From the NCBI GenBank assembly GCA_025934895.1, contig JAICWH010000021.1:1-35738 (forward strand): a stretch of 35,738 nucleotides of DNA. The letters run 5' to 3'. Of the stretch, positions 1-35,738 are shown piece by piece (the stretch's first letter is position 1; every line of letters begins with the position of its first letter). The notes beneath the pieces are model-generated. The model saw nothing but the letters and a program-made list of their open reading frames with translations. It did no database searches and was not told the DNA's origin. This stretch comes from Nocardioidaceae bacterium. GTDB lineage: Bacteria > Actinomycetota > Actinomycetes > Propionibacteriales > Nocardioidaceae. Made by a program: the position numbers and the translations under genes.

Positions 1-16
1 CGACTAGGGTGACGGC

Positions 17-1381
17 ATGTGGTCGACCCCCGACGCGATCCGCGCCGCCGTGCGCGAGGTGATGCCGTCCGTCCGCGCCGACCTCGAGTCACTGGTCCGC
101 ATTCCTTCGGTGAGTGCGGACCCGGCCCGCGTCGACGACGTACGGCGGTCGGCCGAGGCCACCGCCGAGCTCTTCCGAGCCGAGGGCTTCGACGACGTAC
201 AGATCCTCAGTGCGGGTGGGGGAGCGCCGGCGGTCGTGGCCCGAAGGCCCGGACCGGAGGGGGCGCCCACCGTGCTGCTCTACGCCCACCACGACGTGCA
301 GCCGGTCGGCGACCCGGCGGACTGGGACAGCGACCCGTTCGAGCCGACCGAGCGAGGCGGCCGGCTCTACGGCCGGGGAGCGGCAGACGACAAGGCCGGC
401 ATCGCCGCCCACCTGGCGGCCGTCCGCGCCCACGGCGCCGATCTCCCGGTGGGGGTGACGGTGCTCGTCGAGGGCGAGGAGGAGGTCGGCTCCCCGACCC
501 TCGGCGCGTTCCTCGAGGCCCACCAGGACCTGCTCGGGGCCGACGTGATCGTGATCGCCGACTCCGGCAACTGGGACATCGGCGAGCCGGCGCTGACCAC
601 CAGCCTGCGCGGTCTCGTGGACTGCTTCGTCGAGGTCCGGACCCTCGACCACGGCGTGCACTCCGGGATGTGGGGAGGGGTCGTCCCGGACGCTCTGATG
701 GCGCTGGTGCGGCTGCTCGCGACGCTGCACGACGACGAGGGCAACGTCGCGGTGGCGGGGCTGCTGTCCGCTCCTGCAGCGGACGTGGACTACCCGTTGG
801 AGCGGGTCCGGGCGGAGTCCGGTGTCGCGGAGGGGGTCGAGCTGATCGGCTCCGGCTCGGTCGTCGAGCGGCTGTGGACCAAGCCGGCGGTCACGGTGAT
901 CGGCCTCGATGCAACCCGCACCGTCGACGCGAGCAACACCCTGGCGCCCTCGGCCAAGGCGAAGATCTCGGTGCGGCTGGCACCCGGGGACAGCTCCGAG
1001 CAGGCGATGGCGCGGGTCCGCGAGCACCTCGAGAAGCACGTCGCGTGGGGTGCGCAGGTCACCGTCACCCCCGGCGAGTACGGCGAGCCCACGCTCATCG
1101 ACGCCACCGGACCGGCGTACGACGCCGCGCGGGCCGCCTTCCGCGAGGCTTGGGACGGCGTCGAGCCGGTGGACATGGGGGTCGGCGGGTCGATCCCCTT
1201 CATCGCCGCGTTCGTCGAGGCGTTCCCTGCGGCCGCGGTGCTGGTCACCGGGGTGGAGGACCCGGACACCCGGGCGCACGGCGCCAACGAGGGGCTGCAC
1301 CTCGCCGAGTTCGAGCGGGTCTGTCTCGCCGAGGCGCTGCTGCTGCACCACCTGGCGGCGCCTGCTACGTCGCGCCCGTAG
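17..1381 (+). CDS. M20 family dipeptidase (zinc metallopeptidase)
   Basis: A 454-residue cytoplasmic peptidase of the M20/ArgE/CNDP-like dipeptidase family, expected to hydrolyse dipeptides or N-acyl amino acids with two metal ions. Visible metal-site motifs, in order: HHDVQP (about residues 91-96), GRGAADDKAG with the bridging Asp (about 118-127), EGEEEVGS with the catalytic Glu (about 152-159), and DHGVHSG in the lid/dimerisation domain (about 212-218). A GVGGSIPF stretch lies near residue 390. Length is normal for the family. The ATG at 17 follows an AGGGTG-like ribosome site; a TAG at 5-7 may be the stop of an upstream gene. It lies 10 bp before the earliest purF start, so it may be cotranscribed with the purine genes, though no purine role is implied. 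The substrate cannot be read from sequence. Confidence 0.9.
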   Translation: MWSTPDAIRAAVREVMPSVRADLESLVRIPSVSADPARVDDVRRSAEATAELFRAEGFDDVQILSAGGGAPAVVARRPGPEGAPTVLLYAHHDVQPVGDPADWDSDPFEPTERGGRLYGRGAADDKAGIAAHLAAVRAHGADLPVGVTVLVEGEEEVGSPTLGAFLEAHQDLLGADVIVIADSGNWDIGEPALTTSLRGLVDCFVEVRTLDHGVHSGMWGGVVPDALMALVRLLATLHDDEGNVAVAGLLSAPAADVDYPLERVRAESGVAEGVELIGSGSVVERLWTKPAVTVIGLDATRTVDASNTLAPSAKAKISVRLAPGDSSEQAMARVREHLEKHVAWGAQVTVTPGEYGEPTLIDATGPAYDAARAAFREAWDGVEPVDMGVGGSIPFIAAFVEAFPAAAVLVTGVEDPDTRAHGANEGLHLAEFERVCLAEALLLHHLAAPATSRP

Positions 1382-1391
1382 ACTGCGGAAC

Positions 1392-2993
1392 GTGCCTGCC
1401 CAGGAGACGCCCCGCGGTCGACCCGGCAACCGAGACGGCCGACCCGGTGGTGACGGCAGGTTGACGCAGGCGCTGGACCCGCAGGACCTCGGGCCCCAGG
1501 ACGCGTGCGGCGTGTTCGGGGTGTGGGCACCCGGCGAGGACGTCTCCAAGCTGACCTACTACGGGCTGTACGCGCTGCAGCACCGTGGCCAGGAGTCCGC
1601 CGGGATCGCGGTCAGCAACGGCCGGCAGATCCTGGTCTACAAGGACATGGGCCTGGTCTCGCAGGTGTTCGACGAGGCGACGCTGGAGTCGCTCAAGGGG
1701 CACCTGGCGGTCGGTCACTCGCGCTACTCCACGACCGGCGCCAGCACCTGGCACAACGCCCAGCCGACGTTCCGGGCGACCGAGGCGGGCTCTATCGCCC
1801 TGGCCCACAACGGCAACCTCACCAACACCAGCGACCTGGTCGGCCGGGTGGCGGACCTGACCGGGGCGTTCGGCGAGCTCGACATCCCGGTCAAGAGCGT
1901 GCCGACCTCGACCAACGACACGAGCCTGGTCACTGCTCTGCTCGCCCATCACCCGGACATGAGCCTCGAGGAGAACGCCGTACGCGTCCTGCCGCAGCTG
2001 CGGGGCGCTTTCTCGTTCGTCTGGATGGACGAGAACACGCTGTACGCCGCGCGCGACGCCCAGGGAGTGCGTCCGTTGGTGCTGGGCCGTCTCGAGCGCG
2101 GCTGGGTGGTCGCCTCGGAGACCGCGGCCCTCGACATCGTCGGCGCCTCGTTCATCCGCGAGGTGGAGCCCGGCGAGCTGGTCGCGATCGACGAGGACGG
2201 GCTGCGCAGCCGGCGGTTCGCGGACGCCGCGCCGAAGCACTGCCTGTTCGAGTTCGTATACCTCGCCCGCCCGGACACGTTGATGAACGAGAAGCGGGTG
2301 CACAGCGTGCGGGTGGAGATCGGCCGCCGGCTGGCCCGCGAGTTCCCTGCCGATGCCGACCTGGTGATGCCCGTGCCCGAGTCCGGGACGCCGGCCGCCA
2401 TCGGCTACGCGGAGGAGAGCGGCATCCCCTACGGCACCGGCCTGGTGAAGAACTCCTATGTCGGCCGCACCTTCATCCAGCCCTCGCAGACGATCCGCCA
2501 GCTCGGCATCCGGCTCAAGCTGAACCCGTTGCGGGACGTCATCGAGGGCAAGCGGCTGGTCGTCGTGGACGACTCGATCGTGCGTGGCAACACCCAGCGG
2601 GCGCTGGTCCGGATGCTTCGCGAGGCCGGCGCCCGTGAGGTGCACGTGCGCATCTCCTCGCCCCCTGTGAAGTGGCCGTGCTTCTACGGCATCGACTTCG
2701 CGACCCGCGCCGAGCTGATCGCCAACGGCCTGACCACCGAGGAGATCTGCCGCTCGATCGACGCCGACTCGCTGGCCTACATCTCGCTCGACCAGCTGGT
2801 CGAGGCGACCACCGTGCCGATGACGAGCCTGTGCCGGGCCTGCTTCGACGGCGTCTACCCGATCGAGCTGCCCGAGCCGGAGCACCTCGGCAAGCATCTG
2901 CTCGAGCTCTCGCCTGCAGCCGTTCCGCACCCGGACGGACTGTCCACCTCGCTGGTCGGCGGCGGCGCCGGCGACTCCCTCGACCGGCCCTGA
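1392..2993 (+). CDS. purF: Amidophosphoribosyltransferase PurF
   Basis: First committed enzyme of purine synthesis: it transfers glutamine amide nitrogen to PRPP to give phosphoribosylamine. The N-terminal glutamine amidohydrolase domain has its nucleophile in DACGVFGVW (Cys codon at 1506-1508), normally exposed by removal of a short propeptide. The C-terminal phosphoribosyltransferase domain carries the PRPP loop VVVDDSIVRGNT (codons near 2560-2595). Four cysteines fit the [4Fe-4S] Bacillus-type enzyme: KHCLFEF, KWPCFYG and the pair in SLCRACFDG. The start is uncertain. GTG at 1392 gives a 38-residue propeptide; TTG at 1461 gives 15 residues; neither has a strong ribosome site. Frame openness further upstream is antisense shadow inside the dipeptidase gene. 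purM begins 4 bp after the stop, so the two form an operon. Confidence 0.95.
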   Translation: MPAQETPRGRPGNRDGRPGGDGRLTQALDPQDLGPQDACGVFGVWAPGEDVSKLTYYGLYALQHRGQESAGIAVSNGRQILVYKDMGLVSQVFDEATLESLKGHLAVGHSRYSTTGASTWHNAQPTFRATEAGSIALAHNGNLTNTSDLVGRVADLTGAFGELDIPVKSVPTSTNDTSLVTALLAHHPDMSLEENAVRVLPQLRGAFSFVWMDENTLYAARDAQGVRPLVLGRLERGWVVASETAALDIVGASFIREVEPGELVAIDEDGLRSRRFADAAPKHCLFEFVYLARPDTLMNEKRVHSVRVEIGRRLAREFPADADLVMPVPESGTPAAIGYAEESGIPYGTGLVKNSYVGRTFIQPSQTIRQLGIRLKLNPLRDVIEGKRLVVVDDSIVRGNTQRALVRMLREAGAREVHVRISSPPVKWPCFYGIDFATRAELIANGLTTEEICRSIDADSLAYISLDQLVEATTVPMTSLCRACFDGVYPIELPEPEHLGKHLLELSPAAVPHPDGLSTSLVGGGAGDSLDRP

Positions 2994-2997
2994 CCCG

Positions 2998-4128
2998 ATG
3001 ACCGGACAACCTTCCGACGCGGTGGGCGCGAGGCCAACGACGTACGAAGCGGCGGGTGTCTCCATCGACGCCGGCGACAAGGCCGTCGAGCTGATGAAGG
3101 TGTGGGTCGAGAAGGCCCGCCGTCCGGAGATGCTCGGGGGCATCGGCGGCTTCGCCGGGCTGTTCGACGCGTCCGCGCTGAAGGCCTTCGACACCCCTCT
3201 GCTCGCTACCTCCGCAGACGGGGTCGGCACCAAGGTCGCGATCGCGCAGGCCATGGACGTGCACGACACGATCGGCTTCGACCTCGTCGGGATGCTGGTC
3301 GACGACCTGGTGGTGTGCGGCGCCGAGCCGCTGTTCCTCACCGACTACATCGCCGCCGGGCGCGTCGTGCCGGAGCGGGTCGCAGCCATCGTCGCTGGCA
3401 TCGCCGAGGCCTGCGTGCAGGCAGGCTGTGCCCTGATCGGCGGCGAGACCGCCGAGCACCCCGGGCTGCTGGGACCCGAGGAGTACGACCTGGCCGGGTC
3501 GACCACCGGTGTCGTGGAGGCCGCGGACCTGCTCGGGCCCGGACGGGTGGTGGCGGGCGACGTGCTGGTCGCGATGGGCTCGAGCGGCCTGCATGCCAAC
3601 GGCTACTCGCTGGTGCGGCATGTGCTTCTCGGCCCGCCGTCGGACGGCGGCGCCGGCTGGTCGCTGGACCGGGACGTCGAGGAGCTCGGCCGCTCGCTGG
3701 GCGAGGAGCTGCTGATCCCGACGACGATCTACGCGAAGGCCTGCCTGGACCTGGCACGGACGCTGGGCACTGCGGGCATCCACGCGATGTCCCACGTGAC
3801 GGGCGGTGGGCTCGCCGCCAACCTGGAACGGGTGCTGCCCGACGGTGTCGCCGGGGTCGTCGACCGCGGCACCTGGGTCCCGCAGCCGGTCTTCGACCTC
3901 GTCCGCCGGGTGGGATCGGTCGCCCGGCCCGACCTGGAGCGCACGCTGAACTGCGGGATCGGCATGGTCGCCGTCGTGGCCGGCTCCCAAGCGGACCGGG
4001 CGGTGACCCTGCTCCGGGGCCACGGGCTCGAGGCGTGGATCTGCGGCGAGGTCCGGCCCGCCGGCGGGTCGCCGGACGCTGCGCCCGGACGGGTGACGCT
4101 CACCGGTCAGCACCGCGGCTGGTCCTGA
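2998..4128 (+). CDS. purM: Phosphoribosylformylglycinamidine cyclo-ligase PurM
   Basis: AIR synthetase, the ATP-dependent ring-closing enzyme making aminoimidazole ribotide in purine synthesis. The 376 residues carry the family landmarks: TTYEAAGVSIDAGDKAVE near the N-terminus, SADGVGTKV with the nucleotide-binding loop (about 75-83), the DLVGMLVDDLVVCGAEPLF segment (about 98-116), GGETAEHPG (about 148-156) and MGSSGLHANGYSL (about 196-208). The C-terminal half has the HVTGGGLAANLERVLP motif. Length is slightly over the usual 340-360. The start ATG lies 4 bp after the purF stop with no clear ribosome site, which suggests translational coupling. The purF-purM pair is standard in actinobacteria. 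Confidence 0.96.
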   Translation: MTGQPSDAVGARPTTYEAAGVSIDAGDKAVELMKVWVEKARRPEMLGGIGGFAGLFDASALKAFDTPLLATSADGVGTKVAIAQAMDVHDTIGFDLVGMLVDDLVVCGAEPLFLTDYIAAGRVVPERVAAIVAGIAEACVQAGCALIGGETAEHPGLLGPEEYDLAGSTTGVVEAADLLGPGRVVAGDVLVAMGSSGLHANGYSLVRHVLLGPPSDGGAGWSLDRDVEELGRSLGEELLIPTTIYAKACLDLARTLGTAGIHAMSHVTGGGLAANLERVLPDGVAGVVDRGTWVPQPVFDLVRRVGSVARPDLERTLNCGIGMVAVVAGSQADRAVTLLRGHGLEAWICGEVRPAGGSPDAAPGRVTLTGQHRGWS

Positions 4129-4164
4129 CCGGCGCCCGACCCTTCCCGCCCAACCCTTCCCGCC

Positions 4165-4275
4165 CGCAGGCCGGAACGGTGTCGAGTCGGCGCGTCTGCA
4201 GGCCGGAACGGTGTCGAGTCGGCGCGTCCGCAGGGCGAAACGGTGTCGAGTCGGCGCGTCCGCAGGCCGGAACGA
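4165..4275 (-). repeat. 32-bp tandem repeat array A (about 3.5 copies)
   Basis: Copies begin at 4165, 4197, 4229 and 4261, an exact 32-bp period. In the orientation used here the unit reads on the minus strand and begins CTGCGGACGCGCCG followed by ACTCGACACCGTTCCGGC. It lies between the convergent purM and DUF3073 genes. The same family recurs at 5063-5279, 23949-24004, 31571-31665 and 31965-32083. Because 32 is not a multiple of three, apparent open frames through it are artefacts. Confidence 0.95.
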
Positions 4276-4328
4276 CGTACTCAGGTCGCAGTGACCGGTT
4301 GTGTGGTGCGAGGAGCGGTAGAGCAGTG

Positions 4329-4517
4329 TCAGTCGCGGCTACGCGAGTCCGCCCACTGGTCGTTTTCGTCCGGCGCAGCATCCTCGGTGCTGTCGCTCGG
4401 TGTGTGAACAGTGCCGTGCAGCTCTTGGGCCAGCGCACTCAAGTCCGTCTCGTGGGAGCGGTACTTCAGGTCACGGGCAACCTTGGTCTGCTTGGCCTTT
4501 GCACGGCCGCGCCCCAT
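4329..4517 (-). CDS. DUF3073 family small basic protein
   Basis: A 62-residue protein beginning MGRGRAKAKQTKVARDLKYR, the conserved N-terminus of the actinobacterial DUF3073 family, followed by SHETDLSALAQELHG and an acidic tail. Function is unknown; the basic N-terminus could bind nucleic acid, but that is only inference. The start is ATG at 4517 because the ribosome site GAGGGGG sits about 7 bp upstream and family conservation begins there; a longer in-frame extension to 4682 lacks both. It converges on purM with array A between, and vdh lies upstream, an order I recall from Streptomyces chromosomes. Confidence 0.88.
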   Translation of the reverse strand: MGRGRAKAKQTKVARDLKYRSHETDLSALAQELHGTVHTPSDSTEDAAPDENDQWADSRSRD

Positions 4518-5062
4518 AGGGTCGACCCCCTCGCACTCGTGGCCGGAGTCACGCCCGTCCTCGTCTCGGCATGTCGCTGACGGATGCCGAGACCTGGACT
4601 CACGTACGTCCGGGCTTCTCGTTAGGTTTTCGTGTCTCAACCGTACCTGCCTGGTGGCTGTTACCGCACGCCGGCTCGACAAACGTGGCCGTCCACGACT
4701 TCGCTGCGGCCTGCGAGATGGCGCCGTCGCTGGTACGGCGTGCGCGCCTCGATGAGGCCGCTCCGGACAATCTCCGCAGGTTCAACCTCGACCCACCAAG
4801 GCGGTAGCCGATTCACCTCGCAAATCCCGGCTGCGTCGAAGAGGCACCGCGTCCTGCGTGAAGCAGGGGCAACCGCATGCATCTCTGTTGCGGTCGTTGC
4901 ATCGCCGGGTAGGCGCTATTGAGGGCGATAGTCCTCATCGGTACCGAGGTGTCGCCAACGACGCACGGGTGGAACCTGTTGGCGGTCCGGGTCGGTGCGC
5001 CGTACAGCGCCCGCGATCAGTACGGCGGGTGCCAGATGGCCAGGGCTCGCTCCGTACTGCCC
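4518..5062. other. Gene-poor stretch upstream of DUF3073
   Basis: About 545 bp with no convincing gene. It must contain the DUF3073 promoter. Part of it (about 4600-4950) is lower in GC than its surroundings. Short frames exist on both strands (for example 4661-4882 minus and 4571-4807 plus), but none shows family conservation that I recognise, good ribosome sites or actinobacterial codon bias. It could be the decayed remnant of a gene. Repeat array A lies beyond the DUF3073 gene on one side and array B bounds the other. Confidence 0.5.
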
Positions 5063-5279
5063 CTGCGGATGCGCCGACTCGACACGGTTCCGACCTGCGG
5101 GTGCGCCGACTCGACACGGTTTCGGCCTGCGGATGCGCCGACTCGACACGGTTCCGGCCTGCGGACGCGCCGACTCGACACGGTTCCGACCTGCGGATGC
5201 GCCGACTCGACACGGTTCCGACCTGCGGATGCGCCGACTCGACACGGTTCCGGCCTGCGGACGCGCCGACTCGGCAGGG
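5063..5279 (+). repeat. 32-bp tandem repeat array B (about 6.7 copies)
   Basis: Six complete 32-bp units start at 5063, 5095, 5127, 5159, 5191 and 5223, with a partial seventh from 5255. Each begins CTGCGGRYGCGCCG and continues ACTCGACACGGTTYCGRC. Variation is confined to a few fixed positions (A/G and C/T at the seventh and eighth base, A/G near the end). This is the longest of the five arrays in the window. It is opposite in orientation to array A and lies downstream of vdh. Confidence 0.96.
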
Positions 5280-5306
5280 GGCGGGAGGTGGGGAGGCAAG
5301 AGCAGG

Positions 5307-5372
5307 GAGGCAGGGTCAGGGGAGGCAGGGTCAGGGAGGCAGGGTCAGGGGAGCCAGGGTCAGGGGAGCCAG
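5307..5372. repeat. 15-bp minisatellite overlapping the vdh 3' end
   Basis: About 4.5 copies of a 15-bp unit close to GAGGCAGGGTCAGGG (copies at 5307, 5322 [14 bp], 5336, 5351 and a partial at 5366). It is purine-rich on the plus strand. It runs into the vdh coding region, whose TGA stop lies at 5360-5362, so the last residues of the enzyme and its stop codon are made from the repeat. Several further in-frame TGA codons follow within the repeat. Confidence 0.85.
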
Positions 5373-6451
5373 AGGCTCCGCAGCCGGCCGACGTCGGTCA
5401 TCCGGCGCTCCGCGAGGCGGTCGGCGGCGACCGCCGGCGGGACGGCCTCGGCTCGGGCGAGGGCGAACACCCGCGAGGTGGTCTCGAAGATGGCCGCGGC
5501 ACGTTGCTTGGCCCGCGAGAAGGAGAAGCCCTCGAGCTCGTCGGCCACCTGGATCAGGCCGCCGGCGTTGACCACGTAGTCCGGCGCGTACAGCACGCCG
5601 CGGTCCTGCAGCTCCTTCTCGATGCCGGGGTGCGCGAGCTGGTTGTTCGCCGCGCCACAGACCACCTTGGCGCGGAGCCGGTCCAGCATCGCGTCGTGCA
5701 GTGCGCCACCGAGCGCGCACGGCGCATACACGTCCAGGCCCGCGCCGAGCAGGGCATCGACATCCTCGGCCACCCGTACGTCGGAGTGCTCGGCCAGCAC
5801 GGTCGCGACGGCGACGGGATCCACGTCGGTGACCACCACCGTCGCGCCGTCCTCGACGAGATGGCTGACCAGGTGCCGGCCGACCTTCCCGACGCCGGCG
5901 ACCCCGACGGTGCGACCGCGGAGCGTGGGGGCACCCCAGGTGACCTCGGCCGCGGCCCGCATGCCCTCGAAGACGCCGTAGGCGGTGAGCACCGAGGAGT
6001 CCCCCGCACCGCCGTGCGCCACCGTGCGACCGGTGACGAAGGCGCACTCGCGGGCGACCTGGTCCATGTCCTCGCTCGTGGTCCCGACGTCGCACGCGGT
6101 GTAGTAGCGACCGTTGAGCGACTGGACGAACCGCCCGTAGGCCCGCAGCAGGGCCTCGGTCTTGTGCCGGGCGGGGTCGCCGATGACAACTGCCTTGCCG
6201 CCCCCGAGGTCGAGGCCCGCGAGGGCGGCCTTGTAGGCCATCGCGCGCGACAGGTTCAGCGCGTCGTCGAGGGCGGCCTGCTCGGTGGCGTAGGGGAAGA
6301 AGCGGGTGCCGCCGAGGGCGGGACCCAGAGCGGTCGAGTAGACCGCGATGATCGCGCGGAGGCCGGTCGGCTCGTCGTGGCAGAAGACGACCTGCTCGTG
6401 TCGGGTCGCCCGCTCGAAGACTCCGGCTGGGACGTGCTCGGTGCTGGTCAC
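5360..6451 (-). CDS. vdh: Leucine/valine dehydrogenase (Glu/Leu/Phe/Val dehydrogenase family)
   Basis: NAD-dependent oxidative deamination of branched-chain amino acids to 2-oxo acids, a route in actinobacteria to acyl-CoA starters and branched-chain fatty acids. The 363-residue length equals Streptomyces valine dehydrogenase. Motifs: glycine-rich ALGGTRF (about 45-51), LDLGGGKAV with the catalytic Lys (about 80-88), [12 protein letters not shown] (about 118-129), Rossmann loop VAGVGKVG (about 184-191), and CGAANNQLA. The start is GTG at 6451, preceded by AAGGG; upstream frame has no conservation. Substrate preference between Val, Leu and Phe cannot be decided by eye; the symbol rests on position between DUF3073 and bldC, as I recall for Streptomyces vdh. 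The C-terminus ends inside a 15-bp minisatellite. Confidence 0.88.
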
Positions 6452-6609
6452 GGGTGACCCTTCCGTGTCCGGCCCACGGGGTGTGCGGGCACTGTCGGTC
6501 AGGGGCGGCGGAACGCGGAGGTGGTGCGCCCGTCGGGTCCAGGATACGGCCCAAAGGGGACGAAGTGGCGGTTGATCCGCTACCCTGGAACAGGAAAAGG
6601 AGCACGTCA

Positions 6610-6723
6610 TTGCCGCATCTCGGACCATGGCCCGAAATGACTAGTCCGTTGGCCTTGGGAAGTCATTTAGGTGGTTGTCATAGTTTAACTCGCCCCGTTT
6701 TCCGGACTGCGGTGTCAGACTGA
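6610..6723 (+). other. Possible 37-residue peptide upstream of bldC
   Basis: A TTG at 6610 is preceded at 8 bp by AAGGAG (6597-6602) and opens a frame ending at TGA 6721-6723. The stretch 6640-6710 is noticeably AT-richer than the genome and probably also holds the bldC promoter. No homology is recognised and codon use is not convincingly coding, so this is only a candidate leader or small ORF. Confidence 0.2.
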
Positions 6724-6781
6724 CTGGACAGGGATCCCGGCTTCTCGGGTCCCCACGAGGAACAAGTGAGGGAGGCCCGCT

Positions 6782-6997
6782 ATGAATACGCGGCCACCTG
6801 AGTCCGAACCGCTGCTCACGCCTGCTGAGGTCGCGGCCATGTTCCGGGTCGACCCCAAGACGGTCACCCGGTGGGCCAAAGCCGGCAAGCTGAGCTCGAT
6901 CCGGACTCTCGGCGGACATCGGCGCTATCGCGAGTCCGAAGTACGAGAGCTGCTGACCGGGATGGTCCCCGAGCAGCGGCGCAGCGACGAGGACTGA
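6782..6997 (+). CDS. bldC: BldC family MerR-like developmental regulator
   Basis: A 71-residue DNA-binding protein, the size of Streptomyces BldC, consisting almost entirely of a winged helix-turn-helix of MerR type: LLTPAEVAAMFRVDPKTVTR (about 11-30), WAKAGKLSSIRTLGGHRRY (about 31-49) and a short charged tail. BldC proteins bind direct repeats cooperatively and control the onset of development in Streptomyces; in non-sporulating Nocardioidaceae the role is unclear. Ribosome site GGGAGG lies about 7 bp before the ATG. It is transcribed away from vdh and is monocistronic, being convergent with the membrane-protein gene downstream. Confidence 0.93.
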   Translation: MNTRPPESEPLLTPAEVAAMFRVDPKTVTRWAKAGKLSSIRTLGGHRRYRESEVRELLTGMVPEQRRSDED

Positions 6998-7088
6998 CAC
7001 TCCCAGGTCAGTTCTCGCGCGACCACGCTTGTGACCGCCCGTTTGATGCCACGAGCAACGGACGCGGGGAAACGGGCAGGAGCTGGAG

Positions 7089-7123
7089 GTGGCCCTCGAG
7101 TCCGCACGGACATCGGGGGCCAC
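7089..7123. terminator. Candidate bidirectional terminator hairpin
   Basis: GTGGCCC (7089-7095) pairs with GGGCCAC (7117-7123), with an inner stem GTCCG-CA-CGGAC at about 7100-7111. There is no T-tract, as is common for actinobacterial hairpins. It lies between the convergent bldC and membrane-protein genes. Confidence 0.45.
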
Positions 7124-7151
7124 TTCGCTTCGCCGCCCCCGCACACCGTCC

Positions 7152-9653
7152 TCAGCGCAGGTCGCGCACATAGGTGGTGACCGACCGGGCGTCGGCCATC
7201 CGCCGCTCCCAGGTGGCGCCGAGCGCGACGAGCACTGCCCCGGCAGCGGCGATGAGCACCCAGCGCGGGACCGCGTCCCCGACGTACGGCGCCGCCAGCC
7301 GCAGCAGCAGCACCCCGCCGGCTGCCGCACCCAGCGCGAGCGGCGCCGTCCAGCCCAGCCGGGCACCCACCAGCACCATGGCCAGGCAGCCCAGGCCGAG
7401 CAGCAGCGGCCGCAGGCCGACGGGGTCGACGAGTGCCCACAGCAGGGTGGGGACGAGCGCGAGGGACAGGCCGGGCGCCAGGGCGGCCATCGTGCCCACC
7501 GACCGGTCCCGCCGCAGGCGGTCCAGACCCGCCAGCACCAGTAGCGCCGCCGACGGCAGCGTGTAGGCCTCGGGCGAGGAGACACCGAGGTCCCACAGTC
7601 GCACCCAGCTGGCCGCGGCGAGCAGCGCGCCACCGGCCCACGCCAGCTCTCTCCGGTCGCGCCGCAACGACATGGTGCTGACCACGGCGCCGGACACCGT
7701 CAGGTACACCGCCGTCCACACCTCAGCCTCACCCGCCGGCGCCTGCTGCACGCCTGCCAGACCCAGCGCCAGGGCCGCGACCACGGCGCCCCCCTCGAGA
7801 CCGGTGAGCGGAAGGGTGCTGTCCGCGCAGGCCCAGCGCGCCCGGGTGTACGGCGTGAGCAGCACCAGCCCGCCAAGTGCCAGCAGCCCGATCAGGGTCG
7901 CCCAGACCGGGGCCGCGCCGGCGACGGCGGTCCACGACCAGGACGCGCCGACCACGGTGCCGGCCAGTGCCACACCCCCCGCGGCGGCGACCTCCGGCAC
8001 CCGTGCCCGCACCAGCACCACGCTGGCCAAGCTCGCGGCCGCGCAGAGCAGCACCGCGCTCAGCCGGTCGGCGTGCAGCGACACACCCACGGCCACGGCG
8101 ACGGAGACCGCTGCCGGCAGCAGGGTCAGGGTCGATGCGGTCGCCAGCCACCACGTCGTGAAGGCGCCCGCCAGGGCCACCAGCATGCCCAGGACGAGCC
8201 ACAACGGCACCGGGTAGAGCGTCACCGCGGCGACCACGGACCCCCCCAGGACCGCGGCCCCCACCCGCAGGTCGGCGACCCCGGCAGCACCCCGGCCGAC
8301 CCTCACCCAGGCCCGGGCCAGCACCCAGCCGGTGCCGGCGAGGGCGAGCACGCACAGCGGCAGCAGCCACCCCGCTGGCTGGCGGGCCGGCACGTCCGCG
8401 ACCAACGCGGGCAGCCCGTCACCCGCCGAGCCGGTCCACACCGGACCGGAGGCGTCCACGAGCCGCCCGCCGGCCTCCGCGACCAGCAGGACCGTCACCC
8501 CCAGGACGCCGGTGGCGCCCACCCCCTGGGTGGCCGCGTTCACGAGACCCCAGGGCCGCGGAAGGACCGCGGACGCGACCCCGGTCACGGCAAGCAGGCC
8601 GATCGCGACCAGCGTCAGAGAGGTCGCCTGCAGGCGGGCTGCCGGTGCCAGCAGCGCGACCGTCAGCAGCAGGTGGGTGACCGCCAGCGCCGCCACCCGA
8701 GCCGGGACGAGCGCCCGCCATGGCGCCGCGCAGAGCGCCGCCAGCGCCGCGGCCGCGAGCAGCGGCCAGACCTCCCGATCGACCCACAGCGCGTGCCAGC
8801 CGTGGTCGTCGTCGAAGGCTCGGCCCAGCGCGTAGCCGGTCAGCGACAGCCAGGACGCCGCGGCCACGGCCCACGACCCGATCGCCGCGACGGCCATCCG
8901 TAGCCGACGGGCGGCGAGGCCGAGCGCCGCCGGAAGCAGTGTGGCGAGCACGAGCGCGGGCGCCACCGGGAGTCGGTCCACGCTGGCGACCCCGAGAGTG
9001 CCGAGCCCCGCGCCGATGGCCGCGACCAGCTCGGCGCAGGACAGCGTCGCGACCGCCGTACGACGGGCCGCGACTGCGCCGCCGGAGCCGGTCAGCACCA
9101 GGACCGCACCCAGCAGCCCCAGGAGGTCGGCGCTCGACGGGTCGCCGAACCAGCCGGCTCGGTCCGCGCCGAGCACGTCCAGGGTGAGCAGGCCGTAGGC
9201 GACCAGCGCCAGGGCCTGGGTCCCGGCCCCGAGCCCGCGACGTGCCATCGCGGCCGCGAGGCCACCGGCGACGAGCGTGAAGCCGACCAGCGTCGCGGTC
9301 CGGCCGCCGACGCCGAGCACCGACCAGGTGACGGCGAGGAAGACCAGTGCAGCGACCAGCAGGCAGCCCGCGCCCAGCGCAAGCAGGATCTGCGGGGCCG
9401 ACGTGACACGCAGCGTGCGGCGGGCCGGCACCCGCGGCGAGGCGGGGTACGGCCCAGAAGCGGACCCCGCAGCCACCGGTGCCGGAGCCGCCCGCAGCGA
9501 GATCAGCAGCTCGTCGGCCAGGGTGAGCGTCGTGAACAGCCGCTGAGCCGTCTCACCGCGCAGTGGCAGAGCGCAGGCCGGGCAGGCGACGACACCCGGG
9601 GGGATCGGGGAGCGGCAGTCCGGGCAGCGTCCCGGATCGGCGTAGCGGGTCAT
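7152..9653 (-). CDS. Polytopic membrane protein with N-terminal zinc ribbon (SCO7613 C-terminal-domain type)
   Basis: An 833-residue protein with a small N-terminal zinc ribbon, CPDCRSPIPPGVVACPAC (about residues 9-26), a soluble linker to about residue 85, then a long run of hydrophobic Ala/Leu/Val-rich segments to the C-terminus that would make some 20 or more membrane helices. This matches large uncharacterised actinobacterial membrane proteins sharing the SCO7613 C-terminal region. No transporter signature or catalytic motif is apparent and function is unknown. ATG at 9653 is preferred (GGTGGG just upstream); a GTG at 9674 would add seven residues. It lies 70 bp downstream of the desaturase gene on the same strand and could be read through from it. 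Confidence 0.75.
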   Translation of the reverse strand: MTRYADPGRCPDCRSPIPPGVVACPACALPLRGETAQRLFTTLTLADELLISLRAAPAPVAAGSASGPYPASPRVPARRTLRVTSAPQILLALGAGCLLVAALVFLAVTWSVLGVGGRTATLVGFTLVAGGLAAAMARRGLGAGTQALALVAYGLLTLDVLGADRAGWFGDPSSADLLGLLGAVLVLTGSGGAVAARRTAVATLSCAELVAAIGAGLGTLGVASVDRLPVAPALVLATLLPAALGLAARRLRMAVAAIGSWAVAAASWLSLTGYALGRAFDDDHGWHALWVDREVWPLLAAAALAALCAAPWRALVPARVAALAVTHLLLTVALLAPAARLQATSLTLVAIGLLAVTGVASAVLPRPWGLVNAATQGVGATGVLGVTVLLVAEAGGRLVDASGPVWTGSAGDGLPALVADVPARQPAGWLLPLCVLALAGTGWVLARAWVRVGRGAAGVADLRVGAAVLGGSVVAAVTLYPVPLWLVLGMLVALAGAFTTWWLATASTLTLLPAAVSVAVAVGVSLHADRLSAVLLCAAASLASVVLVRARVPEVAAAGGVALAGTVVGASWSWTAVAGAAPVWATLIGLLALGGLVLLTPYTRARWACADSTLPLTGLEGGAVVAALALGLAGVQQAPAGEAEVWTAVYLTVSGAVVSTMSLRRDRRELAWAGGALLAAASWVRLWDLGVSSPEAYTLPSAALLVLAGLDRLRRDRSVGTMAALAPGLSLALVPTLLWALVDPVGLRPLLLGLGCLAMVLVGARLGWTAPLALGAAAGGVLLLRLAAPYVGDAVPRWVLIAAAGAVLVALGATWERRMADARSVTTYVRDLR

Positions 9654-9698
9654 CCCACCATCAAGCCACCGCACGATCCGCCCCGGGAGCGTTCGCGG

Positions 9699-9715
9699 AC
9701 TCAGTGAGGCTGAGT
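9699..9715 (-). terminator. Weak hairpin after the desaturase gene
   Basis: ACTCAG (9699-9704) and CTGAGT (9710-9715) form a 6-bp stem with a 5-nt loop, 8 bp beyond the desaturase stop. It has no T-tract, so it may be an attenuator or a weak terminator. Confidence 0.3.
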
Positions 9716-9723
9716 ACCCGGGC

Positions 9724-10887
9724 TCAGGCCGCCTGCGCCTCGTCCTCGCGCCGTGCCGGCCGCACCAGCTCGAGCACCTTCGCGTGCGCCGTCGAACCGA
9801 AGTCGTTCGGCAGCGACAGCCGGAAGACCTTCTTCCAGGCCGACCCGACCTGGTGCGGCAGCGAGCCGGTCACGTAGGTCAGGCCGTACTTCTCGAACAG
9901 CGCCCGGACCTGGGGCGCTATCTCCTGGTAGCGGTTGCTCGGCAGGTCGGGGAACAGGTGGTGCTCGACCTGGAACGACAGGTTCCCGGTCATGAAGTGC
10001 ATCGCCCTGGTGCCGGTGATGTTGGCCGAGCCGAGCATCTGGCGCAGGTACCACTCGCCGCGGGTCTCGCCGTTGATGGACCGCCGCTCGAAGGTCTCGA
10101 CGCCCTCGGGGAAGTGGCCGCACATGATCACCGAGTGGGTCCACAGGTTGCGGACCAGGTTCGCGGTGGCGTTGGCGGTCAGCGTGTGCAGGAACGACGG
10201 CCCGGACAGGATCGGGTGCGCCAGGTAGTCCTTGGTCACCTGCCCGCGGATCTTGCGCAGCACCTGACGGGCGCGGGCCTTGAACTCGGGGCTGGACCGG
10301 CGCTTCCTGGTCGCCAGGTTCTTGCCGAGCTCCAGGTCGTAGGCGGCGATGCCGTACTCGAAGAAGCAGGCGTTCAGGAAGTTCCACAGCGGCTGCGCGA
10401 GGTAGAGCGGCACCCAGCGCTGGTCCTCGTCGACGCGCATGATGCCGTAGCCGAGGTCGTTGTCCTTGCCGACGACGTTCGTGTAGGTGTGGTGCAGCTC
10501 GTTGTGCGAGTGCTTCCACTGCTCGGAGGGCGAGGCGTTGTCCCACTCCCACGTGGTCGAGTGGATCTTCGGGTCGCGCATCCAGTCCCACTGACCGTGC
10601 ATGACGTTGTGCCCGACCTCCATGTTCTCGATGATCTTGGCGAGCGCGAGACCGGCGGTGCCGAGTATCCAGGCCGGCGGGAAGATCGAGACGAGCAGCA
10701 CCGCCCGGCTGCCGAGCTCCAGTTTGCGCTGGACCGAGATCACCCTGCGGATGTACGCCGCGTCGCGCTCCCCGCGGGTCGCCACGACCGAGGCGCGGAT
10801 GGCGTCGAGCTCCTCGCCGAGCCGCTCGACGTCCTCCGACGTCAGGTGGGCGGTGGGGTCGTGGTCCTTCTTCTGCATGACGGTCAT
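9724..10887 (-). CDS. Membrane fatty acyl-CoA desaturase (DesA3-like)
   Basis: A 387-residue di-iron desaturase inserting a double bond into acyl-CoA or lipid acyl chains at the membrane. The three histidine clusters are all present: HNVMH (93-97), HSHNELHH (126-133) and QVEHH (about 306-310). Hydrophobic segments around 62-86 precede the first box, and an N-terminal charged segment of about 55 residues lies in the cytoplasm. It resembles mycobacterial DesA3 (Rv3229c), which works with the reductase Rv3230c; here the reductase gene lies directly upstream with a 36-bp gap, the same pairing. An alternative ATG lies at codon 4. Regioselectivity cannot be read from sequence. Confidence 0.93.
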   Translation of the reverse strand: MTVMQKKDHDPTAHLTSEDVERLGEELDAIRASVVATRGERDAAYIRRVISVQRKLELGSRAVLLVSIFPPAWILGTAGLALAKIIENMEVGHNVMHGQWDWMRDPKIHSTTWEWDNASPSEQWKHSHNELHHTYTNVVGKDNDLGYGIMRVDEDQRWVPLYLAQPLWNFLNACFFEYGIAAYDLELGKNLATRKRRSSPEFKARARQVLRKIRGQVTKDYLAHPILSGPSFLHTLTANATANLVRNLWTHSVIMCGHFPEGVETFERRSINGETRGEWYLRQMLGSANITGTRAMHFMTGNLSFQVEHHLFPDLPSNRYQEIAPQVRALFEKYGLTYVTGSLPHQVGSAWKKVFRLSLPNDFGSTAHAKVLELVRPARREDEAQAA

Positions 10888-10923
10888 GGGTTCTCCTTCG
10901 TCGGATGGTGCGGCTGAGCGGTG

Positions 10924-12039
10924 TCAGTGGTCGATGTCGCAGGCGCCGGCGGCGGCCGAGACGCAGGTCTGGATCTTCACGTCGTCACCGGGTGCGGCGG
11001 TGGTGAGGTCCCCGGTCCGCAGGTCCCGCACGGCACCCGACCGCATCGGCAGCACGCAGCCGTAGCAGATGCCCATCCGGCAGCCGGAGGGCATCAGCAG
11101 GCCGGCGTCCTCGGCGGCGGTGAGGATCGGCGTGCCACCGTCGGCCTCGATGCTGGTGCCGTTCCTGAACCTGACCGTGCCGCCCTCGCCGGTCACCACC
11201 GTGGCCACCCGGAACTGCTCGGTGAGGAGCGGCAGGCCGCGCTCCTCGTGGTGCGCCTGCACGGCGTCGAGCAGGCCCGCTGGACCGCAGGCGAACGTGG
11301 TGCGCTCCTCCAGGTCCGGGACCAGGTCGCCCAGGTCGCTGACGTCCAGGACGCCGTGCACGTCGTCGTAGCGCGCGACCAGGCGCACCAGGCCGGCGCG
11401 GTCGAGGTCACGGAGGTTGGAGAGGAAGATCGAGGCCGGCTCGCTCGGCGCCACGTGCACGACCGTGATGTCGTAGCCGGCGCTTCGAGGCATCCGGACC
11501 ACTCCGTCGTCGGCGACCGGGAACAGGTTGCGAAGCATCCCGATGACCGGCGTGATCCCGGAGCCGGCCGTCACGAACAGCAACTTGGTGCCCTTCGCGG
11601 GGAGGACGAACTCGCCGGCCGCCTGCTCGAGGTGGACGAGCGTCCCCGACTGCGCCCACCGGACCAGGTGGTTGGACACCTTGCCCCCCGGCACCGCCTT
11701 GACCGTGATGGAGATGCGGCCGTCGGCGCGGGGACCGTGGGTCAGGGAGTAGGCGCGCCACTGCCGGACGCCGTCGACGTCCACACCGATCCGAACGTAC
11801 TGGCCCGGGACGTGTCCGGCCCAGTCCGCACCCGGACGGATCACGATGGTCGCGGCGTCGGCCGTCTCCGGGACCACCTCCTCGATGCGTCCGCGCAGGT
11901 CGGCCCCGGACCGCAGCGGGTGGAAGAGGTCGAGGTAGTCCGCCGGCAGCAGCGGCGTTGTCACCTTCTCCGCGAGCCGGGTGACGCGGTGGCGCAGCGG
12001 GCTCCGCGGGGGGCGGGTGGCGGGCACGTCGGTGGTCAT
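10924..12039 (-). CDS. Ferredoxin reductase-type electron donor for the desaturase
   Basis: A 371-residue flavin/iron-sulfur oxidoreductase that passes electrons from NAD(P)H through FAD and a 2Fe-2S centre to the desaturase. Order: FAD domain with RAYSLTHG (about 97-104), NAD(P) domain with FVTAGSGITP (about 155-165) and FACGPAG, then a plant-type ferredoxin domain with cluster ligands C320, C325, C328 and C359. The ATG at 12039 follows GGGAG closely. It is first in a minus-strand operon with the desaturase and divergent from the PucR-type regulator (85 bp apart). It matches the Rv3230c class by domain order. Confidence 0.92.
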   Translation of the reverse strand: MTTDVPATRPPRSPLRHRVTRLAEKVTTPLLPADYLDLFHPLRSGADLRGRIEEVVPETADAATIVIRPGADWAGHVPGQYVRIGVDVDGVRQWRAYSLTHGPRADGRISITVKAVPGGKVSNHLVRWAQSGTLVHLEQAAGEFVLPAKGTKLLFVTAGSGITPVIGMLRNLFPVADDGVVRMPRSAGYDITVVHVAPSEPASIFLSNLRDLDRAGLVRLVARYDDVHGVLDVSDLGDLVPDLEERTTFACGPAGLLDAVQAHHEERGLPLLTEQFRVATVVTGEGGTVRFRNGTSIEADGGTPILTAAEDAGLLMPSGCRMGICYGCVLPMRSGAVRDLRTGDLTTAAPGDDVKIQTCVSAAAGACDIDH

Positions 12040-12050
12040 GCTCCCATGAT

Positions 12051-12063
12051 CTCCGGTCCGGAG
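12051..12063. promoter_or_regulatory. Perfect 6-1-6 palindrome in divergent promoter region
   Basis: CTCCGG-T-CCGGAG is a perfect inverted repeat 11 bp upstream of the reductase start and about 60 bp upstream of the PucR-type regulator start. It is a candidate operator for control of the desaturase operon by the adjacent regulator. This is inferred only from symmetry and position; GC-rich DNA yields such palindromes by chance at a moderate rate. Confidence 0.4.
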
Positions 12064-12124
12064 GCTAAACTGATGACCCGCAGACGTGAACTTCGCTGCC
12101 ATAGTTGTTCGTGGAGGACAAGCC

Positions 12125-13405
12125 GTGCCCGATGATGTGGCGAGTCCCACGGCGGCCCGGCTTTCCGGGCTCGAGATCGACGACCGCGTGGTCCGGGCGC
12201 TGCGCGAGCAGCTGCCGTCGGTCGCCGCGCAGACCGTCGCGGCGGTGGTGCACGGGGTGCCCAGCTACACCGGCGCCCTGAGCGGCTCGATGGCCGACAA
12301 GATCGAGGCCGCGGTGCAGATGGCCCTCGCCGGCTTCCTGAAGCTGGCGTCGGGCAGTCGCGGGTCCGACCCGAGCACCCCGCTGGGACCGACCCGGGAG
12401 GGCGCCTACGCCCTGGGCCGCGGTGAGGCGCGCAGCGGGCGGTCGATGGACGCGCTGCTGGCCGCCTACCGGGTCGGGGCCCGGGTCGCCTGGCGCGAGC
12501 TGGCGGCAGCGGCGGGCTCGGCCGGCGTGGGAGCGGGCACCATGGCGCAGTTCGCCGAGCTGGTGTTCGCCTACATCGACGAGCTCTCCGCGGCCAGCGT
12601 GGCCGGGCACAGCGACGAGCTGTCCACCAGCGGCCGGGTCCGGCAGCGCTACCTTGAGCGGCTCGGTCAGCACCTGCTCTCGGGGGCCAGCGCCGACGTC
12701 CTGGCCGCGAGCGCGGAGCGGGCCGACTGGTCGCCGCCGCGGACGCTGACGGCGGTGCTGCTGCCGGCAGTCCAAGTCCGGGGTGCCCTCTCGATGCTGG
12801 GCCAGCGGACGCTCCAGCTCGGCGAGGACCTTCCCGGCCTGGACGCCGAGGCGGCTGAGCAGCTCTCCCTCCTGCTCGTCCCGGACATGGACGGCCGGGA
12901 GCGGAGCCGGCTGATGCGGGTCCTGGTGGGCCGCTCGGCGGTCGTCGGCCCGTCGCGGCCGTGGACGCAGGTGCGGACGTCGTACCTGCGCGCGGTGCGG
13001 ACCATGGCACTGCCTCACGTCGCGGGCGCTCCGGCCGAAGGGCGGCCACTCGACAGCGAGCAGCACCTCGCCGACCTGGTCCTCGGCGCCGACCCGGACG
13101 CGCTCGCCGACCTGCGGGCGGCGATCCTCGCCCCGCTGGACGGGCTGCGGCCGGGGACCGCCCTCCGGCTCGCGGAGACGCTGCGCTCCTGGCTGCTGCA
13201 CCAGGGCCGGCGGGAGGCGGTCGCGGCGGACCTGCACGTGCACGCCCAGACGGTGCGCTACCGGATGGGCCAGGTCCGCGACCTGTACGGCGCCCGGCTC
13301 GACGACCCGCGCACCGTCCTCGAGCTGGTGCTGGCCCTGCAGGGGGCGACGTCCGGCTCGGGCGCTTCGCCGGAGGCTCTCACCGTGGTCGGCGCGACGA
13401 CCTAG
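12125..13405 (+). CDS. PucR family helix-turn-helix transcriptional regulator
   Basis: A 426-residue regulator. The N-terminal two thirds is an all-helical sensory region, with an RGEARSGRSMDALLAAYRVG segment typical of actinobacterial PucR-like regulators. The C-terminal PucR HTH (about 355-412) contains VAADLHVHAQTVRYRMGQV and a following LDDPRTVLELVLAL helix. GTG at 12125 is chosen because GGAGG lies 7 bp before it; a GTG at 12086 lacks a site. Regulators of this class include FasR, which controls fatty-acid genes in Streptomyces, and divergence from the desaturase operon here suggests control of membrane unsaturation. That is inference from context. Confidence 0.88.
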   Translation: MPDDVASPTAARLSGLEIDDRVVRALREQLPSVAAQTVAAVVHGVPSYTGALSGSMADKIEAAVQMALAGFLKLASGSRGSDPSTPLGPTREGAYALGRGEARSGRSMDALLAAYRVGARVAWRELAAAAGSAGVGAGTMAQFAELVFAYIDELSAASVAGHSDELSTSGRVRQRYLERLGQHLLSGASADVLAASAERADWSPPRTLTAVLLPAVQVRGALSMLGQRTLQLGEDLPGLDAEAAEQLSLLLVPDMDGRERSRLMRVLVGRSAVVGPSRPWTQVRTSYLRAVRTMALPHVAGAPAEGRPLDSEQHLADLVLGADPDALADLRAAILAPLDGLRPGTALRLAETLRSWLLHQGRREAVAADLHVHAQTVRYRMGQVRDLYGARLDDPRTVLELVLALQGATSGSGASPEALTVVGATT

Positions 13406-13478
13406 ACTTCGGGCCGGTGCTCCCTGTGCTCGAGCGGGGACCTGGTTGGCTCGACCCCGGACCAGAAGGCGGCAGTGC

Positions 13479-16400
13479 GTGCAGAGGATGTTCGAGCGCA
13501 CCGGTGAGCTCGGCCGCGCCCTGCGTGCCGTGGACTGGGCGGCCACGCCGCTGGGCCCGCCGGAGGACTGGCCCCGGAGCCTCGAGTCCGTGGTCCGGCT
13601 GATGCTCACCTCGCGCTTCTCCATGTGGATGGCGTGGGGACCCGAGCTCACCTTCTTCTGCAACGACGCCTACCGTCGCGACACTCTCGGCAAGAAGTAC
13701 CCCTGGGCGCTGGGCAAACCGGCTGCGGTCGTGTGGTCGGAGATCTGGGAGGACATCGGGCCGCGGATCGAGGCGGTGCTGCGCGACGGGGTGGCGACCT
13801 GGGACGAGTCACTCCTGCTGTTCCTGGAGCGCAGCGGCTACACCGAGGAGACCTACCACACCTTCTCCTACAGCCCGGTCTTCGACGACGAGGGCCAGGT
13901 GGAGGGAATCCTGTGCGTGGTGAAGGAGGACACCGAGGAGGTGGTCTCCCGCCGGCGCATGCAGACCCTGCGCGACCTCGGGTCGGGCCATGCGTCGAAC
14001 CTCACCGAGAGCGAGACGATCGCGGCGGCCTGCCGCGAGCTCGAGGACAGCGCGCACGACCTGCCGTTCTCGCTGGTCTATCTCGTCGACGACGACGAGT
14101 CGAGTGTCCGGCTGGCCGGCTCCGTCGGCTTCAAGGGCCCGCACCCGGCCGCACCCACCCAGATGTCACTGGCGGGTCCCGAGCCCTCGGGGTGGCCCGT
14201 CGCGGAGGTGATGCGGGGACGGACCGTGCACGTGGAGGACCTCGACGCCCGGTTCACGGACCTGCCCACGGGCGGCTGGGACGTGAGCCCGGCCGGCGCC
14301 CTCGTCGTACCCCTCGCCGCCAGCACCGACGTCCGCCCCTACGGCTTCCAGGTCTTCGGGCTGAACCGCTACCGGCCCTTCGACGACGGTTACCTCGACT
14401 TCTGTGGGCTGGTCGCCGGCCGACTGGCCTCCAGCCTCACCGACGCACGTGCCTACGAGTTCGAGAAGGCGCGCGCGGAGACGCTCGCCGAGCTCGACCA
14501 GGCCAAGACGGACTTCTTCACCAACGTCAGCCACGAGTTCCGCACCCCGCTCACGCTGCTGCTCGGTCCTGCCGAGGACGCCGTCACCGACGAGGCCGAG
14601 CCGCTCGTCGGGCGCCAGCGGGCCCGGCTGGAGGTGATCCTGCGCAACGGTCAGCGGCTGCTCAAGCTGGTCAACACGCTGCTCGACTTCTCCCGGCTGG
14701 AGTCCGGCCGGGTCGAGGCGCGCTTCGAGCCGGTCGACCTGGCGCGCTACACCCGCGAGCTGGCGAGCATGTTCGCCTCGGCCGCCGACCGGCTGGGGCT
14801 GAGCCTCACGGTCGAGTGCCCGCCCCTGTCGCAGCCGGTCTACGTCGACCGCGAGCTGTGGGCCAAGGCGGTCCTCAACCTGCTCTCGAACGCCCTGAAG
14901 TTCACCTTCGAGGGAGGCGTCACGGTGCGTCTGTCGGCGAGCGACGACGGCGCGCAGATCGACGTCAGCGACACCGGCATCGGCATCCCCGAGGCCGAGC
15001 TGCCGCACCTGTTCGAGCGGTTCCACCGGGTCAGCGGGGCCCCCTCGCGCACCCACGAGGGGTCCGGCATCGGGCTGGCGCTGGTCGCCGAGCTCACCGC
15101 CCTGCACGGCGGAGTGGTGAGCGCGCACAGCGTGCCGGGCACGGGCAGCACATTCTCGGTCCGGGTGCCCTTCGGCCGCGACCACCTGCCGCCCGACCAG
15201 GTGACCGAGCCGGGGCAGGTGCGCACCTCCACCGTCGCCGAGGTGGCCGAGGGGTTCCTCGCCGAGACCGCCCAGTGGGCCGAGACCCAGACCTCGCAGG
15301 TGCGCCGCGTCCCTGTGGCGGCCGCCGAGCGCAACCGGCCCCGGGTGCTGGTGGTCGACGACAACGCCGACATCCGGGAGTACGTCGCAGGGCTGCTCGC
15401 CGAGGACTACCAGGTCACCACCGCCGTCGACGGCGTGGACGGGCTGGCGCTGGCGCGCGAGCTCCCGCCCGACCTGGTGCTCACCGACGTGATGATGCCG
15501 CGGATGGACGGCTTCGAGCTGCTCGCGGCGCTGCAGGCCGACCCGATCACCATCGGTGTCCCGGTGGTGATGCTCTCGGCCCGGGCCGGCGAGGAGGGCA
15601 CCCTGCAGGGCCTGGACGCCGGCGCGGACGACTACCTCGTCAAGCCGTTCACCGCCCGGGAGCTGCGGGCCCGGGTGCGGGCCAACCTGGAGCTCGACCG
15701 GGCCCGGCGCACCCGGCGTCAGCTCGAGCGGAGCCGGTCGCTGCTCGACCAGGCCCAGCGGCTGGCCCGGGTGGGCAGCTGGGAGATCGACCTGAGGACC
15801 GGGCGGGTGGACGCCTCCGAGGAGTTCCTGCGGATCGTGGGACGCTCCGCCGACGAGGTCGCCGCGATGACCTTCGCCGACGTCGTCGCCCACCTCATCC
15901 ACCCCGACGACCAGGCGATGGTCCAGCAGTCCCTGGTGAACGCGGACGCCAACGGCCTGCACTACGAGACCCGGGTGGTCCGGCCGTCCGGGGAGACCGT
16001 CCTGGTCTCGGTGTTCGGTGAGGTGGTGCTCGACGAGCACGGCGAGCGGGAGCTGGTCCGCGGGTCCGTGCAGGACATCACCGAGCGCCGGGCGGCCGAG
16101 GCGGCGTTGGCGATGGCGGCCGCGAACGCGGAGGCCGCCGCCCGCGAGCACTCGATCGCCGACCAGCTGCAACGCAGCCTGCTGCCGCAGAAGGCGTTCG
16201 ACCTCGAGCACCTCGAGGTCGCCACCTACTACCGCGCCGGTGTCGAGGGCACCCAGGTGGGCGGTGACTGGTACGACGTGATCGAGCTCGGCGGTGGACG
16301 CACCGCGCTGGTCGTCGGTGACGTGATGGGCCGCGGCGTGCGGGCCGCCGCGGTGATGGGCCAGCTGCGGGCCGCCGTGCGCGCCTACGCCCGTCTCGAC

Positions 16401-17234
16401 CTGCCGCCTGCGGACCTGCTCGAGTCGCTGGACGGCCTGGTCCGCGAGATCGGCGAGGACCAGATCGTCACCTGCATCTACGCGGTCTTCGACCCGGCCG
16501 ACCGGGTGCTCCGCTTCGCCAACGCCGGCCACCTCCCGCCGATCGTCGCCACGCCGGACGGCGAGTGCCGGCTGGTCGGCGGCGACGAGAACCCGCCCCT
16601 GGGGATCGGTGCCGTGAACCTCCGTCAGCACGAGGTGGACCTCGCCTCGAACGCCCGGGTGGTGCTCTACACCGACGGGCTGGTGGAGCGTCGCGGTGAG
16701 GACCTCGAGCTGGGGATCCACTCGTTGGCCCGGCACGTCGCCGAGCTCACCGGCCCGGTCGACGGGGTGCCGGAGGAGCTGGTGGCGGCGATGCTGCCCG
16801 ACGGCCCCGACGACGACGTCGCCATCCTGGTCGCCCGGGTGGACCCGCCCACCGAGGACGAGAGCCTGTCGCGGCGTCTGGAGCCGACCGAGTCCGTGGT
16901 CGCCGACGCGCGACACCTGGTGGCGTCGTACCTCCAGGAGCGGGAGCTGCCGGAGACCCTCGTGCGGGACGCCGCGCTGGCCACCAGTGAGCTGGTGACC
17001 AACGCCCTGCTGCACGGACAGGCGCCGGTGGAGCTGCGGATGCGGATCGAGGGTGCCGACGTGCTGATCGAGGTCCGCGACCGCGCGACCTACCAGCCGC
17101 GCAAGCTGCGCCCCGACGAGGACGACGAGCACGGTCGCGGCCTGCAGATCGTCGCCGCCCTCGCCGCCCGCTGGGGCACCCGGCCGACCGAGCACGGCAA
17201 GGCCGTGTGGTGCCTGCTGTCGGTCGGCTCATGA
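13479..17234 (+). CDS. Multidomain hybrid: sensor histidine kinase, receiver, SpoIIE phosphatase and RsbW-like kinase
   Basis: A 1251-residue soluble signalling protein. Order: PAS-like sensor (about 25-150), GAF-like domain (about 170-325), HisKA with phosphoacceptor His351 in SHEFRTP, HATPase with N box LLSNALKF (about 466-473), DTGIGIPE and GSGIGLAL; receiver with VVDDN, phosphoacceptor D670 in TDVMMPRMDG and K722; second PAS (about 755-880); PP2C/SpoIIE phosphatase with GGDWYDV (about 928), GDVMGRG (about 947), NAGHLPP, YTDGLVERR and DDVAILV; then an RsbW-type ATPase with SELVTNALLHG (about 1170-1180) and HGRGLQIV. It could join two-component signalling to partner switching on anti-sigma antagonists. 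GTG 13479 is preferred (GAAGG upstream); TTG 13446 and ATG 13488 are alternatives. The next gene overlaps its stop. Confidence 0.92.
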   Translation: MQRMFERTGELGRALRAVDWAATPLGPPEDWPRSLESVVRLMLTSRFSMWMAWGPELTFFCNDAYRRDTLGKKYPWALGKPAAVVWSEIWEDIGPRIEAVLRDGVATWDESLLLFLERSGYTEETYHTFSYSPVFDDEGQVEGILCVVKEDTEEVVSRRRMQTLRDLGSGHASNLTESETIAAACRELEDSAHDLPFSLVYLVDDDESSVRLAGSVGFKGPHPAAPTQMSLAGPEPSGWPVAEVMRGRTVHVEDLDARFTDLPTGGWDVSPAGALVVPLAASTDVRPYGFQVFGLNRYRPFDDGYLDFCGLVAGRLASSLTDARAYEFEKARAETLAELDQAKTDFFTNVSHEFRTPLTLLLGPAEDAVTDEAEPLVGRQRARLEVILRNGQRLLKLVNTLLDFSRLESGRVEARFEPVDLARYTRELASMFASAADRLGLSLTVECPPLSQPVYVDRELWAKAVLNLLSNALKFTFEGGVTVRLSASDDGAQIDVSDTGIGIPEAELPHLFERFHRVSGAPSRTHEGSGIGLALVAELTALHGGVVSAHSVPGTGSTFSVRVPFGRDHLPPDQVTEPGQVRTSTVAEVAEGFLAETAQWAETQTSQVRRVPVAAAERNRPRVLVVDDNADIREYVAGLLAEDYQVTTAVDGVDGLALARELPPDLVLTDVMMPRMDGFELLAALQADPITIGVPVVMLSARAGEEGTLQGLDAGADDYLVKPFTARELRARVRANLELDRARRTRRQLERSRSLLDQAQRLARVGSWEIDLRTGRVDASEEFLRIVGRSADEVAAMTFADVVAHLIHPDDQAMVQQSLVNADANGLHYETRVVRPSGETVLVSVFGEVVLDEHGERELVRGSVQDITERRAAEAALAMAAANAEAAAREHSIADQLQRSLLPQKAFDLEHLEVATYYRAGVEGTQVGGDWYDVIELGGGRTALVVGDVMGRGVRAAAVMGQLRAAVRAYARLDLPPADLLESLDGLVREIGEDQIVTCIYAVFDPADRVLRFANAGHLPPIVATPDGECRLVGGDENPPLGIGAVNLRQHEVDLASNARVVLYTDGLVERRGEDLELGIHSLARHVAELTGPVDGVPEELVAAMLPDGPDDDVAILVARVDPPTEDESLSRRLEPTESVVADARHLVASYLQERELPETLVRDAALATSELVTNALLHGQAPVELRMRIEGADVLIEVRDRATYQPRKLRPDEDDEHGRGLQIVAALAARWGTRPTEHGKAVWCLLSVGS

Positions 17235-17662
17235 GCCCGGCGCCAGCGACCGGTCCGGAGCACTGGCTGCCGCTGCGGTTCCGCGACCTGGACGCCTTCG
17301 GGCACGTCTACCACGCGGAGTACCTCACCCTGCTCGACGAGGCCCGCACCCGGTGGCTCGGTGAGGCGGTGCAGCTCGAGGACCCCGGCAGCTATGTGGT
17401 GGCGCGCCTCGAGATCGACTACGTCAGCTCGTTGACCCTCGCCGACGAGGCCGTGCGGGTGGACGTCGAGGTGCTCCGCGTGGGGACCACGAGCCTCACC
17501 CTCCGGGAGACGATGCATCCCCGTGACGGTCGGGTGGTGACCCGCGACCGGGCCGTGGTGGTGCTGCGGGACCGGGCCACCGGCTTCAGCCGGCCGCTGT
17601 CCGATGCCGAGCGGGCGGCCGTGGAGGCCGAGCGGGCCGCCGCCCGAGCGCGGCTCGGCTGA
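17231..17662 (+). CDS. Acyl-CoA thioesterase, 4HBT hotdog family
   Basis: A 143-residue single hotdog-fold protein. The active-site region reads FRDLDAFGHVYHAEYLTLLDEAR (given here in part: RDLDAFGHVYH, about 17-27), matching the family pattern of Asp followed by a GHV(N/Y) turn and a helix. It should hydrolyse acyl-CoA thioesters in the cytoplasm; substrate unknown. The ATG overlaps the stop of the hybrid kinase gene (ATGA at 17231-17234), so translation is probably coupled. The overlap looks compact rather than functionally telling. The C-terminus is an Ala/Glu/Arg-rich helix. Confidence 0.88.
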   Translation: MSPAPATGPEHWLPLRFRDLDAFGHVYHAEYLTLLDEARTRWLGEAVQLEDPGSYVVARLEIDYVSSLTLADEAVRVDVEVLRVGTTSLTLRETMHPRDGRVVTRDRAVVVLRDRATGFSRPLSDAERAAVEAERAAARARLG

Positions 17663-17779
17663 CCCGCAGCCGGGTGCCGGGCGTGGCGCTGCTCCGGTGT
17701 CCCGGCGGGCATGAACGCCCGGGCCCGGGGCACTGCGTGGCTCGCGCGCCGCACCGGCGCCGTCGTCTGGAGGTCGCTC

Positions 17780-18850
17780 GTGCGGATCGTGGTCACCGGG
17801 GCCAGTGGCAACGTGGGGTCGGCGCTGCTGCGGCGGCTGCTGGCGGTCGGAGGGCACGACATCCTCGGCGTGGCCCGCCGGGTCCCCGACGAGCCGGGGG
17901 CGCCCTTCGACGCGGTGTCGTGGCGGTCGCTGGACCTGACCGAGGACACCGCGACCGACGATCTCCGCGAGGCGTTCCGAGGCGCCGACGCGGTCGTCCA
18001 TCTCGCGTGGGGGTTCCAACCCTCGCACGACATCGCCTACCTCGAGGCGCTCGGCGTCGGTGGCACACGCCGGGTGCTGGAGGCGGTCGCACTCGAGGAC
18101 GTGCGGCACGTCGTCCACATGTCGTCGGTGGGCGCCTACTCCCCCAAGCGCGACGACACCCCGGTGGACGAGACCTGGCCGACGGGCGGGGTGCCCACCT
18201 CGCCGTACAGCCGGCACAAGTCGAGCGCGGAGCGGCTCCTCGACGCGCACGAGTCCGCCTACCCGGATCGGGTCGTGACCCGGCTCCGGCCTGGTGTCGT
18301 GGGGCAGCGCACCGCTGGCAGCGCGCTGCTGCGCTACGCCCTTCCAGGGCTCGTGCCGGCAGCGGTCCTGGGGCACCTTCCTGTGCTGCCGCTCGACCGT
18401 CGGCTGACCATCCCGATGGTGCACGCCGACGACGTCGCGGCCGCCATCGAGCGCGTCCTCGCGACCACCGCGGCCGGACCCTTCAACCTGGCCGCCGAAC
18501 CCGCGGTCACGACCGCGGACATCGCCGACGTCCTCGGGGCCCGGCAGGTGCAGGTGCCGTCCGCGGTGCTCCGGGCCGTGGTGTCCCTGACCTGGCACGC
18601 CCGGCTGCAGCAGGTCGACACCGGCTGGCTGGACCTCGGTTTCGCGGTGCCGCTCCTCGACACGTCCCGCGCGAGGCGCGAGCTCTGCTGGACGCCCCAG
18701 GTCGACGCCCGCACCGTGCTGGCGGAGACGGTGGCCGGGATGCGGGAGGGTGCGGCCGACCGTTCGCCCGTGCTGCGACCCCGCTCGGTGCCGGGACAGG
18801 TCGCCCGGGCACTGCGGCACGGGCCGGTCAGTCGGCGTCACCGGCCCTGA
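17780..18850 (+). CDS. NAD-dependent epimerase/dehydratase family protein (extended SDR)
   Basis: A 356-residue extended short-chain dehydrogenase. The Rossmann start VRIVVTGASGNVGS gives the GxxGxxG loop (about residues 7-13). VHLAWG follows at about 74, the catalytic Ser lies in MSSVGAY (about 114-120) and the YSRHK pair (Tyr/Lys about 143/147) completes the active site. The C-terminal substrate-binding part is less conserved. Substrate is probably a nucleotide sugar or similar, not identifiable here. GTG at 17780 has GGAGG 6 bp upstream; an earlier ATG at 17711 adds residues without conservation. Probably separately transcribed from the thioesterase (117-bp gap). Confidence 0.87.
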   Translation: MRIVVTGASGNVGSALLRRLLAVGGHDILGVARRVPDEPGAPFDAVSWRSLDLTEDTATDDLREAFRGADAVVHLAWGFQPSHDIAYLEALGVGGTRRVLEAVALEDVRHVVHMSSVGAYSPKRDDTPVDETWPTGGVPTSPYSRHKSSAERLLDAHESAYPDRVVTRLRPGVVGQRTAGSALLRYALPGLVPAAVLGHLPVLPLDRRLTIPMVHADDVAAAIERVLATTAAGPFNLAAEPAVTTADIADVLGARQVQVPSAVLRAVVSLTWHARLQQVDTGWLDLGFAVPLLDTSRARRELCWTPQVDARTVLAETVAGMREGAADRSPVLRPRSVPGQVARALRHGPVSRRHRP

Positions 18851-18916
18851 GAGCCGGCCCCTGCACCCCCCCGGGCGGCTGGATCGCCCGGTCGACCCGT
18901 GGGAGAGGATGACCCC

Positions 18917-19207
18917 ATGACGGCGTACTGGATCAGTGTCTACAAGGAAATCCTCGACGAGGCGAAGGTCGCGGCCTACGCGGACCTCGCCGGCCCCGCA
19001 CTCCAGGCTGGCGGTGGAACCTATGTTGCTCGCGGCCTGCCCGAGCAGATCTACGAGGACGGCGAGCGGACCCGGACCGTCCTGATCGCGTTCGAGTCCG
19101 TGGAGGCGGCGCGAGCGGCGCACGACAGCCCGGCCTACCAGGATGCTCTCGCCGCTCTGGACGGCGGCGCCGTGCGTGACATGCGGATCGTGCCCGGGGT
19201 GCACTGA
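18917..19207 (+). CDS. DUF1330 domain-containing protein
   Basis: A 96-residue protein starting MTAYWISVYKEILDEAKVAA, with GPALQAGGGTYVARG in the middle and VLIAFESVEAARAAHDSPAY near the end. This is the pattern of DUF1330, a dimeric ferredoxin-like alpha/beta barrel fold related to ABM monooxygenases. No catalytic assignment is known to me. The ATG at 18917 follows GAGAGG at about 8 bp; the in-frame codon at 18899 extends into the spacer without support. Stands alone between the epimerase and the sedolisin-like gene. Confidence 0.88.
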   Translation: MTAYWISVYKEILDEAKVAAYADLAGPALQAGGGTYVARGLPEQIYEDGERTRTVLIAFESVEAARAAHDSPAYQDALAALDGGAVRDMRIVPGVH

Positions 19208-19346
19208 GACCGCGTCTCGGGTCCCTCGAGGTCCCCACAGATCCCGGTCGACGGCTGTTCCCAAAAGGTGCAGGAAGCGCTACGGTCCCTGAGCACGGTG
19301 CCGAGCGCCGGGTATGCCGACGGATCTGACCACCCGGGGAGAGCAG

Positions 19347-20696
19347 ATGAACCGAGTCCTCCGAGCCGTGGCCGCGCTGGCGGCCTCCTGCCTCGTCGCG
19401 ACGACCATGGCCTCACCCGGTCGCGCGGCGACCACCCATCGCCTCAGCGCCACGCAGGCACGAGCGATGCATGCCGTCATCGCCTCAGGACAGGCGGCGA
19501 AGCGCACCCACGTTCTCGACGTCTGTCGGTCCCGCAGACTTGCCTGCCAGGCGCAGCTCTTGGCGGCGGACGGGAGCTCTACTCCGCTGAGCTCGTTCAC
19601 TCCGTTCGGATTCGGTGCGAAGGACCTCGAGTCGGCGTACGGCCTCACCGGGGCGTCGAGCCGGACAGGCACGGTGGCCATCGTCGACGCGGGCGCCTAC
19701 CCGACGATCGAGAGCGACCTGAACGTGTACCGTCGCCAGTACGCACTGCCGCAGTGCCGCAGGTCCACCGGCTGCCTGACCGTGCGCTCGTACGACAACG
19801 GCCCCGAGCGCAAGCCGGCGACCTCCGAGCGGGGCAAGGAGATCGAGGAGGAGGTCGGGCTCGAGACGGCACTCGACCTCGACATGGCGTCGGCGGCCTG
19901 CCCGCGGTGCAAGCTGCTGCTGCTGCAGACCCCACCCGGCGACGCAGTGTTCGGGAGCACCAGAGCGACGCATGCCAGCGAGGACCACTTCGCCACCGCC
20001 GTGCAGACGGCCAAGAGCCGGGGAGCGAGCTCGGTCAGCATCAGCTACGGGTTCCCGACCGACGCCTACGCCGCCGGTGGTTCCCCGGCGAGGAAGATGA
20101 ACGTCCGCGGCATGGCCGTGACCGCCGCCACCGGCGACTCGGGCTACAACGGGCTCTACCCGTACTGGCCCGAGGTGCTGCCGTCGGTGATCGCCGTGGG
20201 TGGCACCGAGCTCAGCCGGTCCCCCCACGGGTCCTGGCACGAGGGCGCGTGGGACGGGGCCGGCAGCGGCTGCTCGGCCGGCCTCACCCCGCGCGCCTAC
20301 GGCCAGCCGGTCGGGATCAGCGCGCTGTGCAACGGCTTCCGGGCGTCGGCGGACCTGTCCGCAGTGGCCGATCCGATGACGGGCGTGGCGGTCTACGACA
20401 CCTACGCCCCCGCTGACAACTTCCCCTTCGAGTGGGTCGTGGTGGGCGGCACCAGTGTCTCGTCACCTCTGGTGGCCGGGATCTTCGCCCGAGCCGGTGT
20501 GCCCGCCGGCGTTCATGGGCCGAACACGATCTACGCCCAGCCCGCGTCGGCCTTCCGCGACGTCCTGGCCGGCGGCAACGCGCCGAGCGGCGTGTGCTCC
20601 GCGGACGGCGTCAGCGAGCGGCTCTGTGCTGCCGGCGTGGGCTGGGACGGGCCCACCGGACGCGGGACTCCGAAAGGGCTGGTGACCTTCCAGTAG
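19347..20696 (+). CDS. Secreted sedolisin-like (S53) serine peptidase without visible prodomain
   Basis: A 449-residue exported protein. A Sec signal (MNRVLRAVAALAASCLVATT, cleavage near AGRAA-type site at about 30) is followed by the catalytic domain. S53 residues are recognisable: E173 and D177 in GLETALDLD, oxyanion Asp264 in ATGDSG, and nucleophile S370 in GGTSVSSP; ADPMTG precedes the serine, as in sedolisins. Numerous Cys pairs (CRRSTGC, CPRC and others) suggest disulfides outside the cell. Unlike kumamolisin-type enzymes, there are only some 65 residues between signal and catalytic core, too short for the normal roughly 180-residue inhibitory prodomain. GGGGAG precedes the ATG. Acid peptidase activity is inferred from family only. 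Confidence 0.85.
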   Translation: MNRVLRAVAALAASCLVATTMASPGRAATTHRLSATQARAMHAVIASGQAAKRTHVLDVCRSRRLACQAQLLAADGSSTPLSSFTPFGFGAKDLESAYGLTGASSRTGTVAIVDAGAYPTIESDLNVYRRQYALPQCRRSTGCLTVRSYDNGPERKPATSERGKEIEEEVGLETALDLDMASAACPRCKLLLLQTPPGDAVFGSTRATHASEDHFATAVQTAKSRGASSVSISYGFPTDAYAAGGSPARKMNVRGMAVTAATGDSGYNGLYPYWPEVLPSVIAVGGTELSRSPHGSWHEGAWDGAGSGCSAGLTPRAYGQPVGISALCNGFRASADLSAVADPMTGVAVYDTYAPADNFPFEWVVVGGTSVSSPLVAGIFARAGVPAGVHGPNTIYAQPASAFRDVLAGGNAPSGVCSADGVSERLCAAGVGWDGPTGRGTPKGLVTFQ

Positions 20697-20752
20697 CCCC
20701 GCCCAGCAGGCCGCCCAAGCAGCCCCGCCCGACGTACCTCACTGCGTGCCCT

Positions 20753-20758
20753 AGGGTC
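20753..20758 (+). promoter_or_regulatory. Candidate -10 element of the three-gene ATPase operon
   Basis: TAGGGT fits TANNNT and lies about 40 bp before the preferred GTG at 20797, giving a leader of some 30 nt with a strong purine-rich ribosome site. No good -35 hexamer is seen at 17 bp. If transcription starts at 20765-20767, the ATG at 20767 would instead be a leaderless start. Confidence 0.35.
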
Positions 20759-20796
20759 GTCACGCGATGCCGGGCGATGTGCGAGAGGGTGGAGGC

Positions 20797-21582
20797 GTGG
20801 GTACGACGGCGGGCGGTCTGGAGGAGGCGCTTGCGGCCACCGAGGAGCGGGTGGACGCCGCGCTGAGCGCCGTGGCGACGGTGACCCGAGAGCTGAAGCG
20901 CGCCAAGACCAGCGTCGGGCGTGGCCAGGTTCGCGACCTGCGTCGAGCCCTCGAGGCGGTCGTCGGGCGGCTGGAGGAGGCCTCGCGGCTCACCGCCGAC
21001 GCGGCCGGGTCGTTCACGTTCGACGAACGGGAGCATCTCGCGACCGGCGGCTACGTCGAGGAGCTGCTGGCGGAGGCCGCGGCGCGAGGCGTCGCCATGT
21101 TCGAGGCGGACGGTCAGCTGCTCTGCTACCCGTCGCTGATCAGGATCGTGGCCTCGGACGCGGCGGTCGAGGTGGACCGTCGGCGGGAGAGGCGGTTGAG
21201 GCCCTCGTTGCTGGTCGCGCTGATGGCGGCCGCCCAGGGCAGACCTCCCCGGTTTCGGCCCGAGCCCTTCCTGGAGAGCCTGGCGAGCGGCTACGACCTG
21301 GTGAGGTCGCGAGAAGCGGCACGGCCGGGGTCGGTCGTCCGGCTGGTCGACATCTGGGGTGTACTGACGCTGCTGCCGGGTGCTCAGCGCGACTATGCGC
21401 GACCCGAGTTCGCCCGGGACCTGTATCTTCTGGACTCCAGCGGCGTCACCACGACGAAGTCCGGCAGGGTGGCGGGTTGGCATGCCAGCAGTGGCACGCG
21501 GGGGACCGGGACGCTCACGACTGTCGCTCGCAGCGGTCAGCAACAGCTCTACTGGGGCATCTCGTTCAAGGACCGCACGTGA
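20797..21582 (+). CDS. Unknown protein, first gene of the BrxC/D-type ATPase operon
   Basis: A 261-residue protein I cannot assign to a named family. Residues about 8-70 are heptad-like and Ala/Glu/Arg-rich (EEALAATEERVDAALSAV onward), predicted coiled coil. The remainder is globular: GQLLCYPSLIRIV at about 108-120, RLRPSLLVALM, RFRPEPFLESL, LVDIWGVLTLLPGA, FARDLYLLDSSGV and a C-terminal QLYWGISFKD. No enzyme motif, zinc site or membrane segment is visible; the YLLDSSGV-TTTKSG region could be a winged-helix wing, which is speculative. GTG 20797 has AGAGGG 7 bp upstream; ATG 20767 is the alternative. Its TGA overlaps the next start by 4 bp (GTGA), so it is an obligate operon partner of the two ATPase-like proteins. 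Confidence 0.7.
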   Translation: MGTTAGGLEEALAATEERVDAALSAVATVTRELKRAKTSVGRGQVRDLRRALEAVVGRLEEASRLTADAAGSFTFDEREHLATGGYVEELLAEAAARGVAMFEADGQLLCYPSLIRIVASDAAVEVDRRRERRLRPSLLVALMAAAQGRPPRFRPEPFLESLASGYDLVRSREAARPGSVVRLVDIWGVLTLLPGAQRDYARPEFARDLYLLDSSGVTTTKSGRVAGWHASSGTRGTGTLTTVARSGQQQLYWGISFKDRT

Positions 21583-22604
21583 CGTCCCCGACGGGAGCGG
21601 CCGGTGGGATCCGCGGCAGCGGGGTGCTCGGCGGCGGGGTCCTGGGCGCCGCTCCCTACGCGGAGTTCCTCGGCGCGGAGTACCTGGGTTCCTACCTGCC
21701 GGCGGGCGGCGGTTCCGTCAAGGTCGTGGTGGCCGGCGACGACGAGGTCGCGGAACGCTTCCAGGCATCCCTGCAGGCCGAGGCGGAGCGGCGCGGGGCG
21801 GTGCTGGTCACGGTGTCCGCGGAGACCACGAAGGTGCACCTGGTGGACCAGGTGTTCTTCGCCGCGGCCCGGCAGGTCGACTGGGGCCGGATCGCAGTGG
21901 CACTCGTGCATGCCGCCTACGACGACATCGCCGTACCCGCCGCTCCCGGGCGGGTGCAGGTGGCGGAGGTGGCAGAGGACCACGACCTTGATGCCCGTGA
22001 GCTGTACCGCAGCGTCCGCCGCCGCCTCGAGCAGAGTCTGCTGGCCGACACCGGCCTGCCCCGGGAGCTGCGCCGGGCCCTGCTCCGGCTGGCGCAGGCA
22101 TGCCTGGGGACCGGCGACGTCGTGGAGCACGAGGCACAGGTCGTGCTGGACTGGCTCCGTGGCGAACCCGTGGGTCTGCGAGAGCTCCGGGCGACGATGA
22201 TCCCCTCACGGATCGGGCGGCACAACGCCCGCAGCATGCTCACCTCGATCGGGCGGTTGCAGCTGCGCGCGGGACAGGCCGGTCTGGTGCTCCAGCTCGA
22301 CCTCGCGCGGCTGGCGGTCGCGCGTCGGCCACCAGTCGAGGAACGAGACGGCGTCTACTACAGCGTCGCTGCGGTCCTCGACGCGCACGAGCTGCTTCGT
22401 CAGCTCATCGACGCGACCGACGACCTCGTGGGGATGCTCGTCCTGGCGGTGATACCGCCCGATCTGATGCGCGATGAGAAGCGGGGCCTGCCCGCCTACA
22501 CGGCGCTGCAGCTGCGGGTCGCCGACGAGGTCCGGGACCGGCGTCGGGCGAACCCCTTCGCGTCCCTGGCCCGACTCGAGGTCCAGCTGGAGGCGATCGG
22601 ATGA
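21579..22604 (+). CDS. Degenerate P-loop protein related to BREX BrxC/BrxD ATPases
   Basis: A 341-residue protein whose C-terminal half (GVYYSVAAVLDAHELLRQ, then VIPPDLMRDEKRGLPAY and VRDRRRANPFASLARL) resembles what I recall of the BREX-type ATP-binding (DUF2791) family. The N-terminal part aligns by eye with the P-loop region of those proteins (GSYLPAGGGSVKVVVAG, about 37-53), but where GxGKT/S is expected it reads GDDEVAERF, so Walker A is lost. The Walker B position reads GLVLQLDLARL with D241 followed by Leu instead of Glu. It is thus probably a non-catalytic partner of the intact ATPase downstream. The GTG overlaps the preceding stop, has AAGGA at 6 bp, and the gene's TGA overlaps the next ATG. 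Confidence 0.72.
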   Translation: MTSPTGAAGGIRGSGVLGGGVLGAAPYAEFLGAEYLGSYLPAGGGSVKVVVAGDDEVAERFQASLQAEAERRGAVLVTVSAETTKVHLVDQVFFAAARQVDWGRIAVALVHAAYDDIAVPAAPGRVQVAEVAEDHDLDARELYRSVRRRLEQSLLADTGLPRELRRALLRLAQACLGTGDVVEHEAQVVLDWLRGEPVGLRELRATMIPSRIGRHNARSMLTSIGRLQLRAGQAGLVLQLDLARLAVARRPPVEERDGVYYSVAAVLDAHELLRQLIDATDDLVGMLVLAVIPPDLMRDEKRGLPAYTALQLRVADEVRDRRRANPFASLARLEVQLEAIG

Positions 22605-23935
22605 CCGGCCGACCACTCGTCCGTGACGTGGCCGGCCAGGACCGGTGGGACGCCGAACGGCTGGCGAAGCGACGGGCGGTCGAGGCGCTGCGCAGCGGGG
22701 TTCCCAATGCCGATGCAGTCAAGGCGCTCGGTTCGGGCCAGAGTGACATCGAGGACCGGTTCACCGGGATGCTGGAGGCCGTCGCCGACCCGAGCATCGG
22801 TCGGCGCGGGCGCGCGTCGATGCTCCTCGGCGCCGGGTTCGGCGAGGGCAAGAGTCATCTGCTGACCCACCTCGGCCACCTGGCCCGAGCGGCGGGGTTC
22901 GTGGTCTCGACCGTGGTGATCAGCAAGGAGACCCCGCTCTACGACCCGGCCAAGGTGCTTCGCGCCGCGGTGGAGTCCGCGGTCGACCCGGCCGGCGCCC
23001 GCGATGTGCTCACCGAGACGGTTGCGGCGCTCGATCCCGACAGCCCTGGGTATGCCGAGCTGCTTCGGTGGCTGCGAGGTCCCGGCCACGACCTCAACGA
23101 GCGGTTCGAGGCCACCCTGCTGCTCCACCAGCGGCTTTCGGGGGCGACCGCTGCGGACGGCGACGAGGACTTCCTCGACACGATCACCAGGTTCTGGTCC
23201 GGCGACCCGCTGCCGATGCCCGACCTGCGCCGACAGCTCAAGGCCGTCGGCGAGGCCAAGACGTTCAGCTTCTCCCCGGTCAGGATCCGCGATCTCGCTC
23301 GGCAGAGGCTGCGCTTCCTGCCCCGGCTGTTGCGCGCCGCCGGATACGCAGGCTGGGTGGTTCTGCTCGACGAGGTCGAGCTGATCGGCCGCTACTCGCT
23401 GCTGCAACGCGGACGCTCCTACGCGGAGCTGGCTCGCTGGCTCGACGGCGACACCGCCGGACCCGGCGACCCCGGCACCCGGGAGCCCTTGGTCGTGGCG
23501 GCGGCGATGACCGACGACTTCGAGACGGCCGTGCTGGTGGGAAAGAACGACCGGGAGGCCCTCCCCGCCCGACTGCGCGCCAAGGAGACCCTGGAGTACG
23601 CCGAGGTCGCGGCTCTCGCCGAGGAGGCGATGACCCACATCGGGCGGGACCTGCTGTCGCTGGCACCACCGGACGACGCGGAGCTGGATCGCGCCTATCG
23701 CATCCTGCGTCAGCTGCACGGAGGCGCCTACGACTGGGACCCGCCCGAGGTGCACGGGCTCGAGCGGCTCGGTGCCACCCGGATGCGCCAGTACGTCCGT
23801 GCCTGGATCAACGAGTGGGACCTGGTCCGCCTCGACCCGGACTACCGGCCCCTGACCGAGGTGGTGGACACGGTCACCGACTACCGGGAACAGCCCGAAC
23901 TCGGCTCGGAGGAGGCCGGCGACACCTCGTCCTGA
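22601..23935 (+). CDS. P-loop ATPase of the BREX BrxC/BrxD (DUF2791) type
   Basis: A 444-residue predicted ATPase. Walker A is intact at GAGFGEGKS (77-85, K84) and Walker B at GWVVLLDEVEL (D257, E258). The surrounding features (SHLLTHLGHLARAAGFVVS, a following helical insertion, then LLDEVELIGRYSLLQRGRSY and VVAAAMTDDF) fit what I recall of BrxD/DUF2791 ATP-binding proteins of type 2 BREX phage-exclusion loci. A Glu-rich tail ends the protein. ATG 22601 overlaps the previous stop (ATGA) and has GGAGG at 7 bp. No BrxX methyltransferase, PglZ phosphatase, BrxHI helicase or TerB-type gene is next to it; the operon is followed by repeat array C. A defence or DNA-management role is inference. Confidence 0.8.
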   Translation: MTGRPLVRDVAGQDRWDAERLAKRRAVEALRSGVPNADAVKALGSGQSDIEDRFTGMLEAVADPSIGRRGRASMLLGAGFGEGKSHLLTHLGHLARAAGFVVSTVVISKETPLYDPAKVLRAAVESAVDPAGARDVLTETVAALDPDSPGYAELLRWLRGPGHDLNERFEATLLLHQRLSGATAADGDEDFLDTITRFWSGDPLPMPDLRRQLKAVGEAKTFSFSPVRIRDLARQRLRFLPRLLRAAGYAGWVVLLDEVELIGRYSLLQRGRSYAELARWLDGDTAGPGDPGTREPLVVAAAMTDDFETAVLVGKNDREALPARLRAKETLEYAEVAALAEEAMTHIGRDLLSLAPPDDAELDRAYRILRQLHGGAYDWDPPEVHGLERLGATRMRQYVRAWINEWDLVRLDPDYRPLTEVVDTVTDYREQPELGSEEAGDTSS

Positions 23936-23948
23936 CGCATGGCGATGC

Positions 23949-24004
23949 CTGCGGACGCGCCGGGTCGACAGGGTTTCGGCCTGCGGACGCGCCGGGTCGG
24001 CAGG
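23949..24004 (+). repeat. 32-bp tandem repeat array C (about 1.75 copies)
   Basis: Two copies beginning CTGCGGACGCGCCGGGTCG at 23949 and 23981, exact 32-bp period, the second truncated at 24004. It starts 13 bp after the stop of the ATPase operon, so it may be in the 3' untranslated region. Sequence is closer to array E (GGGTCG variant) than to arrays A and B (GACTCG variant). Confidence 0.9.
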
Positions 24005-24122
24005 AATCTCTCGGCGCTCGGCGGGGCACAGAGATCCCACACGCAGAGCGCCCTCCCCGAGGGTGCACCCACCCCGGGCCCGCGCGAGGGATCACCGAGC
24101 GGGCCGATGAGAGGAGACCGTC

Positions 24123-24527
24123 ATGCCGGCACGCGAGGAGATGCCCTCCACCCTGCAGCGCTCGCCCAAGAAGGCGCAGGAGACCTGGGGCAAGACCCAT
24201 GACTCCGCCGTCGAGGAGTACGGCGAGGGCGAGCGCGCACACCGCACCGCGTTCGCGTCGCTCAAGCACTCGTTCGAGAAGGTCGGCGACCACTGGGAGC
24301 CCAAGGACAGGAAGGGGCCCTCGGACCAGCAGGCCGCCAAGTCCGGAGCGAGCGCCCGCAGAGGCGGGAAGACGGCGGAGGGCGTGGATGCCAACGCCTC
24401 CAAACGGCACCTGTACGACGTCGCCAAGCGGCTCGGGGTCACCGGCCGGTCGCGGATGTCCAAGGGGGAGCTCGTCGAGGCCATCAAGAAGGCCAACGCC
24501 CGCGAGACCCGCCGCAGCCGCTCCTGA
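24123..24527 (+). CDS. ChaB domain protein with C-terminal Rho-N/SAP-like domain
   Basis: A 134-residue basic protein. Residues about 7-65 form a ChaB domain (MPSTLQRSPKKAQETWGKTH and AFASLKHSFEKVGDHW). A charged Gly/Ala/Lys linker follows, then a helical module KRHLYDVAKRLGVTGRSRMS with KGELVEAIKKAN (about 93-127), which resembles the Rho termination factor N-terminal/SAP-type fold that binds nucleic acid. ChaB is named for a cation-transport regulator, but that role is poorly supported for actinobacterial copies. GAGGAG precedes the ATG. It stands alone about 85 bp before the SRPBCC gene and may be cotranscribed with it. Confidence 0.87.
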   Translation: MPAREEMPSTLQRSPKKAQETWGKTHDSAVEEYGEGERAHRTAFASLKHSFEKVGDHWEPKDRKGPSDQQAAKSGASARRGGKTAEGVDANASKRHLYDVAKRLGVTGRSRMSKGELVEAIKKANARETRRSRS

Positions 24528-24614
24528 CCACGCCACCGGGGCATGGTCCCGCGGGCCCGGGGTACGCCGCCGGATCGGACGGAACCGCGGTCGTGGCCGC
24601 GGGAAGGAGCAGCA

Positions 24615-25549
24615 GTGAGCGACACACCTGAGGCCAAGGCCCGCCCGATGGCCCGAGTGCTGGGCGTGGCGAGCGCCGCGCTCGGCGTCCCGATGGTCAC
24701 CTCGCCAGAGACCGTCGCCCGGCTGGCCGGCGTGGACGACGTCGAGGTGGCGCCGCACGTGATCCAGGCGGTCGGGGTGCGAGAGCTGATGCACGCCACA
24801 GCCCTGCTGGCCGGCCCGCCGAAGACGCTGTGGACCCGGGTCGCCGGGGACGCTTTCGACCTGCTCGTGCTCGCTCGGGCGGTCTCGCGCGGCCGGGGCG
24901 AAGGCCGGGCCCGGGTCTCGGTCGCGACGGCGGCAGTGGCCGGGATCGCCGCGATCGACACCGTCGCCGCCATCCGGTCGCGGCACACCGGTCAGCACGG
25001 CCGCGGCAGGCCAGGGCCGCTGCACCTCACGGCGTCCGTGACGGTGCGGTGCACGCCGCAGGAGGCCTACGACTACTGGCGCGACTTCGAGCGGCTGCCG
25101 CGGTTCATGGGTCACCTGCGCTCGGTCACCCTGGACGGGCAGGGTCGCTCGACGTGGACCGCGAACGCCCCGGTCAGGAAGCAGGTGGCCTGGCAGGCGG
25201 AGATGACCGGGGACGACCCGGGTCGCCGGATCTCCTGGAAGTCGCTGCCGGGCGCGGACATCGCCAACGCCGGGACCGTGCACTTCGCCGAGACCCCCGA
25301 CGGTTCCGGCACCGAGGTCCGCGTCAGCCTGCACTACGACGTACCGGCTGGAGCGCTCGGTCGGGCCGTGGCCCGCCTGTGGGGCGAGGAGCCCACCCAG
25401 CAGGTGCACGACGACCTGCGCCGGTTCAAGGCGATCATCGAGACCGGTGACGTGGTGCGAAGCGACGCGCTGCCCGACGGCCCCGACTCCGGGCACCAGA
25501 TGTCCCAGCGACCCGCCCAGCCCGTGTCCTACAGGAAGAAGGACGAGCG

Positions 25550-25553
<4 letters not shown>
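24615..25553 (+). CDS. SRPBCC/polyketide cyclase-like protein with N-terminal hydrophobic domain
   Basis: A 312-residue protein. The first 125 residues contain hydrophobic helices ([20 protein letters not shown] and [20 protein letters not shown]) that could be membrane-associated. Residues about 140-285 are a START/SRPBCC-fold domain: [31 protein letters not shown], and a [20 protein letters not shown] strand pair. Such domains bind hydrophobic ligands; no catalytic residues can be named. GTG 24615 has AAGGAG at 5 bp. The stop overlaps the start of the alcohol dehydrogenase gene (ATGA 25550-25553), a pairing seen in actinobacteria, suggesting that both act on one lipid-like substrate. That last point is inference. 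Confidence 0.87.
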
Positions 25554-26712
<1,159 letters not shown>

Positions 26713-26719
<7 letters not shown>

Positions 26720-26748
26720 CCGGAGGCGAAGGAGTCACCGGTCAGGGC
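26713..26748 (+). terminator. Perfect hairpin at the end of the ADH gene
   Basis: GCCCTGACCGG (26713-26723) and CCGGTCAGGGC (26738-26748) form an 11-bp perfect stem with a 14-nt loop, overlapping the TGA stop (26717-26719). It has no T-tract. It is a likely terminator of the SRPBCC-ADH unit. Confidence 0.65.
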
Positions 26749-26983
26749 CAGCGGAGGGTGACCGGGTCGTCGTACAGCATGTGCGGGGTGTGTCGGGACA
26801 CGGGGTCCGACCTTGTTCGGTGTGGATTCCTGGTCGGTCGCACGGTCGCACGGTCTGCGCAGGCGAGAACGAGGCAGGGGCTCCGCACCCGAACGCCACG
26901 AAACCTTCGCGGGGGGCAAGCGGCCTGGCGGCCGGGCGCGCCTACGATCGATCCGGCACAGCAGCGCAGACCGAAGGACATCC

Positions 26984-28459
26984 GTGATCGAAGACAGGTA
27001 CTCGCTCGAGCGTGAGATCGGGCGCGGCGGCATGGGCGCGGTCTGGCTCGGCCGCGACGAGGCGCTGGGGCGGCAGGTGGCGCTCAAGCGGATCGGCCTG
27101 CTGCCGGGGGCGACGAGCACCGATCTCGCGCGCGCCGAGCGCGAGGCCCGGCTGGCCGCACGGCTCAACCATCCGCACGTCGTCTCCGTCTTCGACATCG
27201 TCGTCGACCAGGAGACGGACGCGCACTGGCTGGTGATGGAGTACGTCGACGGCACCGACCTCGCTCAGCTGGTCCGAGACGAGGGCCCGCTCGCACCGGA
27301 CGACGCTGGGCCGCTGATGTGGCAGGCGGCTGACGCGCTCGTCGCGGCGCATGCGCAGGGCATCGTCCATCGCGACGTCAAGCCGTCGAACATCCTGGTG
27401 GACCGGGACCGCCGGGTGAAGCTGACCGACTTCGGCATCGCGCGCATCGCCGGCGACCCGGCGCTGACCCAGACCGGGCTGGTCACGGGGTCACCGGCCT
27501 TTCTCGCCCCCGAGATCGCATCGGGTGCCTTCAGCGACGCGGCCGCCGACGTGTGGTCGCTCGGTGCGACCGTGTTCTACGCCCTGTCCGGACGGCTGCC
27601 GTACGACGCCGGCGACCACGTGCTCAGCGGGCTCTACCGCCTGGTCAACGAGGAGCCACCCAGGTTGTCCGACGCCGGCTGGCTGGGCCCGCTGCTCGAG
27701 TCCACGATGGTGCGGGAGCCGTCCGGTCGGTGGTCGATGCCGCAGGTCCGGGGCTATCTCGCCGGACCGGCAGGCGGAGTGGTCCCGGCGGTCGGAGGGG
27801 AGCAGCCCCCGGGTGAGGCGACCTCGTCGACCCGGTTGCTGGGGACCGTGGGGCGCCCGGCTGCCGAGCCTCCTCGGGCCCAGCCTCCTCGGGACCAGCC
27901 TTCTCGGGACCAGCCTCCTCGGGCCGCGCCGCCTGCGGCCGCCCCGGCGCCCGCCCCGGTGCCAGCCCGGACGCCTAGGCGAAGCCGACGGCTCGTCCCA
28001 TGGATGGTCCTCGGCCTGGCGGTGGTCGCGGCCCTGGTGCTGTTCCTTGTCCTGCGTCATCCCGGGCAGCCGGCCGGCACGGCCGCACACAGCCCGTCGA
28101 CCAGCGCGTCGAGCCCGTCGGCCACCTCGCCCAGCCGGCAGGCCGTGGTGCCGCGGCCTACTGCGGCGGGGATGGAGTCCTTCATCCGTGGCTACGTCGC
28201 GGCCCTGTCGAACAACCCCGACGCCGCCTGGAGGATGCTCACCCCGAAGTTCCAGACGGAGAGCGGCGGCCTGGCGACGTACCGCAAGTTCTGGGCCGGT
28301 GTGGGCAGCGGCCGGATCCTGTCGATCTCCGCGGACCCCCGGGATCTCGTGGTCCGCTACCGCGTGCGCTTCGACAACTTCGGGACCGGCCGCAGGGCGA
28401 CCGTGCTGAAGCTCGTCTTCGAGAAGGGTCGCTACCTGATCGACGGGGAGCTCACCTAG
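26984..28459 (+). CDS. Transmembrane serine/threonine protein kinase (PknB/StkP-type)
   Basis: A 491-residue kinase. The cytoplasmic catalytic domain (about 1-265) has GRGGMGAVW (13-21), Lys35 in VALKRI, HRDVKPSNIL with D131, and DFG with D149. A Pro/Arg-rich juxtamembrane linker follows, part of it coded by a 15-bp tandem repeat. One membrane helix (about 338-362, VPWMVLGLAVVAALVLFLVL) leads to an extracellular Ser/Thr-rich stalk and a C-terminal 95-residue domain (SFIRGYVAALSNNPDAAWRM) that looks NTF2-like. It carries no PASTA repeats, so the outside domain differs from classical PknB. GTG 26984 has AAGGA at 7 bp. The separate 264-bp upstream region suggests its own promoter. Confidence 0.93.
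   Translation: MIEDRYSLEREIGRGGMGAVWLGRDEALGRQVALKRIGLLPGATSTDLARAEREARLAARLNHPHVVSVFDIVVDQETDAHWLVMEYVDGTDLAQLVRDEGPLAPDDAGPLMWQAADALVAAHAQGIVHRDVKPSNILVDRDRRVKLTDFGIARIAGDPALTQTGLVTGSPAFLAPEIASGAFSDAAADVWSLGATVFYALSGRLPYDAGDHVLSGLYRLVNEEPPRLSDAGWLGPLLESTMVREPSGRWSMPQVRGYLAGPAGGVVPAVGGEQPPGEATSSTRLLGTVGRPAAEPPRAQPPRDQPSRDQPPRAAPPAAAPAPAPVPARTPRRSRRLVPWMVLGLAVVAALVLFLVLRHPGQPAGTAAHSPSTSASSPSATSPSRQAVVPRPTAAGMESFIRGYVAALSNNPDAAWRMLTPKFQTESGGLATYRKFWAGVGSGRILSISADPRDLVVRYRVRFDNFGTGRRATVLKLVFEKGRYLIDGELT
27869..27928 (+). repeat. 15-bp in-frame coding repeat in kinase linker
   Basis: Four copies of a unit close to CCTCCTCGGGACCAG at 27869, 27884, 27899 and 27914 encode PPRAQ-PPRDQ-PSRDQ-PPRAA in the juxtamembrane linker of the Ser/Thr kinase. 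A 15-bp period keeps the frame, so copy number can vary without disrupting the protein. Confidence 0.85.
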
Positions 28460-28474
28460 CGATGGGGCCGTGGC

Positions 28475-28900
28475 TCAGACCGGTGGGTGCTCGCTCAGCC
28501 AGGCCGCGGCTCGGCGGGCTGACGCGCGTGCCAGCCACGCGTCCTCGATGATCTCAGCCAGCTCGGCCCGGGTGAGCTCTCCGATGCGGCTGCCCCGCAG
28601 GAGCACCGACGGGTGACCGTCGAAGTGCTTGGTGGTGAAGAACGGTGAGGTGGGGTCCTGCACCAGCGCGTGCTTGTCCGCCTCGGATCCGACCCAGAAG
28701 ACGATGACGTCCTGGTAACGCTGCCCGGTCTCGGGGTCGACCGCGTCCGGGCGTGGGTTGCGGAAGAAGATGAACGACCTGCCACCCACCTGGAAGACCG
28801 GGTTGTCGCGGGTGCCCTGGACCACCGTGACATGCGGCATCGCACGTGCCAGGTCTGCGACATCCTCGACCCGGGCCGGGCGGTTCGGATCCTCGGGCAC
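28475..28900 (-). CDS. MmcQ/YjbR family protein
   Basis: A 141-residue protein with the MmcQ/YjbR (CyaY-like fold) layout: DVADLARAMPHVTVVQG near the N-terminus, VFQVGGRSFIFFRNPRPD in the middle, VFWVGSEADKHALV, FFTTKHFDGHPSVLLRG, and the C-terminal helix ELAEIIEDAWLARASARRA. The family is often called DNA-binding; evidence for function is weak. GTG 28900 is chosen because family similarity starts just after it. There is no ribosome site, but TACGCT lies 6 bp upstream in the right place for a -10 element, implying a leaderless message. The gene is convergent with the kinase, ending 15 bp away. Confidence 0.85.
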   Translation of the reverse strand: MPEDPNRPARVEDVADLARAMPHVTVVQGTRDNPVFQVGGRSFIFFRNPRPDAVDPETGQRYQDVIVFWVGSEADKHALVQDPTSPFFTTKHFDGHPSVLLRGSRIGELTRAELAEIIEDAWLARASARRAAAWLSEHPPV

Positions 28901-28906
28901 GCACGT

Positions 28907-28912
28907 AGCGTA
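28907..28912 (-). promoter_or_regulatory. Candidate -10 element of a leaderless message
   Basis: On the minus strand TACGCT is followed by ACGTGC and then the GTG start at 28900. The 6-nt gap would place transcription initiation at the start codon itself. A -35 element is not obvious. Confidence 0.4.
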
Positions 28913-28937
28913 GAGGCCCGCCAAAGGGTGGGGGAGC

Positions 28938-30053
28938 TCAGGAGCAGAGCCCGTTGGCTGCTGCGCGCTGCTTCTGGGCCTCGGTCTGCTTCTTGCGAGT
29001 GGCGGCGGAGGTGCTCTCCTTGGTCTGCTTGGACCCGAGTGGGTCGTCGCGCCTCAACTTGCTCCACAGCTGGTTCGCCTCGGGCTCGCGCCACTGCAGC
29101 CGGTTGGGATCGGGAGGATAGGCCTCGACGGGCACGGTCAGGAAGCGCACGTTGTCCAGGCCGATGCCGCGCACCTGCTGACCGAGTGAGAACAGGTCCT
29201 TGAGGTTCCCCAGGCTCGTGTCCGCGCTGATCGAGGACGTGACCGCGTCGAGGAACGAGTAGAGCCGTTTGGGGTTGGTCAGCGTGCCGGTCGACACGGC
29301 CTTGTGGGTCAGCGACGCAAGGAACGCCTGCTGGCGCGCGATGCGGCCGATGTCGCCGCCGTCGCCGATGCCATGCCGGACGCGTACGTAGTCGAGGGCC
29401 TTGTCCCCCTTGACCGTGTAGGTCCCGGCCTTGAGGTGGATGTGGCCGATGTTGTCATCGACCTCGTGTGGCAGGCACACCTGCACCCCGCCGAGGGCGT
29501 CGACCATCTTGCGGAAGCCGTTGAAGTCGATCACGACCACGTGGTCGAGATGGATGTTGGTCAGGGCCTCGACGGTCTTCAACGTGCACCTCGCGCCGCC
29601 GATGGCATAGGCGTCGTTGAACTGCGTGAGGCTCGGCGGGTCGACCCTTCCATTCGACTGTGTGCAGGCGGGTCGCTTCACCATCGAGTCGCGAGGGATG
29701 CTGACGGCGTACGCGTGCTTGCGGTCGGCGGACAGGTGCAGCACGATCGTGGTGTCGGAGAGGCCGGGCGTGGCACCACCGATGTGGCCCTTCTGCCCCT
29801 TGCGGGTGTCCGACCCGATGAGCAGCACGTCCATCGCCTGGTACGCGACGTGCTTCTTCTCGACCTTGACGGGGCGCTTGCCGAGCCCGCCGACCGAGAT
29901 GTGCCCGATGTTGCTGTTGAGATGGTTGTAGATCAGGACGCCCGCGACGGAGGCGATCAGCAGGAGGCCCAGGAGGGAGGCGAGGACGATCAGGACGACC
30001 CGTCGCCGTCGCCGCCGTGGGCGACGCTCGTCCGAGCCGGGTTCTTGCCTCAT
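28938..30053 (-). CDS. LytR-CpsA-Psr (LCP) family cell-wall ligase
   Basis: A 371-residue membrane-anchored enzyme expected to attach undecaprenyl-linked glycopolymers to peptidoglycan. A basic cytoplasmic tail (PRRRRRR to about residue 18) precedes one membrane helix (about 19-43). The extracytoplasmic LCP domain includes DVLLIGSDTRKG (about 73-84), PGLSDTTIVLHL, AVSIPRDSMVK, FNDAYAIGGARCTLKTVE, and DYVRVRHGIGDGGDIGR, with the Arg/Asp residues that bind the pyrophosphate of the lipid donor. The tail is Lys/Gln-rich (KKQTEAQKQRAAANG). ATG 30053 has AGGAAGG at 7 bp; an earlier start at 30176 would place extra residues ahead of the basic tail without support. Confidence 0.92.
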   Translation of the reverse strand: MRQEPGSDERRPRRRRRRVVLIVLASLLGLLLIASVAGVLIYNHLNSNIGHISVGGLGKRPVKVEKKHVAYQAMDVLLIGSDTRKGQKGHIGGATPGLSDTTIVLHLSADRKHAYAVSIPRDSMVKRPACTQSNGRVDPPSLTQFNDAYAIGGARCTLKTVEALTNIHLDHVVVIDFNGFRKMVDALGGVQVCLPHEVDDNIGHIHLKAGTYTVKGDKALDYVRVRHGIGDGGDIGRIARQQAFLASLTHKAVSTGTLTNPKRLYSFLDAVTSSISADTSLGNLKDLFSLGQQVRGIGLDNVRFLTVPVEAYPPDPNRLQWREPEANQLWSKLRRDDPLGSKQTKESTSAATRKKQTEAQKQRAAANGLCS

Positions 30054-30398
30054 CGAACACCTTCCTGCCGTGGGCGGAGTCAGCCAAGTATGCCGGTGGC
30101 ACCTGTGCATGGCCGCGAGGACTGCGACCGCCGTACGACGGACCGGTCTGTCAGCTGGATCCGCGCCGCAGTGCACCCGCCCGCTCAGTGTCAGATGTGG
30201 AGACTGTGTGAGCCGACCGACCGCCCAGGTGCTCGGGTGCGCAGAGGCGGCGTCCGCTGAGCCCCGGAGGGATCTGCGGCACAGGGTCCGGCCTGGTCGT
30301 CCTGGCGCTTGTCATGCCTCATCGTGCGAGCCAGACTGGTGAAGTGGCCCGACGCGGTCGCAAAGCGTCGGACTCTCACTGAGAAGAAGGTGAGTGCG
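30054..30398. other. Divergent intergenic region between LCP and hemerythrin-like genes
   Basis: 345 bp with no gene seen. It must hold two divergent promoters. On the plus strand TTGTCA (30311-30316) with a weak CAGACT 17 bp later is a possible promoter for the downstream gene. On the minus strand CATACT near 30090 could be a -10 element for the LCP gene. No repeat copies are present here. Confidence 0.4.
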
Positions 30399-31145
30399 AT
30401 GGCGCACGGAGACTCGCTCGCAATGACCGTCGAGGCGACGCATCGCTCTCTCGAGGCTCGGGTTGCTGCCGCACGTGCGCCCAACCCGGATCGACCGCGC
30501 GACACCCCTGACGCCTTCCTTGCCGCGACGAGTCGACACCTGGCCGCGGTGGAAGCGGTGTTGGTACCCCGAGTCCGGAAGCGGGCCCCCGACGGAGACG
30601 CGCTGTCCGTCGAGTACCTCGCGGTGGCGCGATCGCTGGAGCAGACCCTGACCCTGGTGAAGGCTCGGCTCTACGGCGAGTTCCATGCAGTCCGGCTGTC
30701 GTGGCCTCAGCTGTGGAGAGCGGTACAGACGCAGCTGTCGGAGCACAACCGGATCGAGTTACGCCTTGTCGACGCCTTGATCCGGTACGACGAACCCGAC
30801 AGCCTTGACGGGCTGGCGCAGCGCGTGTTCGACGCCGAGACCCGTGCTCCGACCCGACCGCATCCGCACCTGCCGCACACCGGGAAAGCCAGCCTGGTGG
30901 CACGTAGCCTCTGGGCGGTCGCTGACCGGTTCTGGGACCGGGCTGAGGGACGGGTGATCCCAGCACCCGTGCACCCCGTACCGCATCACCACGACAGTCT
31001 GCTGGGGCAGTACCTCGTAGGCGACCCGCACTTCGAGGCTGACGCCCCATTTCTTACGCATCGCCACCACGGCCGGCTGAACGGCGGGTCCAGCACATCG
31101 CAGGAAAACCGAGTCGTGGAGAAGTTCGAGGACCCGAACCTCTGA
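30399..31145 (+). CDS. Hemerythrin-like (HHE) helical protein with His-rich tail
   Basis: A 248-residue protein. The N-terminal half reads as a four-helix bundle with histidine and acidic residues spaced as in HHE domains: H47/E52 in SRHLAAVEAV, E94/H96 in YGEFHAVRL and H116/E120 in LSEHNRIEL. The assignment is tentative, because not all five canonical histidines are identifiable. The C-terminal half is rich in His and Pro (PHPHLPH and HPVPHHHDS), an unusual metal-binding-like segment. ATG 30399 has AGAAGG 8 bp upstream; GTG 30390 and an ATG at 30309 are alternatives. Possible roles are oxygen or iron sensing; none can be shown here. Confidence 0.6.
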   Translation: MAHGDSLAMTVEATHRSLEARVAAARAPNPDRPRDTPDAFLAATSRHLAAVEAVLVPRVRKRAPDGDALSVEYLAVARSLEQTLTLVKARLYGEFHAVRLSWPQLWRAVQTQLSEHNRIELRLVDALIRYDEPDSLDGLAQRVFDAETRAPTRPHPHLPHTGKASLVARSLWAVADRFWDRAEGRVIPAPVHPVPHHHDSLLGQYLVGDPHFEADAPFLTHRHHGRLNGGSSTSQENRVVEKFEDPNL

Positions 31146-31254
31146 TCCTTCGTCTCAGCGCCCGCCCCTCGGTCATTCTCGGCCTTCGCGGAGGGAGGCA
31201 CCTCCGGTCGGGCACCTGTCCGAGCTGCTGTCGACGGCCGGCAGAACGGCGAGA

Positions 31255-31285
31255 CCGCAGGCCAGACACAGAGTCTGGCCTGCGG
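31255..31285 (-). terminator. Terminator of tRNA-Phe
   Basis: A perfect 13-bp stem, CCGCAGGCCAGAC (31255-31267) with GTCTGGCCTGCGG (31273-31285), and a 5-nt loop, begins 7 bp beyond the encoded CCA of tRNA-Phe. No T-tract follows, as for typical actinobacterial stem-only terminators. Confidence 0.85.
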
Positions 31286-31292
31286 CTTCGTG

Positions 31293-31369
31293 TGGTGGGC
31301 AGGGGCGGGGTCGAACCGCCGACCTTCCACTTTTCAGGCGGACGCTCGTGCCAACTGAGCTACCTGCCC
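31293..31369 (-). tRNA. tRNA-Phe (GAA)
   Basis: The cloverleaf folds cleanly on the minus strand. Acceptor GGGCAGG pairs with CCTGCCC; the D stem is GCTC/GAGC; the anticodon stem TCCGC/GTGGA closes a CTGAAAA loop with anticodon GAA; a 5-nt variable region and the T stem GGCGG/CCGCC with loop TTCGACC follow. The discriminator is A and CCA is encoded (31293-31295). Length is 74 nt plus CCA. Confidence 0.97.
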
Positions 31370-31570
31370 ACATTCGCCTCGTGGAGACCCGTAGTCGGTC
31401 AACCGCGTCTCCGCCGTGCCGCGAACGGTCGAAGCATACATGGCCGGGTTCGGGCTGCCGTCAGACCTTCAGGACGACCTGGTGGTGAGTGACATCCCTG
31501 GTCAGGGTGTCGGGTGGGCCAGCGTCACTCGGTTGAACCAGGATCGCCACGGGTGTACTGCCGGGCCGGG

Positions 31571-31665
31571 TGCCGAGCCGGCGCATCCGCAGGGCCGGGG
31601 GCTGCCGAGTCGGCGCGTCCGCAGGGCCGGGGCCTGCCGAGTCGGCGCGTCCGCAGGGCCGGCGG
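31571..31665 (-). repeat. 32-bp tandem repeat array D (about 3 copies)
   Basis: Copies start at 31588, 31620 and 31652, plus a partial one at 31571-31587, all on the minus strand in the common orientation. They are of the GACTCG sub-type, with a GCAGGCCCC replacement in the second half. The period is exactly 32 bp. Confidence 0.93.
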
Positions 31666-31964
31666 ACCTCTGGTCAGCTTGTCCGGCGCATCACTCTGCG
31701 TGTTCCAGTCGCAACCCGGGACATCCAACGCGTCGCCTCACATCCGCACTCGGAGCCTTGGCCCCGAGTCGCCGACCGCGCCACGAACGGTGACCGTCGA
31801 CCGTCGGCTCTGCCGAGGCGCGTCCGGCCCGGTCCGTCCTAGCTGAGCGACCCGTCGGACGGGCACTCTCCGCCGGTCCGAGCCTGGTCTGCGCCTGGAG
31901 GCTCGCATCGAGCCGCTCGAGTGCCTGTCCGACGGGCTCCGCCGGCGTTCTGAGCACGGGGTGC

Positions 31965-32083
31965 CTGCGGATGCGCCGGGTCGGCGGGGTGTCCGCCTGC
32001 GGATGCGCCGGGTCGGCAGGGTTTACGCCTGCGGATGCGCCGGGTCGGCAGGGTTTACGCCTGCGGACGCGCCGGGTCGGCGG
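31965..32083 (+). repeat. 32-bp tandem repeat array E (about 3.7 copies)
   Basis: Copies begin at 31965, 31997, 32029 and 32061 with CTGCGGAYGCGCCGGGTCGG and an exact 32-bp spacing; the fourth is cut at 32083. Orientation is opposite to array D, 300 bp away. It lies just beyond the tRNA-Asp terminator hairpin. Confidence 0.95.
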
Positions 32084-32109
32084 TGGGGGATGGGGGTGGT
32101 GAGACGGAG

Positions 32110-32139
32110 GGAGCGGCTCAGGAACTCCTGAGCCGCTCC
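32110..32139 (-). terminator. Terminator of tRNA-Asp
   Basis: A perfect 14-bp inverted repeat, GGAGCGGCTCAGGA (32110-32123) and TCCTGAGCCGCTCC (32126-32139), with two bases between the arms (the real loop would open a few inner pairs). It lies 13 bp beyond the tRNA-Asp CCA end and has no T-tract. Confidence 0.85.
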
Positions 32140-32152
32140 TCCCCGCTGGTGG

Positions 32153-32229
32153 TGGCGACCCCGACGGGACTCGAACCCGCGGCCTCCGCCGTGACAGGGC
32201 GGCGCGCTAACCAACTGCGCTACGGGGCC
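32153..32229 (-). tRNA. tRNA-Asp (GTC)
   Basis: The acceptor GGCCCCG pairs with CGGGGTC. The anticodon loop CTGTCAC gives anticodon GTC. The T arm contains GGTTCGAGTCC. The discriminator is G, as expected for tRNA-Asp, and CCA is encoded at 32153-32155. It is transcribed on the minus strand, 80 bp after tRNA-Glu. Confidence 0.97.
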
Positions 32230-32309
32230 TCGCGTGTTGCTGGTGCCGGACACGTTCGTCGGGCTGGGAAAGGCTAACCCATCCGAGGCCACGACTCCGA
32301 ATCGAGACG

Positions 32310-32382
32310 TACCCCCAACGGGATTCGAACCCGTGCTACCGCCGTGAAAGGGCGGGGTCCTAGGCCGCTAGACGATGGGGGC
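32310..32382 (-). tRNA. tRNA-Glu (TTC)
   Basis: The acceptor GCCCCCA pairs with TGGGGGT. The anticodon stem CCGCC/GGCGG closes loop CTTTCAC with anticodon TTC. The T arm contains GGTTCGAATCC. CCA is not encoded (the genomic 3' end after the discriminator A reads CGT), unlike the tRNA-Phe and tRNA-Asp genes beside it. Length is 73 nt. This is the first gene of the minus-strand tRNA group. Confidence 0.97.
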
Positions 32383-32431
32383 AACTCCCACGAAGAGACC
32401 GTCGGGCACGACCACCGTCGGGGGCCGCCCC

Positions 32432-32460
32432 AGCATAGGGGTCGGTCGGGGGCCTCACAA
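32432..32460 (-). promoter_or_regulatory. Promoter of the tRNA-Glu/tRNA-Asp unit
   Basis: On the minus strand a -35 box TTGTGA (32455-32460) and a -10 box TATGCT (32432-32437) are separated by exactly 17 bp. Initiation near 32425 would give a leader of about 43 nt ahead of tRNA-Glu. It is the best vegetative-type promoter seen in the window. Confidence 0.7.
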
Positions 32461-32498
32461 ACACCGTTCCGCGGAGGCTCGCCCGGCACACTGGAGGG

Positions 32499-32849
32499 AT
32501 GATGAAGATGTCCCGCGACCGGTTCGAGGCCCTCGTCGCGGCCGCGCTCGACGAGGTCCCCGCCGAGCTGGGTGCGCTGATGGACAACTGTGTCGTGCTC
32601 GTCGAGGACCACCCGCCGGTGGGTGAGCCCGACCTCCTCGGGGTGTACGTCGGGACGCCGCTGACCCACCGCGGCGCGGGCTACACGATGGCACTCCCGG
32701 ACCGGATCACCGTCTTCCGGATGCCCACCCTGGCGATGTGCTCCACCGAGGACGAGGTGGTGGCCGAGGTGCACATCACCGTGGTGCACGAGATCGCGCA
32801 CCACTTCGGCATCGACGACGAGCGGCTGCAGGAGCTCGGCTACGCCTGA
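32499..32849 (+). CDS. Metallopeptidase (zincin) family protein
   Basis: A 116-residue minimal zincin of the DUF1025/metallopeptidase family. The active site is HEIAH (97-101, Glu98 catalytic) followed by HFGIDD, with Asp106 as the probable third ligand. VFRMPTLAM and VAEVHITVV precede the motif, as is usual. Substrate is unknown. GGAGG directly precedes a run of in-frame ATG codons at 32499, 32502 and 32508; the spacing slightly favours the later two, so the N-terminus may be up to three residues shorter. It sits alone, divergent from the tRNA genes and convergent with the RsbW-like gene. Confidence 0.9.
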   Translation: MMKMSRDRFEALVAAALDEVPAELGALMDNCVVLVEDHPPVGEPDLLGVYVGTPLTHRGAGYTMALPDRITVFRMPTLAMCSTEDEVVAEVHITVVHEIAHHFGIDDERLQELGYA

Positions 32850-32884
32850 CCTCCAGGCGACCGGCATGGCTGCAGGTCGCGCCC

Positions 32885-33823
32885 TCAGCTCTCAGCGGGT
32901 TCGACCGCGTAGCCGCCCGGCCAGGGGATGGCCTGCTCGCCGTCGCCCTGCCGCTCGAACTCGCCGAGATACCACGAGCGCAGGGCCACGAGCTGCGGGG
33001 TCGGCGTGGCCGTCAGCAGCTTCTGCTCAGCGCAGAACGCGTCGGCGTCCTCGAGCACCTCACGCAGGCGGCCCATCGTCGCCGGGGCCGACGGCGGCAC
33101 CTGGTAGACGAGGTCGGCCCGGTCGACCCCGCTTGCCAGAGCGGCGTCGAGCTGGTCGGGCCCGCGTGCCTGGCGGCGCTCCCGCTCGACGTCCGCGGTG
33201 AGAGCCGAGAGCTCCTGAGCGACGGGGTACTCACTGCCATGGCTGAGGGCGAGAAGCCGCAGCTCCCGGAGCAGCTCGGCGTACCACAGACGGTAGTGCG
33301 CGAACACCCGGACCGGCATGCTCATCAGACGGATCGTGACCAGGTCGTCTGCGGCATGCTCCGCGGGCGCGTCGTCGGGAGTGCCGGTCAGGTCGACCAT
33401 CTCCCCGGGCACCGGCTCCTCGTCGCGCACGTCGGTCATGTCATCGTCGGAGACAGGCTCGAACCAGACGACCTTGCCGCTCGGTGACATCTCCGCTCCC
33501 CACATGCGGGAGTACGTCGCCACGATGCTCAGGCCGCGCCCGATCGTCGCGAGGAGCCGGTCGTCGTCGGTCATGTCCCGTGCGGCCGGGGGCTCCGTGG
33601 AGGCGTCGTGCACCTCGACCCGTGGATGCACCGGGGTCCCGCCCAGCCGGACCAGGATCGGCGAGGACGCGTGCAGGATCGCGTTCGTGACCAGCTCGGA
33701 CACGCCCAGTCGGGCCGCGTCGACCAGGTCCTCCCGGCCCAGGGTCTGCAGCTGTCTCACCACCCAGGTGCGCGCGTCACGCACCGAACGCGGCTCCGGG
33801 TCGAGCTCGAGTGCGGTGGTCAT
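32885..33823 (-). CDS. RsbW-like anti-sigma HATPase with unassigned C-terminal domain
   Basis: A 312-residue protein. The first 125 residues are a serine-kinase/anti-sigma type HATPase: [14 protein letters not shown] (N box, about 40-53), VEVHDAST (G1 position) and [16 protein letters not shown] (about 93-108). The rest, after an acidic linker, is a helical domain of about 150 residues ([20 protein letters not shown], then [14 protein letters not shown] and [17 protein letters not shown]) that I do not recognise. Typical RsbW proteins end after the ATPase domain, so this is a fusion, possibly an own-sensor or partner-binding module. The ATG at 33823 overlaps by 4 bp the stop of a 22-codon ORF upstream. 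Confidence 0.8.
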
Positions 33824-33888
33824 GACGAGGCCGTGCTTCCCTCGTCGACGGGGTCGAAACCGTACGCGTCCAGAGCATCCACTGACAT
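33820..33888 (-). CDS. Possible 22-residue peptide ahead of the RsbW-like gene
   Basis: ATG at 33888 opens MSVDALDAYGFDPVDEGSTA plus two Ser and ends at TGA 33820-33822, whose bases overlap the RsbW-like start codon as ATGA. Acidic composition is unusual. There is no strong ribosome site before the ATG. It may be a translated leader coupling expression of the downstream gene, or chance. Confidence 0.35.
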   Translation of the reverse strand: MSVDALDAYGFDPVDEGSTASS

Positions 33889-33895
33889 CGCAGGG

Positions 33896-34714
33896 TCAGC
33901 GCTCGAGGTGCCGGGCCCAGGCGAAGCAGAACACGCCGTAGCCGGCGAAGCCGAGCGCGACGAGCACCAGCAACGGGCCGCCGAAGGGCTCGCCGAGCAA
34001 CTTGTGCAGTGCGACGTCGAGACCGCCGGACTTCTGCGGGTCGTGGGTGAACGCGGCGTAGATGAAGAGTGCCCCGACGACCGCCAGAGCGGCCGCCTTC
34101 CCGGCGTAGCCCGCCTTGCCGCAGAGCACGTAGACGCGCCCGTCACGGCCGGTCTGACCGTCCTGGTCCAGCTTGGAGCGGAACTTCTCCGCCAGCCCGC
34201 GATAGAGCAGGAAGCCCGCGACCACCAGGACGCCGACCCCCACGAGCCCGACGAGCAACGGACCGCCGGGGACCCGCATCAGCTTCGCGGTGACTCCGTC
34301 CGTGCCACCGCTGCTGGAGGACGAGCCGACCGCTGTCCTGAACGCGGAGACGGCGAGGCTGCCGTAGATGACGACCTTCGCGACTGAGATGCCGCGCTTG
34401 AGGACCCGCTTGCCGCCGTCCTCGTCACGATGTCCGAACACCGCCTCCAGGGCCTGCCACACGACCAACGCGAGGAACCCGAGGGCGACGAGGTAGAGCG
34501 ATGCTCGTCCCACGCCGGTCTGGGCGAGCTGCCTGAAGGCACCCTGCTGCGAGGCGCTGCCGCCGCTGTGGCCGAAGACCAGGCGCAGCGCGAGCCAGGC
34601 GATGATCAGGTGCACGACCCCGTAGGAGACCAGCCCGATCCGGACGGTGCGGTCCATCCACCGGCTGTTGTCCGCCCGCCGGCCTGCCCGCTCCGCCCGC
34701 ACCGACATGTCCAT
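33896..34714 (-). CDS. DUF1206 family membrane protein
   Basis: A 272-residue protein made of three repeats of a two-helix DUF1206 unit: IGLVSYGVVHLIIAWLALRL (about 27-46) with LVALGFLALVVWQALEAVFG, then VAKVVIYGSLAVSAF with LLVGLVGVGVLVVAGFLLYR, then GYAGKAAALAVVGALFIYAA with LLVLVALGFAGYGVFCFAWA. Six membrane helices in total. Function is unknown. Short loops hold charged residues. It is on the same strand as and upstream of the RsbW-like gene (7 bp before the 22-codon ORF), so the two may be one transcript, and is divergent from the PhoD-like gene. Confidence 0.92.
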   Translation of the reverse strand: MDMSVRAERAGRRADNSRWMDRTVRIGLVSYGVVHLIIAWLALRLVFGHSGGSASQQGAFRQLAQTGVGRASLYLVALGFLALVVWQALEAVFGHRDEDGGKRVLKRGISVAKVVIYGSLAVSAFRTAVGSSSSSGGTDGVTAKLMRVPGGPLLVGLVGVGVLVVAGFLLYRGLAEKFRSKLDQDGQTGRDGRVYVLCGKAGYAGKAAALAVVGALFIYAAFTHDPQKSGGLDVALHKLLGEPFGGPLLVLVALGFAGYGVFCFAWARHLER

Positions 34715-34795
34715 GGATGTCCCTTACCCGTTCCGGGGCTCCGCCAAGCGCGCTGCCGGTCGGCGTTCGGTTCGGGCAACGGGTACAACTGTCCC

Positions 34796-35738
34796 GTGAC
34801 GACATCTCCGCTCGTGCTGGGACCGCTGATCAGGTACGTCGACGAGACCTCGGCCTCGGTCTGGGTCAAGACCGTCGAGGCCGCACGGGTGACGGTCCGG
34901 GTGGCAGGCGACGCCTGGCACGCGCGCACGTTCGGAGTGCACGGGCACCACTACGCCCTCGTCGTCGTGGACGGGCTCGAGCCGGGCTCCGTCTCGCCGT
35001 ACGCCGTGGAGGTGGACGGTACGACGGTGTGGCCGCTGCCCCAGGGCCAGCGGGACGCGGACCGGGACGCTCACGGCGGCGACTACCCGGTCAGCGTGAT
35101 CGCCACCCTGAAGCCCGGCAAGCCGCTGCGGCTGGCGTTCGGCTCCTGTCGGACCAGCGTCGCGCACGACAAGGCGGGCAACGAGAGTCACGGGGTGGAC
35201 GCGCTGCGGGCGCTGGCGCGCAGGATGTCAACCGACCGCGATGCACGCTGGCCGGACCTCGTGCTGTTCCTCGGCGACCAGGTCTACGCGGACGAGACGA
35301 CGCAGGAGATGCAGGACTTCATCCGCTCGCGCCGCGACATCGAGAAGCCACCGGGCAAGGAGCTCAAGGACTTCGAGGAGTACACCTACCTCTATCAGCT
35401 GGCGTGGCAGGACCCCCTGAACCGCTGGCTGCTGTCCACGCTGCCGAGCTCGATGATCTTCGACGACCACGACGTCCGCGACGACTGGAACACGTCGTAC
35501 GCCTGGAAGCAGGACATCGAGCAGACCGACTGGTGGCACGACCGGATCATCGGCGGCCTGACGTCGTACTGGATCTACCAGCACCTCGGCAACCTGTCAC
35601 CCCAGGAGCGGGACAAGGACGACCTGTGGCAGCAGGTGGTCGCCCACCAGGCCGAGCACGCCGGCGACCCGGGCACCTCCGAGCTGGACCTGTCCGCCGC
35701 ACTCGAGGCCAAGGCCGAGCGGGTCTACGCGGAGCCGA
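34796..35738 (+). CDS. PhoD-like alkaline phosphatase family protein, 5' part (runs off window)
   Basis: An open frame from GTG 34796 to the window end (314 codons, no stop). The N-terminal part is an all-beta fibronectin-like domain (PLIRYVDETSASVWVKT), followed by the metallophosphatase core of the PhoD family: LAFGSCRTSV (about 117-126), VLFLGDQVYAD (about 155-165) and SSMIFDDHDVRDDWN (about 217-231), whose Asp and His residues bind metal ions. No signal peptide is present at this start, unlike secreted PhoD enzymes, so it may be intracellular. TACAAC lies 6 bp upstream of the GTG, with no ribosome site, so the message may be leaderless. Confidence 0.88.
   Translation, partial: MTTSPLVLGPLIRYVDETSASVWVKTVEAARVTVRVAGDAWHARTFGVHGHHYALVVVDGLEPGSVSPYAVEVDGTTVWPLPQGQRDADRDAHGGDYPVSVIATLKPGKPLRLAFGSCRTSVAHDKAGNESHGVDALRALARRMSTDRDARWPDLVLFLGDQVYADETTQEMQDFIRSRRDIEKPPGKELKDFEEYTYLYQLAWQDPLNRWLLSTLPSSMIFDDHDVRDDWNTSYAWKQDIEQTDWWHDRIIGGLTSYWIYQHLGNLSPQERDKDDLWQQVVAHQAEHAGDPGTSELDLSAALEAKAERVYAEP

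Follow-up and report, generated by a model that had tools for sequence, protein, structure and literature searches.

BrxD and SngB are parts of known defence systems and are still uncharacterised. The Shango system consists of the TerB protein SngA, the ATPase SngB and the helicase SngC (PMC10250203). BrxD forms a tight dyad with the helicase BrxHI, which it is proposed to load, and BrxC is a protein of 1200-1300 residues with a C-terminal wHTH and a coiled coil (PMC12839542). Here we describe three genes (A, B and C; together the trio) from a Nocardioidaceae bacterium (assembly GCA_025934895.1, contig JAICWH010000021.1, positions 1 to 35,738 of the forward strand; this whole stretch of 35,738 bp is called the window). 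No description of the trio was found in the openly searchable literature, a search of which likewise gave no paper with the term DUF2791, and the main text of a survey paper of BREX-related systems mentions neither Shango, TerB nor DUF2791.

Gene structure and the three proteins

The features of the trio are listed in Table 1. The sequence-only reading had described three genes overlapping by exactly 4 bp twice, with A an unassigned coiled-coil protein, B a P-loop-derived protein with lost Walker motifs and C an intact P-loop ATPase, and all of these descriptions held. Two 26-bp copies, 96% identical and 32 bp apart, are located directly 3' of the C stop codon (window 23947-24004). Elsewhere in the window, an 840-aa ORF on the minus strand (7152-9674) has a coding-like base composition and no Pfam match.

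Table 1. Position of genes, junctions, motifs and predicted domains of the trio (window coordinates)
Feature	Position	Strand	Description
Gene A	20797..21582	+	ORF, 261 aa, GTG start
Gene A, alternative start	ATG 20767	+	271 aa
A residues 8-70	20818..21006	+	Antiparallel two-helix coiled-coil hairpin; AF2 helices 8-42 and 45-70
A residues 155-259	21259..21573	+	Predicted winged-helix-like domain; DSSP of AF2 model, H-H-H then beta strands
A/B junction	21579..21582	+	GTGA, 4-bp overlap
Gene B	21579..22604	+	ORF, 341 aa; BrxC/BrxD superfamily pseudo-ATPase, both Walker motifs lost
B residues 302-313	22482..22517	+	RGLPAYTALQLR, SngB-like arginine motif; R302 and R313 invariant in 56/56
B/C junction	22601..22604	+	ATGA, 4-bp overlap
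Gene C	22601..23935	+	ORF, 444 aa; BrxC/BrxD superfamily P-loop ATPase, intact
C Walker A, residues 77-85	22829..22855	+	GAGFGEGKS; G81, G83, K84 and H86 invariant in 53 sequences
C Walker B, residues 253-258	23357..23374	+	VVLLDE; D257 and E258 invariant in 53 sequences

The product of gene B matched PF10923 (BrxC_BrxD) with 39.1 bits, above the Pfam gathering cut-off of 22.2, and GK[ST] was found in none of the 56 aligned sequences. An AAA+ fold was predicted in its AF2 model (pLDDT 89.5). Foldseek alone gave no match below E 0.001 in the PDB; at a second look the best structure matches were Cdc6 (Z 10.9, 166 aligned) and ORC2 (Z 10.3), with further matches to BrxC (Z 9.8, 208 aligned) and to RdrA and TnsC (Z about 9). 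Comparison with the congener gave a pN of 0.116 and a pS of 0.37. Because B is under purifying selection despite the loss of its Walker motifs, it evidently functions as a pseudo-ATPase and is not decaying.

Gene C is present in a single copy in the genome of the window. Its earlier designation as BrxC/BrxD-type was correct at the level of the superfamily (56.3 bits for PF10923, with the same cut-off) but not at that of BrxD itself. The profile score for BrxD was 50 bits, and the NCBIfam equivalog NF033438 has a cut-off of 350 bits, against 51.2 for C and 28.2 for B. An assignment to SngB proper was also rejected, the PADLOC SngB scores being 15.4 (C) and 11.1 bits (B) against 550-565 for the real SngB of loci L017 and L025; in the tree, SngB is very distant from the trio ATPase. 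The housekeeping ATPase family considered earlier as an alternative for C did not appear in the profile search. PDB sequence searches with the profiles of A, B and C gave no informative match, designed coiled coils being matched by A. Of the features of ORC/Cdc6-like AAA+ proteins, the AAA+ fold was found in the predicted model of B and the intact Walker A and Walker B motifs in C.

The motifs of the ATP site are divided between the two proteins: C keeps Walker A and Walker B, which are absent from B, and the motif RG..Y.AL.[LM]R is present in 56/56 sequences of B and in 0/53 of C. The position of C that is motif-aligned with the invariant R313 of B is occupied by R or K (32/21). In real SngB, Walker A, Walker B and the PEFLMDPRRGLFSYPALASRL motif are all on one chain. 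Since B keeps the SngB-like arginine motif and C the Walker motifs, an ATP site split between B and C is suggested. The arginine finger for C might be supplied by B, in which case B and C would form a complex with the arginine acting in trans.

For gene A (55 aligned sequences) no family was found in Pfam, NCBIfam or PADLOC. Its AF2 model (pLDDT 90.9) shows the coiled-coil hairpin, a small beta region and, at the C terminus, three helices with beta strands after them, and it gave no significant Foldseek match in the PDB or BFVD. The VIA structure matches were mostly long helical hairpins. The only VIA chain aligned to the C-terminal domain was 8s0e_A of human OCCM, of which residues 771-853 weakly match A residues 156-261 (Z 6.8, rmsd 3.4, 79 aligned). 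We infer from the model that this domain is winged-helix-like and may be DNA-binding-like.

Distribution and relocation of the trio

Relatives of C were searched for in one genome per species and were found at 63 loci, with identities down to 42%. About 55 loci have the order A-B-C on one strand, with no exception among the contigs of sufficient length, and the 4-bp overlaps are present at most of the relatives' junctions. Across the three intact genes, comparison with the congener (L005) gave a dN of 0.10-0.13 and a dS of 0.5-0.7. Because the order is conserved in relatives, mostly with the same 4-bp overlaps, and the dN/dS-type ratios are about 0.17-0.25, the three genes are evidently not a chance arrangement.

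All trio loci are apparently from Actinobacteria, and the clades in the tree partly follow taxonomy. Three records (L040, L046 and L065) have the titles proteobacterium and Bifidobacterium breve, but their trios fall within a group of Acidimicrobiia-type sequences; they are probably misnamed metagenome bins. No trio was detected in collections of phages, plasmids and viral contigs. It is rare: gene A was present in 3/39 relatives (the genome of the window counted), in 8/148 genomes of one order and in 2/395 other genomes of a phylum sample.

In the congener (L005/L102, 83% identical) none of the genes flanking the trio in the window is near the trio. There, the trio follows smc-ftsY (L102 13390-17970) and interrupts the genus order smc-ftsY-(regulator)-amtB-glnK-glnD, as seen by comparison with L168, L169, L170 and L171. 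The same site is occupied in three other congeners by a short regulator gene, by amtB or by both, and in the genome of the window ftsY is followed straight by amtB. Only one junction is visible in this empty-site comparison, as the contig of the congener stops 0.2 kb past A. A syntenic core set, the other outcome considered by the sequence-only reading, was not what we found: the trio is rare, multi-copy in some genomes and located at unrelated loci in two congeners, and it is therefore evidently not core.

In Acidithrix ferrooxidans (L152, L153, L154 and L060) the start of the trio is present at contig ends in at least three copies with 99-100% identity, as if the trio had been copied as a unit. 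A role as TnsC-like target selector or self-copying unit, by which the trio would promote its own or a neighbour's transposition, would agree with these near-identical copies and with the resemblance of B to TnsC. We consider it very improbable, however: the operon is without a transposase, B resembles many AAA+ proteins equally, and the Acidithrix copies have about 0.15 kb upstream in common and diverge in the last codons of C, with no visible ends. In one genome gene A is present a second time as a truncated copy, with 99% identity over 532 bp (L156 9932-10463 and L157 9601-10131).

Helicases and Shango systems beside the trio

In one clade an XPB/ResIII-like SF2 helicase is located directly 3' of C, and at 13 loci of this clade a helix-turn-helix/sigma-region-4-like protein is encoded directly 5' of A. 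SNF2 helicases are neighbours of the trio in three separate parts of the tree: divergently upstream (L013/L057), directly downstream (L018/L023, with a GTGA overlap with C in L018 and a 4-bp gap in L023) and downstream, overlapping (L159). The matches of these SNF2 proteins to DpdE/ZorD models cover the helicase core only and do not establish DpdE/ZorD systems. A large protein, for which Pfam gives only a weak sigma-region-4/HTH match, is encoded directly 5' of A in one clade (L038 6021-8219, L037 6241-8214 and L155 2168-3982).

Six loci of a single clade have a TerB_N/TerB_C (SngA-like) gene divergently upstream of the trio, and where the contigs are long enough a complete, divergent Shango system was found (SngA 218 bits in L027, SngB 565 in L025 and 550 in L017, SngC 878 in L027). 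TerB_N was present in 6/45 trio genomes, in five of these beside the trio. Among 201 genomes of Micromonosporaceae, five contained C, seven TerB_N and three both; because a single clade is concerned, this co-occurrence does not independently support a repeated linkage, and the Shango linkage possibly reflects one event. Because the trios of many relatives precede an SF2 helicase or adjoin a complete Shango system, a helicase partner is, on gene context, the recurrent feature of the trio.

The trio had been proposed as a possible stand-alone defence or DNA-management cassette. The stand-alone arrangement holds for the lineage of the window, in which no helicase is next to the trio, but not for the relatives just described. 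A defence-island context was not found in this lineage: among the window proteins scanned there was no defence gene beside the trio and no BREX core component (PglZ, PglX methyltransferase, BrxC or helicase), the latter in agreement with the reported lack of BREX partners. The neighbours are housekeeping genes. They comprise the secreted peptidase and the ChaB gene noted earlier, ChaB being the next gene after C, together with purF/purM-like genes, a glutamate-type dehydrogenase, a desaturase, a SpoIIE/histidine-kinase hybrid, an alcohol-dehydrogenase-like gene and a LytR-family gene. Likewise, the nearest relatives (L005-L009) have no helicase or Shango neighbour. Among 116 neighbours of such naked loci, the only conspicuous ones were SNF2 helicases and a number of PIN-domain and AbiEii-like genes; this inspection covered the naked loci alone and is not claimed as enrichment of defence genes. 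Candidates for a helicase in trans in the genome of the window were generic helicase matches only. An SNF2-like protein (43% over the helicase core) is encoded on another contig (C72), with nothing to link it to the trio.

Many relatives have an adjoining helicase and the window has none, as would be expected if its trio were left over from a larger system, with the helicase gone and the defence function lost. This we regard as improbable, since A, B and C are all intact and show purifying selection, and since the whole clade of the window, spanning several families, is naked yet intact.

An appreciable probability, well short of even, is given to a helicase-loader module serving the cell's own DNA (repair or replication restart), patchily distributed by horizontal transfer and not involved in defence. 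The ORC/Cdc6-like fold of B, the linkage to XPB- and SNF2-type helicases, the housekeeping neighbours of the naked lineages and the partial agreement of the tree with taxonomy all speak for such a module. Its rarity, its relocation between congeners and its multiple copies per genome would be unusual for housekeeping repair, however, and complete Shango systems adjoin the trio. Because it is rare and moving, and because its relatives adjoin different DNA helicases or complete Shango systems, the trio is probably an undescribed accessory defence or DNA-handling module. A defence role as such would be about as probable as its absence.

Proposed function and comparison with known systems

The explanation that we favour, with a confidence that stops just short of even, is that the trio is a heteromeric BrxD/SngB-like helicase loader or activator, most likely used as accessory defence against invading DNA. 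It would be an AAA+ machine of ORC/Cdc6-like, BrxD/SngB type, in which C binds and hydrolyses ATP, and B, the dead twin, contributes its arginine motif in trans to complete the ATP site and sets the geometry of the complex. A would bridge the complex to DNA by means of its winged-helix-like domain and coiled coil, and the machine would load or activate an SF2 helicase on the target DNA. In relatives this helicase would come from the same operon (XPB-like or SNF2) or, as SngC, from an adjoining Shango system. In the strain of the window any partner would come from elsewhere, for example as an SNF2-type protein encoded on a different contig, or the helicase may be dispensable.

It is conceivable, though rather unlikely, that the trio represents an undescribed anti-invader class, characterised by an obligate pair of an active and a dead AAA+ protein with a DNA-binding adaptor and by exchangeable helicases (XPB-like, SNF2 or those of a neighbouring Shango). 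Two proteins would then share the arginine finger and the Walker site that a BrxD/SngB-like ancestor combined. As a natural variant with a putatively split ATP site, small enough to purify and recurrently joined to different helicases, the trio would make the helicase-loader proposal for BrxD directly testable, including the questions of the subunit in contact with the helicase and of the switch for the ATPase. In Actinobacteria it is also an unlisted module to be sought next to Shango and SNF2 helicases.

The trio resembles the BrxC-BrxB-PglZ group of BREX in the predicted AAA+ fold of B, which aligns to BrxC; in contrast to BrxC, the DNA-binding-like and coiled-coil parts of the trio are located on a separate small protein, A. 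It resembles the BrxD-BrxHI dyad of type 2 BREX in that a BrxD-superfamily AAA+ ATPase adjoins an SF2 helicase in its relatives, but it adds a pseudo-ATPase and an adaptor, and the helicases are XPB-like or SNF2 and not BrxHI. With Shango it shares the pairing, in relatives, of a PF10923-type ATPase with a helicase, as well as the RGL-Y-AL-R motif that B has in common with SngB, and in one clade the complete system lies divergently beside it. The window itself is without a TerB protein and SngC, and no TerB_N (SngA) was found in its genome by the same search that detected this domain in six trio genomes. Unlike Shango, the trio has two ATPase-family subunits with divided motifs and an extra protein, A.
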